The notes below the pieces were generated by a model. That model did not search any database, was not told the DNA's origin, and worked only from the letters and a program-made list of their open reading frames with translations. This document shows, piece after piece, positions 1 to 64,000 of a stretch of DNA of 64,000 nucleotides; position 1 is the first letter of the stretch; every line of letters begins with the position of its first letter. The stretch is from Halorubrum salinarum (lineage in GTDB: Archaea; Halobacteriota; Halobacteria; Halobacteriales; Haloferacaceae), in assembly GCF_013267195.1 (NCBI RefSeq), contig NZ_CP053941.1, forward strand, positions 186,001 to 250,000. The letters are read 5' to 3'. A program made the position numbers and the translations under genes.

Positions 1-311
1 TCATGGACTTCACCGGACAGGACGAGGTGACCGTCCAGGTCGGCGCCGGGGACGTCGGGTTCGCCTTCTCGCCGGCGGCGATCCGCATCGACTCCAGCAC
101 GACCGTCGTCTGGGAGTGGACCGGGACCGGCGGGGCGCACAACGTCGCCTCCGTGGAGGCGTCCGAGTCCGACTTCAACAGCGGTGACGCGGTCTCCGAG
201 GAGGGGACCACGTTCGAGCAGTCGTTCGACAACACCGGGATCCAGCTGTACCAGTGTACGCCTCACCAGGCGAACGGGATGCTCGGCGCGATCGAAGTCG
301 TCGAAGCCTGA
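1..311 (+). CDS. Halocyanin (blue copper protein), 5' end missing
   Basis: Small cupredoxin electron carrier of haloarchaea, expected on the outer face of the membrane, passing electrons to a terminal oxidase. The frame is open to the window edge, so the ATG at 3 is probably internal and the export signal lies upstream. Counting from that ATG, all four type-1 copper ligands are visible: His46 (GGAHN), Cys85 (YQCTPH), His88 and Met93. Oxidase subunit IV lies at 1062 and subunits I/III and II at 8448-11719, so feeding that oxidase is a reasonable inference from context, not something shown by the sequence. Confidence 0.9.
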   Translation, partial: MDFTGQDEVTVQVGAGDVGFAFSPAAIRIDSSTTVVWEWTGTGGAHNVASVEASESDFNSGDAVSEEGTTFEQSFDNTGIQLYQCTPHQANGMLGAIEVVEA

Positions 312-366
312 GCCGGTCCCGACCGGCGGTCCGACGGAACGCTATTTTTCGGCGGCGGAACGGCGC

Positions 367-969
367 TCACGAGAGGAACGACCAGCGGACGTCGACGATC
401 CGGTCGTGCTCGCTGGTGACCGTCGGCCGCGCGAGGTGGTCGTTGGCGTTGGCGCCGACCTCGGCGAGCCGCGACAGCGCCTCTTCGAGCGTCCGATCTG
501 AGCGCCGCACGGCGGCGTCTCGCTCGTAGGGCGCGTCGATCGGGTTCGCCCGAGAGTTCGAGATCGCGATCGCGTCAGTGAGGTCGCCGCCGATCGCGTG
601 CGGCGGCTGGTGGAAGTGCCAGTCGCCGACCGTGAGGAACAGCCACACGTCGCCGTTGATGGCGTGGTACTCGCCGGTGACCTCGTCGGCGTCGTACGCG
701 ACCACGCGGGAGAGCACGGCGGTCTTGAGCCGGTAGAGGGCGTCCTTGCGGGCCGAGCGGACGTTGCTCTCAGTGACGTCGCCGCGCTCGTAGGCCGCGG
801 TGGCCTCGTCGGCGAACTGCTTCGCGACCTTGTTGACGACGTACAGCGATTCGAGCAGGTCGTCCGTCGGTTCCAGCGGAGTCACGGGAGCACCGGTCGT
901 GTCTGCGACCGACCGCAGGTCCGGCCGTCGCGCGGATAGGCGTTTCGGGATCCGGAACGCCGGCGCCAT
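367..969 (-). CDS. Conserved-looking hypothetical protein, 200 aa
   Basis: I do not recognise the family. The product is soluble-looking, with no signal peptide or membrane segment. A helical, charged first half is followed by a central stretch with Trp and several His (GDWHFHQPPHA near residues 115-126). The first 28 residues are Arg/Pro-rich and unlike the rest; a GTG at 885 (Val29, just before TPLEPTDDLLESL) is a plausible later start. It converges on the halocyanin gene and is divergent from the oxidase subunit IV gene. Confidence 0.7.
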   Translation of the reverse strand: MAPAFRIPKRLSARRPDLRSVADTTGAPVTPLEPTDDLLESLYVVNKVAKQFADEATAAYERGDVTESNVRSARKDALYRLKTAVLSRVVAYDADEVTGEYHAINGDVWLFLTVGDWHFHQPPHAIGGDLTDAIAISNSRANPIDAPYERDAAVRRSDRTLEEALSRLAEVGANANDHLARPTVTSEHDRIVDVRWSFLS

Positions 970-1061
970 CCCTCGGGCGCCACCGCGGACTCGCTCAGCG
1001 TCGAGGTCGGGGGACCCCGGATGGTTAATTCTTTAAGCGCAGGGACGAAGAGAGGCGTAAG

Positions 1062-1337
1062 ATGGCGCACGACTCCGTGAAACTGTATTCGGCAATATAC
1101 GTCGCCCTCCTCGTCGCGGCGACGCTGAACTTCGCGCTCTTCGAGACGTCGTTCATCGAGTTCTCGTACACGACGGCGATCGCCGGGACGCTGGTGATCG
1201 CGACGGTCAAGACGCTGCTCATCGTCGCGTACTTCCAGCACCTCCGGTGGGAGAACCGCTCGCTGACCTACCTGATGGGCCTCGCGCTCGCGCTCACCAT
1301 GCTGCTGATGGCGGCCGCGACGTACTCCATCTCGTAA
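1062..1337 (+). CDS. coxD: Cytochrome c oxidase subunit IV (prokaryotic type)
   Basis: A 91-residue membrane protein with three hydrophobic helices (about residues 8-27, 37-58 and 68-89) and the FQHLRWENR loop between helices 2 and 3, typical of the prokaryotic subunit IV family. This accessory subunit stabilises the aa3-type heme-copper oxidase in the cytoplasmic membrane. A TATA-like TTCTTTAAG about 30 bases before the ATG suggests a near-leaderless transcript. It is monocistronic here and 7 kb from the coxB-coxAC operon, with the halocyanin gene on its other side. Confidence 0.88.
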   Translation: MAHDSVKLYSAIYVALLVAATLNFALFETSFIEFSYTTAIAGTLVIATVKTLLIVAYFQHLRWENRSLTYLMGLALALTMLLMAAATYSIS

Positions 1338-1436
1338 CGACCCCGCGACGGCCGCGGACCCTCCTCCCGGATCTCCTCTCGACCCTCCCGCTTTCCGTGG
1401 AGCGACGCCTCCATCCCCGTTGCCGCCGCCTGTTAT

Positions 1437-1448
1437 TACCAAGTGGTA
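1437..1448. promoter_or_regulatory. Palindrome TACC-AAGT-GGTA upstream of tenA
   Basis: Inverted repeat TACCAAGTGGTA. It sits just upstream of a TTATAA box at 1456-1461, which is about 30 bases before the TenA start at 1491. The same TACC-N4-GGTA pattern occurs at 3701-3712 and 3800-3811, in the two promoters flanking the regulator gene. Its position on the upstream side of the TATA box would suit either activation or interference with TFB binding. Confidence 0.6.
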
Positions 1449-1490
1449 TTAGTTAGTTATAACACGGTCCGAAACGGACCTTCGGGCGAG

Positions 1491-2150
1491 ATGGCGTTCA
1501 GCGACCGACTCCTCGAGGCCGGATCGGACATCTGGGACGCACAGAAGGAGCACCCGTTCGTCGTCGAACTGGCGGACGGGGAACTGGACGAGGCGGCGTT
1601 CAGACACTGGGTGAGACAGGACTACCGCTACCTGCTCGACTACGCGCGCGTCTTCGCGATCGCGGGGACGAAGGCGGACGACGAGGAGACGACTCGACGG
1701 CTGACGGCCACCGCGCACGCCACGCTCGACGACGAGATGGACCTCCACCGCTCGTTCGCCGCCGACTACGGACTCTCGGCCGCGGACCTGGAGGCGGTCG
1801 AGAAGGCGCCGACCTGCGCGGCCTACACCGACTTCCTCGTCCGGACGGCCCACGAGGGGTCGATCGCGGAGATCGTCGCCGCCGTGTACCCGTGCGGACA
1901 GGGCTACCTCGACGTCGCCGACCACATGGCCGACCGCGCGACCGAGGAGCACCGCTACACCCCGTTCATCGAGAAGTACACGAGCGACGCCTTCCGCGAG
2001 ACGGTCGCCTGGATGCGCGACCTCGTGGACCGGCACGCCGAGGCGTACCCCGGCGAGCGCGACGCGATGCGGGCGGCGTTCCTGCGGAGCGCCCGGCTCG
2101 AACACGCGTTCTGGGAGATGTGTTACACCGAAGAGGAGTGGCGCGTCTGA
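1491..2150 (+). CDS. tenA: TenA family protein (thiaminase II-like aminohydrolase)
   Basis: All-helical TenA/THI-4 fold, 219 aa. Family members deaminate aminopyrimidines in thiamine salvage. Cys135 in YPCGQGY matches the catalytic Cys of Bacillus TenA in both motif and position; Asp44 (RQDYRYLLDY) and Glu in LEHAFWEMCY are also in place. The ATG at 1491 is chosen because it follows a TTATAA box at 1456-1461 by about 30 bases and begins with the conserved MAFSDRLLEAG. There is no thiamine gene nearby. Instead the promoter shares a palindrome with the aldehyde dehydrogenase and regulator at 2206-4786, so the physiological substrate is open. Confidence 0.85.
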   Translation: MAFSDRLLEAGSDIWDAQKEHPFVVELADGELDEAAFRHWVRQDYRYLLDYARVFAIAGTKADDEETTRRLTATAHATLDDEMDLHRSFAADYGLSAADLEAVEKAPTCAAYTDFLVRTAHEGSIAEIVAAVYPCGQGYLDVADHMADRATEEHRYTPFIEKYTSDAFRETVAWMRDLVDRHAEAYPGERDAMRAAFLRSARLEHAFWEMCYTEEEWRV

Positions 2151-2205
2151 CGCGGCGTGTCGACGGAGCGCGCCGGTCAGCGGCCGCGCCGACGGCGTGG
2201 TCGCC

Positions 2206-3693
2206 TCAGAACGGGTACTCGCGCGGCTCGTGCTGGATCGAGATCCACTTCGTCTCGGTGATCTCCGAGAGGAACGCGTCGCTGTTGTAGTGGCCGACGC
2301 CGGACGCGCCGATCCCGCTGAACGGGACGTGCGCCTCGTCGTTGATCGGCTGGTCGTTGATGTGGACGTTGCCGGTCTCCATGCGGTCGGCGATCTCCTT
2401 CGCCGTGGCGAGGTCGCCGGAGTGGACCGCGCCGGAGAGCCCGTACTCGGTGTCGTTGGCGATCGCCACCGCCTCGTCCACGTCGGAGAACGGGATCACC
2501 GGGGCGATGGGGCCGAAGTGCTCGTTCGCCGCCGCGGGCATGTCGTTCGTGACGCCCGAGAGGACGGTCGGCGCGACGACCAGCGAGTCGTCGACGCCGT
2601 CGACATCGACCGTGCGGCCGCCCGTCTCCAGCGTCGCGCCGGCCTCGACCGTCTCGTCGACGTACTCCAGCATCTCGTCGCGCTGCGACTCGTCGATGAT
2701 CGGGCCGACGATCGTCTCGGGGTCGTGGACGCTCCCGGTCGGCAGCGACTCGGCGCGGTCGACGAGGCCCGCGACGTACTCGTCGTAGATGTCCTCGTGG
2801 ACGACGTGGCGGTTGATCGAGATACACACCTGTCCCTGGTGGACGAAGGAGCCGAACGCGGCGGCGTCGAGCGCGCGGTCGATGTCGGCGTCCGCGGTGA
2901 CGACGTGCGCGTTGTTGCCGCCGAGCTCCATCGCCGGGACGGCGAGGTTCTCGCCGGCGAGGCTCGCGACGTGCTGGCCGACCTCCGTCGAGCCGGTGAA
3001 CGCGACCACGTCGCTCTCGGGGTGGCTCGCGACGCGGTCCCCGATCTCGGAGCCGCGACCGGTGACGACGTTGAGGACGCCGTCGGGGAGGTCGGTCTCC
3101 TCGAACAGCTTCGCGAACAGCAGCCCCCCGGTGATCGGCGAGTTCGTCGAGGGCTTCAGCACGACCGCGTTCCCGGCCGCGATGGCGGGCGCGACCGCCC
3201 GCATCGAGAGGTTCAGCGGGAAGTTCCACGGCGAGATCACCGTGACGACGCCCTTCGGGCCGACCTGGAGCTGGTTCTCCTTGCCGGGGATGTTGGAGGC
3301 GGCGTGCTCGCCCTTCATCCGGCGCGGGAGCGTCGCGGCCTCGCCCGCGTGGTCGCCCGCGATCTGGATCGAGGTCTCGCCCATGATCGCCGAGCCGCCG
3401 ACCTCGTACTCCAGCAGCTCGATGATCTCGTCGGCGTGGGCGTCGAGCGCCTCGTGGAACTGCTCGATCACCGCCTGGCGGCGCGCGGGCGGCTGCGCGC
3501 CCCACGACGCCTGCGCCTCGGCGGCGGCCTCGTAGGCCGCGTCCACGTCCGCCTCGGTCCCCGAGGCCACCTCGGTCACCGTCTCGCGCGTCGAGGGGTC
3601 CTCGACGGCGATGGTCTCGCCGCGCTCGCCGGTCCGCCACTCGCCGTCGACGTAGATCCGGTCCCAGTCCGCGTCGATCGATAGGTCGCTCAT
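2206..3693 (-). CDS. NAD(P)-dependent aldehyde dehydrogenase
   Basis: Full-length ALDH superfamily enzyme (495 aa) oxidising an aldehyde to its acid. The NAD-binding motif SPWNFP is near residue 154, the general base lies in MELGGNN, and the catalytic Cys in HQGQVCISINR near 290. HFGPIAP and the C-terminal GIGASGVGHY are also present. Overall it most resembles the benzaldehyde/vanillin dehydrogenase branch, but the substrate is unknown. It is divergent from the regulator at 3827. The palindrome at 3701-3712 lies between a TATA-like CTTTTTG and the ATG, as expected for a repressor site. Confidence 0.92.
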   Translation of the reverse strand: MSDLSIDADWDRIYVDGEWRTGERGETIAVEDPSTRETVTEVASGTEADVDAAYEAAAEAQASWGAQPPARRQAVIEQFHEALDAHADEIIELLEYEVGGSAIMGETSIQIAGDHAGEAATLPRRMKGEHAASNIPGKENQLQVGPKGVVTVISPWNFPLNLSMRAVAPAIAAGNAVVLKPSTNSPITGGLLFAKLFEETDLPDGVLNVVTGRGSEIGDRVASHPESDVVAFTGSTEVGQHVASLAGENLAVPAMELGGNNAHVVTADADIDRALDAAAFGSFVHQGQVCISINRHVVHEDIYDEYVAGLVDRAESLPTGSVHDPETIVGPIIDESQRDEMLEYVDETVEAGATLETGGRTVDVDGVDDSLVVAPTVLSGVTNDMPAAANEHFGPIAPVIPFSDVDEAVAIANDTEYGLSGAVHSGDLATAKEIADRMETGNVHINDQPINDEAHVPFSGIGASGVGHYNSDAFLSEITETKWISIQHEPREYPF

Positions 3694-3700
3694 TGCGTTT

Positions 3701-3712
3701 TACCAAATGGTA
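3701..3712. promoter_or_regulatory. Palindrome TACC-AAAT-GGTA at the aldehyde dehydrogenase start
   Basis: Perfect inverted repeat TACCAAATGGTA, 8 bases upstream of the aldehyde dehydrogenase ATG on the minus strand. The TATA-like CTTTTTG at about 3719-3726 is farther upstream, so a protein bound here would cover the transcription start. It shares the TACC-N4-GGTA pattern with 1437-1448 and 3800-3811. Confidence 0.7.
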
Positions 3713-3797
3713 GAAACAGCAAAAAGGGGAGAGATAGCGGAGATGCCCGCCGGATCGGTCGGGCGGGCGTCGCCGCGTTCCGTCGGCTCCAACAGAC

Positions 3798-3813
3798 TTT
3801 ACCTTCTGGTAAA
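3798..3813. promoter_or_regulatory. Palindrome TTTACC-TTCT-GGTAAA at the regulator promoter
   Basis: Inverted repeat with 6-base arms whose core is TACC-N4-GGTA. It lies 14-29 bases before the ATG at 3827, at the place where the TATA box of a leaderless gene should be, so binding would block TBP access. This suggests autorepression by the product of the gene at 3827. Confidence 0.65.
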
Positions 3814-3826
3814 CGAGGGAAGATGT

Positions 3827-4786
3827 ATGAGTCAGTTCGACCGGTCCGGCGGCGTCGCCCCCGACGGCGAGCGCGCGGACCGCATCGAGGGGGCCGACCC
3901 CGCCGCGGCCCCGCGGACCGAGTCGCGGATCCCGCCCGCCGAGGTATTCGCGGTCCTCGGCAACGAGACGCGGGTCGAGACGCTCCACGCGCTGCTCGAC
4001 CTCGGCGGGGACGAGTCGCCGGTGAGCTTCTCCGAGCTGTTCGAGCGGGTCGACGCGACGGACAGCGCGAACTTCAGCTACCACCTCGACCAGCTCACCG
4101 GTCACTTCGTCCGGCGGCGCGACGACGGCTACGAGTTCCGCGCGCCCGGGCGGAAGGTGGTGAGCGCCATCTTCACCGGCACCCTCACGGAGCGGGCGCA
4201 GTTGGGCTTCTTCCCGGCGGACGGCTCGTGTCACGCCTGCGGCGGCGACCTCCACGCCTGGTACGTCGACGACACGCTCTCCATCGGCTGCGTCGACTGC
4301 GGCGCGATCCAGGTGAGCTACCCGTTCCCGGCGGGCGCGCTCGACGGCCGGTCGACCGACGACCTGCTGGACGCGTTCCACCACTACGTCCGCCACCACT
4401 ACTGTCTGGCCGCCGACGGCGTCTGCCCGGAGTGTGCCGGCACGGTCGAGACCGACCTCGTGCGGACGCCCGACGAAGCGGACCAGGCCGTCGCGGTCGA
4501 ACACGCCTGCCGGCGCTGTAGCTACGACCTCCGGTCGACGGTCGGGCTCCTGCTGCTCGACGACGCCGACGTGCTCCGGTTCCACGCGGACCGCGGCGTC
4601 GACCTGAGTTCGGCGCCGTTCTGGACGTTCGACTGGTGCGTGAGCGACGCCGCGACGACGGTCGTCTCGGAGGAGCCGCTCCGCGTTCGCGTGACGGTCG
4701 CCTGCGGGGGCGACGAGATGCGCGTGGGCGTCGACGAGACCGGGACGGTCGTCGAGACCGACGGGCCCGAGTTCGACGCGGTTTAG
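3827..4786 (+). CDS. ArsR-like winged-helix regulator with zinc-ribbon C-terminal part
   Basis: 319 aa. Residues about 35-115 form an ArsR-type winged helix (PPAEVFAVLGNETRVETLHALL; NFSYHLDQL recognition helix). It is followed by two zinc-ribbon-like segments, CHACGGDLHAWYVDD-CVDCG and CPECAG-CRRCS, and a C-terminal domain that may bind a ligand. This layout is common in haloarchaea. The ATG at 3827 is preferred over an upstream in-frame codon because the promoter palindrome lies 14-29 bases before it. It is divergent from the aldehyde dehydrogenase and is the obvious candidate for the TACC-N4-GGTA binding protein. The ligand is unknown. Confidence 0.85.
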   Translation: MSQFDRSGGVAPDGERADRIEGADPAAAPRTESRIPPAEVFAVLGNETRVETLHALLDLGGDESPVSFSELFERVDATDSANFSYHLDQLTGHFVRRRDDGYEFRAPGRKVVSAIFTGTLTERAQLGFFPADGSCHACGGDLHAWYVDDTLSIGCVDCGAIQVSYPFPAGALDGRSTDDLLDAFHHYVRHHYCLAADGVCPECAGTVETDLVRTPDEADQAVAVEHACRRCSYDLRSTVGLLLLDDADVLRFHADRGVDLSSAPFWTFDWCVSDAATTVVSEEPLRVRVTVACGGDEMRVGVDETGTVVETDGPEFDAV

Positions 4787-4920
4787 CCGCCGGACGACCC
4801 CGCGGCTGGGCGGTTATTCGAAAGGAAGACAAGAGAGAGCGGACCGCCGCGAGTGCCCACAGCCTCGCTCCGTCGCCGGCGGCCCGGGCGCCCGGAGCGG
4901 AAACCGGCGCGTCGAGCGCG

Positions 4921-5520
4921 TTACTCGAACAGCTCGACGGCCTGCTCGTAGCGGTGAGAGGGCTCGTTCCAGTCGACGACCTCGAAGAAGTTGTCGACGA
5001 ACTCGCCGCGGGCCGGGCCGTAGTCGTGGTAGTAGGAGTGCTCCCAGACGTCCAGCGCGAGGATCGGATGGCCGCCCCAGATCGCGCCCTGGTCGTGCTT
5101 GTCGACCACGACGTTGCGGAGCTGGTTCGAGAACGTGTCGTACACTAAGAGCGCCCAGCCGCTGGCCGCGGAGGCCGCCGCCTCGAACTCGCCCTTCCAG
5201 GCCTCGTACGAGCCGAAGTCCTCCTCGATGCGGTCGGCCAGCTCACCCTCGGGCTCGTCGCCGCCCGCCGGCGACATGTTCTGCCAGAACAGGTCGTGGA
5301 GGATGTGGCCCGAAGAGTTGTGGGTCACGTTGCGGATGGCTCCGCCGGACGACGAGAAGTCGCCGGCCTCGCGGTTCGCTTCGAGCGTCTCTTCGGCGGC
5401 GTTCCAGCTGTTGACGTACCCTTGATGGTGGGTGTCGTGGTGCCATTCGAGCACCTGCTCGGAGATGTGCGGTTCCAGCGCGTCGTACTCGTACGGCAGC
5501 GGATCGAGTTCGTAGCTCAT
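4921..5520 (-). CDS. sod: Superoxide dismutase, Mn/Fe family (probably Mn)
   Basis: 199 aa, standard length. Converts superoxide to oxygen and hydrogen peroxide in the cytoplasm. Metal ligands are His27 (WHHDTHH), His75 (LHDLFW), Asp157 and His161 (LDVWEHSYYHDYG). Gln144 in KHDQGAIWGG occupies the place of the outer-sphere Gln of Mn enzymes, favouring Mn over Fe. Upstream lies a 366-base gap with an inverted repeat and an AT-rich island (see 5521-5886). Placement among respiratory genes fits its role. Confidence 0.97.
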   Translation of the reverse strand: MSYELDPLPYEYDALEPHISEQVLEWHHDTHHQGYVNSWNAAEETLEANREAGDFSSSGGAIRNVTHNSSGHILHDLFWQNMSPAGGDEPEGELADRIEEDFGSYEAWKGEFEAAASAASGWALLVYDTFSNQLRNVVVDKHDQGAIWGGHPILALDVWEHSYYHDYGPARGEFVDNFFEVVDWNEPSHRYEQAVELFE

Positions 5521-5886
5521 GCGTTCACACGTACTCGCGGCACGGGTAAGAAGATTCTCTGTAGCGCATTCCAGTAAATCACCTGTTATTTCTGAACGCA
5601 GGTGAAATCCCCTAAAACAGCACTCAGATCCGATTATAAAAGAATACTATATCGGGGTTGAACGATTCGGGGTTCCGTAATCGTGATGCGTACCATCTCT
5701 GATCAAGGCGAGGTGCCGTGACCGCCTCCGCGTCGAGCGCGAGCAGGGCGGCGCGGGTGCGGTAATAACCGATCCGGCAGGGGCGACTCGTTCGGTCGCC
5801 GCGGCGCGCGCGACGGTGGCAGGGATCCGTTGCGTGCGACGGAAATCCCGACCGAGTTTTTAGTAGTCGGGGTGGTATCTACACCC
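5521..5886. promoter_or_regulatory. Intergenic promoter region between sod and the GNAT gene
   Basis: 366 bases without a recognisable gene. It contains an inverted repeat TCACCTG-N13-CAGGTGA (5579-5585 and 5599-5605). An AT-rich island at 5633-5653 has TATA-like boxes on both strands (TATAAAAG forward, GATATAGTATTC reverse). If the reverse box is used for sod, the inverted repeat falls in a roughly 100-base leader. The forward box has no convincing gene, as the first ATG at 5686 opens only ten codons. The GNAT gene has its own TATA-like TTTTTAGTAG at about 5857. Confidence 0.5.
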
Positions 5887-6636
5887 ATGGACCTACGCGA
5901 AGCAACCGCCGCAGACGTCGACGCGGTCCGGTCGGTCGCCCGCGAGTCGCTCGTGGCGTCGTACGGGCACGCCGTCGACGAGGCGCTGTTGGACGAGGCC
6001 GTCGAGGAGTGGTACGACGCCGGGGACCTCGGCGACGACGTGGAGGACGACGACGCGGTGTTCCCGGTCGCCGTGGTTGACGGGGTCGTCGTCGGGTTCG
6101 CGGAGAGCTACGTCGTCGGCCGCCGCGAGCGCGTCGGCGAGATAGACTGGCTCCACGTCCACCCCGACCACCGGGGCTCGGGCATCGGCTCGGCGCTGTT
6201 AGAGCGGGTCGAGTCGGCGCTCCGCTCGGCCGACGTCGACCGCATCGAGGCGCGCGTCCTCGCCGACAACGAGGCGGGCACCGAGTTCTACGAGCGCGAG
6301 GGGTACGAGCTCGCCGGCGAGCGCGAGGTGGACATCGGCGGCGAGCTGTTCGCGGAACGGGAGTTCCGGAAGCAGGTCGGGCGGCTCAGGGGCATCTCCG
6401 AGGCGACGTACCAGACCGAGGACGGGGAGACCGTCCACGTCGCGTTCGACGAGAGCGACCGCGGCTCGCAGGCGCCGTTCTACGTCGCGTACGTCGACCC
6501 GGACCACGAGCGCCGCTACGGCTACCTCTGTGGCAACTGCGAGGGGACGGACGTCGCCATCGACACGATGGACCGGATGGAGTGCCGCGACTGCGGGAAC
6601 CGGCGGAAGCCCGCGCGGTGGGACGCGGCGTACTGA
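5887..6636 (+). CDS. GNAT acetyltransferase fused to a DUF5816 zinc-ribbon domain
   Basis: 249 aa. Residues 1-160 are a GNAT N-acetyltransferase: beta-4 VDWLHV-like strand (IDWLHVHPDHRGSGIGSALLERV), with the acetyl-CoA pyrophosphate loop RGSGIGSA. Residues about 165-249 are a haloarchaeal DUF5816-type module with two CxxC pairs (CGNCEGTD and CRDCGNRRKP) that probably bind zinc. The start at 5887 follows a TATA-like TTTTTAGTAG by about 30 bases and begins MDLREAT, typical of this family; the upstream in-frame extension is unlike protein. The substrate is unknown. Confidence 0.88.
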   Translation: MDLREATAADVDAVRSVARESLVASYGHAVDEALLDEAVEEWYDAGDLGDDVEDDDAVFPVAVVDGVVVGFAESYVVGRRERVGEIDWLHVHPDHRGSGIGSALLERVESALRSADVDRIEARVLADNEAGTEFYEREGYELAGEREVDIGGELFAEREFRKQVGRLRGISEATYQTEDGETVHVAFDESDRGSQAPFYVAYVDPDHERRYGYLCGNCEGTDVAIDTMDRMECRDCGNRRKPARWDAAY

Positions 6637-6665
6637 CGGGTCGCCGACGGAACGGCGCGACCGGC

Positions 6666-7658
6666 TCAGAGCGTCTCCTTCACGCCGATGACGCGCTCCT
6701 CGGCCTCGCGGCCGGGGTCCCACTCGCTCCCGTCCCGGTCCGACTCGCGGTGCTCTTCGACGGTCCGCGCCATCGCCTCGTCGACCGGCGTCGACTCCCA
6801 GCCCAGGTCGGCGAGCGCGCGGGTGTCGAGCAGGTGCGGGTACTCGCGGTAGAGGGTGAACTCCTCGGGGTCGAGGCCGCCGGCCGCCAGCGCGTCCGCG
6901 CTCGCGGGGACGATATCGACCTCGGTGTCCGCCGCGTCGGCGATAGTCTCCAGCGTCTCCCGCAGCGTGAGCGCCCGTCGGTCGCCGACGTTGTACGCCG
7001 TGCCCGGCTCGCCGCGCTCGGCGACGATCCGCAGCGCGCTCGCGACGTCCTCGACGTACGCCCGGTGCCAGAGGTTCTGCCCGTCCCCGGGGACGACGAC
7101 GCGGTCGTGGGTGAGCACGCGGTCGATCCAGTAGTCGAGCCGCTCGGTGTAGTCGTACGGGCCGTAGACGATGCACGGGCGGACGGCCATCGCGTTGACG
7201 CCCGCCTCGGCGGCCGCGAACACCTCGCGGTCACCCTCGGCCTTCCGGTTGCCGTACGTCTCGTGGTCGTCGTCGACCGCCTGCGCGTCGGTACACGGCT
7301 CCAGCGGCGTTTCGCCCTCGCGCTTGGGAATCTCCTCGGCGGCGTAGCTGGAGCCCGACGAGATGTAGACGTAGCCGTCGACGTCGGCGAACACGTCGGT
7401 CGCGGTCGCCACGTCTGCCGGGTGGTACGCGACGCAGTCGATCACGACGTCCGGTTCGACCGACAGCTTCGCGGCCCGGAGCGCGGTCTCGTCTTTCCGG
7501 TCGCCCTCGACGTGGGTCACCCGGTCGTCGTCCGCGAAGGGGTTCTCGTGGTTCCCGCGGTTGAATATCGCGACCTCGTAGTCGTGCGCGAGCAGCTCCG
7601 CGACGGTGTGTCGGCCGATGAACCGCGTGCCGCCGACGACGAGCGCCGTGTCTGTCAT
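6666..7658 (-). CDS. NAD-dependent epimerase/dehydratase (extended SDR)
   Basis: 330-residue extended short-chain dehydrogenase/reductase. The N-terminal Rossmann motif GGTRFIG (residues 9-15) binds NAD(P), and the YGNRK segment supplies the Tyr-x-x-x-Lys pair, followed by RPCIVYGPYDY. Such proteins act on nucleotide sugars or, in the CSP41 branch, bind RNA; the sequence alone does not decide. It converges with the GNAT gene and is upstream-adjacent to a 47-residue membrane protein gene on the same strand. Confidence 0.88.
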   Translation of the reverse strand: MTDTALVVGGTRFIGRHTVAELLAHDYEVAIFNRGNHENPFADDDRVTHVEGDRKDETALRAAKLSVEPDVVIDCVAYHPADVATATDVFADVDGYVYISSGSSYAAEEIPKREGETPLEPCTDAQAVDDDHETYGNRKAEGDREVFAAAEAGVNAMAVRPCIVYGPYDYTERLDYWIDRVLTHDRVVVPGDGQNLWHRAYVEDVASALRIVAERGEPGTAYNVGDRRALTLRETLETIADAADTEVDIVPASADALAAGGLDPEEFTLYREYPHLLDTRALADLGWESTPVDEAMARTVEEHRESDRDGSEWDPGREAEERVIGVKETL

Positions 7659-7718
7659 ACCTGGGATCGGACGAGCGACGTGAAAAGCGTGGCCGAACCG
7701 GAATTCGAACCGTCCGGC

Positions 7719-7862
7719 TCAGTCGCCGTCGCCGCGGGGGCCGTCGCCGCGCCACCGGCGGTAGAGGAGGTACGCGACGCCGAGGCCGATCCCCCAGGTG
7801 CCGACGCCGAACACCGCGAACGCGGCCCCGTAGAGGAACTCGCCGAGCGGAACGCCGAACAT
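7719..7862 (-). CDS. Small one-helix membrane protein, 47 aa
   Basis: A single hydrophobic helix (GEFLYGAAFAVFGVGTWGIGLGVAYLLYRRW, with flanking charges) and a short Gly/Asp-rich tail. The start at 7862 is chosen because a TATA-like GTTTATG lies about 28 bases upstream, and the longer in-frame extension is Arg/Pro-rich and unlike haloarchaeal protein. It is divergent from the zinc-ribbon membrane gene at 7940. No family recognised. Confidence 0.6.
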   Translation of the reverse strand: MFGVPLGEFLYGAAFAVFGVGTWGIGLGVAYLLYRRWRGDGPRGDGD

Positions 7863-7939
7863 ACCGGAGTTCGGCGCGTCCGCCACATAAACGCTCCGAG
7901 AGAGGTAGGTTCTCGGGGCGGGAGGTCGTACGGGCGGCC

Positions 7940-8419
7940 ATGTCCGAACGCACTCGTCGGCGGCCCTGGCTCGCCGCACTGCTCGCGCTCGTCGTCTCGG
8001 GACTGGGTCACGCGTACCTCCGCCGGTGGGCCCGCGGGCTCGGATGGTACCTGGCGGTCGCCGCGGCGGTGTTCGTGTTCGTCCCGGAGTCCGCGATCTC
8101 GGGCGCGCTCGCGGGCGACCCGCCGGCGGTCTCGGAGGTCGCGCCCGCCGCCGCGGTCGTGGTCGCCAGCGTGGTCGACGCGTACGTCGTGGCGGTCCGC
8201 CACAACCGGGGGTCAGAGCGGTACCGCGACCGCGGACGAGCGACGGACTCGCCGGCCGCGGTACCCGGTCCCGACGGCGCGTCCGCGGAGGTGGCGGGCG
8301 GGGAGTCGGAATCGGAGTCAGGGGAGACGATCCGCTGTCCCGAGTGCGGGAGGGAGACCGACCCGACGTTCGACTTCTGTCAGTGGTGCGCCGAACCGGT
8401 CGGTGAGGGCGACGCGTGA
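7940..8419 (+). CDS. Membrane protein with C-terminal zinc ribbon
   Basis: 159 aa. The N-terminal half has hydrophobic segments near residues 10-24, 34-53 and 66-84. An acidic Ser/Glu-rich linker leads to a C-terminal zinc ribbon with CPECG and CQWCAEPVG. This layout (short membrane part plus zinc ribbon) is common in haloarchaea and of unknown function. It may share a promoter region with the divergent 47-residue membrane protein. Confidence 0.8.
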   Translation: MSERTRRRPWLAALLALVVSGLGHAYLRRWARGLGWYLAVAAAVFVFVPESAISGALAGDPPAVSEVAPAAAVVVASVVDAYVVAVRHNRGSERYRDRGRATDSPAAVPGPDGASAEVAGGESESESGETIRCPECGRETDPTFDFCQWCAEPVGEGDA

Positions 8420-8447
8420 CGGCGAAAAAACGGGGCCGCGAACCGGC

Positions 8448-10946
8448 TCAGAAGAGGTAGAACAGCGGGAAGACGAACACCCAGACGATGTCCACGAAGT
8501 GCCAGTAGAGGCCGAAGTACTCGATCGGCCGCTCGTCGTCGAGGTAGTGACCCTGGTACGCCCTGACGAACAGGAAGATGGCGATCACTAACCCGAGCAG
8601 CACGTGGATCCCGTGGAGCCCGGTCGTGACGTAGTAGATCGACGCCTGGATCGGGTCGCCGTGGGCGTTCGCGGAGATGGTCACGCCCTTGTCGAAGACC
8701 TCGTGGTTCCACTCCCACATCTTGATCGCCATGAAGACGAACCCGAGCAGGATGGTCGACCCCAGCGACGCCAGCAGACCCTGCCGGCTCTTCCGGCGGG
8801 CCGCGACCAGCGCGAGGATCACGGTGAACGAGGACGTGAGCAGCACGAAGGTGTTGATCAGTCCGGGTAACGGGTCGGTCAGCGGCTCCCACGTCATCCA
8901 GCCCGCGTTGTAGCGGACGAAGATGGCCGCCGAGAGGAACGCACCGAAGACGATCACGTCGGAGGCCAGGAAGAACCACATCCCCAGCTTCACCTTCTCG
9001 ACGCCGTTGAACGGCCAGCGTTCGGCGAACTCGGACGGCGGGGCGTAGAAGTCTTCGAGTCCCCACTTCACGCCGGTGTAGAGGAGGCCGACCATGCCGA
9101 CCACGATGGCGATCGGGTACATCGCGTTGGAGATGACGACGTTGCTCTGCATCGCCGTCTCGCCCAGCTCGACGGTGACCGCGTCCGCGAACCCGGAGAA
9201 GCCGAACAGCGTGACGCCGAGCGCGACGGAGAGCGCGAACGGCCAGATGCTGGCGTGGCTCGGGTGTTTGTCCCAGTACGGGTACTCGGAGATGTGCGCC
9301 GAGTGGCTGTCGCCGCCGTCGGTGGCCACGTCGCCGTTGTCGTCGGTCTTCATCGCGGGGCCGCCGTCCGGCACGTAGTCCTTCACGAACTCCAGCTTCC
9401 CGGAGGCGTACGAGGGACGGTTGGGCCAGTTCTCGAGCGGCGGGGGCGAGGAGACCGCCCACTCAGCCGTCCGCGAGTAGTCCCACGGGTTGTCGCCGGC
9501 CGGCTCGCCGGAGACGTAGGACTTCGCGAAGTTGTAGAACATGATGAAGAACGAGAATCCGAGCACGAACGCGCCGATCGTCCCGAACTGGTGGTAGATC
9601 TGGAACTCGGGGTTGTACTCGAACACCCGGCGGGGAGTCTCCCAGCCGAGGAACATCGAGAAGTAGACGGCGTTGAACCCGATGAAGAAGATCACGAAGT
9701 GGAGCTTGCCGAGGAACTCGTCGTACATCTTCCCCGTGATCTTCGGGAACCAGTAGTAGGCCCCGCCGAACAACGCCGTCGCCCCGCCGAACATCACGTA
9801 GTGGAAGTGCGCGACCACCCAGTAGGTGCCGCGGAACTCGTAGTCGAGCACGATGGCGCCGAGGAAGACGCCCGTGATCCCGCCGAGGATGAACAGCAGG
9901 AGCGCGCCGAACGCGAACAGGAACGGCGTCGTGAACTGGATCCGCCCCTTGATCAGCGTGTAGATCAGCGCGAAGACGACCAGGTCGAACGGCAGCGAGA
10001 TGCCGATGGTGGTCGCCATCATCAGCGTCTTGATCTCCAGGTTGATCGTCGTCAGGAACATGTGGTGCATCCACACGAGGAACGACTGGACGGAGATCAG
10101 ACAGATGGAGATGATCACCCACTTCCGACCGACGAGGCGGCGCCCGGAGAACGTCTGGAACAGCTCCAGCATCACGCCGAGCGCCGGGAAGAAGACGATG
10201 TACACCTCCGGGTGACCGAAGAACCAGAACAGGTGCCCCCACAGCAGGGACCCGCCTTCGGTCGCCGAGAAGTAAACGCTACCGAGGACGCGGTCGGCCG
10301 CGAGGATGAGGCCCACCGCGAGCAGCGCGGCGAATGCGAACAGCATCATCCAGACGGTCGCGAGCATCGACCAGGTGAACATCGGCATGTCCATGATCCC
10401 CATCCCCTCGGCCCGGGAGTGGTGGATGGACGTGAGGAAGTTCACCGTCGACGCCGTGGTGCCGGTGACGAACATCGCGAGCGCGAGCACCGCACCGGTC
10501 GAACCGATGCTCGGCGTGTACATCGGCACGTTGAGCGGGGCGTAAATCGTCCAGCCCGCCGACAGCGTGCCGCCCTGGAAGAAGCTGATCGCGAGCAGGA
10601 GGCCCGAGCCTAGGTACAGCCAGTACGAGAGGGCGTTGAGCCGCGGGAACGCGAGGTCGTCCGCGCCGATCTGGAGCGGCACGAAGTAGTTCGCGAACCC
10701 GAACGCGAACGGCGAGAGGAACCAGAACACCATTATCAGCCCGTGCGCGGTGACGGCCTCGTTGTACGCCAGCCCGGAGAGGATCTGGCTCGTCGGGTCC
10801 CACAGCTGGAGGCGGATGAGCAGCGCCATCACGCCGCCGAACAGCAGGAAGAACAGCGCGGTGATCGTGTACAAGATTCCGATGTCCTTGTGGTTGGTCG
10901 TCACGAACCAGCGCTTGACGGAGGTCGTCGGCGGGAGTTCGCTCAT
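8448..10946 (-). CDS. coxAC: Cytochrome c oxidase subunits I and III, fused
   Basis: 832 aa, a natural fusion of the catalytic subunit I (about 1-560) and subunit III (about 590-832). It reduces oxygen to water and pumps protons in the cytoplasmic membrane. Visible ligands are His68 (AHGLIM) and His382 (AHFHYVMFG) for low-spin heme, His380 for the high-spin heme, and His245, His294 and His295 for CuB. Tyr249 (GHPEVY) is the Tyr cross-linked to a CuB His in type-A oxidases. The subunit III part carries the seven-helix pattern with WEWNHEVFD and YWHFVDIVWVFVFP. It overlaps coxB by 4 bases (ATGA), so the two are translationally coupled. Confidence 0.97.
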   Translation of the reverse strand: MSELPPTTSVKRWFVTTNHKDIGILYTITALFFLLFGGVMALLIRLQLWDPTSQILSGLAYNEAVTAHGLIMVFWFLSPFAFGFANYFVPLQIGADDLAFPRLNALSYWLYLGSGLLLAISFFQGGTLSAGWTIYAPLNVPMYTPSIGSTGAVLALAMFVTGTTASTVNFLTSIHHSRAEGMGIMDMPMFTWSMLATVWMMLFAFAALLAVGLILAADRVLGSVYFSATEGGSLLWGHLFWFFGHPEVYIVFFPALGVMLELFQTFSGRRLVGRKWVIISICLISVQSFLVWMHHMFLTTINLEIKTLMMATTIGISLPFDLVVFALIYTLIKGRIQFTTPFLFAFGALLLFILGGITGVFLGAIVLDYEFRGTYWVVAHFHYVMFGGATALFGGAYYWFPKITGKMYDEFLGKLHFVIFFIGFNAVYFSMFLGWETPRRVFEYNPEFQIYHQFGTIGAFVLGFSFFIMFYNFAKSYVSGEPAGDNPWDYSRTAEWAVSSPPPLENWPNRPSYASGKLEFVKDYVPDGGPAMKTDDNGDVATDGGDSHSAHISEYPYWDKHPSHASIWPFALSVALGVTLFGFSGFADAVTVELGETAMQSNVVISNAMYPIAIVVGMVGLLYTGVKWGLEDFYAPPSEFAERWPFNGVEKVKLGMWFFLASDVIVFGAFLSAAIFVRYNAGWMTWEPLTDPLPGLINTFVLLTSSFTVILALVAARRKSRQGLLASLGSTILLGFVFMAIKMWEWNHEVFDKGVTISANAHGDPIQASIYYVTTGLHGIHVLLGLVIAIFLFVRAYQGHYLDDERPIEYFGLYWHFVDIVWVFVFPLFYLF

Positions 10947-11719
10947 GCGCCCACCCCGCTGGCCGCGGCGAAGCCGGCGCCGGAGGCCCCGATGCTGGCG
11001 CTCTCGGAGCTGTTACCGGTGCCCGCGTACCACTCCTCCCACTCGTCTTGCGGCAGGACCGTGATCTGGCTCTTCATCTGGGAGTGACCCGGACCGCACA
11101 GCTCGAAGCACTCGACGCGGTAGGTCGCCTCCCCGCCTTGCGCCTCGACGTCCTCGGAGCTCACAGCGAACCACGTCTCGCTGTAGTCCCCGGGGATGGC
11201 GTCGGACTTTATCCGTAAGTCCGACGAGCCGAAGTTGTGCCACACGTCCCTCGACGTGATGTTGAGGTCGATCCGCTGGTCGGCCGGCACGATCAGCTCA
11301 CCCCGTTCGGTGTGCCCGTTGGGGTACTCGTAGGCCCAGCCGTACTGGTACCCCTCGACCATGATCTCGATGTCTCCCTCGTCGCCGGTGTCCGGTCCCT
11401 GCTCGACGTAGAGGAGGAGCCCGTACGCGTACACGACGAGGCTGATGACCACGATCGCGCTCAACCCGAACGAGAGGAAGAGCTTCTTGGCTTTCGGACC
11501 GCCCTGTCCCGTGGGGAGCTCGCCGACGACCGGCGCGTCGAACTCCTCGTCCGACCGGTTCCCGTCGTCGCGGTACTTGTACACGTTCCACAGCGTGTAC
11601 GACACGACGATGGTTCCGACGAGGGTGCCGAGCGCGAGGAAGACGAAGAAGATCTCGTCGAAGACCTCCGCCTGTGCGCGCCAGTCGCCCCCTTGTTGTA
11701 GGATAACTGGATCTATCAT
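10943..11719 (-). CDS. coxB: Cytochrome c oxidase subunit II (CuA)
   Basis: 258 aa. Two membrane helices (about 22-44 and 83-105) anchor a C-terminal cupredoxin domain on the outer face. The complete CuA site is present: His161, Cys204, Glu206, Cys208, His212 and Met215 in the CFELCGPGHSQM motif. It accepts electrons, presumably from halocyanin since haloarchaea use blue copper carriers, and passes them to heme in subunit I. It is first in a two-gene operon with coxAC. An inverted repeat lies in its promoter at 11737-11760. Confidence 0.97.
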   Translation of the reverse strand: MIDPVILQQGGDWRAQAEVFDEIFFVFLALGTLVGTIVVSYTLWNVYKYRDDGNRSDEEFDAPVVGELPTGQGGPKAKKLFLSFGLSAIVVISLVVYAYGLLLYVEQGPDTGDEGDIEIMVEGYQYGWAYEYPNGHTERGELIVPADQRIDLNITSRDVWHNFGSSDLRIKSDAIPGDYSETWFAVSSEDVEAQGGEATYRVECFELCGPGHSQMKSQITVLPQDEWEEWYAGTGNSSESASIGASGAGFAAASGVGA

Positions 11720-11736
11720 GTTCGTCTGTCTGCTCT

Positions 11737-11760
11737 TGTACCACCCTTAGCGATGGTACA
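11737..11760. promoter_or_regulatory. Inverted repeat TGTACCA-N10-TGGTACA in the coxB promoter
   Basis: Perfect 7-base arms (11737-11743 and 11754-11760) with a 10-base spacer, centred about 30 bases upstream of the coxB ATG on the minus strand. A TATA-like GATAAGTG partly overlaps the distal arm. The arms are offset by 17 bases, a little over one and a half turns. A dimeric regulator is the simplest explanation; none is identifiable here. Confidence 0.5.
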
Positions 11761-11946
11761 CTTATCTCTTGTGTAGCGGGGCGGGCCATCGGGGGTGGAC
11801 CCACCCGTTTCGCCCCCCGAGTGCGACCCCGCCGGCCGGTCGATCGACGCCGCGGTCGAGGGGACCGATCGGTGCGGAGACCCCGCGTCGAAGGCGCGTC
11901 GAAGGGTATTTGTACGCGCGAACGGAGCCCCTAACAACGGAAATCC

Positions 11947-12402
11947 ATGACATCACTCACCCTCTTGAGTACGGGGCTGATGGGCCTCCTCGTCGTCGCC
12001 ACGTTCGTCGCGGTCGCCGAAATCGGGGCGAAGCGAGTCGCTCCCGGCCGCGACGAGACGGGCGGACGCTACGAGGCCGTCGTCGACACGCTCGGCGACG
12101 TGGTCCGGACGCCGGTCGTGTGGGCGGTCTCGTTCGTCGGCATCACGGTCCTCGTCGGCGGGAGCATCCTCCTCGGCGTCGGGAGCTTCGGGATCCCCGA
12201 GGGGCTCGCCGGGACGCTGGTGAACGTCGCCTTCCTGGCCGTCGGGCTGCTGCTCGTCGGCTTCGTCTTCCTCGGCGCCTACTTCGCGACGCGGAGCCGC
12301 GGACTCGGGAACGCGCACGGCGTCGCCGCGGGCACCCTGGCGACCGGCGCCGCGTTCCTCGTCCTCGTCACGGTCCAGCTGGTCGTCGGCGTGGTCGGCT
12401 GA
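11947..12402 (+). CDS. Four-helix membrane protein next to the cox operon
   Basis: 151 aa with hydrophobic segments near residues 4-24, 57-79, 88-112 and 124-150, short loops and no recognisable motif. It is divergent from coxB across 227 bases, with a TATA-like GTATTTG about 35 bases before the ATG. The position suggests a link with oxidase assembly or regulation, but nothing in the protein itself shows that. Confidence 0.75.
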   Translation: MTSLTLLSTGLMGLLVVATFVAVAEIGAKRVAPGRDETGGRYEAVVDTLGDVVRTPVVWAVSFVGITVLVGGSILLGVGSFGIPEGLAGTLVNVAFLAVGLLLVGFVFLGAYFATRSRGLGNAHGVAAGTLATGAAFLVLVTVQLVVGVVG

Positions 12403-12455
12403 CTCGGTCTCCTTCTGTCTCTGCCGTCCGGTCGAAAGTCGCTCGGTGCGGGGCG

Positions 12456-14948
12456 TCAGCGCTCGGCGCCGGCGCCGCGGAGCCCGTCGTCGAGCCCGAG
12501 GCCGACGAGCGAGCCGTACCGGTCCCACACGACGACGAGCGAGGGGACGAGCAGGATCGAGCAGAGGTAGGCGTAGAACACGCCGAGCGCGAGCAGGACG
12601 CCGAAGTCGCGCAGGAGGGGGATGACCGCGAGCCACAGCACCCCGAGCCCGGAGACCGTGGTGAGCATGCTGCCGGTGAGCGCGCCGCCCGTCCCCGCGA
12701 TGGTGACGTCGAGCGCCTCGTCTATCGGCAGGCCCGCCTTGTACTCGTCGACGAACCGGTGGACGAAGTGGACGGTGTAGTCGACGCCGAGCCCGATGGA
12801 GACGGAGAGGATCGGCGCGTTGATCGGCGTCAGCGGGATGTCGAACAGCCGCATCGACCCGACGAGCAGGCCGACCGTGACGAGCACCGGAACCAGGTTG
12901 AGGAGGCCGTAGACCGCCTTCCCTTCGAGGTAGGCGTACGAGAGCGCCAAGAACAGTGCCGTGAGCCCGAAGGCGGCGAACAGGCTGCGGATCGCCGACT
13001 CCGTCAGCAGGTCGATCACCGCCTCGTTGACCACGAGGGAGCCGGTCGGCACCGCGTCGAGCGGCGTGCGCTCGGCGAGCTCGCGCACGTCGGCGACCGC
13101 CTCGGAGTTGTCGACGCCGGGTCGGATCGTGTAGTCGATCCGCGCGCTGCCGCGGTCGGCGGCGACGTACCCGCGTGCTCGGCCGTCCGCGGAGGAGTCG
13201 AGGAGCGCGTCGTACACCTCGTCGACGTTGCGATCGGGCACGCCGTTGCCGAGGCGGTCGTTGCGCTCGACGAGCGCCGCGAACTCGGGGTCGCGCGACG
13301 CCCGGTCCTCGATCACGGTGACGACGCTCGTCGCCTGCGCGCGGCGCTCGTCGGTCGTCGCGAAGGTGTCCGGGGGGTTCCGCGTCGTGCGGTGGATCAG
13401 CTCCAGGGAGTCGTCGTCCCTGACCGACTGGTCGATGTACAGCGTCACCGACCCCACGAAGTCCTGCTCGAACTCCTCCTCGAAGAGGGTCAACACGTCG
13501 AGGAACGTGTACTCCGTCGGCGCGAACGGCTCCGGGAGGTCGGCGTACGTCTCAAGCCGGTCCTGGTCGGGGAAGAACGCCTCCTCGGAGAACTCCGTGT
13601 TCACGCCGGTCCCGTAGGCGCCGCCGACCGCGCCGCCGACGAGCAGGAGCGCGACGACCGCGACCGGGGCGATCCGCGAGAGGTCGACGCCGACGTGGAG
13701 GACGCGCGCGAGCCGCGAGCCGCCGGCGCCGAGGGCGCTCGTCCCGAACGTCGGGACCGGGAACCGCTCGCGCAGCCGGTCGACGAGCACCTTCGCCGCG
13801 GGGAGGAAGACGCCGAAGATGATCAGCGTGAACGTGATCCCCGCGGCCGCGACGATCCCGAAGTCGCGGTTCGGGTCGAACGGGCTCACGACGTTGGAGA
13901 CGAGCCCGAACACCGTGGTGATCGTCACCAGCAGGAAGGCGATGAGCAGCTGGTCGGTGGTGGTCCGCATCGACGCCTCGATGCCGGTCCCGGTCGCCCG
14001 CTCCTCGCGGTAGCGGTTGACGATGTGGATCCCGAAGTCGATCCCGACCGCGAGCAGCAGCGGGAACACCGTCACGAGCGAGTCCGAGAACGGGATCCCG
14101 GCGTACCCCATGAAGCCGAACGTCCAGAGGAGCGACAGGAGCAGCGCGGCGATCCCGATCGCCATGTCGAACGGGTCGCGGTACGAGAAGATCAGGAACC
14201 CGACGATCAGGATGAGCGCCGCCGGGAAGACGATGATCGCGGTGTCGGTCAACAGCGCCGTGATCTCCGACTGGAGGACGCCGTCCCCGAAGAGGATGAC
14301 GTTCTCGCCGGCCTCGTTGCCCGGGACCGAGTCGACGACCTCGACGCTGCGGGTCTGTAGCTCGGTCACGCGCGCCGTCGTCGCCGCGTCCGGCAGGTCG
14401 TAGGTGATCCCGACGATGGCCGTGTCGGCCGCCTGCGCGGTGGGGTTGTAGTCGACCGACACCTGGGCCGCGATCGCGCCCGTCGCGTCGGCGTCGGCGA
14501 TGGCCGTCCGCAGTTCGGCGGGCGTCGCCTCGGTCACGGCGTCGCGCCGCTCGGCGGCGGTCGAAGCGCTCGGGTCCAACTGCCGCGCGACCGCGTCCGC
14601 GTGGCTCGACGTCGACGCGACCCGGAGCGTCGAGCGCGACTCCAGCCGGTGTTGCGTCTCCAAGGTCCGCACGAGCGCGTCGCGGGAGAGGACGTTGTCG
14701 TCGGAGACGATCACCTGCGCCGACGTCGCGGAGCCGCCGATCGAGGTCTCGAACTCCTCGTCGATGTCGTCGAGCGCCCGCTGGGCGGGGATGTCCTGCG
14801 TGAACTGGTCCGCGCCCGCGCTGGTCTCGATGCCGGTCAGCCCGCCGGCGAAGCCGGCCGTCACGACGAGGAACACCGCGACGACCGCCAGCGGCCGCTG
14901 CGTGACGACGCGGTCGATCTCCTCGATCAGCCGGTCGGCCGCGGTCAC
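12456..14948 (-). CDS. RND superfamily transporter of the MMPL type
   Basis: 830 aa, built from two repeats, each with one N-terminal helix, a large extracytoplasmic domain and a bundle of about five helices. The RND signature is visible twice: GIDFGIHIVNRYREER in the first half and GLGVDYTVHFVHRF in the second. Such proteins move lipids or other hydrophobic cargo using the ion gradient. It lies 81 bases downstream of a COG1361 envelope protein on the same strand, and the pair is divergent from a TetR regulator, the usual layout of a regulated efflux or lipid-export system. The substrate is unknown. Confidence 0.9.
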   Translation of the reverse strand: MTAADRLIEEIDRVVTQRPLAVVAVFLVVTAGFAGGLTGIETSAGADQFTQDIPAQRALDDIDEEFETSIGGSATSAQVIVSDDNVLSRDALVRTLETQHRLESRSTLRVASTSSHADAVARQLDPSASTAAERRDAVTEATPAELRTAIADADATGAIAAQVSVDYNPTAQAADTAIVGITYDLPDAATTARVTELQTRSVEVVDSVPGNEAGENVILFGDGVLQSEITALLTDTAIIVFPAALILIVGFLIFSYRDPFDMAIGIAALLLSLLWTFGFMGYAGIPFSDSLVTVFPLLLAVGIDFGIHIVNRYREERATGTGIEASMRTTTDQLLIAFLLVTITTVFGLVSNVVSPFDPNRDFGIVAAAGITFTLIIFGVFLPAAKVLVDRLRERFPVPTFGTSALGAGGSRLARVLHVGVDLSRIAPVAVVALLLVGGAVGGAYGTGVNTEFSEEAFFPDQDRLETYADLPEPFAPTEYTFLDVLTLFEEEFEQDFVGSVTLYIDQSVRDDDSLELIHRTTRNPPDTFATTDERRAQATSVVTVIEDRASRDPEFAALVERNDRLGNGVPDRNVDEVYDALLDSSADGRARGYVAADRGSARIDYTIRPGVDNSEAVADVRELAERTPLDAVPTGSLVVNEAVIDLLTESAIRSLFAAFGLTALFLALSYAYLEGKAVYGLLNLVPVLVTVGLLVGSMRLFDIPLTPINAPILSVSIGLGVDYTVHFVHRFVDEYKAGLPIDEALDVTIAGTGGALTGSMLTTVSGLGVLWLAVIPLLRDFGVLLALGVFYAYLCSILLVPSLVVVWDRYGSLVGLGLDDGLRGAGAER

Positions 14949-15029
14949 CGGTGCCCCGCTGTCCCGCGGTCCGTCGTCGGGCGACCCCTCGGCGGGCGAC
15001 CCGGCGCGGTGGTGCGTCCGCTCATCCGA

Positions 15030-16724
15030 TCACCGTCGTCGGTACCAGACGGCGCCGCCGACCGCGGCGACGACGAGCAGGGCGGCGACGGCGACGAGGC
15101 CGAGCGGCGGCCCGCCGTCGTCGACCGATTCGGTCACGGTCACCGGGACCTGGGTGATGTCCGAGATGCGGTCGTTGCCGCGGGCGTCCTCGTAACGGAA
15201 GTCGAGCTCGACCGGGTGGTCCTCGACGCTCGCGCTCCCCGCGGCGGCCACCTCGAACCAGATCCGCGCGGACTCGCCGGGTTCGAGCTCGTCGACGAAC
15301 GCCTCGTCGTTGACGGCCGTCAGCGGGCTGTCGGCGTAGAGCCCGGCGTTGATCGACGAGAGGGTCTCCGGCCGCCGGTTCGTGATCGTGGCGTTGATCC
15401 GGCGGGTCTCGCCCGCCTGGACGGTCGCGTTCTCGACGGCCAGCTCGAACTCGGGCTGTCGCGGCGCGACCTCGACGCGCCGGGTCTGCTCGGCCGTGAG
15501 GGTCGCGTCGCCGCTCTCGTACTCAGTGGTGAACCGGAACTGTCGCGGCCCGGGGTCGGCGCTCCCGCTCACGTCCGCGTCGAAGGTGAACTCCGCCGAC
15601 TCGCCGGGCGGGATCCGCGGGAGCGCGTACCGGCTCTCGCCGAGGCTCACGCGGTTGCTCCCGGAGTCGGCGATCAGGACCGCGTTCTCGACGGTGCGCG
15701 GCCCCTCGTTCGTGATCGTGCCGGTGACCGTCCCGGAGTAGCCGACTTCGAGCGTGCCGGAGACGTCGTCCAGGGAGAACGACTGCTCGCGGAGCGGGAC
15801 GACCCCGGCGCGGGCGGGCGCCGCCGTCTCGTCGAGTCCGTTCGGGTCGCGGTAGTCGACGGTCGAGGAGAGCGCGTAGGCGCCGCCGGCGAACGACTGC
15901 CCGACCGAGGAGTCGAACGTCACCGTCCGGTTCTCGCCGGGCGCCCAGTCGCCGACGAACGACTGGCCGCCGCCCTGCCCGAGGGTGACGCCGGGCGCGG
16001 TCGTGCTCCCGGAGACGACCGCGTCGCGGGCGGTCTCGTCGCCGACGTTCGCCAGCGTGACGGTCACGTCGCCGCTCCCGCCGACCTGCGCGTCGGTGTC
16101 GGTCTCCAGCACCGCGAACCGCGCGCCGTCGTCGACGACGATGGTGACGTCGAAGTCGTCGATGCCGCGGCGGTCCTTGTGGTCGTTGAACTCGGGGATG
16201 ATCTCGAAGGTGTAGCGGTAGCGGAGGGTCGCCTCCACCTCGTACCGCCCGTCCGGCACGTCCTCGGGCACGGTCACGTCGAGCGGCACGGCGACCGGGC
16301 TCGCGGCGGTCGAGACATCGCCGACCGGGATCTCGCCGTCCTCGACGTCGATCGGGACGCCGCCGTCGTCGACCTCGACGGTGAGCCCGCGCGCGGTCGT
16401 CACCCGGGAGTCGAGCTGGTTGCCGATCTCCATCTCGCCGGTGTTGACGATGTCGAGCGTGACGGTGGACTCTGCGCCCGCAGGCACGGTTCGCTGCGAC
16501 GCGAAGACCTCCAGGACCGGCGACCCGCGGATCTGTCGCGCGGTCGGATCGCTCGTCTGCGCGACGACGCCGTCGGCCGTCGGGCCTCCGGACAGGGCGG
16601 CCGAGTCCGCTGGCGATCCGCCCGCGCTCGGCGCCGCGGCACCGGCGAGCGAGACCCCGACGAGGAGGGCGCTCACCGCGGCGACCGCGAGCGCGGCGGT
16701 GGCGAGTCGCGCCGGTCGGCTCAT
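15030..16724 (-). CDS. COG1361-type envelope protein with C-terminal membrane anchor
   Basis: 564 aa. A signal peptide (MSRPARLATAALAVAAVSALL) is followed by several immunoglobulin-like/CARDB repeats of the NxG-x-x-x-A kind (VTLDIVNTG, VTVTLANVG, TGTITNEG) and one C-terminal helix with a YRRR stop-transfer end. The ATG at 16724 is chosen because the signal peptide begins there; the in-frame ATG at 16853 lies inside the TetR palindrome and would add an Arg-rich segment. The protein probably faces outward and works with the downstream MMPL transporter, a pairing often seen in archaea. Confidence 0.85.
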   Translation of the reverse strand: MSRPARLATAALAVAAVSALLVGVSLAGAAAPSAGGSPADSAALSGGPTADGVVAQTSDPTARQIRGSPVLEVFASQRTVPAGAESTVTLDIVNTGEMEIGNQLDSRVTTARGLTVEVDDGGVPIDVEDGEIPVGDVSTAASPVAVPLDVTVPEDVPDGRYEVEATLRYRYTFEIIPEFNDHKDRRGIDDFDVTIVVDDGARFAVLETDTDAQVGGSGDVTVTLANVGDETARDAVVSGSTTAPGVTLGQGGGQSFVGDWAPGENRTVTFDSSVGQSFAGGAYALSSTVDYRDPNGLDETAAPARAGVVPLREQSFSLDDVSGTLEVGYSGTVTGTITNEGPRTVENAVLIADSGSNRVSLGESRYALPRIPPGESAEFTFDADVSGSADPGPRQFRFTTEYESGDATLTAEQTRRVEVAPRQPEFELAVENATVQAGETRRINATITNRRPETLSSINAGLYADSPLTAVNDEAFVDELEPGESARIWFEVAAAGSASVEDHPVELDFRYEDARGNDRISDITQVPVTVTESVDDGGPPLGLVAVAALLVVAAVGGAVWYRRR

Positions 16725-16804
16725 CGGTCCCCTCCGGCGGGACCGCGGGAGGATCTGGCCGCGCGGAGCGGCCGGTCGTACCGTGACGCGTCGGAACGAG
16801 TCAT
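16721..16804 (-). CDS. Putative 27-codon leader ORF upstream of the COG1361 gene
   Basis: Open frame MTRSDASRYDRPLRA... of 27 codons whose TGA overlaps the COG1361 start (ATGA at 16724-16721). Its own ATG overlaps the stop of a nine-codon frame, MSRASLGDV, at 16830-16801 (again ATGA). The product is Arg-rich and short, so a role in translational coupling is more likely than a functional peptide. It could also be chance in GC-rich DNA. Confidence 0.3.
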   Translation of the reverse strand: MTRSDASRYDRPLRAARSSRGPAGGDR

Positions 16805-16837
16805 ACGTCCCCGAGCGAGGCCCGCGACATAAGCGTG

Positions 16838-16857
16838 TTGAATGAACGTTCAATCAA
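16838..16857. promoter_or_regulatory. TetR-type operator, 20-base palindrome
   Basis: TTGAATGAACGTTCAATCAA is symmetric at every position except one pair. It lies between the minus-strand gene start region and a symmetric TATATA at 16864-16869 that could serve both divergent promoters. For the minus-strand export genes it falls between the TATA box and the expected start site, the position of a repressor site. For the TetR gene it lies on the upstream side of the TATA box. Confidence 0.8.
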
Positions 16858-16863
16858 GGGCTG

Positions 16864-16869
16864 TATATA
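16864..16869. promoter_or_regulatory. Symmetric TATA box between divergent tetR and export genes
   Basis: TATATA, palindromic and hence readable in either direction. It ends 22 bases before the TetR ATG at 16891, giving a leaderless transcript. On the minus strand it would start transcription near 16843, before two tiny ORFs and the COG1361 gene. Confidence 0.55.
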
Positions 16870-16890
16870 CCGGGGGCGAATACGTCGGGT

Positions 16891-17634
16891 ATGGACGACC
16901 CGTTCGCGGAGCCGTCGAACACCCGGCAGGCCATCCTCGGCGCGGCGTTCCGCGCGCTCTGCGAACACGGGTACGCGAACGTCACGATCCAGCGGATCGG
17001 CGACGAGTTCGACAAGAGCCCGTCGCTCGTGTACCACCACTACGACGGGAAAGACGACCTGCTGCTCGACCTCCTCGGCTTCCTGCTCGACCAGTTCGAG
17101 GCGGCCGTCGCGGACGGGTCCCTCGCGGAGCCGTCGGGCGACGCCGCGGCGGGCGCGGGCGACGACGTGCCGGAGATGGCCCCGGAGGCCTTCGATCGCT
17201 CGGCCCGGGACCAGCTCGACGACTACCTCACGGCGGTCGTCGACCCCGCGTCGCTCGACGATCCGTACGCCCCCGACGAGCGGTTCGTCACGGTGATGAC
17301 GGAGCTCCGCGCGCAGGCCGCGAGCGACGAGGCGTACCGCGACCACTTCGACCGCAGCGACCGCGTCTTCGGCGAGTACCTCGAACGGCTCGTCCGCGAG
17401 GCCGCGGCCGAGGCCGACGGCGACGGGTCACCGGGCCCCGCCGACGACTCGCCCGGACCCGACGCCGTCGACGCCGCCGAGGTGGCCGCGACGCTCCAGA
17501 CGTTCGCGACGGGCGGGATGTTCCGCTGGGCGACGACGAACGGCGGCCCGTGGGTCGCGGGCTCGCGCGCCGGGATCGACCGCTACCTAGAGGCGATGCT
17601 GCCGCTCGTCGACGCGAGCGGCGCGGGAGAATAG
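16891..17634 (+). CDS. TetR/AcrR family transcriptional regulator
   Basis: 247 aa. The N-terminal helix-turn-helix (residues about 10-57; TRQAILGAAFRALCEHGYANVTIQRIGDEF, with the SLVYHHYDGKDDLL recognition part) is typical TetR. The long helical C-terminal ligand domain carries an acidic Gly/Asp/Pro insertion around residues 172-192. It probably represses the divergent COG1361-MMPL operon and itself through the palindrome at 16838-16857. The inducer is unknown, perhaps a hydrophobic cargo of the transporter. Confidence 0.92.
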   Translation: MDDPFAEPSNTRQAILGAAFRALCEHGYANVTIQRIGDEFDKSPSLVYHHYDGKDDLLLDLLGFLLDQFEAAVADGSLAEPSGDAAAGAGDDVPEMAPEAFDRSARDQLDDYLTAVVDPASLDDPYAPDERFVTVMTELRAQAASDEAYRDHFDRSDRVFGEYLERLVREAAAEADGDGSPGPADDSPGPDAVDAAEVAATLQTFATGGMFRWATTNGGPWVAGSRAGIDRYLEAMLPLVDASGAGE

Positions 17635-17649
17635 CGGCCGGAGCCGCGC

Positions 17650-18351
17650 TCAGCGGTCCGTGACGCCCTCGGCGTCCATCCGCGAGACCTCCTCTTCGAG
17701 CCACTCGCGGAGCCACTTCACGCGCTTGATCCGCTGGTGCGCGATGCTCTCGGCGGTGTCGGAGACGACGCGGTCGGTGTGGTCGTGCGCGCGCTGGAGC
17801 ACGCGGTCGACCATCTTCGCGGCGTCCATGTGCGTCCGCGACTCGTACCCCATGCGCAACAGCATGAGGACGGCGCCGTTGGCGCCGACCTTGTCGAGCA
17901 CGTCCGCCTCGATCAGACACCGGCTCTCCAAGGGCACGTCGTCGAGGTCGCCCGTGTACGAGTGGTCGACGACCGCGCCGCACACCTCCTCGATGAACGA
18001 CTCCGGGTAGGAGCCGCGGCTCTGGAGGTACTCGCGGGTGACGCGCGCGCCGGCCTCCGCGTGGACGTCCTGTTCGGCCTCCAGCTTCGCGACGTCGTGG
18101 AAGACGGCCGCGACCCGGACCACGTCGACGTCGGCGCCCTCGGCCTCGGCGATCTCGGTCGCGAGGTCGACGACGTTGAGGATGTGGTTGAAGCGGTACG
18201 ACGCGGAGTGCCAGGGGTACCAGCGCATCCGTCCGCCGTCGTCCTCGCTCTCGACGCTGGCCGCGAGGTAGTCGCGGACGAACCCCTTCATCTCCTCGAA
18301 ATCCTCGTCGCTCACCTCCGTTTCCTTAATTTCGACGCCCACCGGGACCAC
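17650..18351 (-). CDS. HD-domain metal-dependent phosphohydrolase
   Basis: 233 aa with the HD signature spread as expected: His in FNHILNVVDLA, His-Asp in AAVFHDVAKLE, His in VVDHSYTGD and a distal Asp in LIEADVLDKVG. Family members hydrolyse phosphate esters of nucleotides or second messengers; the substrate here is unknown. The first codon is GTG, and a second GTG three codons on is equally possible. It converges with the TetR gene. Confidence 0.85.
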   Translation of the reverse strand: MVPVGVEIKETEVSDEDFEEMKGFVRDYLAASVESEDDGGRMRWYPWHSASYRFNHILNVVDLATEIAEAEGADVDVVRVAAVFHDVAKLEAEQDVHAEAGARVTREYLQSRGSYPESFIEEVCGAVVDHSYTGDLDDVPLESRCLIEADVLDKVGANGAVLMLLRMGYESRTHMDAAKMVDRVLQRAHDHTDRVVSDTAESIAHQRIKRVKWLREWLEEEVSRMDAEGVTDR

Positions 18352-18524
18352 CTCGGGCGAAAAGATCGTGATTCATTACCGTCACCGAGGAGCGTTTCGG
18401 TCTTAGGCGTTACGACGGAGTCTCCGGCCGCTGACGCGGCGGGCGATCGGTCGGGGCGACGCCTCCGCGGCGGGCGGCGGCGCGACGCGGGACGCTTAAC
18501 AGGGTCGGGGGCGCACCGGCGTCT

Positions 18525-19541
18525 ATGCTGAGTCCCTTCGGGAACGACGACCGCGCTCGGTTCCAGCGGGCGGCGGCGGTGAACGTCGCCGGCAACGCGG
18601 TGAAGATCGCGGTCGAGGGCGCCGCGGGGCTCGCGTTCGGCAGCGTCGCGCTGGTCGCCGACGCCGCCCACTCGGTCGCCGACCTCGTCGCGAGCGCGGT
18701 CGTGTTCGTCTGGGGGGGCTCGCGGTACGAGAGCCCGGACGAGACGCACCCGCACGGCCACCAGCGGATCGAGCCGCTGACGGCGCTGTTCGTCGGCGCG
18801 ACGGTCGCGATCCTGGGGCTGCTCCTGCTGCGCGAGTCGGTCAGCGGGCTGGTCGGGTCGGTCGAGGTGACGGCGAGCCCGCTCCTCGTCGGCGCGCTGC
18901 TGTTCGCGATGGCCGACATGTACCTCCTGTACCGGTACACGGAGCTGGTGAACGCCGACCTCGGCTCGACCGCGCTCGACGCGCTCGCCGTGGACTGCCT
19001 CAACGACATCTACACGACGATCGCGGCGCTCGTCGGCGTGTTCGGCGTGTTCCTGAACGTCCCGATCCTCGACCCGGTCGCCGGCGCGCTCGTCAGCCTC
19101 CTCGTCGTGTACCAGGGGGTCGAGATCGGCCGCGAGAACGTCACGTACCTCGTCGGGGCGGCGCCGCCCTCCGGCGACCGCGAGCGCGTCGTCGCCGCGC
19201 TCCGCGACCACCCGGCCGTCGAGGGCGTCCACGACCTCACCGTCTACTACGACGGGACCGACCTGGAGGTCGAGGTCCACGTGGAGGTCGACGGGGAGAT
19301 GACGCTCCGCGCGGCCCACGACGTGGAGACGGACCTCGTCACGAGCCTCCGCGCGCTGGAGGACGTCGGGGACGTCCACGTCCACCTCGACCCGTCCGGC
19401 CTCGGGGAGTGGAAGGACGCGCCGGAGTGGGAGGACGCGGCGGACGGGTCGGACGCGTCGGGAGAGCCGAACCCGTCTGGAGAGCGGGACGCGTCGAGGG
19501 AGCCGGATCCGTCGGGCGGGCCGGACGCGCCGACGGAGTGA
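18525..19541 (+). CDS. Cation diffusion facilitator (divalent metal exporter)
   Basis: 338 aa. Six membrane helices and a cytoplasmic C-terminal domain, with the CDF metal site residues in DAAHSVADL (His49, Asp53) and in the ALAVDCLNDIYTT helix. Family members export Zn, Mn, Fe or similar ions in exchange for protons. The last 45 or so residues are an Asp/Glu/Pro/Ser tail (GEPNPSGERDASREPDPSGG) that is probably disordered and specific to halophiles. The metal is not predictable here. Confidence 0.92.
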   Translation: MLSPFGNDDRARFQRAAAVNVAGNAVKIAVEGAAGLAFGSVALVADAAHSVADLVASAVVFVWGGSRYESPDETHPHGHQRIEPLTALFVGATVAILGLLLLRESVSGLVGSVEVTASPLLVGALLFAMADMYLLYRYTELVNADLGSTALDALAVDCLNDIYTTIAALVGVFGVFLNVPILDPVAGALVSLLVVYQGVEIGRENVTYLVGAAPPSGDRERVVAALRDHPAVEGVHDLTVYYDGTDLEVEVHVEVDGEMTLRAAHDVETDLVTSLRALEDVGDVHVHLDPSGLGEWKDAPEWEDAADGSDASGEPNPSGERDASREPDPSGGPDAPTE

Positions 19542-19622
19542 GGCGGGTCGACCGTGCGGTCGCTCGAGGTCCGAGGCCGCCGGGGGCGTGCGGGTTTTGC
19601 CCGTCCGTCCCCTAGATCGGGT

Positions 19623-20351
19623 ATGCTGAAACGCCGCTGGCTGGAGATGACGTGGCGGGACGGACTGTTCGCGCACTGGCCCGTCGACCCGTCGACCGTC
19701 GCCGCGGCGCTGCCGGAGGGCCTGTCGGTCGCGACCCACGACGGCGACGCCTACCTCGGGGTCGTCCCGTTCGTGATGGACGACATCCGCCCGCGGGGCG
19801 TGCCGGCGGGGCTGTCGTTCCCCGAACTCAACCTCCGGACCTACGTCGAGGGACCGAACGGGCCCGGCGTCTACTTCCACAGCCTCGACGCGGACGACCG
19901 GCTCGGCGTCGCGGTCGCCCGCGGGCTGTTCCGGCTCCCCTACTACCGCGCCGAGACGGACGTTCGACACCCGGGGGCGTGGGACGGGGGCGGCGCCGAG
20001 GGCGCGGACGCGGACCGCGCCGTGCGGTTCGCGAGCCGCCGCGTCCACGACGGCGCCCCGCACGCGCGGTTCGACGCGACGTACGCCCCGGCCGGCGAGG
20101 CGTTCACGCCGGAACCGGGGTCGCTGCCGGCGTTCCTCACGGAGAACTACCGCTTCTACACCGCCGGCTCCGGCGGGCGGCTGTACGTCGGCGAGATCGA
20201 ACACGAGCCGTGGACGCTGCGCCCGGCCGCGGCGGAGATCCGGGCGAACACGCTGTTCGCGGCCAACGGGTTCGACGACCCCGACGGCGAGCCGCTGCTC
20301 CACTACGCCGAGCCGATCGCGGTCACCGCGGACCGGATCCGCCGGGTCTGA
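19623..20351 (+). CDS. DUF2071 (YqjF-like) protein
   Basis: 242 aa. It starts MLKRRWLEMTWRDGLFAHWPVDP, the characteristic DUF2071 opening, and carries conserved VPFVMDDIRPRG, ELNLRTYV and GVYFHSLDAD segments; it ends with the FLTENYRFY and EPWTLRPA motifs. The function of the family is unknown. The ATG at 19623 is chosen for the family N-terminus; in-frame sequence upstream is Arg/Gly-rich. It converges with glutamate dehydrogenase. Confidence 0.85.
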   Translation: MLKRRWLEMTWRDGLFAHWPVDPSTVAAALPEGLSVATHDGDAYLGVVPFVMDDIRPRGVPAGLSFPELNLRTYVEGPNGPGVYFHSLDADDRLGVAVARGLFRLPYYRAETDVRHPGAWDGGGAEGADADRAVRFASRRVHDGAPHARFDATYAPAGEAFTPEPGSLPAFLTENYRFYTAGSGGRLYVGEIEHEPWTLRPAAAEIRANTLFAANGFDDPDGEPLLHYAEPIAVTADRIRRV

Positions 20352-20388
20352 GGGCCGCGGGGCGTTCGCCCCGGCCGCGCGCGACTCG

Positions 20389-21678
20389 CTACGGGAAGAG
20401 CCCGCGGTACTCGTGGGCCTTCGCCGTGCGCTCCAAGGCGAGCGTGTACGCCGCGGTCCGCAGGTCGGGCAGCTCCTTCTCGTCGTACTGGTCGATCGTC
20501 TTGTCGAACGCGCTCCCGATGCGGCGCTCGAGCTCGGCGTTGACGGTCTCCAGCGGCCACGAGAACTCCTGGGCGTTCTGGACCCACTCCAGGTACGAGA
20601 CGATGACGCCGCCCGCGTTCGCGAGGATGTCCGGGACGACCTGGATGTCGCGCTCGGTGAGGACCTCGTCGGCGGCGACCGTCGTCGGCCCGTTCGCGGC
20701 CTCGACGACCGCTGAGGCCCGGAGGTCGTCGACGTTGTCGGCGGTGATCACGCCCTCGACGGCGGCCGGGATGAGCACGTCGACGTCGAGGGTGAGCAGC
20801 TCCGCGTTGGTGATCCGGTCGGGGTCGTCCCAGCTCGACCCGTCCGCGTTCCCCCGGTACTCGCCCGCGACGTACTCCTCGATCAGGCCGCCGGCGTCGA
20901 CGTGCGCGCCGAGCGCCGCCACGTCGAGGCCGTCCGGGTCGTAGGCCGCGGCGGAGACGTCCGAGGTCGCGACCACGTTGGCGCCGGCCTCGTCGAGGAG
21001 CCGGGCCGCGTTCGACCCGACGTTGCCGAACCCCTGGATCGCGACGGAGGCGTCGGAGAGGTCGCGGTCGAGGTACTCGAAGAGCCGCTCGGTGACGAGC
21101 GAGACGCCGCGACCGGTCGCCTCCACGCGGCCCGGCGTCCCGCCGATCTCCAGCGGCTTCCCGGTGACGACCTGCGGGACGGAGTACCCCTCGTACATCG
21201 AGTAGGTGTCCATCATCCACGCCATCGTCTGGGGGTTCGTGTTCATGTCGGGCGCGGGCACGTCGATCTCGGGGCCGATCATCCGGCGGATCCCCTCGGT
21301 GTACCGCCGGGTGAGCCGTTCGAGGTCGCGGTCGGTGAGGTCCTTCGGCTCGCAGATCACGCCGCCCTTCGCGCCGCCGTAGGGGAGGTCGACGAGCGCC
21401 GTCTTCCACGTCATCCAGCCGGCGAGCGCCTCGACCTCGCGCTGGGTGACCGACGGATGGAACCGGACGCCGCCCTTGAACGGACCGCGGGCGCTGTCGA
21501 ACTGACAGCGGTACCCCTCGAACACCTCGACTTCGCCGGACTCCAGCTCCACGGGGAGCGTCACCTTCAGCGTGCGCTCCGGGTGCTTGAGCCGCTCGAA
21601 CACCCCGTGGTCCACGTCTGCGTACTCCTCGGCGCGGTCCATCTGGGCGAGCATGTTCTGGAACGGGTCGTCGGCCAT
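20389..21678 (-). CDS. gdh: Glutamate dehydrogenase
   Basis: 429 aa, hexameric Glu/Leu/Phe/Val dehydrogenase family. Interconverts glutamate and 2-oxoglutarate plus ammonia with NAD(P). The substrate-binding segment GGVRFHPSVT and catalytic Lys in LPYGGAKGG are present, as are PAPDMNT and the coenzyme Rossmann motif GFGNVGS. The start is taken at the ATG (MADDPFQNML) rather than the GTG three codons upstream. Haloarchaea often have several paralogues; which coenzyme this one uses is not clear. Confidence 0.95.
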   Translation of the reverse strand: MADDPFQNMLAQMDRAEEYADVDHGVFERLKHPERTLKVTLPVELESGEVEVFEGYRCQFDSARGPFKGGVRFHPSVTQREVEALAGWMTWKTALVDLPYGGAKGGVICEPKDLTDRDLERLTRRYTEGIRRMIGPEIDVPAPDMNTNPQTMAWMMDTYSMYEGYSVPQVVTGKPLEIGGTPGRVEATGRGVSLVTERLFEYLDRDLSDASVAIQGFGNVGSNAARLLDEAGANVVATSDVSAAAYDPDGLDVAALGAHVDAGGLIEEYVAGEYRGNADGSSWDDPDRITNAELLTLDVDVLIPAAVEGVITADNVDDLRASAVVEAANGPTTVAADEVLTERDIQVVPDILANAGGVIVSYLEWVQNAQEFSWPLETVNAELERRIGSAFDKTIDQYDEKELPDLRTAAYTLALERTAKAHEYRGLFP

Positions 21679-21818
21679 GGCCGGCACGACTCCGTCGCCC
21701 GTGATATCGGTTTCGGCAAGTATCGCCTCCGAGAGAGATCCTCTCGCACGGCGGTCGGGCCGAGTTCCACCGTGCGGTTCCGACCGGACTTATACGTCGG
21801 GCCCCTCAATCGCCCCCC

Positions 21819-21854
21819 ATGACACACGGACGTGCGACGGGGGACCGTCGATGA
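21819..21854 (+). CDS. Putative 11-codon leader ORF upstream of the PH-domain gene
   Basis: ATG at 21819 opens MTHGRATGDRR and stops at a TGA that overlaps the next start (ATGA, 21851-21854). A TATA-like TTATACG begins 29 bases before 21819, so a leaderless mRNA would begin exactly at this tiny frame, not at the PH-domain gene. It is the second such ATGA-linked leader in the window. Confidence 0.35.
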   Translation: MTHGRATGDRR

Positions 21855-22315
21855 CGGCACAGACGCTCCACCCCCGGGTCCAGATCGTGTGGGTCCTCCG
21901 CGCGGTGCTGCTGTCGGCGCTCGTGACCGCCCCGTTCGCCGGCGGCGCGTACCTCGAGTACCTCCCGCGATGGGCGCCGGTCGCCGTCGGCGCCGTCGTC
22001 CTGACGCTGACCGTCGCGCACGCGCTGCTCCGGTACCGACGCTGGAGCTACGAGATCCGCGAGGACGCCATCTACCTCGACCGCGGCGTGCTCACGCAGG
22101 TGCGGACGACGGTGCCGCTGGTGCGCATCCAGCACGTCGACTCCCGCCGCGGGCCGATCGAGCGGACCGTCGGGCTCGCCTCCTGCGTGGTGTACACCGC
22201 CGGGTCGCGCGGCGCCGACGTGCGGATCCCGGGGCTGACGCCGGACGGCGCGAGCGACCTCCGCGAGGAGCTGAAGCGGCTGGCGATCCGCGCCGACGGG
22301 GAGGACGCGGTGTGA
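21851..22315 (+). CDS. PH-domain membrane protein (DUF304/YdbS-like)
   Basis: 154 aa. Two membrane helices (about 10-33 and 40-58) are followed by a bacterial pleckstrin-homology domain (YEIREDAIYLDRGVLTQVRTTVPLVRIQHVDSRRGPIERTVG). Homologues pair with a larger YdbT-like protein in the membrane; the molecular function is unknown. It overlaps the next gene by GTGA (22312-22315), so translation is coupled. A short leader ORF precedes it. Confidence 0.88.
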   Translation: MTAQTLHPRVQIVWVLRAVLLSALVTAPFAGGAYLEYLPRWAPVAVGAVVLTLTVAHALLRYRRWSYEIREDAIYLDRGVLTQVRTTVPLVRIQHVDSRRGPIERTVGLASCVVYTAGSRGADVRIPGLTPDGASDLREELKRLAIRADGEDAV

Positions 22316-24339
22316 AGCTGGCGCCGCAGTCGGTCCCGTACCGCGCGCTCCAGAAGGCGGCCGGAACCGCCGTCGCGCTGTTCGTGATCGTGAACAGCGG
22401 CGGGTTCGGCCTCCCCCTCGCGGTCGGCGGCGGGGCCGCCATCCTCCTCGCGATGTTCGCCTACGAGGTCGCGTACTACCGCCGGTTCGAGTACGTCCTC
22501 ACCGAGGACACCCTCGACATCTCCTCCGGCGTCATCTCCCGCCGCGAGCGCGAGATCCCGTACCGGCGGATACAGAACGTCGACGTGAGCCGGAGCGTGA
22601 TCCAGCGCGCCATCGGCGTCGCCGCAGTCGACCTAGAGACCGCCGGCGGCTCCAGCACCGAGGGGTCGATCCGGTTCGTCACGCCCGACGAGGCGACCCG
22701 GCTCCAGCGCGAGGTCCAGCGCCGGAAGGCCGGGGGCGCGCGGCCCGAGGAGGCCGGCGAGGGATCGTCGGCCGACGTGGACGCGGTCGAGGCCGGCCGC
22801 GAGGACGCGTTCGCGCCCGACGAGGAGGAGCTGTTCGCCATCTCGCCGAGCGAGCTGGCCTTAGTCGGGGCGCTCTCGTTCGACGGGCGCCTGATCGGAC
22901 TCCTGGCGTTCCTGAGCTCCGGGTCGTTCCCGGTGCTGTCGAGCTTCCTGCCGGAGACGTCGGCCGCCGCGCTCACCGCGACGGCGTTCGTCGGCGTGGC
23001 GGCGCTGTTCATCGCGTCGTGGCTCATCGGCGCGGGCGTCGCCTTCTCGAACTACTACGGCTTCCGGCTCTCCCGCGCCGGCGACGAACTCCGGTACGAG
23101 CGCGGGCTGTTCCGGCGGTACAGCGGGTCGATCCCGACCGAGAAGGTCCAGACGCTGCGGATCACGGACAACCCCGCCAAGCGCGCGCTCGGCTACGCGA
23201 GCCTCTCCATCGAGACCGCGGGGTACGCCCCCGGGCAGAGCGCGGAGTCCGGCAACCAGTCCGCGGTGCCCATCGCCGCGACCGACCGCGTCTACCGGCT
23301 CGCACACGAGATAGAGTCGTTCGGCACCCCCGATTTCAACCGGCCGCCGAAGCGCATCCGGTGGCGGTACGTCATCCGGTACGCGCTGCTCGTCGGCGTC
23401 CTCACGGGGATCGCGTACGGCGTGAACTGGTACGTCTCGCCGTCGCTGCCGTGGTACGCGGTCGCCGCACTCCTCCTCGTCGCGCCACCCGCGGCGCACC
23501 TGAAGTGGAAGCACCGCGGCTACTGGGTCGGGGAGGACCACCTGCTCACGCGGAACGGCTTCTGGAGCCGGACCGTCGCCGTCGTCCCGTACTACCGGAT
23601 CCAGAACGTGATCGACAGCCGCACCGTGTTCCAGCGCCGGTGGGGCGTCGCGACGGTCGTCGCCGACACGGCGGGGACCGGCTCGCTGACCGGCAGCGAC
23701 GCCGCCGCGGTCGACTTCGAGGTGGCCGAGGCCGAGGCGCTAGAAGAGACGCTGACCGAGCGCCTCGCGACCGCCGTCGCGGAGCGGCGCGGCGCCGGGA
23801 CCGACCGCTTCGAGTGGTTCGACGGGAACGTCGACGCCGACGAGAGCGGCGACGAGGACAACGGCCCCGACGCGGACGCCGCCGATCCCGACGCGGACAT
23901 CGACGGGGCGCCCGCACCCGGCGACGACGACCCCGACGCGGACCTCGACGAGACGGCGCCCGATCCGACGCCGTCGGTCCCGGACGCCGACGAGACGACG
24001 GACGACGACGCGCCCGACATCCCCGAAGACGGCGTCGTCCGCCCGGACTTCTCGCCGAGCGACCGCGACTACTCGGAGCCCGCGGAGCGCATCGACACCG
24101 GCGAGTACGCGGTCGACCAGAACCCGTCGGACGCCGACGTGGCGCACGGGCCGAACGCGGACAGTGGTAGCGACGGGACCGAGGTAGACGACGACCGCGA
24201 CGAGGATAGGGAAAGAGACCGCGACGGCACGGATGGCGGTCGGGCGGACGCCAACGGCGAAGGTTCTGAGGGTGATGGGGGTGATCCCGACGGCGATGGC
24301 GACGACCCCGAGGGCGACGGGACCGATTCGCGGACCTGA
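22312..24339 (+). CDS. Large PH-domain membrane protein (YdbT-like) with acidic tail
   Basis: 675 aa starting at GTG. It carries three PH-like (bPH_2) domains, each following a membrane-helix pair: FEYVLTEDTLDISSGVISRREREIPYRRIQNVDVSRS-like, ELRYERGLFRRYSGSIPTEKVQTLRI-like and DHLLTRNGFWSRTVAVVPYYRIQNVIDSR-like segments. After about residue 500 comes a long Asp/Glu/Gly tail, almost certainly disordered. It is coupled to the smaller PH-domain gene, as in the bacterial ydbS-ydbT pair. Its role is unknown; a membrane complex is inferred. Confidence 0.85.
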   Translation: MKLAPQSVPYRALQKAAGTAVALFVIVNSGGFGLPLAVGGGAAILLAMFAYEVAYYRRFEYVLTEDTLDISSGVISRREREIPYRRIQNVDVSRSVIQRAIGVAAVDLETAGGSSTEGSIRFVTPDEATRLQREVQRRKAGGARPEEAGEGSSADVDAVEAGREDAFAPDEEELFAISPSELALVGALSFDGRLIGLLAFLSSGSFPVLSSFLPETSAAALTATAFVGVAALFIASWLIGAGVAFSNYYGFRLSRAGDELRYERGLFRRYSGSIPTEKVQTLRITDNPAKRALGYASLSIETAGYAPGQSAESGNQSAVPIAATDRVYRLAHEIESFGTPDFNRPPKRIRWRYVIRYALLVGVLTGIAYGVNWYVSPSLPWYAVAALLLVAPPAAHLKWKHRGYWVGEDHLLTRNGFWSRTVAVVPYYRIQNVIDSRTVFQRRWGVATVVADTAGTGSLTGSDAAAVDFEVAEAEALEETLTERLATAVAERRGAGTDRFEWFDGNVDADESGDEDNGPDADAADPDADIDGAPAPGDDDPDADLDETAPDPTPSVPDADETTDDDAPDIPEDGVVRPDFSPSDRDYSEPAERIDTGEYAVDQNPSDADVAHGPNADSGSDGTEVDDDRDEDRERDRDGTDGGRADANGEGSEGDGGDPDGDGDDPEGDGTDSRT

Positions 24340-24361
24340 CCGACGGGACCGATCCGCGGAC

Positions 24362-25507
24362 CTACTCGTCGAGCAGCTGCTGGGCGATCGTGTTGCGCAG
24401 CACTTCGCTCGTCCCCTCGTAGATCTCCGAGAGCTTCGCGTCGCGGTAGAAGCGCTCGGCGGGGAAGTCCTTAGTGTAGCCGTAGCCGCCGTGGATCTGG
24501 ATCCCCTCGTTGGCGACCTCGCGGGCGATCTCCGAGGCGTACAGCTTCGCCTGCGCGGCCTCCTTGATGTAGTCGTCGTCGCGCATCTTCAGGTCGGCGG
24601 CCTCGTGCATCAGCAGTTCCGCGGCGCGGGCCTTGGTGTCCATGTCCGCGAGCTTGTGCTGGATGGCCTGGAAGTCGCTGATCGGGCGGTCGAACTGCTC
24701 GCGCTGCTGGGCGTACGACTTTGCCTCGTCGAGGGCAGCGCGCGCGATCCCGACCGACCGGGCCGCGATGGTGATCCGGCCGCCGTTGAGCGTCTTCAGC
24801 GCGTGGACGAACCCCTCGCCCTCCTCGCCGAGCCGGCGCTCCTCCGGGATCCACATGTCGTCGAACCGGAGCTCCGCGGTCGGACACCCCTTGTCCCCGA
24901 GCTTGTCCTCCGTCCCCTCGACGACGAACCCGTCGTCCTCCTCCGGACGCACGATGAACGACGAGATGCCCTTCCGGCCGGCGTCGGGGTCGGTCTTGGC
25001 GAACAGCGTGACCGTGTCGGCGACGGAGCCGTTCGAGATCCAGAGCTTCCCGCCGTTGACGAGGTAGCCGTCCCCGTCGCGCTCCGCGGTCGTCGACATC
25101 GCGGGCACGTCCGACCCGGCCTCGGCCTCCGAGAGCGCGAACGCGCCGATGTCCTCGGCGGTGTTCAGGGCGGTGAGGTACTCCTCCTTCTGGGCCTCGT
25201 CGCCGAACTCGTAGAGCATGTTCCCGGCCAGCGACGTGTGGGCCGCGACGACGGTGCCGAGCCCGCCGGAGCCGCGGGAGATCTCTTCGAGCCCGATCGC
25301 GTAGCTGTGGTAGTCGAGGCCGGCGCCCTCGTACTCGACGGGGAACGGCATGCCCATGAGTCCGAGGTCGGCCATCTCCTCGACCAAGTCCGCGGGGAAC
25401 TCGTCGGTCTCGTCGATCTCGGCCGCGCGGGGGACGACCTCCTCGTCGACGAACTCCGCGACGGTGTCGCGGATCTGACGCTGCTCTTCGGTGAGCGTGA
25501 ACTCCAT
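24362..25507 (-). CDS. Acyl-CoA dehydrogenase
   Basis: 381 aa flavoprotein catalysing the first oxidation in acyl-CoA breakdown. FAD/substrate-binding segments GAFALSEAEAGSD and LWISNG are present, and the C-terminal part contains GGYGYTKDFPAERFYRDAK followed by the catalytic Glu in EIYEGTSEV, the usual place for short-chain enzymes. Chain-length preference cannot be set. It converges with the PH-domain operon. Confidence 0.95.
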   Translation of the reverse strand: MEFTLTEEQRQIRDTVAEFVDEEVVPRAAEIDETDEFPADLVEEMADLGLMGMPFPVEYEGAGLDYHSYAIGLEEISRGSGGLGTVVAAHTSLAGNMLYEFGDEAQKEEYLTALNTAEDIGAFALSEAEAGSDVPAMSTTAERDGDGYLVNGGKLWISNGSVADTVTLFAKTDPDAGRKGISSFIVRPEEDDGFVVEGTEDKLGDKGCPTAELRFDDMWIPEERRLGEEGEGFVHALKTLNGGRITIAARSVGIARAALDEAKSYAQQREQFDRPISDFQAIQHKLADMDTKARAAELLMHEAADLKMRDDDYIKEAAQAKLYASEIAREVANEGIQIHGGYGYTKDFPAERFYRDAKLSEIYEGTSEVLRNTIAQQLLDE

Positions 25508-25684
25508 GCCGGAGCCTTCGGCCGGGCGGACTTAGCCGTTTCCACACGGTTGTACACGGGTCGGCGGTTCGTCGGCGCCGACGGGGACCGAGTCGTGCGG
25601 TTTCGCCGCCGCGAGCGGCGATCGACGCGCGGCCGCCGTTCCACGAGGCTTTTTATGCGTTGTGCCGTAAACACCGGCAACTGA

Positions 25685-26746
25685 ATGAGCGGACGAGAAC
25701 ACGCCCCCGCCGAGGCCGACCTCGCGTGGTGTCACGAGGCGGTCCAGGGGGTCTCGCGGACCTTCGCGCTGACGGTCGACGTGTTAGAGGAACCGATGGC
25801 GTCGCAGATCTGCGTCGGGTACCTCCTCTGTCGCGTCGCCGACACGGTCGAGGACGCCGGGCACATCCCGCCGGACGCCCAGAGCGACGTGCTGCGGACG
25901 TACCGGCGAGCGATCGACCCGGACGACGAGACCGACATCGCCGAGTTCCGCGAGACGGTCGACGAGTGGCTGCCGGCCGAGCGCGACGAAGACTGGAGCG
26001 TCGTCGCCGACGCGCCCACGATCGTCGCGACGTTCGAGGAGCTCGACCCGGAGGCGCAGGCGGCCATCGTCCCGCCCGTGCTGGAGATGGTCGACGGGAT
26101 GGCGATGTTCGTCGACCGCCACGCCACCGAGGGCGGGCTCCGCATCGACGACCGCGACGAGTTGGAGCAGTACTGCTACTACGCGGCCGGCACCGTCGGC
26201 AACCTCATCACGAACCTGCTCACCCGCGGCGACGTGGCCGAGGAGCGCGCGAAGCGGCTGCGGGAGACCGCCGAGGAGTTCGGGCTCCTCCTCCAGCTCG
26301 TGAACGTCTCGAAGGACGTGTACGACGACTACACCGAGGAGAACAACGTCTACCTCCCCGCCGAGTGGCTGGAGGCGGAGGGCGTCGACCAGGAGCGCGT
26401 CGTCCACCCCGAGAACCGCGAGTCGTCCGCGCGCGTCGTCGACCGCACCGCCGACTACGCCCGCTCGTTCCTCGACGACGCGCAGGCGTACTTGGAGACG
26501 ATGCCGCTCTCGAACGGCAACACGATGGAGGCGTGGACCGTCCCGTACCTGCTCGCGGTCGGCACCCTCCGCGAGCTGGGGAGCCGCCCTGAGGACGCGC
26601 TCACCGAGACCGGCGTGAAGGTGTCCAGACAGGAGGTGTTCGCGGTGATGTCCGCCGCGAGCGGCGTCGGCCGCGACTCGCTGGCGGAGCTGCGACAGAC
26701 CATCGCGCGGACCCCCTTCCACCGCGCGGTCGGGTCGGCGGACTGA
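25685..26746 (+). CDS. Squalene/phytoene synthase family protein
   Basis: 353 aa trans-prenyltransferase joining two prenyl diphosphates head to head. Two Asp-rich regions that bind the Mg-diphosphates are visible: CRVADTVEDAG and VNVSKDVYDDYTEE. The YCYYAAGTVGNLIT segment resembles squalene synthase more than phytoene synthase, so I lean to squalene synthase (precursor of haloarchaeal squalenes), but this needs a tree. A TATA-like CTTTTTATG lies about 30 bases before the ATG. Confidence 0.88.
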   Translation: MSGREHAPAEADLAWCHEAVQGVSRTFALTVDVLEEPMASQICVGYLLCRVADTVEDAGHIPPDAQSDVLRTYRRAIDPDDETDIAEFRETVDEWLPAERDEDWSVVADAPTIVATFEELDPEAQAAIVPPVLEMVDGMAMFVDRHATEGGLRIDDRDELEQYCYYAAGTVGNLITNLLTRGDVAEERAKRLRETAEEFGLLLQLVNVSKDVYDDYTEENNVYLPAEWLEAEGVDQERVVHPENRESSARVVDRTADYARSFLDDAQAYLETMPLSNGNTMEAWTVPYLLAVGTLRELGSRPEDALTETGVKVSRQEVFAVMSAASGVGRDSLAELRQTIARTPFHRAVGSAD

Positions 26747-26810
26747 CCACCACGGGCCGACGCCGCCGGCTCCCCTCGCATCTCTCTACCAGCTTCTCTC
26801 CGCTACTTTC

Positions 26811-28805
26811 TCACAGCCGCGACCGCGCCCGCGACACCGCCGGGACGCGCACCCCGATAGTCTCCCCGAGCGCCTCGGCCGCGCTCAGCAGCCACTCCGC
26901 GCGCTCGACGCGCGAGTCGAGGTCGCCGGGGCCGATCCGGTAGCGGTCGACGAGCTCCTCGACCGTCGCGCCGCCGATCCACTCGTCTAAGATTCGCGCC
27001 GTCTTCACCGACTCCAGCCACCCCTCGAAGTCGTCCGGGTCGGTCATGTCCGTGGTGAGACGGGCGGCGTTCCGCCGCGCGAACCGGTAGACGTCCGCGC
27101 GCTCGGCGTTGCCGAGGTAGGTGTCCTGCATGTCCGGCGTGTCGCAGATCACCTCGAAGGCGGTGAGCGTGGTCGCCTCGGGGAGGTCGGCCGCGGCGCG
27201 GAGCCCGGCGACGATCCGCTGGCCGGTCTCCGGGCGGACGTACTGCTTCGAGGTCGTCTCGCCGACGGCCGTCGCGACGAGCCGGTAGTCCTCGACGCCG
27301 CCCGTCTCCCGGGCGACCATCCCGGCCGCGACGAGGTCGTCGACCGCGACGGCGACCGCGTCGGCGAGGCCGCCCGCCCCGGTCTCCCGCGCGTAGAACG
27401 TCCCCTCGAACACGTCGAGGATCTCCGTCTCGGTCGCCGCGAAGTCCGTCGCTATCGCGGCGAGGACGTGCGTGCGGAGCGCGCCGGGGTCGGCGAGCTG
27501 CGACTCGACCGCCTCGGGCTCGCCCTCGACGTAGCGCTCGCGCACCTCGTCGCGCGCGTCGGCGTCCGCGACGAGGACCGCCTCGCCGTGGGGGTCGAGC
27601 CCCGGTCGGCCCGCGCGGCCGCACATCTGGTGGACTTCGAGCGTCGGGATCCACGACATGCCGCCCTCCCCGTAGCGGCGCTGGTCGCGGACGACGACGC
27701 GGCGCGCGGGGACGTTGACTCCGGCCGCCAGCGTGGGCGTGGCGCAGATACAGGCCACGTCGCGCTCGCGGAACGCCGACTCGACGACCGCGCGGTGGCC
27801 CGAGCGGAGCCCGGCGTGGTGGAACGCGACGCCGGCGCGCAGGCAGTCCGCGAGCTGTCGGCCGGTCATGGTGCCGTCCACGTCGGTGGCCTCCTCGGCG
27901 GCCGCCGCGGCCGCGTCCTCGACGCCCAGCGCCGCGGCGAGGCCCTCGTCCGCGAGCCGCTCCGCGAGGTCGACCGCCTCGCGGCGGGAGCGGACGAACG
28001 CGAGGCACTGGCCGCCGTCCGCGACCGCGTCGGCGACGAGCGCGGCGGTGACCTCGGTCGCGTCGGGGTCGTCGGAGTCGTCGGCACCCCCGTCCCGGGC
28101 CTCGCCGCCGTCACCGTCGCCGACGGTCTCGTCGGGGCCGACGTCGACCGAGAGGCTCGTGCCGTCGTCGAACGCGACCTCGCCGCCGACCGCGACGCCG
28201 GTCCGCAGGTCGACCGGGCGCCACGCGGACTCGACGAGGGCGGCGTCGAGCCAGTCCGCGATGGCGTCGGGGTTGTCGACGGTCGCCGACAGCGCCACCG
28301 TCTGGAGGTCGGGGTTCCGGCGCCGGAGCGTCGCCAGCGTCACTTCGAGCGTCGGGCCGCGTCGCTTCGCGCCGAGGAGGTGGACCTCGTCGACGACGAC
28401 GCAGGCGAGTTCGTCGACCCACGAGGCGCCGTTGCGGATCGCGGAGTCGACCTTCTCGCTCGTGGCGACCACCACGTCGTTGCCGGCGAGCGCCTCGCCC
28501 GTCGCGTCGAAGTCGCCGGTGGAGATGCCCACGTCGACGCCGGGCAGCGCCGCGAACGTCTCGTACTTCTCGCGGGCGAGCGCGCGGAGCGGACAGACGT
28601 ACAGGCCGGGGCCGCCGGCCGTCAACAGCGCGAGCTGGGCGATGAACGTCTTGCCCGACGCGGTCGGCACCGCCGCGACGACGTCGGCCCCCTCGCAGAC
28701 GCCCGCGTCGACCGCCGCGCGCTGGGGCGGGTACAGCTCGCGCACGCCCCGCTCGGCGAAGTGGTCGACGACGGGCTGAGACAGCGGCAGGTCCCGGACG
28801 CGCAT
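26811..28805 (-). CDS. Ski2-type DEAD/DEAH helicase (Hel308-like)
   Basis: 664 aa superfamily 2 helicase. Q-motif-like YPPQRAAVDAG, Walker A PTASGKT (about 47-53), DEVH box in CVVVDEVHLLG, SAT in VALSATVDN, and C-terminal motifs VATPTLAAGVN-like (CATPTLAAGVNVPARRVV) and QMCGRAGRPG. The winged-helix and ratchet parts follow. It is shorter than canonical archaeal Hel308 and has an acidic insertion around residues 210-245, so it may be a paralogue. Likely roles are fork repair or RNA turnover. Annotated as DNA helicase with reservation. Confidence 0.88.
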   Translation of the reverse strand: MRVRDLPLSQPVVDHFAERGVRELYPPQRAAVDAGVCEGADVVAAVPTASGKTFIAQLALLTAGGPGLYVCPLRALAREKYETFAALPGVDVGISTGDFDATGEALAGNDVVVATSEKVDSAIRNGASWVDELACVVVDEVHLLGAKRRGPTLEVTLATLRRRNPDLQTVALSATVDNPDAIADWLDAALVESAWRPVDLRTGVAVGGEVAFDDGTSLSVDVGPDETVGDGDGGEARDGGADDSDDPDATEVTAALVADAVADGGQCLAFVRSRREAVDLAERLADEGLAAALGVEDAAAAAAEEATDVDGTMTGRQLADCLRAGVAFHHAGLRSGHRAVVESAFRERDVACICATPTLAAGVNVPARRVVVRDQRRYGEGGMSWIPTLEVHQMCGRAGRPGLDPHGEAVLVADADARDEVRERYVEGEPEAVESQLADPGALRTHVLAAIATDFAATETEILDVFEGTFYARETGAGGLADAVAVAVDDLVAAGMVARETGGVEDYRLVATAVGETTSKQYVRPETGQRIVAGLRAAADLPEATTLTAFEVICDTPDMQDTYLGNAERADVYRFARRNAARLTTDMTDPDDFEGWLESVKTARILDEWIGGATVEELVDRYRIGPGDLDSRVERAEWLLSAAEALGETIGVRVPAVSRARSRL

Positions 28806-28868
28806 GTACCGCTCGTTCGGCGGGACCGGTGATAAAGAGTCGGCGGAATCCCCCTCGGCCGCCGCGGG

Positions 28869-29456
28869 TTACGCGTCGGCGTCGAAGTCCTGGAAGAGCT
28901 TCTCGTAGTCCTCGTCGTCGCTCGCGACCGCGTCGCGCGACTCGTCGGCCCGCTCGCGGAGCTCCTCGATCCGGTCGGTGAGCCGCTGGTACTCCTCGTT
29001 GTCGGCGAGGTCGTTGGCGCTCTTCTCGGACTCCAGCATCGCCTTCTTCGAGGTCAGCGAGAACAGCTCCTGGACCTCCGAGTCGTACTCGCCGCGCCGC
29101 AGGAGCCCCTCGACGGTCTCGCGGAGCGTGTCGCTCGTGACGGGCTTGACGAGGTAGTCGTCGAACCCCATCTCCAGGATGTCGAAGTCGGGCTCGACGG
29201 CGGTGACCATCGCGACCCGGCAGTCGATACCGCGGTCGCGGACCGCCGTGAGGACCTCGTCGCCCGAGAGGCCGGGCATCCGGCGGTCGAGTAGGATCGC
29301 GTCGACCTGGTTGTCGGCCTCGTCGAGCTGATCGAGCGCCTCGCGGCCGCCGTACGCGGTTCGGACGCGGTACTCGTCGCCGAGCCAGGCGGCGTACAGG
29401 TCGGCCAAGTCGGGTTCGTCCTCGACCACGAGGACCAGCGGCGGTTGCTCACTCAT
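28869..29456 (-). CDS. HalX-domain response regulator
   Basis: 195 aa. An N-terminal receiver domain carries acidic residues (VVEDEPDLADLY), phospho-acceptor Asp57 (AILLDRRMPG) and Lys in VKPV. A C-terminal HalX helical domain (EYDSEVQELFSLTSKKAMLESEKSANDL) follows. HalX regulators are haloarchaeal outputs of two-component systems without a clear DNA-binding domain. No histidine kinase lies next to it. An AT-rich TATTTTAATATA promoter is visible about 70 bases upstream. Confidence 0.93.
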   Translation of the reverse strand: MSEQPPLVLVVEDEPDLADLYAAWLGDEYRVRTAYGGREALDQLDEADNQVDAILLDRRMPGLSGDEVLTAVRDRGIDCRVAMVTAVEPDFDILEMGFDDYLVKPVTSDTLRETVEGLLRRGEYDSEVQELFSLTSKKAMLESEKSANDLADNEEYQRLTDRIEELRERADESRDAVASDDEDYEKLFQDFDADA

Positions 29457-29616
29457 GGATGACGGGAGCGAGGGGGTGTTCGCTCACACGTTTCGTCTCG
29501 CCGCTGGCTATATTAAAATACCTCTTCGACTCGGGGGTCGATCGGCGGCGCGGCCGGATTCGACTCCGCCCGGTCCGTGCTCGAAGCCGCTCTCGCCCGC
29601 CGCGCGGCCTCCGCGG

Positions 29617-31104
29617 TTACTCGCCCGGGCTGTAGTTGGGCGCCTCGTCGGTGATCATCACGTCGTGCGGGTGGCTCTCGCTCTGTCCCGCCGAGGAGAC
29701 GCGGACGAACTCCGCGCGCTCGTGGAGGTCGGGGACGGTCTCGGCGCCGACGTACCCCATCCCGGAGCGCATGCCGCCGGTAAGCTGGTGGAGCTCGGAG
29801 GCGAGGCTCCCCTTGTACGGCGTCGCGGCCTCGACGCCCTCGGGGACGAACTCCTCGTCCTCGTCCTCCTCCTTGAGGTAGCGGTCGCCGCCGCCGGACT
29901 TCATGGCGCCGACGGAGCCCATCCCGCGGTACTGCTTGTACTTCTTCCCCTGCATCGTGATGACGCGGCCGGGCGCCTCGTCGGTGCCGGCGAAGTACGA
30001 GCCGAGCATCACCGCGTCCGCGCCCGCGGCGATGGCCTTGATCGCGTCGCCGGAGTAGCGGATGCCCCCGTCGGCGATGACGGGCACGTCGTGCTCGGCC
30101 GCGACGTCGGCGACCTCCGCGACCGCGGTCATCTGCGGCATCCCCGCGCCGCTGACGACGCGCGTGGTACAGATCGACCCGGGGCCGATGCCGACCTTCA
30201 GGCCGTCGGCGAAGTCGACCGCCGCCTCGGCGGCCTCGCGCGTCCCGACGTTGCCGACGACCACGTCGGCGTCGACGGTGGCCTTGATCGCCTCCGCGGA
30301 GTCGAGGACGTTGAGGTTGTGCGCGTGGGCGCAGTCGATGAAGATGACGTCGACGCCGGCCTCGTCGGCCGCGACGGCGCGCTCCTCCTCGAAGGGGCCG
30401 ACGGCGACGCCGGCGAGCAGGCGGCCGCGCTCGTCGCGGGCGGCCTCCTCGTGTTCGCGGCGCTGCAAGATCCCCTGCATCGTCACCAGGCCGACGAGCC
30501 GCTCGTCGCCGTCGACGATGGGGACGCGCTCGATCTTGTGGTCGTACATCAGTTCGAGCGCCTCGCGCGCGTCCACGTCCTCCGGCGCGGTGATGACCTC
30601 GTCGGTCATCGCCTCGCGGACGGCGTCGTCCTCGCCGACCTCCAAGTACGGGCGGATGTCGGTGCCGGAGATGATCCCGAGGACGGTGTCGTCCTCGGCG
30701 ACGACGGGGGCGCCCGAGACGCCCTGCCGCTCCATCACCGCGTCGGCCTCGCGGACGGTGTCGTCGGGCGAGACGGTGACGACGTTCTCGCGGCGGATCA
30801 CGAGCTCGTGCGCGCGCTTGACGCGCTCGACCTCCGCGGCCGTCTCCTCGACGGTCATGTTGCGGTGGAGGACGCCGAGCCCGCCCTCGCGGGCCATCGC
30901 GATGGCGAGGTCGCTCTCCGTGACGGTGTCCATCGCCGCCGACAGCACGGGGACGGTGAGTTCGACGTTCTTCGAGACGCGGGTGGAGAGGTCCGCGTCG
31001 TCGGGCTCGACGCGGCTCTCCTTCGGTCGGAGCAGCACGTCGTCGAACGTCAGCGCTTCCGGAACCTCGAGCTTCGCCGAGAACCGGCCAGAATCTGTCG
31101 CCAT
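29617..31104 (-). CDS. guaB: IMP dehydrogenase
   Basis: 495 aa. Oxidises IMP to XMP, the committed step of GMP synthesis. The TIM barrel holds catalytic Cys312 in GPGSICTTR and the GMGSVGAM flap region, with a pair of CBS domains inserted at about 100-215. The start at 31104 ([12 protein letters not shown]) follows TATA-like CTTTTCATC by about 28 bases, giving a leaderless mRNA. A second TATA-like TATATAAC farther upstream (about 31180) could give a leadered form. Confidence 0.97.
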
Positions 31105-31627
31105 ATAATCCGTCACAAGCGCCCGATGAAAAGCGTTGCGAGACGGCACGGACGTGGTGGTTGCTCACATCCGAATCCGTGTTATATACAGAATCGTGCC
31201 TATTTCGACGGGTGGGAACGCGACCGCGGTCGGATCGGATGCGACAGCCTCGACTGTTCGGTCCGCCCGACGGCCGCGGTCCGAAAACCGAGAGATGATC
31301 GGGGATGTTTGGCGAACGTCGATGTATCGTCATCGAAGCGCTACCATCGCCGTCGATCCATCGTGTCGTGCGGACACGTCTCACACAACCTTTAACGCGA
31401 CCGAAACGCGTATATTGGGTATGGACTCCGACAGTCCCGTGAACGCGCGCATCGCCGGCCAGCCGAACGCCGCCCTCGGCGTCCGCTTTACAGCCGGCAA
31501 TACGCGCAAACGCTTTACATGGGCTCGTCGGACCCGTCGCGGCGTGGACTCCGCGTGGTGGTCCCCGGACCATCGCGAGTCGCACGCGTCCCACCGCCAC
31601 CCCGTCGGTCAGGGCTATCGTCCCTAA
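31105..31627. promoter_or_regulatory. 523-base intergenic region between guaB and the DUF5794 gene
   Basis: No convincing gene. Guab-side promoter elements lie near 31128 and 31180. On the plus strand, TTTAAC at about 31390 is followed 25-30 bases later by an ATG at 31422 that opens 68 codons and ends with TAA directly before the DUF5794 ATG. That product is Trp/His/Arg-rich and unlike haloarchaeal protein, so I do not call it a gene. CGCTTTACA occurs twice (31484-31492 and 31511-31519) and may be promoter elements for the DUF5794 gene, which lacks a TATA box at the usual distance. Confidence 0.4.
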
Positions 31628-32635
31628 ATGAGCACGTCACGCCATCCGGTCGCCCTGCGGCTCGAACAGCAGGTCGGGAGCGCGACGAAGCTGCTCGCGA
31701 CCGTCATGGCCCTCCCGCTCGTCGACGGCATCTTCCCCGCGCTCGTCGTCGCCGGCGTCCTCGGATCGGCCACCGGCGTCGTCGAGACCGGCATCCTCAT
31801 CTTCGGCGGCTCCGCGACCGCCGCGGTGATCCTCGCCGAGATGGACGGCTCGCGGCGGGAGATGGCCACCTCGGTCCTGCTGATCGGCGCGGTCATCATC
31901 CCGGTCGCCGCCGTCGAGGCCGCCCTCGCGCCGACCCTCCAGGGGCTCCTGAACCTGCCCGTCTTCGAGCGGTTCGCGGGGCTCGTTATCCTGACCATCG
32001 CCGCCAAGACCGCCAGCTCGGAGGTCGGCGAGTTCCTGCCGAGCCCCGGCGTCATCATCGGTCTGGGCCTCGTCGCGAGCTTCGATCCGTCGGGGTTCGC
32101 CGTCGAGACCTCGACCGAGTACGTGGTCAACGGCACCGCGGCCGCCGCCGTAGGCGTGGCGTTCGCGCTGTCGATCGCGCTGCTCTCGCCGCACCTCCGC
32201 GGCCGCGTCGACATCGACCGGTTCCGGTTCGGCTCCGCGGTCGCGCTGGGCGTGCTCGCGCTGCCGATCCTGCTCGGCCCGTTCGACCTCATGCAGACGG
32301 ACGCGCCCATCGCGCTCGCGGTGCTCGCGGTGACGACCCTGTTCGCGTACGACCCGAGCGCGGACGGCGAGGCGAGCGTCGACGACGACGCGCCCGAAGA
32401 CGACGCGCCGGTCGACGACTCCTCCGAGGCGGACGACGGCGACGCGACCGACGCCGGCGGGGAGCCGGACACGGAGACCCCGAGCGATCCGCCGCTCGAC
32501 GCCCCGCCGGAGGGGCCTTCGCCCATCGTCGACGACGACGTCGCCGTCCTCGCGAACGGGGGCGACGGGCGAGAGACCGACGACGACGGCGCGGACCCGT
32601 TCGCGGACGACGACTCCCGCGCGCCGTGGCTGTGA
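31628..32635 (+). CDS. DUF5794 membrane protein
   Basis: 335 aa. About seven hydrophobic segments occupy the first 240 residues (for example ATVMALPLVDGIFPALVVAG and PSPGVIIGLGLVAS), followed by a roughly 95-residue Asp/Glu-rich, probably disordered C-terminal tail. The sequence matches my recollection of the haloarchaea-only DUF5794 family, function unknown. It is preceded by a long gap and followed by a small zinc-ribbon gene on the same strand. Confidence 0.8.
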   Translation: MSTSRHPVALRLEQQVGSATKLLATVMALPLVDGIFPALVVAGVLGSATGVVETGILIFGGSATAAVILAEMDGSRREMATSVLLIGAVIIPVAAVEAALAPTLQGLLNLPVFERFAGLVILTIAAKTASSEVGEFLPSPGVIIGLGLVASFDPSGFAVETSTEYVVNGTAAAAVGVAFALSIALLSPHLRGRVDIDRFRFGSAVALGVLALPILLGPFDLMQTDAPIALAVLAVTTLFAYDPSADGEASVDDDAPEDDAPVDDSSEADDGDATDAGGEPDTETPSDPPLDAPPEGPSPIVDDDVAVLANGGDGRETDDDGADPFADDDSRAPWL

Positions 32636-32743
32636 GCGACGGGTAGCCGCCCGCGAACGGCGCGCCCGTCTGACCGCTATCTCAGTGGCTCCGACCGCCG
32701 CGCGTGTCGCCGGGGTTTAGGCACTCGGCCCCGAACGGCCGGT

Positions 32744-32968
32744 ATGTCGAACCGCGTCGTTCAGGGGCGGATGGTGACGCCCGAGAAGCTCGCAGAGCTG
32801 GTCGAAGGTGAGTCGGTGCTGGAGGCCGAGTCGATCACGGACGCCGACCGCGACTGCCCGGACTGCGGCGGCGACGTCATCTCGGTCGGGTACATGCCGA
32901 GCGTGACGGAGTTCGTCACCGGGTACAAGTGCCAGGACTGCGACTGGAGCGCCGACGACCGCGACTGA
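32744..32968 (+). CDS. DUF5795 small zinc-ribbon protein
   Basis: 74 aa. Two CxxC pairs (CPDCGGDVISVGY and CQDCDWS) form one zinc ribbon. The N-terminal half (MVTPEKLAELVEGESVLEAE) is acidic and helical. It matches the haloarchaeal DUF5795 family, function unknown; small zinc-finger proteins are abundant in haloarchaea. It lies just before the tRNA-Trp gene. Confidence 0.8.
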   Translation: MSNRVVQGRMVTPEKLAELVEGESVLEAESITDADRDCPDCGGDVISVGYMPSVTEFVTGYKCQDCDWSADDRD

Positions 32969-33107
32969 AACGCCCGACCCGACTCACCCGACGATCGGCG
33001 GAACGGGCCGGAGGCGCCCGGAGTGGAAGCCCCCCGCCGTCCCTCGATCGCTTTCGATCGAAACCCCTTTATCCGCGTTTCGGCAATTGTCTGATGCGAG
33101 ATCACGC

Positions 33108-33282
33108 GGGGCTGTGGCCAAGCCAGGCATGGCGACTGACTCCAGAGGCTTGCGCCCGGGACGACACTCCAGACTGATATACCGAGCGGCCGACTGATCA
33201 TCGGTCGTGTTGACGACCCTCTGGAGTTCCGAGGCGCACCGGAGATATCAGTCGATCGGGGGTTCAAATCCCTCCGGCCCCA
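33108..33282 (+). tRNA. tRNA-Trp (CCA) with a 101-base intron
   Basis: The cloverleaf is complete once the intron is removed. The acceptor GGGGCTG pairs with CGGCCCC, the D stem is GCCA/TGGC, the anticodon stem ACTGA/TCAGT encloses CT-CCA-GA, and the T arm is GGGGG-TTCAAAT-CCCTC with discriminator A at 33282. Exon 1 ends at G37 (33145) and exon 2 begins at A38 (33247), the canonical haloarchaeal intron position. CCA is not encoded. TATA-like CTTTATCC lies about 40 bases upstream. Two more imperfect copies of the 3' end follow downstream. Confidence 0.95.
33146..33246 (+). ncRNA. tRNA-Trp intron, probable box C/D guide RNA
   Basis: In haloarchaea the tRNA-Trp intron is known to act as a box C/D RNA guiding 2'-O-methylation of the pre-tRNA itself (positions 34 and 39). 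Here the intron contains two CUGA boxes (33174-33177 and 33194-33197) and a C-like UGACGA (33211-33216). These are consistent with that role; the remaining C box is degenerate. The ends can fold with the exons into a bulge-helix-bulge splice site. Confidence 0.65.
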
Positions 33283-33460
33283 TTTCTTGCCGTCGCGAGC
33301 ACTCTCGCGAGCGACGGCGACGTGCTGAGGAGGAATTTGAACCCAGCGGAGGAGCGGAGCGAAGTCCGCGTGGTTCACAATCCCTCCGGCCCCACTTCTT
33401 GCCGTCGCGAGCAACACCGCGAGCGACGGCGACGGCGGTTCACAATCTCTCCGACCCCAG
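33283..33460 (+). repeat. tRNA-tail element: two further copies of the tRNA-Trp 3' end with hairpins
   Basis: Downstream of tRNA-Trp the T-arm/acceptor tail recurs at 33372-33394 (GGTTCACAATCCCTCCGG...) and, more diverged, at 33437-33459. The first two copies are each followed by the same GC-rich hairpin (TTGCCGTCGCGAGC...GCGAGCGACGGCGACG). Between copies 1 and 2 sits an insert with an inverted T-arm (ATTTGAACC at about 33344) and an inner stem GCGGA/TCCGC around GGAGCGGAGCGAAG. The same plan occurs after the initiator tRNA at 48340-48463. Confidence 0.8.
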
Positions 33461-33658
33461 AGCCGACTTCGCCGTACCGAATCACGTGTCGGTAATAAGT
33501 GCCCGAAGAGAGACAGGCCGTAGCCGGGCTTGTCCCCAGAGGCGAGGCAGCGCTCCCACTAGCCCTCGACTGGTTGGACCGCGTACCATGTTTCAGAGGC
33601 GGACGGCGGCCCGCCGTCTGCCGGTGGATTGAAGCCCCGCTCCGGACATGTACACGCG
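33461..33658. other. Non-coding gap before the Tat lipoprotein gene
   Basis: About 200 bases without a gene. The only structure I see is a tight hairpin, GCGGACGGCGG (33599-33609) against CCGCCGTCTGC (33611-33621), with one G-T pair. It lies 38-60 bases before the lipoprotein ATG and could be a leader structure or chance in GC-rich DNA. Confidence 0.35.
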
Positions 33659-34417
33659 ATGCCATATCGACGCCGGCGGGTTCTGACGGTCGGGGGAAGT
33701 CTGTCGCTGGTAGCGCTCACCGGCTGCTCGGGGGGCCTGGACCAACTCGGCGGGGGATCGTCCCAGTTGGAGGCGCAGAAAGCGGTCGTCGACCAGTTCG
33801 TCACCGGCGTGAACGAGGACGACCTCGACGCGGTGGACGAGGCCGTCGGGTCGTGGGCCGCCGGTGCGTTCACGGCGGACAACATCGGGGACTACACGTT
33901 CGATCGGGGGGACTTGCGCCGAACTGACCGCGACGAGACGTACGTGATCCTCGAGACGGAGCTCACGATCACGCACCGAGGGGACTCGCGGACGGAAGCG
34001 GTCTCGTTCCGACTGTCCCAGTCCAGGGAAGAGTGGTACATCGAACAGATTCTGGTCGTCGGTGGACTCATCATCGACGGGGAGCCGCTGGGACCGCCGT
34101 CCGTCTTCATGGACGCGGAGTTCGACTCGGAAGCGACCGACGGCGACGAGACCGGCGTACTGACGGTGAGACACAGCGGTGGCGGACCGCTCCCCGCGAG
34201 GGGAACCGCGTTCTTCGGAACGATCGTCGATCCCGAGGGCGCCGATCCGGACATTTCGACCGCGGGAGCGACGATCGCAGAGGCGACGCAGCGCTCGCGA
34301 TTCGGTCCGGGAGACAGCGTGACCGTCGGGGTCGAAACCGAGTACGACGTCACCGTCACGTACACGAAACAGGGGCTGGGAAAAACGGTACTCCTACAGG
34401 ATTTCACTCCCTCGTAA
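33659..34417 (+). CDS. Tat-exported lipoprotein, function unknown
   Basis: 252 aa. The N-terminus MPYRRRRVLTVGGSLSLVALTGCSGG has a twin-arginine stretch, a hydrophobic core and a lipobox LTGC, so it should be exported folded and anchored by a lipid on Cys. The mature part contains a helical region followed by an NTF2-like segment (AVVDQFVTGVNEDDLDAVDEAVGSW), then beta-rich sequence. The GTG/TTG-type upstream start is rejected because the Tat signal begins at 33659. Base composition is a little less GC-biased than its neighbours. Confidence 0.82.
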   Translation: MPYRRRRVLTVGGSLSLVALTGCSGGLDQLGGGSSQLEAQKAVVDQFVTGVNEDDLDAVDEAVGSWAAGAFTADNIGDYTFDRGDLRRTDRDETYVILETELTITHRGDSRTEAVSFRLSQSREEWYIEQILVVGGLIIDGEPLGPPSVFMDAEFDSEATDGDETGVLTVRHSGGGPLPARGTAFFGTIVDPEGADPDISTAGATIAEATQRSRFGPGDSVTVGVETEYDVTVTYTKQGLGKTVLLQDFTPS

Positions 34418-34562
34418 CGACGGTCGGGTGCCGCGTGTCCCGAAGACGCATGACAGCGATTCGCAATCCGTTTCGGTTCGCGTACTCCGGGGTTATGCTG
34501 TCCCGAGCTTTCGCGTCGCCACAGTAACGAACAGCACCCCGAGGGAGACGAGTCGACGCGAG

Positions 34563-34763
34563 TCAGCGACGCGCGACGATCCGGCCGGCCATGAGGCCGA
34601 CGAGCCCGATCATGCCCGCCATCGCGAGGTAGATCCCCAGCCCGATCAGTTCGCCGTTCGCGCCGTTCACGCCCGCGAGGCCTAGGAACACGACGGCGAT
34701 GACGGCGTGGAGCGCGAGCACGCCGGACGGGACGTTCGCTCCGAGGTCGAATCCGATGTCCAT
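34563..34763 (-). CDS. Small two-helix membrane protein, 66 aa
   Basis: Two hydrophobic helices (about 12-32 and 40-60) separated by GANGE, ending in GRIVARR. No family recognised. It begins at the ATG at 34763, since farther in-frame sequence upstream is out of keeping with coding DNA. It lies downstream of the HTH/membrane operon at 34823-35463 on the same strand. Confidence 0.7.
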   Translation of the reverse strand: MDIGFDLGANVPSGVLALHAVIAVVFLGLAGVNGANGELIGLGIYLAMAGMIGLVGLMAGRIVARR

Positions 34764-34822
34764 GCCGTTCGCTTCGGCGGGCGTCGGAAAAAGTCGTCCG
34801 GTCGGACCGCGCGACAGCGGTG

Positions 34823-35041
34823 CTACGAGTGTGGCTCGTCGGGCAGGTCGAACACGTCCTCGACGCGCGCGTCGAACTCGCGCGCGATGCGCCAGGCCAG
34901 CTCCAGCGAGGGGTTGTACTCGCCCTTCTCGACGTAGAGGACCGTCTGGCGGGTCACGTCGACGCGGTCGGCGAGCTCGGCCTGCGTCAGCCCGGCCTCC
35001 TCGCGGAGCTCGCGGATGCGGGTGTCGAACTCCACGATCAC
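34823..35041 (-). CDS. Xre-family HTH regulator (YozG-like)
   Basis: 72 aa, essentially one helix-turn-helix domain: RELREEAGLTQAELADRVDVTRQTVLYVEKGEYNPSLELAWRIA. Such minimal regulators usually follow a small membrane protein gene, as here. The GTG at 35041 is chosen because it overlaps the stop of the upstream gene (GTGA), giving translational coupling. It probably controls its own operon. Confidence 0.88.
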   Translation of the reverse strand: MIVEFDTRIRELREEAGLTQAELADRVDVTRQTVLYVEKGEYNPSLELAWRIAREFDARVEDVFDLPDEPHS

Positions 35042-35463
35042 GCCTCCACGCCGCGCCGCCGCACCCACGCGCGCGTCCCGTGGGCGACGGAGGAGACGCA
35101 GATCGCGACGGCGGCCCAGACGACCACGACGCGGGCCTGCGCGTAGGCGGTCTGTGCGACACCGTCGATCCCGCCCGTCGCTTGGAGCGCGGATCCGACC
35201 AGGAAGACGGCGAGCGAGCCCCCGAACAGCAGCACCGCGGCGCGGCTCGCGGCCGTCCGCGTGAGCGCTCGGGTCCGCTCGTCGGTCGGCGTGTAGCCGA
35301 CGCGGTCGGCGAGCGTCCTGCTCACGGGGAAGAACGCGACGAACAGCACCGCGCCGCTGGCGATGAGCGGGGCCGACTCCCGGGCCAGTCCGAGGTTGAG
35401 CGTCAGCACCGTGACGAGCATGTGAACGGCCCGTCCGATGCGGTACTTCGTGCGAGGTCGCAT
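35038..35463 (-). CDS. DUF2178-like four-helix membrane protein
   Basis: 141 aa with four hydrophobic segments (near residues 12-28, 31-48, 72-94 and 106-126). It pairs with the Xre regulator downstream through a GTGA overlap, an arrangement seen for DUF2178-type proteins in many prokaryotes; the pair may sense or respond to membrane state. Unusually for this window it has a leader with a Shine-Dalgarno-like AGAGGTGA at about 35471-35478 and a clear TATA box (AATATATAACG) at about 35499-35508. Confidence 0.8.
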   Translation of the reverse strand: MRPRTKYRIGRAVHMLVTVLTLNLGLARESAPLIASGAVLFVAFFPVSRTLADRVGYTPTDERTRALTRTAASRAAVLLFGGSLAVFLVGSALQATGGIDGVAQTAYAQARVVVVWAAVAICVSSVAHGTRAWVRRRGVEA

Positions 35464-35638
35464 GCGGTTGTCACCTCTGTGTGCTAATTCGATCTAACGT
35501 TATATATTTCTTACTCCGGTCGGCGAGGCGAGCGCTCGCGAGGAGTTCGTCGAGTCGGAGGGCAAGAGCGGATTCAACGAGGCAGTCCAGAGTCAGGGTC
35601 GTCCGAGGAGCGTCCGGTGAGCGGTCGGCCGTCTTCCG

Positions 35639-35836
35639 TTACAGCACGTCGCCGATCCGGACCGGCTCGCCGTCCAGGTCCGGGTCCTCGGCGACTATCG
35701 TCAGCACCTCGTGGTCGGTGACGTCGCGGTACGACTTCCCGGTCGCCTCCTCGATCAGCGTCTTCTCTAACTCGAACTCGGTGCCCTCGTAGACGACGTC
35801 GACGCCGCGGTCGGTGAAGGTCAGGTCGGTGCTCAT
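35639..35836 (-). CDS. DUF5800 family protein
   Basis: 65 aa, acidic, soluble. Its sequence (DRGVDVVYEGTEFELEKTLIEEATGKSYRDVTDHEVLTIV) matches the haloarchaeal DUF5800 family as I recall it; no function is known. Single gene, divergent from the gap before the HTH operon. Confidence 0.78.
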   Translation of the reverse strand: MSTDLTFTDRGVDVVYEGTEFELEKTLIEEATGKSYRDVTDHEVLTIVAEDPDLDGEPVRIGDVL

Positions 35837-35908
35837 ACCCGGCCGTAGGCGGCGAATCTGTAAAAGGAGCGCGACACGGGGCCGTCGGCGGCGAGCGTTC
35901 GTCGGGCG

Positions 35909-36085
35909 TTACTCGTCGTCGTCGCGCATCTCGGAGAGGCGGCCGACGAGGTCGTCGGTGTCGGCGTCGCCCTCGATGGTGACGTCGCCGTCGTGATCGT
36001 TCTCGTGGACGTTCACCGCGTCGTCCTCGTCGGTGTCGACGTCCTGGTCCTTCTGCTCGCTCTCGTCGTACGATCCGAATCCCAT
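35909..36085 (-). CDS. DUF5786 family protein, 58 aa
   Basis: Short acidic gene that is easily missed: MGFGSYDESEQKDQDVD... through DGDVTIEGDADTDDLVGRL to MRDDDE and a TAA stop. The MGFGSYDESEQ opening and the D-DLV-RL end match the haloarchaeal DUF5786 family. Almost half of the residues are Asp or Glu. Function unknown. It is divergent from the bactofilin-like gene. Confidence 0.82.
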   Translation of the reverse strand: MGFGSYDESEQKDQDVDTDEDDAVNVHENDHDGDVTIEGDADTDDLVGRLSEMRDDDE

Positions 36086-36253
36086 GAGCGGGCTACCGGC
36101 GGCGCACTGAAAAGCGCGGCGACAGGGGGCCGCCGCGGGAAGCGTTCACGTCCCGCTCCGGAGGCCCCCGCTCGGGCTGGAGGCGGCGCGCTCTCGTCCG
36201 ACGCTCGTCCGACGCCCCGCACCGTTTATACGCTCGGGGCGACTGCTCCCGGT

Positions 36254-37543
36254 GTGTCGCTGCGAGGAGACGGCCCGATAGAGGAGCTCGCGATCCCCTC
36301 GGAGACGACCGTCGAGGAGCACGACGTCGTCGTCGACGGCGACGTGCTCGTGGGCGGGCAGTCGACCGTCGAGCTCGGCGTCCGCGGCCGCAACGTCGCG
36401 ATCGGCGAGCGCGTGCGCGTCGGCGACGACATCGAGGCCGAGGGCGACTGCCGGCTCGACACCTGGTGTTCCGTCGACGGCAACGTGCTCGTCGGCGAGG
36501 ACGCGTACCTCGGTGAGCGGGTGACCGTCACCGGCCGCCTGATGGTGTCGGGCGACCTCGATATCGGCGACGACGTGACGATCGAGGAGGGGTTCGAGGC
36601 CAACGGCTGGATCGTCATCCGCAACCCGGTGCCGACGATCGTCTTCTACTTCATCGTCCTCTCGCAGCTGCTGCGCGTCGGCGAGACCGACGCCGCCGAC
36701 GAACTGGCGGAGGCGCTCGCCGACGGCGACGACGTGCGGGACCCGCTGTTGGTCCCGCGGAACGCCGAGATCTCCGACGACGCCTGGCGGGTGTCGACCC
36801 CGGCCACCGTCGGCGACGACTGCCGGCTCCACGGTAACCTCCGCGCGGCGTCGATCCGCGTCGGCGAGCGCAACGAGGTGTTCGGCTCGCTGCGCGCCCG
36901 CGAGGACGTCACCGTCGGCGCCGACACGATCATCCACGGCGACGTGACGACCCGCGGCGGGACCGTGACCGTCGAGAGCGGCGCGCGCGTCCTCGGCGAC
37001 GTCTCCGCGGGGGATCTCGTGGTGTACGACGGCGCAGAGATTCAGGGGACCCTCCGGGCGCGCGGCGAGATGAAGCTGATCCAGGAAGCGGAGCGGCCGA
37101 GCGAAGACGACGGGGTCGAGTCCGATGAACCGGAGGAGGCGGAGACCGAAGCGGCCGCCGAAACCGGAGCCGATGCCGCAGACGCCGAAACCGGGGCCGA
37201 CGCCGTAGACGCCGAGGCTGACCAGTCCGCCGGCGCGGACGCAGAGACAGTGGAGTCCGCCGACGCGGAAGCCGAGGAGGCGAACGAGTCGGACCGCGAC
37301 AGCGACGACGGATCGGTCGACGACCGAGAAGCCGCCGACTCGGAGGACGCGGACGACGACCGCGACCTCGACGGCGAGGCGGATGCCGACGCGACCGCCG
37401 AGAGCGAGCCCGCGGCGTCCGCGCGCGAGGACGAGACGACCGCCTCCGAAAACGGATCCGCCGCGGACGCCGAGGAGACCGCGGCGGTGACCGCCGACGC
37501 CGGCGCGGCGACCGAGACGGTCGAGTCCGACGACAACTCCTGA
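36254..37543 (+). CDS. Bactofilin-like polymer-forming protein with acidic tail
   Basis: 429 aa starting at GTG. Short valine/glycine repeats (for example DVLVGGQSTVELGVRGRNVAIGERVRVGDDIEAEGD) indicate a right-handed beta-helix as in bactofilins, which polymerise into filaments at the cell envelope. A hydrophobic helix (PTIVFYFIVLSQLL, about residues 124-137) interrupts the helix before a second beta-helix block ending near residue 280. The rest is an Ala/Asp/Glu tail with repeats of ETGADAxDAE. The start is fixed by TTTATA at 36225-36230, 24-29 bases upstream (leaderless). Confidence 0.82.
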   Translation: MSLRGDGPIEELAIPSETTVEEHDVVVDGDVLVGGQSTVELGVRGRNVAIGERVRVGDDIEAEGDCRLDTWCSVDGNVLVGEDAYLGERVTVTGRLMVSGDLDIGDDVTIEEGFEANGWIVIRNPVPTIVFYFIVLSQLLRVGETDAADELAEALADGDDVRDPLLVPRNAEISDDAWRVSTPATVGDDCRLHGNLRAASIRVGERNEVFGSLRAREDVTVGADTIIHGDVTTRGGTVTVESGARVLGDVSAGDLVVYDGAEIQGTLRARGEMKLIQEAERPSEDDGVESDEPEEAETEAAAETGADAADAETGADAVDAEADQSAGADAETVESADAEAEEANESDRDSDDGSVDDREAADSEDADDDRDLDGEADADATAESEPAASAREDETTASENGSAADAEETAAVTADAGAATETVESDDNS

Positions 37544-37553
37544 CCCGTTGCGT

Positions 37554-37570
37554 CGGACGTGTTGCGTCCG
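37554..37570 (+). terminator. Weak hairpin after the bactofilin-like gene
   Basis: CGGACG-TGTTG-CGTCCG begins 10 bases after the stop codon. The nearest T-rich run (GTTTTTCC) is about 45 bases downstream, so this is only a possible termination signal. Confidence 0.25.
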
Positions 37571-37760
37571 TCAGGGACAGAATCCGGAATCCGGTTCTCT
37601 ACGTCTAAACAGCCGTTTTTCCGCAGTCGTTTGGAGATAGTTTATCGCGGAACCCCCCGCTCCATTCGACGTTTAACGCGGTTTTAGCCAATTTAATTTC
37701 ACGATAAGTCTAAACTGACACAAGGCACTTACAACAGGCACCGAAAGCCCCGGGTGCGTC

Positions 37761-38714
37761 ATGAGCCGATCTCTGACGGCGACCCGCCGCGCGACGCTGG
37801 CGGGACTGGGTGCGATCGTCGCATCGGGAAGCGTGACAGGTGTCGCCGCGGCCGCGGAGGGCGACTGGACCGTCGAGGCGACCGAGACCGACAGCACGCT
37901 CCACGACGTGGTGTCGGCGAACGCCGGCCGCTTCGCGGTCGGCGGCGGCGGCGTCCTCACCGCCCCCGCCGCGGAGGGCTGGCGGACGCTTCGCGACGGC
38001 GGCCCGACCGGGAACGGGAACAACCTCTACGGGGCCGCCGTCACTGACGACGGCGAGCGCGTCTGGTTCGTCGGCGCGAGCGGCGCCATCGGCGAGTACA
38101 TCCCCGCGACGGACACGCTCGTGGACCACTCGGCGCCGATGGACAACACGAACAACTACAACGCCGTCGCCGTCACCGGGCAGGCCGGCGAGGCGAACGT
38201 CTACGTCGCCGGCGACTCCGGGAAGATCTACTACAGCTTCGAGAACGGCGCCACGGGCACGTGGGACTACGTCACGCCGGGCAGCGGCTCCGCGCTCCCC
38301 GCGATCGACTTCCACGGCCCCCGCAGCGGGCACGCGATCGACACGAACGGCCGCGTGTTCGTCACGGACGACGGCGTCACCTGGAACGCGATCGGCATCG
38401 AGGACGCCGACGTGACCTTCTACGGCCTCGACAGCGACGCGCCCGACGACGTCGCCGTTTCCGGCGGCAACGGGACGGTCCTGACGTACGACGGCGCGAA
38501 CTGGACGCCCGACGCGCTCGGCGACGCCGACCTCGTCGACGTCGAGACGGACGGCGAGGCGGGGTACGTCGTCGGCAGCGGCGGCGTCGTCCAGGAGCTC
38601 ACCGCCGACGATCGGTTCGCGCTCGACACGCCGACCGGCGAGAACCTGAACGCGGTCGACGTCGACGGGGACGCCGTCGTCGTCGGTAACAGCGGGCTCG
38701 TCCTGCGTCGGTAA
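37761..38714 (+). CDS. Secreted beta-propeller-like protein (Tat signal)
   Basis: 317 aa. The Tat signal ATRRATLAGLGAIVASGSVTG is followed by repeated blades of the kind VSANAGRFAVGGGGVLT, AVTDDGERVWFVGASGAIGEY and VAVSGGNGTVLTYDGANW. Each has a GxxG-x-hydrophobic turn, resembling YCF48/BNR-type propellers. Likely extracellular; the binding partner is unknown. AT-rich promoter sequence (CCAATTTAATTTC) lies 65-70 bases upstream. Confidence 0.8.
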   Translation: MSRSLTATRRATLAGLGAIVASGSVTGVAAAAEGDWTVEATETDSTLHDVVSANAGRFAVGGGGVLTAPAAEGWRTLRDGGPTGNGNNLYGAAVTDDGERVWFVGASGAIGEYIPATDTLVDHSAPMDNTNNYNAVAVTGQAGEANVYVAGDSGKIYYSFENGATGTWDYVTPGSGSALPAIDFHGPRSGHAIDTNGRVFVTDDGVTWNAIGIEDADVTFYGLDSDAPDDVAVSGGNGTVLTYDGANWTPDALGDADLVDVETDGEAGYVVGSGGVVQELTADDRFALDTPTGENLNAVDVDGDAVVVGNSGLVLRR

Positions 38715-38797
38715 CGCGGGCGTCGACCCCGCCGACCGCGACGACGACTCCGACCGCGGCGGTCCATACCCGCCGTCCGCGACCTATCGGGTCCCTC

Positions 38798-39568
38798 TCA
38801 GTCGCCGTCTCCGTCCGGGGCGGCGACGAACACCTCGTCGTCGAGGCGGTCGCAGACCGCGTCGGCGAGCGCCCGCAGGTTGACCGCGTCCTCGCGGTTG
38901 TACGTGACGAGCGTCTCCAGCGCTTCGTCGCTCCCCCGCTCGTACTCGCGCCAGAGGCGGACCGCGTCCCGACCGGAGATGTCCGGGCGGTCGCGGTCGA
39001 TCCCGATCTCCTCCTCGATGGGCTTCAGCCCGCCCGAGAGGCCGATCCGCTTCGCGGGGTACATCAGGTCGAGGTGAGGGGTGTCGATCTCGACGTCGAA
39101 GGAGGTCTCCAGGAAGGGCACGTCGAAGCGCGCGCCGTTGAACGTCGCGAGCAGGCTGGCGTCCGCGAACTGCTCGCGGAGGCGCCGCGCGGTGAGGTCC
39201 TCGCCCGCGACGAGGGTCGTCGTCTCGCCGCCCTGATGGAAGCTGACGGTCGTCACGCGGTCGCGCCGCTCGTCGAGCCCGGTCGTCTCGATGTCGAAGA
39301 AGCAGGTCTCCTCGCGGAAGTTCTCGTAGAGCCGCCAGCGCTCGCCCGAGGGGAACGCCCGGTCGAAGTAGGCGGCGTCCCCGTCGTCGAGCCGCGCGAG
39401 CGCCTCCGCGATGAACGACTCGATCCGGTCGGCGGTCGTCGCGCCCACGCCCGCCACGTCGACCGCGGGGTCGAACTCGTCCCACGTCGTGACCCCTCGC
39501 TCCCAGAGGCGCCGTTCGGTCGTCTCGCCCACCCCCTCGACGGGGATGAAGCTGTTCTCGATGCGCAT
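38798..39568 (-). CDS. RNase H-like exonuclease (YprB type)
   Basis: 256 aa. A helix-hairpin-helix-like N-terminus (MRIENSFIPVEGVGETTERRLW..GVGATTADRIESF) leads into a DEDD-family exonuclease fold: CFFDIETTGLD supplies the first Asp-Glu, ATFNGARFDVPFL the second Asp and NREDAVNL the last. Haloarchaeal members are annotated ribonuclease H-like domain proteins, acting on DNA or RNA ends. The start at 39568 is set by this conserved N-terminus. Confidence 0.87.
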   Translation of the reverse strand: MRIENSFIPVEGVGETTERRLWERGVTTWDEFDPAVDVAGVGATTADRIESFIAEALARLDDGDAAYFDRAFPSGERWRLYENFREETCFFDIETTGLDERRDRVTTVSFHQGGETTTLVAGEDLTARRLREQFADASLLATFNGARFDVPFLETSFDVEIDTPHLDLMYPAKRIGLSGGLKPIEEEIGIDRDRPDISGRDAVRLWREYERGSDEALETLVTYNREDAVNLRALADAVCDRLDDEVFVAAPDGDGD

Positions 39569-39714
39569 GTCCGTCCCCGAGCGGCGCGCGGGCAAAAAGC
39601 CGACGGGAGCGGCCGCGGAGCCGACCATGAGGGAAGAGCTAACACGCCGCGGCACCGATGCGAGCGCGTGAACGACCGATCGAACGGGGCGACCGACGCG
39701 CCGAGGGCGGCCCG

Positions 39715-40428
39715 ATGAAGCGGGCGGGTCGTGACGGTGTCACGCTGATCGGCCACCGGGGCTGCGCCGGCCAGTACCCGGAGAACACGGTCGCGGCCGT
39801 CGAGCGCGCGGCGCCGCGCGTCGACGCCGTCGAGGTCGACGTGCGCCGGTGCGCCAGCGGCGAGCTCGTCGTCGTCCACGACGCGGAACTCGACCGACTG
39901 ACCGGCGCGGCGGGCCGCGTCGCGGACGCCGACTGGGAGGACCTGCGCGGGCTGACGGTGCTCGACTCCGGCGAACCGATCCCGCGGCTCGGCGAGGCGC
40001 TCGCGGCCGTCCCCGACGGTGTGGGCGTCAACGTCGAGATCAAGGAGTCGGAGACCGCGCTCGACGCGCTCGCCGTCGCGCGGCGGGCCGACAGCGAGGT
40101 GCTGTTCTCGTCGTTCCGCCCGGAGGCGCTGGCGTCGCTGCGCGACCGCGACCCGGCGACAGACCGCGCGCTGCTCGTCGCGGACGCGACCCCCGAGCGC
40201 GCGGTCGAGCGGGCGACCGAACTCGGGTGCGTCGCGGTCCACCCGCCGATCGACCTCGCGACCGAACCAGGTTTCGTCGAGACGGCGCACGAGGCGGGCC
40301 TGGCGGTGAACGCGTGGACCGCGGCCAACCGAGAGGACGCCGAGCGACTGGTCGCGGCCGGCGTCGACGGGGTCATCGCCGACCGGTGGGACCTGCTGCC
40401 GGGGGCCGACCGGTCGTCGCGGAATTAA
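39715..40428 (+). CDS. Glycerophosphodiester phosphodiesterase
   Basis: 237 aa TIM-barrel GDPD. Hydrolyses glycerophosphodiesters to glycerol-3-phosphate and an alcohol. The catalytic motif GHRGCAGQYPENTVAAVERA (His, Arg, Glu-Asn), EVDVRRCASGELVVVHD and the NVEIKE strand are intact. No signal peptide, so cytoplasmic. In haloarchaea the likely substrates come from glycerol or phospholipid head-group turnover. The SRAP gene begins 24 bases downstream. Confidence 0.92.
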   Translation: MKRAGRDGVTLIGHRGCAGQYPENTVAAVERAAPRVDAVEVDVRRCASGELVVVHDAELDRLTGAAGRVADADWEDLRGLTVLDSGEPIPRLGEALAAVPDGVGVNVEIKESETALDALAVARRADSEVLFSSFRPEALASLRDRDPATDRALLVADATPERAVERATELGCVAVHPPIDLATEPGFVETAHEAGLAVNAWTAANREDAERLVAAGVDGVIADRWDLLPGADRSSRN

Positions 40429-40452
40429 GTGGGCTCGCGGCAAGCGATCGGT

Positions 40453-41184
40453 ATGTGCGGCCGCTACACCCTCTTCACCCCCGCCGCCGACCTCGAAGAC
40501 AGGTTCGGCGCGGCGTTCGGCGACCACGAACCCAGCTACAACTGCGCGCCCGGGCAGTCGCTCCCCGTCATCCGCGACGCGGACCCGTCGGCGGCGACGC
40601 GGATGGAGTGGGGGCTGACGCCCTCGTGGGCCGACGAGTCGTTCGACCTCATCAACGCCCGCGCGGAGACGGTGCGGGAGAAGCGGAGCTTCGCGGACGC
40701 CTTCGAGCGCCGGCGCTGCCTCGTCCCCGCGGACGGCTTCTACGAGTGGGTCGGCGGCGACCGCGGGTCGGGCAAGACCCCCTACCGCGTCGCCTTCGAG
40801 GACGACCGGCCGTTCGCGATGGCCGGCATCTACGAGCGGTGGGAGCCGCCGACGCCGGAGACGACCCAGACCGGCCTCGACGCGTTCGGCGGCGGCGCCG
40901 GTGACGGCGGCTCCGGGGGCGACGACCCGGACGTGATCGAGACGTTCGCGGTCGTCACCACCGAGCCGAACGACCTCGTCGCCGACCTCCACCACCGGAT
41001 GGCGGTGATTCTGGACCCGGACGCCGGCGAGGAGGAGACGTGGCTCCGGGGCGACGCCGACGAGGCGGCCGCCCTGCTCGATCCCTACCCGAGCGACGAA
41101 CTGACCGCGCACCCGGTGTCGACGCGGGTGAACTCGCCGAGCGTCGACGCGCCGGAGCTGATCGAACCGGTTGCGAGCGACTGA
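40453..41184 (+). CDS. SRAP-domain protein (HMCES/YedK family)
   Basis: 243 aa. The start is fixed by biochemistry: in this family Met1 is removed and Cys2 (MCGRYTLF) becomes the N-terminal nucleophile that forms a crosslink with abasic sites in single-stranded DNA. Other conserved residues are present: INARAET, LVPADGFYEW (active-site Glu) and LHHRMAVIL (His). An insertion of Gly/Asp occurs around residues 140-155. Protects abasic sites at replication forks. Confidence 0.93.
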   Translation: MCGRYTLFTPAADLEDRFGAAFGDHEPSYNCAPGQSLPVIRDADPSAATRMEWGLTPSWADESFDLINARAETVREKRSFADAFERRRCLVPADGFYEWVGGDRGSGKTPYRVAFEDDRPFAMAGIYERWEPPTPETTQTGLDAFGGGAGDGGSGGDDPDVIETFAVVTTEPNDLVADLHHRMAVILDPDAGEEETWLRGDADEAAALLDPYPSDELTAHPVSTRVNSPSVDAPELIEPVASD

Positions 41185-41217
41185 ATCGCGGCGACCGTCG
41201 GGACCGGCTTCGCCCGC

Positions 41218-42675
41218 TCAGGGCGCGACCAAGTCGACGACCGTCTCATCGTCGACGACGACGTTGTACGCGCCCTCGTCCTCGTTCCAGAGGACGAGCC
41301 CGTTCTCGACGAAGACGACCGACCCGTAGCCGGCCTCGCGGAGGTCGCGGTTCAGCGCGGTCTCACGGGTACAGACGAGGTAGTGGTCGGTCGCCTGCGA
41401 GCCGTCGCCGACGCGGTAGACGGCGTTGTCCCCCTCGCTCAGGTCGTGGCTGAGCTTCACCGCGAGCAGGTTCACCCGGTCGGTGACGTGCCGCTCCGAC
41501 TCGGCCATGCGCGCGCACCGCTCCGCGCTCGCCTCGATGTCGACGCGCCGCCGGCCGTCGGGGCGGAGGATCGAGTAGGCGAACTGCACGTCGACGTTGA
41601 CGAACTCGCCCGGTTCGTCTGTCTCGCCGCGCGCCGCCGCCTCGTCGAGCCGGCGCTGGAACGGCGGGACCGCGAGGTCGGGGGCCACGTCGAACGACCA
41701 GCCCGGGTCGGTCGGGACCGCGTCGGGCCACAGGCGGAGGGCCGGCGAGTAGATCTCGGCGTCCCGACCGAGGTCGCCGCCGGACGCGACGACCTCGCGC
41801 TCGACCCGGCGGAGCCCGGTCGCGGTGTTCCGGTCGGCCGGCGCGAACGCGACGACGCTGCCGTCGGGCGCCAGCGCGTCGACCGCGGCGCCCGCGACCG
41901 CCGCGGGGTCGGCGAGCTCCGAGAGGACGTTGCCGAACAGCACGAGATCGAAGGCCTCGTCGGTCGCCGGGGCGGGCTCTTCGCCCTCGTCGAGCCCGAG
42001 GAACGCCTCGGCGGTCGTCTCGTGGACCGTCGCGCGGAAGTTGCGACCGGTCTCCTCCAGCAGCCGGTCGAGGACCTCCGTGGCCGCGCTCGGCTCGACT
42101 GCGTGGTAGTCGACAACGGCGTCGTCCGGGAGGTAGTCGTGGAGCCCGAGCGCGGGACCGCCGACGCCGGCGCCCACGTCGAGGACGCGGAGCGTGCGGT
42201 CGAGCAGGCCGTTCTCGGTCAGGTCGTCGAGGACGTACCCGACCGTCGCGTAGTACGCCGGGAGGTGGTAGATAGCGTAGCCGAGCGCCGCGACGCGGTC
42301 GTACTCGACCTCGTTCTCGTAGAGGTAGTCCGTCTTCATCTGGCGGACGCGCTCGCGGAGCTCGGCGCCCGACTCCCCGCGGTGCCAGTTCGCGCCGTAC
42401 TCGCGGACCAGCAGGTCCTCCAGGGCGAACGAGTACGCCTCGGGGAGCGCCTCGGGCGCCCAGCCCGGCGGGTCGACGGGCGCCTCCTCGACGGGGACGA
42501 ACGCCCCGTCCTCGCGCTCGCGGAGCCGGAGGTCGAACGCCTCCTCGCGGAGCGTCTCGCGGACGACCGCCGGGTGCGGCGTCCCCTCGATGTACTCCGC
42601 GATCTCCTCGGGGTCGATCGGTCTGACGTTGCGCAGGTAGTTCGCGTTGTTCCGGACCGCGGTTCTGTCGATCAT
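41218..42675 (-). CDS. Rsm22-type methyltransferase
   Basis: 485 aa. A helical N-terminal part is followed by an S-adenosylmethionine-binding Rossmann fold (LRVLDVGAGVGGPALGLHDYL) and the C-terminal beta-strand segment characteristic of Rsm22/METTL17 proteins. Those proteins bind the small ribosomal subunit; methylation activity is not always shown. No Cys cluster of the mitochondrial iron-sulfur type is evident. It follows prephenate dehydrogenase by 20 bases on the same strand and is probably co-transcribed. Confidence 0.82.
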   Translation of the reverse strand: MIDRTAVRNNANYLRNVRPIDPEEIAEYIEGTPHPAVVRETLREEAFDLRLREREDGAFVPVEEAPVDPPGWAPEALPEAYSFALEDLLVREYGANWHRGESGAELRERVRQMKTDYLYENEVEYDRVAALGYAIYHLPAYYATVGYVLDDLTENGLLDRTLRVLDVGAGVGGPALGLHDYLPDDAVVDYHAVEPSAATEVLDRLLEETGRNFRATVHETTAEAFLGLDEGEEPAPATDEAFDLVLFGNVLSELADPAAVAGAAVDALAPDGSVVAFAPADRNTATGLRRVEREVVASGGDLGRDAEIYSPALRLWPDAVPTDPGWSFDVAPDLAVPPFQRRLDEAAARGETDEPGEFVNVDVQFAYSILRPDGRRRVDIEASAERCARMAESERHVTDRVNLLAVKLSHDLSEGDNAVYRVGDGSQATDHYLVCTRETALNRDLREAGYGSVVFVENGLVLWNEDEGAYNVVVDDETVVDLVAP

Positions 42676-42695
42676 TGGTGTCTTCTCCCGTCGTC

Positions 42696-43469
42696 TCACT
42701 CCAGTCGCTCCCGCCCCTCGCGGTCGCCGCGGGCGCGCTCGTAGAGTGCGGCGAACGCCTCGTCGTCCGCGTCCGCGATCGCGGCCGCGGCGTCGGCCAC
42801 GTCCTCGGCGCCGTCGAAGGCGCGCTGTATCTCGGCGTACACCGCGGGCGACCCCTCGGTGACGGTGTCGGCCACGTCGTCGAGCGCGGTCGACACGGGG
42901 GTGTGGAACTCCTCGCGGACCGGCTCCGCGGCGAGCCGCCACGCGAGCACCGCCGCGTGCGCGCCCGCCTGAACGGTCTCCATCGCGCCGTCGTGCTCCG
43001 CGGCGGTCGTCTCGAAGACTTCGTTGCCGCCGGCCTCGACCGACGCGGTGAGCCCCTCGACCGCCGGGCCGCCCTCGTCGACGACGAGCGCGACGTTGCC
43101 GGGGACGCGCGGCGGCGCGAACAGCGGGTGGTAGCTCGCGCGTTCGAGGCCGGGGGCGTGCTCGCGCATCGCCGCGAGCGCGTCGGTCATCTCGCCGGAG
43201 ACGTCGACGATCGCCTCCTCGGCGCGCGGCGCGTACGCCTCGACCGCCGCCGGCACCGCCGACATCGGCACCGCGAGGCAGACGGCGTCGTGGACGGAGT
43301 CCCCGTCGGCCTCGACCGTCCGGGCGTCGCGCCCCGCCGCGGCGTCGGCCGCGACGGCCGGGTCGCGGTCGGCGAACGCGACGCTCGCGTCGACGGGCGC
43401 GGCGTCGGCCGCGACGGTGTCGGCCACCCAGCGCCCGATCTCACCGGCGCCGACGACGAGGAGGTCCAT
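42696..43469 (-). CDS. tyrA: Prephenate dehydrogenase
   Basis: 257 aa. Oxidative decarboxylation of prephenate to 4-hydroxyphenylpyruvate in tyrosine synthesis. Rossmann motif GAGEIG (residues 7-12), then LAVPMSAV and YHPLFAPP with the catalytic His. No ACT domain, so no obvious tyrosine feedback. First gene of an apparent operon with the Rsm22-type gene. Its promoter TATA (CTTTTAACC) is enclosed by an inverted repeat at 43483-43516. Confidence 0.88.
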   Translation of the reverse strand: MDLLVVGAGEIGRWVADTVAADAAPVDASVAFADRDPAVAADAAAGRDARTVEADGDSVHDAVCLAVPMSAVPAAVEAYAPRAEEAIVDVSGEMTDALAAMREHAPGLERASYHPLFAPPRVPGNVALVVDEGGPAVEGLTASVEAGGNEVFETTAAEHDGAMETVQAGAHAAVLAWRLAAEPVREEFHTPVSTALDDVADTVTEGSPAVYAEIQRAFDGAEDVADAAAAIADADDEAFAALYERARGDREGRERLE

Positions 43470-43482
43470 CGGTTACGGGATC

Positions 43483-43516
43483 CGAGGCGACGCGACGGTT
43501 AAAAGGACTCGCCTCG
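43483..43516. promoter_or_regulatory. Inverted repeat CGAGGCGA-N18-TCGCCTCG around the tyrA TATA box
   Basis: Perfect 8-base arms (43483-43490 and 43509-43516) flank an 18-base spacer that contains the minus-strand TATA-like CTTTTAACC. The near arm is 14 bases upstream of the tyrA ATG. A dimer bound to both arms would occlude the promoter. Confidence 0.5.
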
Positions 43517-43554
43517 CGACGGGGGGAGCGCGGAGCGCGCCGTCACGACGCGTC

Positions 43555-44871
43555 TCACCCCTCCGCGCCGAGCCGGCCGACCACGCCCGCGCCGGGCGAG
43601 ATGGAGCGGACCGCCGGCAGCAGCGCGAGCGCGATGGCCAGCTCCAGCCCGCCGACCGCGAGGAACGCCGGCGTGTAGCCGAACGCCTCGGTGGCGCTCC
43701 CGCCGATGAGGAACCCGGTGAGGAACCCGAGCGAGCCGAACACGTTGAACAGCCCCATCGCCGCGCCCCGCACCTCGGGCTCGACGAGGTCGGTCACGAG
43801 CGCCATCGTCGCCGGCGCCATCAGCGCGCCGCAGACGCCGACCAGCACCATCAGCCCCGCGGCGACCGGATAGACCGGCGCGATCCCGACGCCGATCGTG
43901 ACGACCCCGTAGGCGAGCGACCCGGCGACCACGGGGAAGAAGCGGCCGATCCGGTCCGAGAGCGCGCCGAACGGCGACTGGAGCAGCGCGAAGGGGACGA
44001 AGAAGAGCGCGAGCGTCGCGCCCGCGCCGGCCGCCGAGAGGCCGAACGTCGCCGGGTCCTGGAAGTAGTACACTCCGACCAAGGCGAAGAAGCCCGCCGT
44101 GAGCCGGTCGACGAACCCGAACGCGAGCGGGACGAGGAGGCCGGGCGTCGTCCGGGCCCGCGCGAGCACGTCGCCGAAGCCGGCCTCGTCGGTCGCTCCG
44201 GTGTCCGCGCTCCCCTCCGCCGAGACCGTCGCCGCCCGGTCGTCGACGGTCGCCGCGAGCAGCCCCGCGCCGCCGAGCACGACGGCGCCGGCGTACACCG
44301 GGTACAGCGCGCCGAGGCCGGCGAGCGACCCGCCGACGACCGACCCGACCGCCGCGCCGAGGCCGATGGCGAGCCCCGCGGCGCCCATGTTGCGGCCGTT
44401 GCCGCCGCGGAGGTCCATGAGGAGGGTGATAGAGAGGGAGAACGCGCCGATGGTGAGCGCGCCGCCGACGGCCCGCACGAGGAGCGCGGCCCCGAAGCCG
44501 AGCCCCAGGGCCGGCAGCGACGCGAGCGCGACGTACGAGCCCGCGCCGCCGAGGGCGCCGGCGACGATCAGGGGGACCCGCCGTCCGAGCGCGTCCGAGA
44601 GCGCGCCCCAGACGACCGCGAACGCCACGAACGCGCCGAACTCCGCGACGAGGAACCACATGCCGGCGTCGATGCCGGCGGGCGCGCCGAGCGCGACGAC
44701 GAGGTCGGGCACGCCCGGGTAGAGGAGGACCTGCGAGATCAGCACCGCGAGGACGACCGCGCCGAGCCGCCGGCGGTCGGCGGCGTCCGCGTCGCCCCCG
44801 ACGGCGTCCGCGTCGACCGAGCGGTCGCCGCCGGCGGCCTCGGTCGCGGGGGAGGGGTCGGCGTCGCTCAT
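43555..44871 (-). CDS. Major facilitator superfamily transporter
   Basis: 438 aa with twelve hydrophobic segments and the cytoplasmic loop motif GALSDALGRRVPLI between helices 2 and 3, repeated less well as GALSDRIGRFFPVV in the second half. This is the drug/metabolite exporter layout; the cargo is unknown. The first 33 residues are acidic and cytoplasmic. A palindrome CGGTC-AAAA-GACCG lies in its promoter (44893-44906). Confidence 0.9.
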   Translation of the reverse strand: MSDADPSPATEAAGGDRSVDADAVGGDADAADRRRLGAVVLAVLISQVLLYPGVPDLVVALGAPAGIDAGMWFLVAEFGAFVAFAVVWGALSDALGRRVPLIVAGALGGAGSYVALASLPALGLGFGAALLVRAVGGALTIGAFSLSITLLMDLRGGNGRNMGAAGLAIGLGAAVGSVVGGSLAGLGALYPVYAGAVVLGGAGLLAATVDDRAATVSAEGSADTGATDEAGFGDVLARARTTPGLLVPLAFGFVDRLTAGFFALVGVYYFQDPATFGLSAAGAGATLALFFVPFALLQSPFGALSDRIGRFFPVVAGSLAYGVVTIGVGIAPVYPVAAGLMVLVGVCGALMAPATMALVTDLVEPEVRGAAMGLFNVFGSLGFLTGFLIGGSATEAFGYTPAFLAVGGLELAIALALLPAVRSISPGAGVVGRLGAEG

Positions 44872-44892
44872 CTACGTATAAAACGAGTCGAA

Positions 44893-44906
44893 CGGTCAAA
44901 AGACCG
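44893..44906. promoter_or_regulatory. Palindrome CGGTC-AAAA-GACCG in the MFS promoter
   Basis: Perfect 5-base arms around AAAA, 22-35 bases upstream of the MFS ATG. The central TCTTTTGA (minus strand) is at the right distance to be the TATA element, so a bound repressor would cover it. A second TATA-like TTTTATACG at about 44878-44885 is too close to the ATG for the annotated start. Confidence 0.45.
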
Positions 44907-44970
44907 ACGCTCCGGGAAGATCCGCTCGGAGACGTGGGCTCACGGCGCCGTCCGGCCGGTCGGCCGCGCC

Positions 44971-45651
44971 TCAGAGTTCGGACTCGATCGCGGCGGCGAT
45001 CGACTGGGCCCCGTAGCCCTCTTCGACGGGACTGCCGTTCACGAAGATGGTCGGCGTCCCCTCGACGCCCATCGACGCGCCCTCCGCTCGGTCGTCGGCC
45101 GACGCCTGGCCGAACGCCGCGAACCGGGCGTCGGACAGCACCGCACAGGGGTCCGCGCCGGCGGCCTCCGCGGCGGCGCCGAGCGTCTCCCCGCTGTAGC
45201 TCCGCTGCGGCTCGTAGGCCGCCGTGGCGAACTCGAAGAACGCCTCGTCGCCGTTCCGGGCGCCGACGCCGCGGGCCGCGCTGGCGACGGGAACTGCCCA
45301 CGTCTCGTCGACCGGGATCGGGAAGTCCCAGTGCTCGTACCGGATCTCGCCGGGGTCGATGTACTCGTCGCGGATGACCGGGAAGTGGTCGAGCTTATAG
45401 CTCGCGCAGTGCCCGCAGGTGAAGTCCTCGAACGCCTGAACGACCACGTCGGCGTCCGGGTCCCCGAGGGTCGGCCGGTAGTCGAGGTCCGGGTCCGACG
45501 GCTCCGTCAGGTCGCAGTCGTACTCGCCGGTGTCGAGTTCCACGCCGCTGAGGTCGAGGGTCGTCCCCCCGCCGCCGCCGAGACATCCCGCCGCGCCGAC
45601 GACGCCGACCGACGCCGCGCTCGCGAGCAGGGACCGCCGCGTGCGTTCCAT
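44971..45651 (-). CDS. DsbA-like thioredoxin-fold lipoprotein (Tat)
   Basis: 226 aa. A Tat signal with lipobox (TRRSLLASAASVGVVGAAGC) anchors it outside the membrane. The thioredoxin fold contains active-site CGHC in FEDFTCGHCASYK and the cis-Pro segment VEGTPTIFVNG. Likely thiol-disulfide exchange on exported proteins, or donation of reductant to an envelope partner. The start at 45651 is set by the Tat signal. Confidence 0.92.
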   Translation of the reverse strand: MERTRRSLLASAASVGVVGAAGCLGGGGGTTLDLSGVELDTGEYDCDLTEPSDPDLDYRPTLGDPDADVVVQAFEDFTCGHCASYKLDHFPVIRDEYIDPGEIRYEHWDFPIPVDETWAVPVASAARGVGARNGDEAFFEFATAAYEPQRSYSGETLGAAAEAAGADPCAVLSDARFAAFGQASADDRAEGASMGVEGTPTIFVNGSPVEEGYGAQSIAAAIESEL

Positions 45652-45764
45652 ATCCGTGGTGGGGTCGGCGCGCACTTAATGACTCCGCGACCCGACGGCA
45701 ACCCCGGCCGCTGGCGGTCGGACCGCTCCCGAACGCTTTTGCCGTCCCCTGTCGACCCCCACGT

Positions 45765-46136
45765 ATGAGCGACTGGGACCTCGACCTGCGGGACGCCGAG
45801 GCGAAGATGGACGAGGCGTTCGCGGCGGCGGGCGACGTCGTCCTCGGCGTCTTGGACGGCACGACCGACCCGGAGGAGTGGGTCCGCAGCGTCGACTACG
45901 GGAACACCCTGGTGTTGTCGATAGACGGCGACCTCAACGAGCTCGCCGCGCCCTTCGCGCGCGACGTGAAGGACATGGACGGGGAGCTGATGCACTTCCG
46001 GGGCTTCCTCGTCGTCACGCCGCCGGGCGTGAGCATCGACACCGACCGCCTGAGCGACTCCGGCGGCGAGGAGTCGGGCGGAGCAGCAGGCGACGAGGCG
46101 GACGGCACCGACGAAATCGACAACGGCGGAGACTGA
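45765..46136 (+). CDS. DUF5779 family protein
   Basis: 123 aa, acidic. MSDWDLDLRDAEAKMDEAF opens a compact alpha/beta domain (VVLGVLDGTTDPEEWVRSVDYGNTLVLSIDGDLNELA), followed by a Gly/Asp/Glu-rich tail. Matches the haloarchaeal DUF5779 family, which has no assigned function. It converges with the acyl-CoA ligase gene. Confidence 0.8.
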   Translation: MSDWDLDLRDAEAKMDEAFAAAGDVVLGVLDGTTDPEEWVRSVDYGNTLVLSIDGDLNELAAPFARDVKDMDGELMHFRGFLVVTPPGVSIDTDRLSDSGGEESGGAAGDEADGTDEIDNGGD

Positions 46137-46173
46137 GTCGGGCCGAACGCCTCCCGACCGCGGCGAGCGACCG

Positions 46174-47790
46174 CTACCCCTCGCCGACCATCCGCTCCTC
46201 CTCGTCCCACTCGCGCTCGCGCAGCTCGTACTTCTGGATCTTCCCGGTCGCGGTCGTCGGGAGCTCCGCGACGAACTCCACCTCGCCGGGCGTCTTGTAG
46301 TCCGCGACGCGCTCGCGGACGAACGCCTTGAGCTCCTCGGGCGTCGCGCCCGCGTCGTCCGGGTCGCCGCTCGCCGGGACGACGAACGCCTTCGGGGTCT
46401 CGCCCCAGCGCTCGTCCGGGGCGGGGATGACGGCCGCGTCGGAGACGGCCTCGTGTTCGAAGAGGGTATCCTCCAGTTCGATCGAGGAGATGTTCTCCCC
46501 GCCGGAGATGATGATGTCCTTCTTGCGGTCCTGGATCGAGACGAACCCGTCCTCGTCGACGACGGCCAGGTCGCCCATGTGGTAGTACCCCTCTAACCGC
46601 TCCGAGAACGCCTGTTCGGTGGCCTCGGGCTTGTTCCAGTAGCGGTCCATCACCTGGTTGCCGCGGACGACGATCTCGCCGATCGTCTCGCCGTCGGCGG
46701 CGACGTCCTCGCCGTCCTCGTCGACGACGCGCACGTCCGTGCCGAGGTAGCCGATCCCCTGCGTCTTCTTCACCGCAAAGCGGTCGTCGGCGCCCTCGTC
46801 GAAGTGGCGCTTCGCGTCGGAGGTGGTGATGAGCGGGCCCGTCTCGGTGGCGCCGTACACGTGCTTGAGGTCCCACCCGAACTCCTCCTCGACGGTGCGG
46901 ATCGTCGCCTCCGGCGGCGCCGCCCCCGCGGTGGCGACCCGCACGTCGTTGTCGCCGGTCGTCTCGCCGCCGTGTTCGGCGTAGTGGTCGCCGAGCATGT
47001 TGAGGACGGTCGGCGCGGCACAGAAGTACGACACGTCCTCCCCGCGGATCCGCTCGAACGTCTCCGCGACGTCGACGCCGCGGGTACAGACGTGCCGGGC
47101 GCCCATCCCCGTGATCGCGTAGATGTGGCCCCAGCCGTTGACGTGGAACATCGGCAGCGTCCAGAGGTACACGTCGTCGTCGGTGATCTCTTGGTGGATC
47201 GAGATGAGGTACGCGTGGAGCGTCTCGGCGCGGTGCGTGCGGCAGACGCCCTTCGGGTCGCCGGTGGTCCCCGAGGTGTAGTTGATCGTGATCACGTCGT
47301 CCTCGTCCATCTCCGGGCGGTCGTAGGCGTCGGGGTCGGCGTCGTCGAGCGCCGCGTCGAACGACTCCCAGTCGCCCTCAACCGCGTCGGCGTCGTTCGT
47401 GAGGAACGTCTCGGTCGGCACCTCGTCGCGGATCGCCTCGACGTTCGCGGCGTACTCCGCGTCGGCGTAGATGGCGTCGACGCCCGCGTCCGAGAGCATG
47501 TACGAGAAGTCGTCCGGCGTGAGGCGGTAGTTCAGCGGCGCGTGGATCGCGCCGACCTGCATCGCGCCGTAGGCGGCCTCCAGGTGGTAGTGCGTGTTCG
47601 GGTCCAGCACGGCGACCCGGTCGCCCTTCTCGATACCGCGCGCCTGAAGCGCGGCGGAGAACCTGTCCGCGCGGTCGCCGAGCTCCGCGTACGTGTAGCG
47701 CGTGCCGTCGACCGCGAGGACGGCCTCCTCGTCGGCGTAGTGGCGTCGCGCCCGGTCTAAGAAGTCCGTCGTCAACAGCGGCTTGTTCAT
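46174..47790 (-). CDS. AMP-dependent acyl-CoA ligase
   Basis: 538 aa ANL-superfamily enzyme that activates a carboxylic acid to acyl-AMP and then acyl-CoA. P-loop YTSGTTGDPKGV, VYGATETGP, and the hinge/C-domain GYYHMGDLA, DRKKDIIISGGENIS and the catalytic Lys in TATGKIQKYELR are complete. Chain length is not clear; it resembles the medium/long-chain fatty-acid ligase group. A TATA-like GATTTTACTC lies about 30 bases upstream. Confidence 0.93.
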   Translation of the reverse strand: MNKPLLTTDFLDRARRHYADEEAVLAVDGTRYTYAELGDRADRFSAALQARGIEKGDRVAVLDPNTHYHLEAAYGAMQVGAIHAPLNYRLTPDDFSYMLSDAGVDAIYADAEYAANVEAIRDEVPTETFLTNDADAVEGDWESFDAALDDADPDAYDRPEMDEDDVITINYTSGTTGDPKGVCRTHRAETLHAYLISIHQEITDDDVYLWTLPMFHVNGWGHIYAITGMGARHVCTRGVDVAETFERIRGEDVSYFCAAPTVLNMLGDHYAEHGGETTGDNDVRVATAGAAPPEATIRTVEEEFGWDLKHVYGATETGPLITTSDAKRHFDEGADDRFAVKKTQGIGYLGTDVRVVDEDGEDVAADGETIGEIVVRGNQVMDRYWNKPEATEQAFSERLEGYYHMGDLAVVDEDGFVSIQDRKKDIIISGGENISSIELEDTLFEHEAVSDAAVIPAPDERWGETPKAFVVPASGDPDDAGATPEELKAFVRERVADYKTPGEVEFVAELPTTATGKIQKYELREREWDEEERMVGEG

Positions 47791-47889
47791 CGTCTATCAC
47801 TATCGATGATGAGTAAAATCGTTTGCGGCCGCCGCAAGGGAGCGGCGGTCGCGGGAGGCTTTTCACGGTCGGCCGCGCAGAGAGGGGAA

Positions 47890-48126
47890 ATGACCGACGA
47901 GACCGGCGGGTCGCCGCTCGGCGAGGGGTACGTGATTCCGATCGCCGGGCTGCTGGCGTTCGCGTTCGCGCTGATGGCGGGACTCACCGCGCAGCGGGCG
48001 CTCTCGGGCGACCCCGCCGACGTCGGGGTGACCGTCGGCCTGGCGCTCGTCGCGGTCCTCGCGCTCCGGATCCGCACGAAGGCCGTCGCGGCGCGGGAGG
48101 GCGACGCGGAGGAGAGCGAGGCGTGA
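47890..48126 (+). CDS. Small membrane protein, 78 aa
   Basis: Two hydrophobic segments (VIPIAGLLAFAFALMAGLTAQ and VGVTVGLALVAVLALRI) with an acidic C-terminal end. The start at 47890 follows TATA-like GCTTTTCACG by about 30 bases. No family recognised. It precedes the initiator tRNA gene on the same strand. Confidence 0.7.
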   Translation: MTDETGGSPLGEGYVIPIAGLLAFAFALMAGLTAQRALSGDPADVGVTVGLALVAVLALRIRTKAVAAREGDAEESEA

Positions 48127-48264
48127 CGGACGGAACGGGATTGAGGCCGGGCATCGATTTCGGTCGCCACCGCCGGGGCGCGCGACCGCCGCGGACGCGT
48201 GGACGAATCGCACACCGGCGTCGGGATCAGAACCCTTAACAGTCGCACGCGATTTTGCTACGAT

Positions 48265-48339
48265 AGCGGGATGGGATAGCCAGGAGATTCCGCCGGGCTC
48301 ATAACCCGGAGATCGGTAGTTCAAATCTACCTCCCGCTA
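48265..48339 (+). tRNA. Initiator tRNA-Met (CAT)
   Basis: AGCGGGA pairs with TCCCGCT, giving the A1-U72 end pair typical of archaeal initiators. The anticodon stem CCGGG/CCCGG contains three consecutive G-C pairs next to loop CTCATAA, the other initiator hallmark. The T arm is GGTAG-TTCAAAT-CTACC. CCA is not encoded. A TATA-like CCTTAACAG lies about 30 bases upstream. The aIF2-beta gene follows at 48565. Confidence 0.96.
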
Positions 48340-48463
48340 TCTTCTGTCGACGACCGTGAACGCCGAGCGTAGCGAGGCGTGAGCGCCGTCGTCGACGAGA
48401 TAGCCTCGGAGAAGATTTGAACCAGGGAACGGAGTGACCGTGGTTCAAATCTACCTCCCGCTA
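48340..48463 (+). repeat. tRNA-tail element after the initiator tRNA
   Basis: A GC-rich cruciform (GTCGACGAC...GTCGTCGAC with inner ACGCC/GGCGT) is followed by an inverted repeat GATTTGAACCA (48414-48424)-N16-TGGTTCAAATC (48441-48451). The element ends in an exact 21-base copy of the initiator 3' end (48443-48463 equals 48319-48339). After each copy comes (T)CTTCTG. The insert shares the core GGAG-A-ATTTGAACC...CGGAGYGA...CGTG with the element after tRNA-Trp. Confidence 0.85.
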
Positions 48464-48564
48464 CTTCTGGCCGGCTGCTACCCTCCCAGCGTCGTCTCTC
48501 TCCGCTCGGAGCCGCGGCCACCGAACCCGGAAGCGATTTCCGTCGCGCTGTCGTTCCCTCGGGT

Positions 48565-49176
48565 ATGGATTACGAATCGAGCCTCGACCGCGCGATGGAT
48601 GCGGTACCGGACCTCGGGGGCTCCGACGAGCGGCTGTCGGTCCCCGATCCTGAATGGCAGAAAGACGGGGCGTTCACCCGCCTGACGAACCTCTCCGGGA
48701 TCGCCGACGCGCTGAGCCGCGAGCCCGAGCACGTCCACTCGAAGATCCAGCAGGAGCTGGGGACCGCGGGCCAGTACGAGGACGGCCGCGCCCGCTACAG
48801 CGGGAACTTCCGCGAGCGCGACTTCCAGGCCGCGATCGACTCGTACATCGAGTCGTTCGTCACCTGCTCGGAGTGCGGCCTCCCCGACACGCGACTGGAG
48901 ACCGAGAACCGGACGCCGATGCTCCGCTGTGAGGCCTGCGGGGCCTTCCGCCCGGTGGCGAAGCAGAACACCTCCAACACCCAGCGGCAGGAGGACGCCG
49001 TCGAGTCGGGCAACACGTACGAACTCGAGATCGTCGGCACCGGCCGTAAGGGCGACGGCGTCGCCGAGCGCGGCGAGTACACCATCTTCGTTCCCGGCGC
49101 ACAGGAGGGCGAGACCGTGACCGCCTACATCAAGAACGTCTCCGGCAACCTCGCGTTCGCCCGCCGCGAGGACTGA
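48565..49176 (+). CDS. eif2b: Translation initiation factor aIF2, beta subunit, with TRAM domain
   Basis: 203 aa. The aIF2-beta core (about 1-138) includes the zinc ribbon CSECGLPDTRLE-CEACGAF; the C-terminal TRAM domain (about 145-200; GRKGDGVAERGEYTIFVPGAQEGETVTAYI) is a haloarchaeal addition thought to bind RNA. With the alpha and gamma subunits it carries Met-tRNAi to the ribosome. Its gene lies 225 bases downstream of the initiator tRNA gene on the same strand. Confidence 0.95.
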   Translation: MDYESSLDRAMDAVPDLGGSDERLSVPDPEWQKDGAFTRLTNLSGIADALSREPEHVHSKIQQELGTAGQYEDGRARYSGNFRERDFQAAIDSYIESFVTCSECGLPDTRLETENRTPMLRCEACGAFRPVAKQNTSNTQRQEDAVESGNTYELEIVGTGRKGDGVAERGEYTIFVPGAQEGETVTAYIKNVSGNLAFARRED

Positions 49177-49270
49177 GCCGCCGGCGCGACCGCGGCGCCG
49201 GGGGTATCCCCGCGCGGCGCCGCCGTTCCGCTACCCGACCGTTTATCGGCCCGTTCGTACATCTTGAGGC

Positions 49271-50446
49271 ATGGCCACGAAACTCCCCGAGTCGGCCTTC
49301 GACGACCGGCTCGCCGCGGTCCGAGACCGGCTCGCGGCGACCGACGCCGACGCCGCGACGTGGGTGGGCGCGACGGCGATCGAGTACCTCACCGGCTTCC
49401 ACCACATCCAGACGGAGCGGCCGGTGGTCCTCGCGGTCACCGACGACCGCGTCGAGATCACCGTGCCGCGGCTGGAGGTCGAGCGCGTCGAGCCCAACCC
49501 GCGGATCGACGCCGTCCATCACTACTTCGATTACCCCGGCGGCGAGCCGGTCTCGGTCGCCGTCGAGATGCTGGACGGGCTCGGCGCTGACGCGGTCGCC
49601 GCCGACGCGGACGGGCCGCCGGGTGTGATGGGATACGAGGGCCCCGCCTTCTCCGAGTCGCTCGACGTCGAGACGCAGTCGTGGGTCGACCGGATGCGCT
49701 GGGCGAAGTCCGACGCCGAGGTCGACCTGATCCGCGAGTCCGCGAAGTGGGCGAACCTCGGCCACCGCTACCTCGCCGACTACTCCGAGCCGGGCGCGCA
49801 CCCGGCGACCGTCTCGCAGCGCGCCTCCGCGGACGCCTCCCGCGCGATGCTCGACGCGCTCGGTGACGCCTACAGCGTCCGCGTCCGCGGCGACGGTCCG
49901 GTCCACGCCGGCTACATCTCCGGCGAGGAGACCGCGCTCCCCCACGGCCACACGCCGAACGAGCGGCTCGCCGAGGGGGACGTGCTCGTCACCGGCGCGA
50001 CGGCGAACGTCGACGGCTACCGCTCCGAGCTGGAGCGAACGATGTTCGTCGGCGACTACGACGACGAGCAGGAGCACTACTTCGAGCTGATGTTGGAGGC
50101 GCAGACGCTCGCCATCGACGCGCTGGGGCCGGGCGTACCGGTCGCCGAGGTCGACCGAGTCGTCTGGGAGTACTTCGAGGAGCAGGGCGTGACCGACCTC
50201 GCGCAGCACCACGTCGGCCACAACATCGGACTGGGCGCACACGAGCCGCCCTACATCGACCGCGGCTGGGGCGAGCGCTACGACGGCGACGACGCGGTGA
50301 TGGCGCCCGGACACGTCTACACCATCGAGCCCGGCCTCTACACGGACGAGTACGGCTACCGGCACTCCGACACGGTCGCGATCACCGAGTCGGGAACGGA
50401 GCGGCTCACCAACTACCCGCGCGACATCGACTCGAACGTCGTCTGA
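49271..50446 (+). CDS. pepQ: M24 family Xaa-Pro peptidase-like protein
   Basis: 391 aa creatinase/prolidase fold with an N-terminal domain (1-135) and a pita-bread C-terminal domain. Three of five metal ligands are clear: His317 (HHVGHNIG), Glu353 (YTIEPGLY) and Glu373 (ITESGTERLT). The first Asp of the usual D-x-G-A motif is replaced (VTGA, 240-243) and the second Asp position is Glu253. It may still bind metal in a modified way or be a non-peptidase relative. Annotated by fold; activity is uncertain. Confidence 0.85.
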   Translation: MATKLPESAFDDRLAAVRDRLAATDADAATWVGATAIEYLTGFHHIQTERPVVLAVTDDRVEITVPRLEVERVEPNPRIDAVHHYFDYPGGEPVSVAVEMLDGLGADAVAADADGPPGVMGYEGPAFSESLDVETQSWVDRMRWAKSDAEVDLIRESAKWANLGHRYLADYSEPGAHPATVSQRASADASRAMLDALGDAYSVRVRGDGPVHAGYISGEETALPHGHTPNERLAEGDVLVTGATANVDGYRSELERTMFVGDYDDEQEHYFELMLEAQTLAIDALGPGVPVAEVDRVVWEYFEEQGVTDLAQHHVGHNIGLGAHEPPYIDRGWGERYDGDDAVMAPGHVYTIEPGLYTDEYGYRHSDTVAITESGTERLTNYPRDIDSNVV

Positions 50447-50456
50447 GCGCGGGCGC

Positions 50457-50609
50457 TCAGGCGATCCGCTCGACGGCGACCCGGTGGCCGGTGTCGGCGA
50501 CGTGGTCCCGACCGAGCGCCTCCGCGTCCGTCGAGGCGTCACAGAGGCGTTCGAGGGGACACTCGCGACAGACGACGTGGTAGCGTTCGGCTTCGAACGA
50601 GGAGTACAT
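50457..50609 (-). CDS. Small Cys/His protein, 50 aa (putative zinc-binding)
   Basis: A short gene converging on the M24 gene with a 10-base gap. The product (MYSSFEAERYHVVCRECPLERLC...) has Cys14, Cys17 and Cys23 plus His11, His36 and His42, enough for one zinc site. Haloarchaea carry many such micro zinc-finger proteins. A TATA-like TAACTATGC lies about 33 bases before the ATG. No family recognised. Confidence 0.65.
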   Translation of the reverse strand: MYSSFEAERYHVVCRECPLERLCDASTDAEALGRDHVADTGHRVAVERIA

Positions 50610-50696
50610 ACCCTCTACACTCACCCCCGGAGCATAGTTACGAGCACCGTACCGCCCCGATAGTCAGTCCCTACCACGCGGCGAGAGGCCCCTGCG

Positions 50697-53063
50697 TCAC
50701 TCGGGCGTCGCCGAGGAACGCGACTCGAACCGGTCGAGCGCGACCTCCAGCATGTCCGGGCTGACGGGCTGGTACTCCTCGCGCTCGTGCGCCGGGAGGT
50801 ACTCCCGGACGCCGTTCCACGAGTCGCGGGCGTAGCGGGCGTCGAGCAGGACGCGGACGCCCCGCTCGTCCGGCCCGCGGATGACGCGGCCGACCGCCTG
50901 CCGGGCCTTCCGCACGGCGGGGACCGTGAGCGCCGTCTCGAATCCGGACTCGAACCGCCGGTCGTAGGCGGTGATCACCGCCCGCGTCTGCGGCCGCGCC
51001 GTGTTGATGATCGGGACGCCGCAGACGACGGCGGCCGCGAGGCGGTCGCCGCGGTAGTCGACGCCCTCCGTGAGCGTGCCGCGGAGGCTCGTCACCAGCA
51101 CCTTCCCCTCGCCGGCGAAGAAGTCGTCCTTCAGCGATTCCGTCTCGCGGTCGCCGGAGGACTCGTCGAGCAGGACCGGCTTGTCGAGCCGCGCCGAGAG
51201 CGACTCGGCCATCCACGTCGCCTCGGCGTAGCTCGGGGTGCCCACGAGGACGTTCCCGTCGCGGCGCGCGACCGCGGCCGTCGCGTCGAGGTGCGCGAGC
51301 CGCGTCGGGTTCTCCTCGCCGGGCGCGCCGCGGTTCTGGTGGGTGAACTTCGGCGCGTCGACCGCGAGGCTCGCGCGGTTCTCCGCGGGGAACGAGAGGC
51401 CGTACGTCCGCTCGACGACCGGGCGACCGCGCTCCGCGAGGTGGTCGAGCCCGGTCACCTCCCGGAAGAGGTCCATCGGCTCCAGCGTCGCGCTCATGAG
51501 GACGCCGCCGCCGAACTCCGCGAGGCGGTCGCCGATCGGCTCGCTCGGCAGGCAGTTGTGGAGCGCGAGCCGCGCGTTGTACGCCCGGCGCCACGAGTCC
51601 GGCGGCTCCGTCTCGTCGAACGTCCGTTCGAGCTCGATAGCCCGGAAGAAGTCGGTGTGCCCCTCGCGGTACCAGGCGTTGAGGGTGCGGCCGACGCCCG
51701 GGGCCGCGCGCTGCTTGTCCTCATCCTCCAGCGAGTCGAGGACGCGCTTGACGACCGCGCCCACCTGCTCGGCGCGCGCCCAGACGCGCTCGCCGTACCC
51801 CTCGCGGTCCGCCCAGGTCGTGATCTCGTCTTCGCCCGGCTCCTCGGGGTCGCGGAGCGGGATCTCCTCGTCGTCGAGTTCGCGCATCGACGCCCGCCAG
51901 TCCGGGCGCTCGCGGTCGAGGTGCGCGGTCACGCGGCGGTCGAGCTCGCCGCGGAGGTCGGCGTAGAACTCGCGGACGGCCTCGATTTCCTCGACGGTCA
52001 CGTCCGCGTTCGCCAGTTCCCCCCGGACGAGCGCCGCGTCCTCGGACTCCGCGCCCGCCGACTCGAACGAGAGCGGCTGGACGACGCGGGTGAGCTCGTT
52101 CTCGGCGTCGCGGAGGCTCGCGTCGGCGACCGCGTCGCTCACGAGGTCGCGGACGCGCGGTTCGAGCATGTGCGCCTCGTCGCAGACGACGAACGTCGAG
52201 TCGTCCAACAGCGCGCCGGTGAACGTCCCGGTCGTCACGGGGTCGAACGCGTGGTAGTAGTTGCCGATCACGACCTCGACCTCCGGGACAAGCGCGCCCA
52301 TGATCGAGTGGGGACAGGAGCCGTGGCCCGCGGCGAGCCGGACCAGCTCGTCGGCGTCGACGTGGCCGAGCTCGGTTACGTCGAACGGGACCGCCTCCGC
52401 GGGGTCGCCGTCCTCCGGGAGGTCGTCGAGGAAACCGGCGTAGAACGGGCAGAACTCGACGTCATCGTACTCCTCGGTGTCCGGGCGGTACGGAGTGGGC
52501 TCGCCGTCGACGGAGAGGTAGTCGGCGGCGGGCCCGTCGGCGGGCGAGCCGGCGTCGGTCCCGGAGTCCATGAGTCCGACCTGCTGGCTGCGCGCCTCGC
52601 TCACGAGGTTCGAGGTCGTCGTCGCCCCGCCGTCGCCGACGAGGTTGCGCGTGCGCTCGCGGAGCCCCTCGCAGCGCTCGTAGACGTTCTCGCGGTCGAT
52701 CCCGCCGCGGTTCTCTCTCGCGTACGGACACACGTCCGCCTTGCCGACGAGGGTGAGCCCGGAGACCGGGTCGTACCCCTCGGGGAGGTCGCCGTTTATC
52801 GTCCGCAGGTCCGTCTCGAACTGGCGCAGCTGCTGTTTGACGCTGGTGAGGACGAAGACGCGCTCGAAGTCGGAGTCCGGGTCGCGGACGCGGTCGAGGC
52901 CCGCGGTGAGCGCGAGCATCGTCTTCCCCGTCCCGCAGGCGCCCTCGAGGGCGAGGAAGCCGCCGTCGTCGGCGGCCTCGACGGCGGCGTCGATGCCGTC
53001 GGCCTGTTCGGGGTACGGTTCGGGGTGGCCGAAGAGGTCGGCCCACGGGGGCGAATCGGTCAC
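50697..53063 (-). CDS. XPD/DinG-type iron-sulfur DNA helicase
   Basis: 788 aa superfamily 2 helicase. Walker A is GACGTGKT (about 41-48), DEAH is in VVCDEAHMLEP, and the C-terminal QAVGRVIRGPDERGV is motif VI. Four Cys in the order VCPYARE, YERCEG, FCPFYAG and GSCPHS can bind the 4Fe-4S cluster that defines this family. Compared with archaeal XPD it has extra acidic segments between the second and third Cys. Likely role: unwinding DNA in repair. It begins after a TATA-like CGTTTAACTC. Confidence 0.9.
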   Translation of the reverse strand: MTDSPPWADLFGHPEPYPEQADGIDAAVEAADDGGFLALEGACGTGKTMLALTAGLDRVRDPDSDFERVFVLTSVKQQLRQFETDLRTINGDLPEGYDPVSGLTLVGKADVCPYARENRGGIDRENVYERCEGLRERTRNLVGDGGATTTSNLVSEARSQQVGLMDSGTDAGSPADGPAADYLSVDGEPTPYRPDTEEYDDVEFCPFYAGFLDDLPEDGDPAEAVPFDVTELGHVDADELVRLAAGHGSCPHSIMGALVPEVEVVIGNYYHAFDPVTTGTFTGALLDDSTFVVCDEAHMLEPRVRDLVSDAVADASLRDAENELTRVVQPLSFESAGAESEDAALVRGELANADVTVEEIEAVREFYADLRGELDRRVTAHLDRERPDWRASMRELDDEEIPLRDPEEPGEDEITTWADREGYGERVWARAEQVGAVVKRVLDSLEDEDKQRAAPGVGRTLNAWYREGHTDFFRAIELERTFDETEPPDSWRRAYNARLALHNCLPSEPIGDRLAEFGGGVLMSATLEPMDLFREVTGLDHLAERGRPVVERTYGLSFPAENRASLAVDAPKFTHQNRGAPGEENPTRLAHLDATAAVARRDGNVLVGTPSYAEATWMAESLSARLDKPVLLDESSGDRETESLKDDFFAGEGKVLVTSLRGTLTEGVDYRGDRLAAAVVCGVPIINTARPQTRAVITAYDRRFESGFETALTVPAVRKARQAVGRVIRGPDERGVRVLLDARYARDSWNGVREYLPAHEREEYQPVSPDMLEVALDRFESRSSATPE

Positions 53064-53172
53064 GAGGGCGAGTTACGCGCCATCCGAGTTAAACGCTTCA
53101 TCGGCGGCACGGCGCGGGGGGTCCGCGACGCGTCGCTGTCGCGGCCGAGGGCGGCGCGGAGGCGGTGCGGCC

Positions 53173-53829
53173 TCACTCCACGATGTCGTGGAGGTCGGAG
53201 AGCCGCTCTATCTCCCAGGTCGGCCAGACGTTCAGCTCCCAGTCGCGGCGGTGGGGACGGCGGATGAACGCCGAGTCGATGCCGGCGTTCTCGGCGGCGC
53301 GCACGTCCGACTCGTTGTCGCCGACGAACAGGGCGTTGTCGGCGTCGAGGTCGCCGAGCGCCTGCTCGATGTAGTGGGGGTTCGGCTTGCGGAGCTGGAG
53401 CGAGTGGATCGTCGGCTCGCGGCCGTACGCGGCGCCCATGCGGTCGAAGCCGTCGAAGTGGTCGACGAGGAAGTCGACGGTCGCCTGCTGGTTCGACGAG
53501 ACGATCCCCATCTGGACGTCGAGGTCCTGGAGCTCGTCGAGGTCGTCGTACGGGGTCTTGCGCCCCTCGCGGGCCTCCTGCTGTTGGGCCCGCGACACCA
53601 CGTCGTCGCGCGTCCGCCAGAACGACCCCGGATCGAGGTCGTACGTCTGGCAGACGGTGCCGACGCTGCCGGGGGTCGCACCGATGGTCATCTGCTCTAC
53701 GTCGTCCGGATCGGGCTCCTCGACGCCGCACTCTTCGAACGCGTCCCGGGTCGCGTCCCGGAGCACGTCGAAGCGCGTGCGGCCCACGAGGACACCGTCG
53801 TTGTCGAACACGACGGTATCGTACGTCAT
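53173..53829 (-). CDS. HAD-family hydrolase
   Basis: 218 aa. Nucleophile Asp9 and acid Asp11 in VFDNDGVL, then Ser/Asn in GIVSSNQQATV, Lys in LRKPNPHYI and the acidic pair in FVGDNESDVRAAENAG. An alpha-helical cap at about 15-85 places it in the phosphoglycolate-phosphatase-like group. The substrate is not predictable. It lies 110 bases upstream of the XPD/DinG helicase on the same strand. Confidence 0.9.
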   Translation of the reverse strand: MTYDTVVFDNDGVLVGRTRFDVLRDATRDAFEECGVEEPDPDDVEQMTIGATPGSVGTVCQTYDLDPGSFWRTRDDVVSRAQQQEAREGRKTPYDDLDELQDLDVQMGIVSSNQQATVDFLVDHFDGFDRMGAAYGREPTIHSLQLRKPNPHYIEQALGDLDADNALFVGDNESDVRAAENAGIDSAFIRRPHRRDWELNVWPTWEIERLSDLHDIVE

Positions 53830-53966
53830 AGCACCTATTCACGGCGAGGCGGGATAAGGGTTTCAGTGGCGGTCTCACCGGCGAGAATCGACGCGAGCCC
53901 CCGTCGCTCCGTCGACGGGCGGGAGGCGTCGGGCGGTTTTACCCGGTCGCGGGCCGTGGGCCCCGT

Positions 53967-54416
53967 ATGCGCGTCAGCGTCATCGGCGGGAGCTCGGTCG
54001 GTCCGGAGACCGCGGCGGTCGCGGAGGCCCTCGGCGAACGGCTCGCGGAGCGCGGCCACGTCGTCGTCTGCGGCGGGCTGGGGGGCGTCATGGAGGCGGT
54101 CTGCCGCGGGGCCCGCGCGGCGGGCGGCGAGACGATCGGGATCCTCCCGACGGACGACCGCGGGGACGCGAACCCACACGTCACGACCCCGATCGCGACG
54201 GGGATGGGCCACGCGCGCAACGCGCTCGTCGTGATGAACGGCGACGCCGCCGTCGCGGTCGACGGCGCGGGCGGCACGCTCTCCGAGATCGGGCTCGCGC
54301 TCGCGCAGGGGCGCCCCGTGGCCGGGCTCGACACCCACGCCGTCGACGGGGTCGAGGCCGTCGACTCGCCCGCGGCGGCGGTCGAGTACGTCGAACGGGC
54401 CGCGCGGACGGACTGA
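53967..54416 (+). CDS. TIGR00725-type SLOG nucleotide-binding protein
   Basis: 149 aa, LOG/SLOG-like Rossmann fold: VSVIGGSS at the start, VVCGGLGGVMEAVCRGARAAGG, and the DGAGGTLSEIGLALAQGRPV segment that replaces the PGGxGT motif of cytokinin-activating LOG enzymes. Members may bind nucleotides or nucleotide-derived signals; biochemical role is unknown. Stand-alone gene. Confidence 0.87.
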   Translation: MRVSVIGGSSVGPETAAVAEALGERLAERGHVVVCGGLGGVMEAVCRGARAAGGETIGILPTDDRGDANPHVTTPIATGMGHARNALVVMNGDAAVAVDGAGGTLSEIGLALAQGRPVAGLDTHAVDGVEAVDSPAAAVEYVERAARTD

Positions 54417-54629
54417 CGGGGTAGGGTCGACGCTCGGCCGCCGGTCGGGCGTGTTATCAGAGAAGTCCGGGGCAGAACCGCGGTTTACAGCTCCGGCACC
54501 GCCGGTGGCTCCGACCGAACCGCTCGCAGTTCGCCACGCCTCGACGAGCGCACCGGCGCTCGGCGACGCCGGGCCCATCTCATCCGTCATCGGACGTGAC
54601 TGCGGGATCGACTCCGGGCGCGAACTCGG

Positions 54630-54645
54630 TAATTAGATGTAATTA
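54630..54645. promoter_or_regulatory. Two TAATTA boxes 10 bases apart before the RHH gene
   Basis: TAATTA-GATG-TAATTA, two palindromic hexamers repeated at exactly one helical turn. They lie just upstream of a TATA-like TTTATC at 54649-54654 and stand out in GC-rich DNA. They are candidate autoregulatory sites for the ribbon-helix-helix protein encoded at 54680. Confidence 0.5.
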
Positions 54646-54679
54646 AGATTTATCAGGCCGCGGCGAAACGGATCCGGCA

Positions 54680-54880
54680 ATGAGCGATTACACCACGATC
54701 TCGCTGCGGAAGGAGTTCGTCGCGGACGTGGAGGCGTACATCGAAGACGAGCCGTTCGGCTCGGTCAAGGAGTTCGTGAAACACGTCGTCGTCCAGGAGA
54801 TGGAGTCCGACGAGGGGGTCTCCGAGGCGGAGGCGAAACAGATCGCCCAGAAGCTCCGGGATCTGGGGTACATGGAATGA
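54680..54880 (+). CDS. Ribbon-helix-helix (CopG-like) protein
   Basis: 66 aa. The N-terminal strand (YTTISLRKEFVADVEAYI) and following helices fit a ribbon-helix-helix DNA-binding dimer, with SVKEFVKHVVVQEMESDEG. The C-terminal end is acidic. It overlaps the next gene (ATGA at 54877-54880), a membrane protein. This could be a small regulatory pair; it does not look like a toxin-antitoxin module because the partner is a membrane protein with no toxin motif. Confidence 0.82.
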   Translation: MSDYTTISLRKEFVADVEAYIEDEPFGSVKEFVKHVVVQEMESDEGVSEAEAKQIAQKLRDLGYME

Positions 54881-55092
54881 GCGGGCGGCACCGGAGGGCG
54901 GGGTCGAGCGCTCTCGACGAAATCGAGCGCGCCGACCTCCTCCTGCTCGCCATCCCGCTCGCCTTCTGCGCCGCGTACGCGGCCGCGTCGCTCGTCGCCC
55001 GCGGGTACACGGTCCCCGTCGCCGGCGGCTCGCTCGCGGCCGGCGCCCTCGTGGTCGACGGGCTCTTCGTGAACCCGCCCGACGAGGCGTGA
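54877..55092 (+). CDS. Small membrane protein coupled to the RHH gene
   Basis: 71 aa. Two hydrophobic helices (ADLLLLAIPLAFCAAYAAASLVA and VAGGSLAAGALVVDGLFV) and an acidic end. ATGA overlap with the ribbon-helix-helix gene implies coupled translation. No family recognised; the pairing is reminiscent of the HTH/membrane operon at 34823-35463 but unrelated in sequence. Confidence 0.75.
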   Translation: MSGRHRRAGSSALDEIERADLLLLAIPLAFCAAYAAASLVARGYTVPVAGGSLAAGALVVDGLFVNPPDEA

Positions 55093-55265
55093 GGAACATT
55101 CAGGACGAGGACGGCGCTCCCGTAGCCGTGTGTGACACGGAGCGCGCCTCGGCCGATTCAACCGCCTCCCGCTCACTCGATGGCGAGACGTGAGGGAGGC
55201 CGGACGGGAGAGTCGGCAGTCGGTTCGAGCAATATTTTTCACAGATTAATGACATTCCGTCGAAT

Positions 55266-56072
55266 ATGATCAGAGAATGGGCTCGGACGCACGAGATCGC
55301 GGCTTTCGTGCTCGTCGCCTTCGGCTGGACGTGGACGTGGGATGCGCTCTACTACGTCTTCGACTGGGGCGAACTCCTCCCCGTCACCCTGGGGCGACAG
55401 TGGGGCGTCCCGATCGCCGCGCTCGCGGTCGTCTGGGCCGGGAACCTCTCGGTCCGGGAGTGGCTCGGACGTGTGCTCGACTGGCGACTTCGTCCCGTCC
55501 TGTTTGGTGCCGCCCTTCTCGTCCCGTTGTTCATCACGAACGTCCAGCCCGTCGTCCGTTCGCTCGGCGGGGGATCGGTGTCCTACTCGCCGCCCGGGAG
55601 CCTGCCCGCCATCGCGCTGTTCGTGGTCGCACAGGTGCTCCTCTTGGGCGGTGTCGAAGAGATCGGCTGGCGCGGATTCCTCCAGCCGCGTGTTCAGGAG
55701 TCGACGTCCGTACTGACCGCCGGACTCGGGATCGGCGTCCTCTGGTGGGTCTGGCATCTCCCGCTGTTCATCGGTCACGAGCAGTACACGCTCGAACCGG
55801 CCTTCCTCGCCCAGTACACGCTGTTCGTCGTCGGCGCGTCCGCGGTGTTCGGGGCGCTCGTGAACCTCACCGAGGGCAGCGTGCTCCCGCTGATGCTGAT
55901 GCACGGAACCGTGAATTTAGGGCCGGTCCTATCGGGGTCCGGCGGCGTGCTGGACGGAACGGGGCTCGTCCCAGTAGTCGTCGGGGCGGGCCTGTGGTGG
56001 GCGATAGTCTTCGTTCTCGCGCTCCGGCACGGGCGGGCGATGGTGCCGGCAGGCGCCGTCACGCCCGGATGA
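55266..56072 (+). CDS. CPBP-family intramembrane metalloprotease
   Basis: 268 aa with about eight hydrophobic segments. The CPBP/Abi active-site motifs are present: Glu-Glu-x-x-x-Arg in LGGVEEIGWRGFLQPR, the second in VLWWVWHLPLFIGH, and His in LMLMHGTVN. Such proteases cleave membrane-anchored substrates; some act in bacteriocin immunity. The substrate is unknown. An AT-rich TATTTTTCACAG lies about 30 bases upstream. Confidence 0.9.
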   Translation: MIREWARTHEIAAFVLVAFGWTWTWDALYYVFDWGELLPVTLGRQWGVPIAALAVVWAGNLSVREWLGRVLDWRLRPVLFGAALLVPLFITNVQPVVRSLGGGSVSYSPPGSLPAIALFVVAQVLLLGGVEEIGWRGFLQPRVQESTSVLTAGLGIGVLWWVWHLPLFIGHEQYTLEPAFLAQYTLFVVGASAVFGALVNLTEGSVLPLMLMHGTVNLGPVLSGSGGVLDGTGLVPVVVGAGLWWAIVFVLALRHGRAMVPAGAVTPG

Positions 56073-56175
56073 AGACGCCCGTCAGTCACTGGTTTCGACG
56101 GGAGCGGGAGCGATGTGTGGCCCCCGCCGCGGGAGTGATCGGGAGCAAGAAAGCTGTTGCCTCCGCTGCGCCGCC

Positions 56176-57219
56176 CTACCAGGTGTCGTGGAACGTGTCG
56201 AACTCGATCGAGTCGAGCGGCTTCTCGCCGATGGCGGCCTCGTACTCGCCGGGCGTCAGCATCGGCTTGTGGAAGCGCGGGCCGTCGTCGGTCGTGATCC
56301 GCGGACAGCCGGTGTTGACGAACGCGTCCATGTCGAAGTTGCGCAGGCGGTCCGGCGTCACCTCGTCCATGGTGATCAGGTAGGCGTTCTCGTTGTTGTC
56401 GACGATCTCCTGGGCCTTCTCCCAGCGGCCCTGGCCGATCTTCGTACAGAAGATGACGCCCCACTTCTCGGCGTCCATCGCCTTGTGGACCGCGGCGTAC
56501 CGCTGCTTGAGGAACTGGTCGTGCTCGGCGATCGACACCGCGTTGTTGACGGGGTCAGCGATGACGACGCGCTTGTCCGGGTGCTCCATGGCGAGCCCGA
56601 CCGGGTGGAACTTCCCGCCGCCGACGTACAGCACCTGCTCGGCGTCGATGTCCGCGGAGGCGTAGTTACAGCCGAGCACCTGCCCCTCCTTGGTGAGGCG
56701 ATCGTCGCCCCGGCGGGTGTGGACCTCGTAGCCGCGCTCCTCTAACCAGTCGGTCATCTCCTCGAAGCGGTTCATGTGCTGGGCCGTCGTGACGAGGCCC
56801 ACGTCAGGGTCCTCCTCGGGGGGCGCCAGTTCCTCGTCGAGCGCGTCCTCCATGATCGGGAAGGGGTCGACGTTCGAGAAGAGGGGAACGTAGACGATGC
56901 TGTCGGACTCCTTCATCGGCGTGTGGCCGAAGTGGACGAACACGTCCGTCCGGCGCATCAGGTACGTGTCGAGGTCGCAGGCGCCGTAACAGGGCTGCCC
57001 GGAGAGCATGAACGTCACGTCGTCGGGCGCGACCTCGCGGAGGTCGTCGGCGACCTTCGGGCCGCGGCGCTTCAGTCCCTCGGGGAACTGGAGGCCGACC
57101 TTCGAGGCGTCGCGCTCCTCGATGGCTTCGAGGATCCGGTCGAGTTCGTAGTCCCACTCTCGGTCGTGTTTGAGGGCCATCCCCGTCTTCGTCAGGTCGC
57201 CCTCAGTAGAGCCGCTCAT
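56176..57219 (-). CDS. dph2: Diphthamide biosynthesis enzyme Dph2
   Basis: 347 aa. First step of diphthamide synthesis: transfers the aminocarboxypropyl group of S-adenosylmethionine to a His of elongation factor aEF2 by radical chemistry. Three cluster-binding Cys of the family are seen: in QPCYGACD, VLGCNYASAD and NTGCPRIT. Archaeal Dph2 acts as a homodimer with a 4Fe-4S cluster. A TATA-like CGTTTAACC lies about 30 bases upstream. Confidence 0.95.
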   Translation of the reverse strand: MSGSTEGDLTKTGMALKHDREWDYELDRILEAIEERDASKVGLQFPEGLKRRGPKVADDLREVAPDDVTFMLSGQPCYGACDLDTYLMRRTDVFVHFGHTPMKESDSIVYVPLFSNVDPFPIMEDALDEELAPPEEDPDVGLVTTAQHMNRFEEMTDWLEERGYEVHTRRGDDRLTKEGQVLGCNYASADIDAEQVLYVGGGKFHPVGLAMEHPDKRVVIADPVNNAVSIAEHDQFLKQRYAAVHKAMDAEKWGVIFCTKIGQGRWEKAQEIVDNNENAYLITMDEVTPDRLRNFDMDAFVNTGCPRITTDDGPRFHKPMLTPGEYEAAIGEKPLDSIEFDTFHDTW

Positions 57220-57312
57220 GTCGACCGAATTGTGCGGCTGGACGGTTAAACGGCGCGTTCGACCCCGAGCGTCGTTCCGGGCGGTCGCGACCGTCGCTGG
57301 CCCGCCGGGAGT

Positions 57313-58011
57313 TCAGGGGCCGTCGGCGGCGAGCAGTCGGGCGATCCACGCCCTCGGTCCGGGGAGGATCGCTCCCTTCTCGACGGCGACCGGGTCGCGG
57401 GCGACGTCGAACGGCGCTCGCCCGGCGTCGTCGCGTGCGGCGTCCCGAGGGGACCAGACCAACTCGGTGTCGGAGCCGCCGGGCGCGTCGCCGCGGACCG
57501 CCCACCCCGGCTCGCCGCGGACCGTGAGGCGGTCGGCGGCGAGGTACCGCGCGCCCTCGCCGCCCATGACGAAGGGAGTCGAGGGCGAGGCGGGCGTCAA
57601 GGGAGTGAAGACCGCGACGCCGAGGTGCCGCTCCGTCGCGTTCGGGTCGCGGTAGTCGACGACGAGCGTATCGCCATCGAGCCGGGCGCTGAGGTCCCTC
57701 GGCTCCGCGACGCCGTCCCGGGCCGCCTCGGCCGCGACCGCGCGACGGAGGGACTCGTTCGCCGCGAGCGCCTCCGCGCCGGCCGCGAGGTCGGCGCGCG
57801 CCCGCCAGGTGGTCGAGCCGTTCGCGTGAATCGTGACGGTCAGTTCGCTCTCGCCGGCGACCACGCGCTCGCCGCTCGGCGTGGTTCGGTCGAGATCGCA
57901 GACGCCGCAGACGGGCGTCGGCGGGGCGCGGGCGTCGACGGCCGGGACGGCGACCGCCGCGGTCGCGCAGAGGAGCAGTGCGACCAACAGGGGGAGGGCG
58001 CGGGGACGCAT
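57313..58011 (-). CDS. Exported protein, function unknown
   Basis: 232 aa. A signal peptide (residues about 1-27, MRPRALPLLVALLLCATAAVA) is followed closely by a CxxC (CGVCDLD) and a soluble domain with two short beta-rich halves (TVTIHANGSTTWRARADLA; VVDYRDPNATERHLGVAVF). No membrane helix near the C-terminus. No family recognised. It is divergent from the esterase gene at 58117. Confidence 0.75.
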   Translation of the reverse strand: MRPRALPLLVALLLCATAAVAVPAVDARAPPTPVCGVCDLDRTTPSGERVVAGESELTVTIHANGSTTWRARADLAAGAEALAANESLRRAVAAEAARDGVAEPRDLSARLDGDTLVVDYRDPNATERHLGVAVFTPLTPASPSTPFVMGGEGARYLAADRLTVRGEPGWAVRGDAPGGSDTELVWSPRDAARDDAGRAPFDVARDPVAVEKGAILPGPRAWIARLLAADGP

Positions 58012-58116
58012 GCGACCGGTGCTACTCCGGGAGCGGGCAAGTATCCTGTGGCGCCCGGGGAGGACGCGCTGCCGCGGCCGACGGACCTAACCGCCGCCCT
58101 CGCCAACCGCGCACCG

Positions 58117-58776
58117 ATGACCGACATTCCGCTCGAACACGTTCACGTCGCGCCGGACGACGAGGCCGACGGCGAGCCCGCGCCCGCCGTCTTCGTCCTC
58201 CACGGCCGCGGCGCCGACGAGGAGGACTTGCTCCCCGTCGCCGCCGAGCTGCCGGGCGACCGCCACGTCGTCAGCCTCCGCGCGCCCGACCCGCTCCAGG
58301 GCGGGTACACGTGGTACGAACTCGACCTCTCGGCGGGCGGGCTGGAGTCGAGCCAGCCGGACTCCGAGGACTTCCGCCGGAGCCTCGATCTGATCGTCGA
58401 GAGCGTCGAGGGCGCCGTCGACGCGTACGGGCTCGACGCCGACCGGATCGGCCTGCTCGGGTTCAGCCAGGGCGCGATCACGAGCCTCTCGCTCCTCCTC
58501 GAAGCCCCCGACCGCTACGCGTGGGTCGTCGCGCTCCACGGCTACCTCGCGGAGTCGCACGCCGACCTCGACCCGGCGGGCATCGAGGGCAAGCCGGTCT
58601 TCGTCGGCGCGGGCGCCGGCGACCGCGTGATCCCCGAGTCGCGGACGCAGGCGGCGGTCGAACGGCTTGAAGCCGTCGGCGCCGACGTCGCTCACGGGAG
58701 CTTCCCGGGCGGGCACGGCATCGGCCCGCAGGAGCTCGAAGCGGTCGTCGAGTTCGTCGGGTCGCGGACGGCGTAG
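58117..58776 (+). CDS. Phospholipase/carboxylesterase family hydrolase
   Basis: 219 aa alpha/beta hydrolase. Oxyanion-hole HGRGADEEDLLPV, nucleophile Ser in GLLGFSQGAI, acid Asp in GAGDRVIPESRT and His in GGHGIGPQE form the full triad. Resembles bacterial carboxylesterase YpfH/Est and acyl-protein thioesterase; natural substrate unknown. The start at 58117 (MTDIPLEHVHVAP) is chosen for the family N-terminus. Confidence 0.9.
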   Translation: MTDIPLEHVHVAPDDEADGEPAPAVFVLHGRGADEEDLLPVAAELPGDRHVVSLRAPDPLQGGYTWYELDLSAGGLESSQPDSEDFRRSLDLIVESVEGAVDAYGLDADRIGLLGFSQGAITSLSLLLEAPDRYAWVVALHGYLAESHADLDPAGIEGKPVFVGAGAGDRVIPESRTQAAVERLEAVGADVAHGSFPGGHGIGPQELEAVVEFVGSRTA

Positions 58777-58845
58777 GGCGCGCGGGAAACCGACTCGGAG
58801 CCCCGGCTCCGGCAGGTTCAAACCGCTCGCCCACGACGTTCGGGT

Positions 58846-59220
58846 ATGAGCGTCGAACAGGTCTCCATCGAGGACCTCGGCCGAGAGCTCGGCGAGCGGA
58901 TCGCCGAAACCCCGGAGTACGAGCGCTTCGAGGAGGCGAGAGCCGCGGTCCAGCGCGACGAGGAGGTCCAGCAGCGAATCGACGAGTTCGAGCAGCTCCG
59001 CGCGGAGTTCATGCAGGCCCGGCAGACCGGGCAGGCGACGAACGCCGAGCTCCAGCGCGTCCAGGAGGCGCAAGACGAGCTCCACTCGATGCCGGTGATG
59101 AGCGAGTACCTCGACGCGCAGGAGGAACTGGAGGACACGCTCGAAGCGGTCAACGAGGCCATCTCGGAGCCGCTCGCGGTGGACTTCGGCGGCGAGGCCG
59201 GCGGCTGCTGTCAGGACTGA
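58846..59220 (+). CDS. YlbF/YmcA-family protein
   Basis: 124 aa, all-helical. The segments ELGERIAETPEYERFEEARAAVQRDEEVQQRIDEF and PVMSEYLDAQEELEDTLEAVNEAISEPL match the YlbF/YmcA fold. In Bacillus the relatives form a complex that affects RNA maturation; archaeal roles are not known. The C-terminal end GGEAGGCCQD contains two adjacent Cys, as in the iron-sulfur-binding Bacillus proteins. Confidence 0.85.
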   Translation: MSVEQVSIEDLGRELGERIAETPEYERFEEARAAVQRDEEVQQRIDEFEQLRAEFMQARQTGQATNAELQRVQEAQDELHSMPVMSEYLDAQEELEDTLEAVNEAISEPLAVDFGGEAGGCCQD

Positions 59221-59318
59221 CCCGCGGGCCGGTCCCGTCTTGACTGCGCCGAAGAAATCACCGCACCGCGGCGCGTCGCCGACCGACTCCTTATCCCGGA
59301 TCCCGACCCATCCTCGCC

Positions 59319-60017
59319 GTGATAGCCGTCGCCGGCGGGAAGGGCGGAAGCGGAAAGACGACGACTACCCTCGGGCTCGCCCGCGCGCTCTCGCGGCGCG
59401 GCGCGCCGGTGGTCGCGGCCGACGCCGACTGGGACCTGCCGAACCTCGCGCGGTTGGCCGCGGAAACCGGCGCCGAGCCGCCGAGGGTCGACCCCGGCGG
59501 CCGCGCCGACGAGGCGGCGGCGCGGACCGTCCTCGACGCGATTCGCGACGCTGAGCCGATCCGTCCGGACCGCTCGGCCCCGACGGTCCTCGCGGCGCCG
59601 GACGCGCCGCGGTCGGTCGACGCCGGCGCGACGTTCGACGCCCTCGCGGGGGCGACGCCGGACGGGGCGCCGGTACTGCTCGACAGTCCCGCGGGCGCGT
59701 CGCCGGACGTGGCCGCGCCCCTGCGGGCGGCGGACCGCGCGCTGATCGCGACGCCGCTTAGGCGCGCCGCGCTCCGCGACGCCGCGAAGACGGCGGCGAT
59801 CGCCCGGCGGCTCGGCTGCCCGGCGGTCGGCGCGGTCGTGATCGGGGAGGCGAGCGTGCCGGACCGAGTGGCGAGCCTGCTCGGCTGTCCCGTCCTCGGC
59901 GCGATCCCGGACGGCGGCGGCGCCCCGCTGTCCGACCCGGCCGTCCGGAGCGCGTACGACGACCTCGCCTCGCGGCTCTGCGAGACCGCGGCGGCGAGCG
60001 GGTGGCAGGTCGCGTGA
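59319..60017 (+). CDS. MinD/ParA-like ATPase
   Basis: 232 aa beginning at GTG, with a TATA-like CTTATCCC about 25 bases upstream. The deviant Walker A GGKGGSGKTTTT is complete, followed by VAADADWDLPNLARL and a switch-II-like LLDSPAGAS. It is short, with no membrane-targeting helix evident at the C-terminus. Haloarchaea have many MinD-like paralogues, some of which position envelope structures. The next gene encodes a RecA-like protein with a degenerate P-loop, probably a partner. Confidence 0.85.
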   Translation: MIAVAGGKGGSGKTTTTLGLARALSRRGAPVVAADADWDLPNLARLAAETGAEPPRVDPGGRADEAAARTVLDAIRDAEPIRPDRSAPTVLAAPDAPRSVDAGATFDALAGATPDGAPVLLDSPAGASPDVAAPLRAADRALIATPLRRAALRDAAKTAAIARRLGCPAVGAVVIGEASVPDRVASLLGCPVLGAIPDGGGAPLSDPAVRSAYDDLASRLCETAAASGWQVA

Positions 60018-60121
60018 GGATCGCGCCTACGGGCGACGCCGGAGCGGCGGACGACGGGGTCGCGACCGGCCGAGAGGGCCGCCATCGACAGACCCAAGCC
60101 TCCACGGGCGGCAGCGATCGT

Positions 60122-60742
60122 ATGGAGACGCTTCCGACTGGGATCTCGGTGCTGGACCGACAGTTCGGCGGGGGGCTCCCGAGCGGTAGCGTCGTCGTGT
60201 TGAAGGCGAACCCGGACAGCCAGTCAGAGCTCATCCTGGACCGGTTCGCCCGGGTCCGCCGGTGTCGCTACCTGACCACCGTCCGCTCCGCCGACGCGGT
60301 GGAGGCGGCGCTGAGCGGCGACGGCGACGAGGAGACGACCGTCGAGGCCACGACGGAAGTCGGCGACCTCGACGAGGCCGCGGCGCTGACTGGCGACCTC
60401 CCCGAAGCCGGCACGCTGATCGTCGACTCCGTCGAGCCGCTGGAGGACGGCGCGGCGCCGGCTGCGTACGCCGAGTTCCTCGACGACCTGCGGTCCCGGG
60501 TCGACGACGCCGGCGGTGTCGCGCTGCTCCACGCGCTCCGCGGCGGCGAGGACCCGCGGACGCGGCGGGTCACGGAGCAGGTCGCGGACGTGGTGTTCGA
60601 CCTGCGCACGACCGTCACCGGGACCGAGATCGCGAACCGCCTCGTCGTCCCCAAGTACCGGGGCGGCGCGGCCCTCGAAGAGCCGCTGAAGCTGAAGCTC
60701 ACGGACACGGTCGCGGTCGACACGAGCCGCGACATCGCCTGA
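60122..60742 (+). CDS. KaiC/RecA-like protein with degenerate P-loop
   Basis: 206 aa. It begins like KaiC-type ATPases (METLPTGISVLDRQFGGGLPSGSVVVL) but the Walker A that should follow reads ANPDSQSELIL, without the Lys and Ser/Thr. Walker B (TLIVDSVEPL) is retained. It is probably a non-hydrolysing relative, perhaps acting with the MinD-like ATPase just upstream. A GTG at 60014 overlapping that gene's stop (GTGA) is an alternative start; the ATG is preferred because the KaiC motif starts there. Confidence 0.75.
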   Translation: METLPTGISVLDRQFGGGLPSGSVVVLKANPDSQSELILDRFARVRRCRYLTTVRSADAVEAALSGDGDEETTVEATTEVGDLDEAAALTGDLPEAGTLIVDSVEPLEDGAAPAAYAEFLDDLRSRVDDAGGVALLHALRGGEDPRTRRVTEQVADVVFDLRTTVTGTEIANRLVVPKYRGGAALEEPLKLKLTDTVAVDTSRDIA

Positions 60743-60766
60743 CGCGGTCGGTCGCCCCGACGCGGA

Positions 60767-61027
60767 TTACAGCGCCGCGGACGCGAGGACCACGAGGACG
60801 CCCGCGACGGCCGCCGCGACCGCCCAGTTCCGCGCGGTGTCGAACGCGCCGTACGGCCCGCCCTTCCGCGAGAAGAGGTACAGCGCGTAGACGGCGAGCG
60901 GCGCCAGCGTCGGCAGCGTCGCCACGGAGACGACGCCGGTGAAACTCGACAGCAGCGCGACCCCGACCGTCGCCGCGCCCGCGACCCCGGCGACGACCGC
61001 GTCCTCGCGCGCCCGTTCGATCTCCAT
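60767..61027 (-). CDS. Three-helix membrane protein, 86 aa
   Basis: Hydrophobic segments at about residues 10-29, 33-48 and 64-85, a short charged N-terminus (MEIERARED) and no recognised motif. The ATG at 61027 is preferred over a longer frame that begins with an Arg/Thr-rich stretch. It converges with the KaiC-like gene. Confidence 0.7.
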   Translation of the reverse strand: MEIERAREDAVVAGVAGAATVGVALLSSFTGVVSVATLPTLAPLAVYALYLFSRKGGPYGAFDTARNWAVAAAVAGVLVVLASAAL

Positions 61028-61166
61028 ACTCGGTGTGGACGCGGCGGCGGCCAAAAGGGATCCGTTCGCCGGACGCCCGCTCACCGCCGTGGTCGTCCGG
61101 CGCATGCGCGCGAACGCCGTCGCTCGGCGAGGGAAAAACGGCCGAACCGAGGCCGGCAGAAGCGGG

Positions 61167-62102
61167 TTACTCTTCGTCGATCTCGTCGACGATCTCGTCT
61201 GCGTCGACGTCGACGTCTTCGAGCGCCTCCTCGATGTCCACGTCGCCGGCGCCGGCGCCGCCCATGCCGCCCATCATGCCGCCGAGACCGCCCATGCCGC
61301 CGCCCTCGATGACCTCCTCGATCACGACGCGATCGAGGTCGAGGCGGTCCATGAGGTCCTGCGCGATCTGCTGTTTCTGGAACATCCACTGCTGGTTCAT
61401 CTGCATCGCCTGCGTCGCCGTGACGTAGAGGACCTCCTTCTCGACCTCCTCGGTCTCGACGGTTTCCTCGCCGTCGTCGTCCTCGGTGACGGTCTCCTCC
61501 TCCTCGGTGACCGTCTCGATGCGGACCTCCGGCGCCTCCTGGAGGTACATGCCGAGCATGCCGGACGCCTGCTCCTCGCGGTCGTCGATAACTTCGAGGA
61601 TCTCGTACTCGTACTCGAGGTCCTCGCCGGCGAGCGGGTGGTTGAAGTCGACGCGGGCGCGGCCGCCGATGATCGTCTCCAGGTGGCCCTGCTGGTTGTC
61701 GATCTGGACCTGCGCGCCGGGGTAGCGGCTGTCCTCGGGGATCTTGTCGGCCTTGACCGTCTCGACCTCGTCGGGGTCGTACTCGCCGAACGCGTCCTCG
61801 GCGGGGACGTCGACCGTGCCCTCGTCGCCGACCTCGGCGCCGATGAAGGCCTCCTCGACGGAGGGGAACACGTGGCCGGCGCCGAGCGCGATGATGCGGG
61901 GCTCGAACTCGTACTCGTCGACGTCGATCTCGGCGTCCTCGGCCGTCTCCTTGTCGGTCGTGTCGATGACGCGGTCGTCGTCGGCCGTGCGGATCGTGTA
62001 CGCGACGCGGACGAAGTCGCCGTCTTCGAGTCCGTCGGCGTCAGTCTCGGTCTCGGTCTCCTCGGCCTCCTCGGCCGCGTCCGCTTGCTCCTGATCGCTC
62101 AT
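61167..62102 (-). CDS. FKBP-type peptidyl-prolyl isomerase (SlyD-like)
   Basis: 311 aa. The FKBP domain with inserted-flap region spans about residues 28-185 (DFVRVAYTIRTADDDRVIDTT; GAGHVFPSVEEAFIGAEVGDEG; DFNHPLAGEDLEYEYEI), as in archaeal SlyD/FKBP26. The C-terminal domain includes QAMQMNQQWMFQKQQIAQDLMDRL and a Gly/Met-rich segment (GGMGGLGGMMGGMGG) before an acidic end. It assists folding and may bind metals. A TATA-like CTTCTTAAG lies about 28 bases upstream (leaderless). Confidence 0.93.
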   Translation of the reverse strand: MSDQEQADAAEEAEETETETDADGLEDGDFVRVAYTIRTADDDRVIDTTDKETAEDAEIDVDEYEFEPRIIALGAGHVFPSVEEAFIGAEVGDEGTVDVPAEDAFGEYDPDEVETVKADKIPEDSRYPGAQVQIDNQQGHLETIIGGRARVDFNHPLAGEDLEYEYEILEVIDDREEQASGMLGMYLQEAPEVRIETVTEEEETVTEDDDGEETVETEEVEKEVLYVTATQAMQMNQQWMFQKQQIAQDLMDRLDLDRVVIEEVIEGGGMGGLGGMMGGMGGAGAGDVDIEEALEDVDVDADEIVDEIDEE

Positions 62103-62275
62103 ACCTGAAGGTCACCTGTTACACCCTTAAGAAGCACGGTTCGGCCCGAAGCCCGCCGGCGAACGGGAGACAGCGGCGGTTCGGCGGACGACGCGCCCCA
62201 AGGGGCCGACGGTACCGTCCCGGACCGGCGCGGCGTCCCGCGCCGCTTATGAACGCCCCGGCCGCACCCTCGGGC

Positions 62276-62842
62276 ATGTACGAGGTCGAGATCAAGGTCC
62301 CTGCCGACCTGGACGCGACGCGGGAGCGCCTCCGGGAGGCCGGCGCCGAGCGCGTCGACGCCCGCCGGCAGCGGGACACCTACTACGACGCGCCGCACCG
62401 CGAGTTCGCCGAGACCGACGAGGCGCTCCGGATCCGCCGCGAGGTCCCGCTCTCGGACGGCGAGGCGACCGACGAGGAGGCGGCGACGGTCACCTACAAG
62501 GGGCCGCTCCTCGACGACGCCTCGAAGACGCGCGCCGAGCACGAGACCGGCATCGACGACGGCGAGGCCCTCGACGCGGTCCTCTCGGGGCTCGGGTTCG
62601 AGCCGGCGGCGACCGTCGAGAAGCGGCGCGAGTTCTGGTCGTACGACGGCTTCACGGTGACGCTCGACGCCGTCGCCGGGCTCGACGAGTACGTCGAGAT
62701 CGAACGCACCGTCGGGGCCGAAACCGAGGTCGACGCGGCGCGCGAGGCGGCGGTCGCGGCGCTCGACCGGCTCGGCCTCGACGCGGCCGAGCAGGTCCGG
62801 ACCTCCTACCTCGGGCTGCTGTTGGCCGCGGCGGACGACTGA
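62276..62842 (+). CDS. CYTH-domain protein (CyaB/class IV adenylate cyclase-like)
   Basis: 188 aa beginning MYEVEIKVPADL, the signature ExExK motif of CYTH phosphohydrolases, which bind triphosphates in a tunnel of charged residues. Other barrel strands are visible (ALRIRREV; ATVTYKGP; VEKRREFWSY). Archaeal members are annotated class IV adenylate cyclase, but thiamine triphosphatase or polyphosphatase activity is equally possible. A CTTATG box 26-31 bases before 62276 supports this start over the upstream ATG. Confidence 0.88.
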   Translation: MYEVEIKVPADLDATRERLREAGAERVDARRQRDTYYDAPHREFAETDEALRIRREVPLSDGEATDEEAATVTYKGPLLDDASKTRAEHETGIDDGEALDAVLSGLGFEPAATVEKRREFWSYDGFTVTLDAVAGLDEYVEIERTVGAETEVDAAREAAVAALDRLGLDAAEQVRTSYLGLLLAAADD

Positions 62843-62858
62843 GGCCAGCGGAGCCCGC

Positions 62859-63335
62859 TCAGTCGTCCCCCTCGTCCGCCGGTCGCTTCTCCGAGAGGAC
62901 GGTGCGCTCGAACTCGCAGACGAGGACGTCGTCGTCCCCGTCGACGACCTTGAACGCCTCCACGCGCATCGTGACGACGCCGCGCTCGCCGTCGCTCGTC
63001 TCCCGCTTGTCGGTGACCGTCGACCGCGCGCGGATCGTGTCGCCGTGGAAGACGGGGTTCGGGTGTTCCACCTCGTCGTACGACAGGTTCGCGACGATGG
63101 TCCCGTCGGTCGTCTCCGGGATGGAAAGGCCGACCGCGAGCGACATGGTGTACAGGCCGTTCACCAAGCGCTCGCCGAACTGCGTCTCGGCGGCGAAGTC
63201 GCCGTCGAGGTGGAGCGGCTGCTGGTTCATCGTCATGTCGCAGAAGCGCTGGTTGTCCGCCTCGCTGATGGTCCGTCGCTTGGCGTGGTCTATCGTCTCG
63301 CCGACCGCGAACTCCTCGTAGTACAGTCCGGGCAT
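62859..63335 (-). CDS. MaoC-family hydratase
   Basis: 158 aa hotdog-fold (R)-specific enoyl-CoA hydratase-like protein. The catalytic motif is represented by the segment DMTMNQQPLHLDGDFAAET with Asp/His, followed by ERLVNGLYTMSLAVG. It is divergent from the CitE-family lyase gene, suggesting a shared acyl-CoA pathway. Half the length of mesaconyl-CoA hydratase, so that function is not assigned. Confidence 0.88.
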   Translation of the reverse strand: MPGLYYEEFAVGETIDHAKRRTISEADNQRFCDMTMNQQPLHLDGDFAAETQFGERLVNGLYTMSLAVGLSIPETTDGTIVANLSYDEVEHPNPVFHGDTIRARSTVTDKRETSDGERGVVTMRVEAFKVVDGDDDVLVCEFERTVLSEKRPADEGDD

Positions 63336-63422
63336 GGCCGCCCGCTCGGCCGGCGCCGTGAAATCGGTACCGCTCTCGGCGCGGCCGGCGGCTTTTAGCC
63401 GCGCGCCCGCGGACCTCCGCAC

Positions 63423-64000
63423 ATGCCACGCCGAAGCCTGCTGTTCTCGCCCGGCGACAGCCCCGAGCTCATGCGGAAGGCGCCCGGGGCCGGCGCCGAC
63501 GTGATCTGCTTCGACCTCGAAGACGCCGTCGCGCCCGGTCGGAAGGACGAGGCGAGGGCGGCGGTCCGCGACGTGCTCGCGGACCCCGCGTTCGACCCGG
63601 ACGCCGAGGTCTGCGTCCGGCTGACCGCCGAGTCGCCCGCGGCTGATCTGGACGGCGTCCTCGACGGGGGCGACCCCTCGAACGAGTCGGTCCGCCTCGA
63701 CGCGGTGATGCTCCCGAAGGTCGAGGCCGCCGACCGGGTCGAGCGCGTCGCCGCGCTGTGCGCCGAGCGCGGGCGCGACCCCGCCGTGTTCGCGCTCGTC
63801 GAGACCGCCGCCGGCGTGCTCTCGGCGCAGTCGATCGCGGCCGCGGACGCGACCGACGCGCTCGTCTTCGGCGCCGAGGACCTCGCCGCCGACGTGGGCG
63901 CGACCCGGACCGACGAGGGGACCGAGGTGCTGTACGCCCGCGAGCACGTCGTCCTCGCGGCGAGCGCGGCCGGGGTCGACGCGGTCGACACGGTGTTCAC
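63423..64000 (+). CDS. CitE-family (HpcH/HpaI) lyase, 3' end missing
   Basis: The first 192 residues of a TIM-barrel acyl-CoA lyase, cut by the window end. MPRRSLLFSPGDSPELMRKA, CFDLEDAVAPGRKDEAR (metal/CoA site), VMLPKVEAADRV, FALVETAAGVLSA and FGAEDLAADVGA are the family motifs. Possible activities are malyl-, beta-methylmalyl- or citramalyl-CoA lyase. The divergent MaoC hydratase fits such a pathway. The ATG at 63423 follows TTTTAGCC by about 25-30 bases. Confidence 0.9.
   Translation, partial: MPRRSLLFSPGDSPELMRKAPGAGADVICFDLEDAVAPGRKDEARAAVRDVLADPAFDPDAEVCVRLTAESPAADLDGVLDGGDPSNESVRLDAVMLPKVEAADRVERVAALCAERGRDPAVFALVETAAGVLSAQSIAAADATDALVFGAEDLAADVGATRTDEGTEVLYAREHVVLAASAAGVDAVDTVF

Follow-up and report, generated by a model that had tools for sequence, protein, structure and literature searches.

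Directly 3′ of the initiator tRNA-Met (iMet) gene in the 64-kb window, the whole stretch of DNA analysed here and part of a haloarchaeal chromosome, is an insert of ~124 bp that closes with a repeat of the tRNA's own 3′ end. This raises the question of what kind of element carries the end of the gene behind which it lies, and how it came to be there. A sequence-only reading had described an exact 21-base copy of the iMet 3′ end, an 11-base inverted repeat with a 16-base spacer and the string (T)CTTCTG after both copies, and all three descriptions are accurate. The 21-nt sequence GTTCAAATCTACCTCCCGCTA has just two exact occurrences in the window, the two iMet tail copies of Table 1; the first runs into TCTTCTG and the second into CTTCTG. 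The arms of the 11-bp inverted repeat are at 48414–48424 and 48441–48451, with 16 bases between them. The head module behind the tRNA is conserved across related genomes, and its hairpin 1, TCGACGAC...GTCGTCGA around GCGTAGC, pairs back towards the tail. Loci of close similarity were found in Halorubrum and related genera.

Table 1. Features of the iMet and tRNA-Trp loci, in window coordinates
Feature	Position	Strand	Basis or remark
Initiator tRNA-Met gene (CAT)	48264..48339	+	ARAGORN; Rfam RF00005, 60.5 bits
iMet tail copy 1 (W), tRNA nt 53–73, GTTCAAATCTACCTCCCGCTA	48319..48339	+	Sequence comparison
iMet head module: T-rich trailer TCTTCTG, then hairpin 1	48340..48413	+	Fold −36.0 kcal/mol
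iMet inverted T-loop arm (W′), GATTTGAACCA	48414..48424	+	
iMet core 1 loop, GGGAACGGAGTGACCGTG	48425..48442	+	GGGA...GACC with ACGGAGT mini-hairpin
iMet tail copy 2, exact copy of tRNA nt 53–73	48443..48463	+	Empty-site comparison
Native trailer CTTCTG	48464..48469	+	Identical flank after tRNA in element-free congeners
tRNA-Trp gene with intron; unit of iMet kind behind	33108..33282	+	Rfam
Trp unit head module (GCCGTCGCGAGCACTCTCGCGAGCGACGGC hairpin)	33283..33331	+	Sequence
Trp unit inverted T-loop arm, GGAATTTGAACC	33332..33343	+	Sequence
Trp unit core loop, CAGCGGAGGAGCGGAGCGAAGTCCGCGT	33344..33371	+	Sequence
Trp tail copy 2, GGTTCACAATCCCTCCGGCCCCA, one extra C	about 33372..33394	+	Sequence
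Trp tail copy 3, GGTTCACAATCTCTCCGACCCCA	about 33437..33459	+	Sequence

Empty sites locate the insert precisely. The iMet unit is absent from most congeners: in most genomes of the genus CTTCTGGACGAACGCC or a closely related sequence comes directly after the iMet tRNA, and about 20 congeners have a CTTCTGG-type flank straight after the tRNA. Carriers have TCTTCTGTCGACGAC... after the tRNA, and their CTTCTGG-type flank does not begin until past the second tail copy. The insert therefore separates the tRNA from its native flank, and the right-hand copy runs into native DNA. Wherever native flank is visible, it carries on from the right-hand copy. On the simplest view, tail copy 2 would be the displaced original end of the tRNA, the new end having come with the incoming unit. 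The earlier suggestion of a target-duplicating element is supported, in that the unit acts like an insertion in which the tRNA end is duplicated, and the empty site is present in congeners. In one genome (G015), the iMet locus has an insertion with a TnpB/IS1341-like protein (judged by eye) that breaks the right-hand tail copy.

The iMet insert is a member of a Halobacteria-wide family found behind tRNA genes; the units are termed tRNA-tail cassettes here. A core-only pattern, consisting of the inverted T-loop arms plus the core and requiring neither acceptor bases nor tRNA adjacency, matched at least 120 stretches when 85,000 species genomes were scanned. Among the matches listed, all labels are Halobacteria or unclassified halophilic archaea, with one metagenome-assembled genome (MAG) labelled just Euryarchaeota. 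These stretches contain at least 125 elements, and 118 of the 125 listed have a same-strand tRNA 33–327 nt upstream, the distance from tRNA to left arm being 33–80 nt in most. The other seven consist of three in stretches that are cut off, one behind a tRNA missed by ARAGORN, one with a tRNA on the opposite strand and two (L130 and L166) in which a later insertion of 2–3 kb has parted the unit from its tRNA. Thus every listed element with a readable context is beside a tRNA, or has that tRNA's tail kept next to a later insertion.

The elements come from dozens of genera and stand behind tRNAs with 34 isoacceptor labels, and their ends follow the host, as the sequence-only reading had proposed for a shared element with a matched end. 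In the elements listed, the acceptor half of the right copy (12 nt) agrees with the adjacent tRNA at a mean of 10.8 positions, and 69 of 117 are perfect; when tails were shuffled among elements the mean was 5.5 and the maximum 6.2 (2000 shuffles). The outcome that the sequence-only reading had named as refuting it, a right-hand copy that fits a tRNA other than the neighbour, occurs in a minority of cases, namely as tRNA-Arg-type tails among the distal copies of tRNA-Lys arrays.

In a looser scan of 230 tRNA contexts, largely picked for carrying an element, 163 had elements, 214 in all. In the present genome a tail copy is found within 600 nt of 12 of the 45 tRNAs (13 with the tandem tRNA-Asp included), or about a quarter. 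A generic pattern matched in 20 of 24 sampled Halobacteriales genomes and in none of 124 genomes taken from elsewhere in the phylum. In ~1 Mb of sequence from these loci, 96 direct-inverted-direct triples are near tRNAs and two lie elsewhere; one of the two belongs to a tRNA missed by ARAGORN. Hairpins like GAGCGNAGCGAGC are widespread in these intergenic regions, and it might be supposed that the units are chance products or a compositional artefact of the G+C-rich palindromes common in haloarchaea. That supposition has next to no probability: reversed patterns gave no matches, swapping tRNAs in this genome gave tail copies at a mean of 0.48 tRNAs (maximum 2) against the 12–13 observed, triples are 96 to two in favour of tRNA neighbourhoods, and the sole match in the upstream control is the tandem tRNA-Asp pair. 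Chance and composition are ruled out by the reversed patterns, the tRNA-swap shuffles and the upstream controls. The pair in question consists of two tRNA-Asp(GTC) genes in close tandem (L024/L025); in another genome (G011) a tail unit follows the second tRNA-Asp(GTC).

Read from the tRNA outwards, the parts follow one another as W, head hairpin, W′, core hairpin and W, with W standing for tRNA nt 53–73; the units are gene-free and about 75–140 bp long. The limits of the duplicated block are the same at every tRNA: identity between the tRNA and the right copy leaps at G53 and drops after nt 73. It should be pointed out that in this profile the inner positions are selected for matching and the two limits are not. 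W′ comprises an inverted T-loop with a portion of the T-stem. In the family-wide profile it matches about nt 54–64 of the tRNA, with identity of 0.85, 0.71 and 0.55 at nt 62–64 and values near background from nt 65 on. A gapped test of whether W′ reaches the acceptor gave a weak effect (4.84 versus 4.21), and the iMet unit itself has a gapped match. The W′ base opposite G53 is usually T or G and not the complementary C (T 99, G 26, C 20, A 1). A search for compensatory changes in W′ in step with diverged right copies gave no clear signal.

The cores form several families with more than 100 distinct loops, and are common to different tRNAs and genera. The commonest is CAGGGA-stem-GACCGTG, whose stems show the compensatory pairs GCAGC/GCTGC, GGAGC/GCTCC and GCGCC/GGCGC; further families are CCCTGnnAGTCGCA..CGTCTnnCTCCG and AGACnnAG..CTnnGGGCGTG. 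T-rich trailers follow many tails, and right copies decay freely. At Leu-CAA the sequence past the right copy, CGCCGGGGTCC, is common to species, and the head after the tRNA is unrelated to this native flank. Tail units of another kind, whose hairpins are C-rich (CGCTCGCTTCGCTCGCG), are present in this genome behind Gly-TCC, Ala-CGC, Arg-CCT and Arg-GCG (L007, L013, L020 and L073). Their tail copy begins near ATCCC rather than GTTC and has an inverted acceptor ahead of it; such units are found inside Lys-TTT arrays as well.

Units stack in tandem. At tRNA-Lys(TTT), compared in 30 genomes of the window's genus, both the number and the order of units vary, and one genome (G026) has four identical tandem units of 111 bp. 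Six head types and five core types at this locus give 34 four-gamete sets; heads and cores re-assort freely. Ordinary homologous recombination or gene conversion could produce the swapping of modules at W′ as well as at W. Head loops are more alike within the same isoacceptor across genera (similarity 0.315) than between different tRNAs (0.184) or within the same genus (0.209); vertical inheritance also explains this link to tRNA type.

The window contains a second locus of the same kind. The sequence-only reading had noted a related element behind tRNA-Trp, and its core is indeed related; its tail copies, however, are not exact, having an extra C (GTTCACAATC). There are three of them, the first at 33262–33282, and a near-duplicate of the head module at 33395–33436 stands ahead of the third. 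In their tail copies, the Trp unit (33283–33459) and the unit at Thr-CGT (L005) of this genome share one and the same one-base insertion, GTTCACAATC. This suggests that unit parts are exchanged between different tRNAs within one genome. Some distal copies in the tRNA-Lys arrays are, as mentioned, tRNA-Arg-type tails; together with the GTTCACAATC shared by Trp and Thr-CGT, they indicate that material moves between tRNAs too.

Folding favours one strand. In 154 of 165 core hairpins the tRNA-sense strand is the more stable (mean −22.1 versus −15.7 kcal/mol). The iMet hairpin is strand-neutral, at −25.9 for the tRNA-sense and −26.0 for the opposite strand. Against shuffles, its core hairpin as DNA has a z of −5.1 and the whole iMet insert as RNA a z of −6.0, and in both cases no shuffle folded equally well. 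Apical loops were counted in perfect stems, as the stems contain tandem G-A pairs and a count over 3-bp stems is therefore uninformative; 16 of 26 are triloops and none are tetraloops. Cores of the form C(GNA)G number 86 and those of the form C(GNRA)G two. By established biophysics, GNA triloops are unusually stable in DNA, whereas the loops favoured in RNA are tetraloops of the GNRA or UUCG type. The counts point to selection acting on single-stranded DNA, though short of proof.

How do the units arrive? The reading preferred here, put forward tentatively and at slightly less than an even chance, is that the iMet insert is one copy of a gene-free cassette family that inserts directly 3′ of tRNA genes in Halobacteria by T-loop insertion. 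Strand exchange would take place at or beside G53/T54, within the universal T-loop sequence GTTCRAATC. The incoming unit would supply nt 54–73 and so rebuild the tRNA, and the old tail would be pushed outward to the right, much as at att sites or with integron cassettes. Only units with a matching tail would leave a working tRNA; the match between end and host is explained in this way, and no copying machine is needed. The catalyst would probably be a tyrosine-recombinase-type enzyme acting in trans, its substrate possibly the folded tRNA-sense DNA strand, as with integron integrases on attC, and arrays would grow and shuffle through recombination at W and W′. The sequences show the anatomy, the anchoring to tRNAs, the host match, the precise empty sites at iMet, the tandem arrays and the re-assortment at tRNA-Lys; where the strands cross, which enzyme acts, whether the DNA is single-stranded and whether single units move today are inferred. 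Insertion is supported by the empty sites, the fixed limits at nt 53 and 73, the host match, the triples, the re-assortment and identical tandem units at Lys and the Leu-CAA head, as well as by an integrase insert at the same place in L166 (see below) and by strand-specific folding. A duplex circle of 100 bp is physically awkward, and this counts against cassette insertion, as do the search of phage and plasmid collections, in which no unit in free, circular or plasmid/phage-borne form turned up, and the other accounts given above of module swapping and of loop likeness by tRNA type. A bolder version is doubtful, though to be taken seriously: that Halobacteria run an uncharacterised, integron-like site-specific recombination on folded single-stranded DNA, with T-loop-anchored arrays of gene-free hairpin cassettes at any tRNA and with tRNA 3′ ends repeatedly replaced. 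Cassettes could be added at any tRNA because every tRNA has GTTCRAATC.

Perhaps the units are only scars. Archaeal integrases favour tRNA 3′ ends (PMC8371274), the duplicated block of nt 53–73 is att-like, and an integrase fragment is found inside a tail copy in L166, so that each unit might be the remnant of a deleted or excised tRNA-targeting integrative element (of the SNJ2 type or with another integrase) and the tail copy its attR. This is unlikely. The unit is a continuous conserved double hairpin with no room for a lost body, its size is tight (as seen in the 33–80 nt between tRNA and left arm in most elements), and heads and cores recur across many genera in many combinations. Moreover, phage and plasmid collections gave no convincing unit match. 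In the plasmid collection no match covered more than half of the query, and in the phage collection none was halobacterial; blastn and IMG/VR scans gave chance matches in bacteria and one haloarchaeal viral contig. This contig, the sole halophile one with units (IMG/VR, L247), has them behind its tRNA-Glu, possibly in host flank, one good and one decayed. In these collections the attP of known viruses or plasmids likewise gave no convincing match to a unit. A phage or plasmid origin of the units was rejected on these grounds, namely chance matches and one contig with units behind tRNA-Glu. Integrase pieces occur among the units only within later insertions. The case is Haloferax marinum (L166, reverse strand 4482–6718), where a 2-kb insertion lies inside the tail copy behind tRNA-Gln, contains an N-terminal phage-integrase fragment (Phage_int_SAM, E 4.8e-5) and has near-identical units on both sides. 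Tail copies can apparently serve as alternative attB sites. In Haloterrigena salina (L130, reverse strand 4678–7940) a ~3-kb insertion separates tRNA-Val(CAC) from its tail unit; its 149-aa open reading frame is integrase-like by eye and has no Pfam match.

Replication itself might also build such structures. In template switching, i.e. fold-back copying or tandem inversion duplication, a polymerase would copy the tRNA end, flip and recopy it, leaving W-W′-W and a hairpin loop wherever it turned. That template switching creates and repairs hairpins is known (PMC8794818), the direct-inverted-direct order is seen at 96 loci, and identical tandem units occur, yet the explanation is decidedly unlikely. 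W′ matches the tRNA to about nt 64 and the right copy to nt 73; the right copy was therefore not templated via W′, which disfavours fold-back copying and leaves the tail-copying alternative of the sequence-only reading unsupported. Nor would it account for a head that is unrelated to the native flank at Leu-CAA or for cores held in common by different tRNAs and genera. More improbable still is that the hairpins are RNA structures selected by the host, which on read-through would aid termination or tRNA 3′ processing, or would make small RNAs. The better folding of the tRNA-sense strand, the compensatory changes in the stems of the commonest core and the T-rich trailers would all suit such a role. 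The units are nevertheless present at only 12 of 45 tRNAs of this genome (the tandem tRNA-Asp left out), the iMet unit is missing from most congeners, right copies decay without restraint, and the loops are not those typical of RNA, GNRA and UUCG tetraloops being absent.

Insertion of cassettes at the T-loop thus remains the reading preferred. No published description of such units was found in the open literature, to which the search was confined. Compared with integrons, integrative-element scars, MITE-like elements and REPs, the units fail on, or do not clearly show, at least one defining feature. What appears to be a visible repeat system at a sizeable share of tRNA genes in a whole class of well-studied archaea has no name that could be found in the open literature. 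The ends of tRNAs look like landing sites where hairpin pieces get inserted, stacked and swapped. If the units are self-mobile, tRNA genes are the targets of a gene-free cassette system and many haloarchaeal tRNA 3′ halves are imports. Such mobility, if true, would account for odd tRNA tail duplications, would give integrating elements alternative attB sites and would constitute a natural system for recombination on folded DNA. If they are immobile, the units remain, even so, structures next to essential genes that call for an explanation.

Several known systems share some of these properties. The tyrT locus of Escherichia coli has ~178-bp tandem repeats (rtT) behind one tRNA locus, each with a copy of the tRNA 3′ end. 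The likeness lies in tandem repeats behind a tRNA that carry copies of its end; the cassettes differ in occurring at many tRNAs across a whole archaeal class and in having inverted arms and interchangeable hairpin modules. An Rfam scan of the window gave tRNAs only and thus no homology to the rtT RNA family. REP/BIME sequences with their RAYT transposases are chromosomal hairpin repeats that lie dispersed in intergenic DNA, with no tie to tRNA sequence. They resemble the cassettes as hairpin repeats in which one strand is special and single-stranded DNA chemistry is possible, whereas the cassettes are restricted to tRNAs and have a foot sequence that varies with the tRNA, in place of dispersed extragenic palindromes footed by a RAYT tetranucleotide.

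Closer in habitat are the MITE, PATE and SMR elements of Haloquadratum, short gene-free repeats rich in hairpins that are mobilised in trans or by unknown means (PMC3119063). The units are likewise short, gene-free, hairpin-rich and haloarchaeal, but the Haloquadratum elements are dispersed and have no tRNA-matched ends, whereas the units lie behind tRNAs with a 21-bp tRNA copy. The target-independent ends and dispersed sites of MITEs were not found, as the arms follow the tRNA and 96 of 98 triples are near tRNAs. Archaeal integrative elements with tyrosine integrases that target tRNAs, such as SNJ2, pNOB8 and SSV (PMC8371274), also insert at the tRNA 3′ end, restore and duplicate it, and are flanked by the direct repeat. 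The units, in contrast, are too short for any gene, have no integrase, form a conserved double hairpin, reach several tandem copies and occur at nearly all isoacceptors. Between their repeats there is no integrase gene or element body, with 33–330 nt of hairpin sequence in 118 of the 125 listed elements.

The nearest comparison is with integrons, which in archaea have arrays of gene cassettes with attI and attC sites (PMC9668308). Differences are evident: no genes were found in the units, which consist of about 75–140 bp (typically about 100 bp) of hairpin sequence, no integron integrase is tied to them, the anchor is the tRNA T-loop with the motif GTTCRAAT and not GTTRRRY, and the arms match the host tRNA. 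As in integron arrays, however, tandem cassettes stand at a fixed anchor, the site is an imperfect hairpin with a variable loop, one folded strand is favoured, the right arm starts with G-TT, and heads and cores are shuffled. What might be likened to attC in the units is inverted T-loop arms, a variable loop, a biased mismatch position and a strand bias, around the motif GTTCRAAT. The units are not claimed to be integrons, but by analogy they may work like one.
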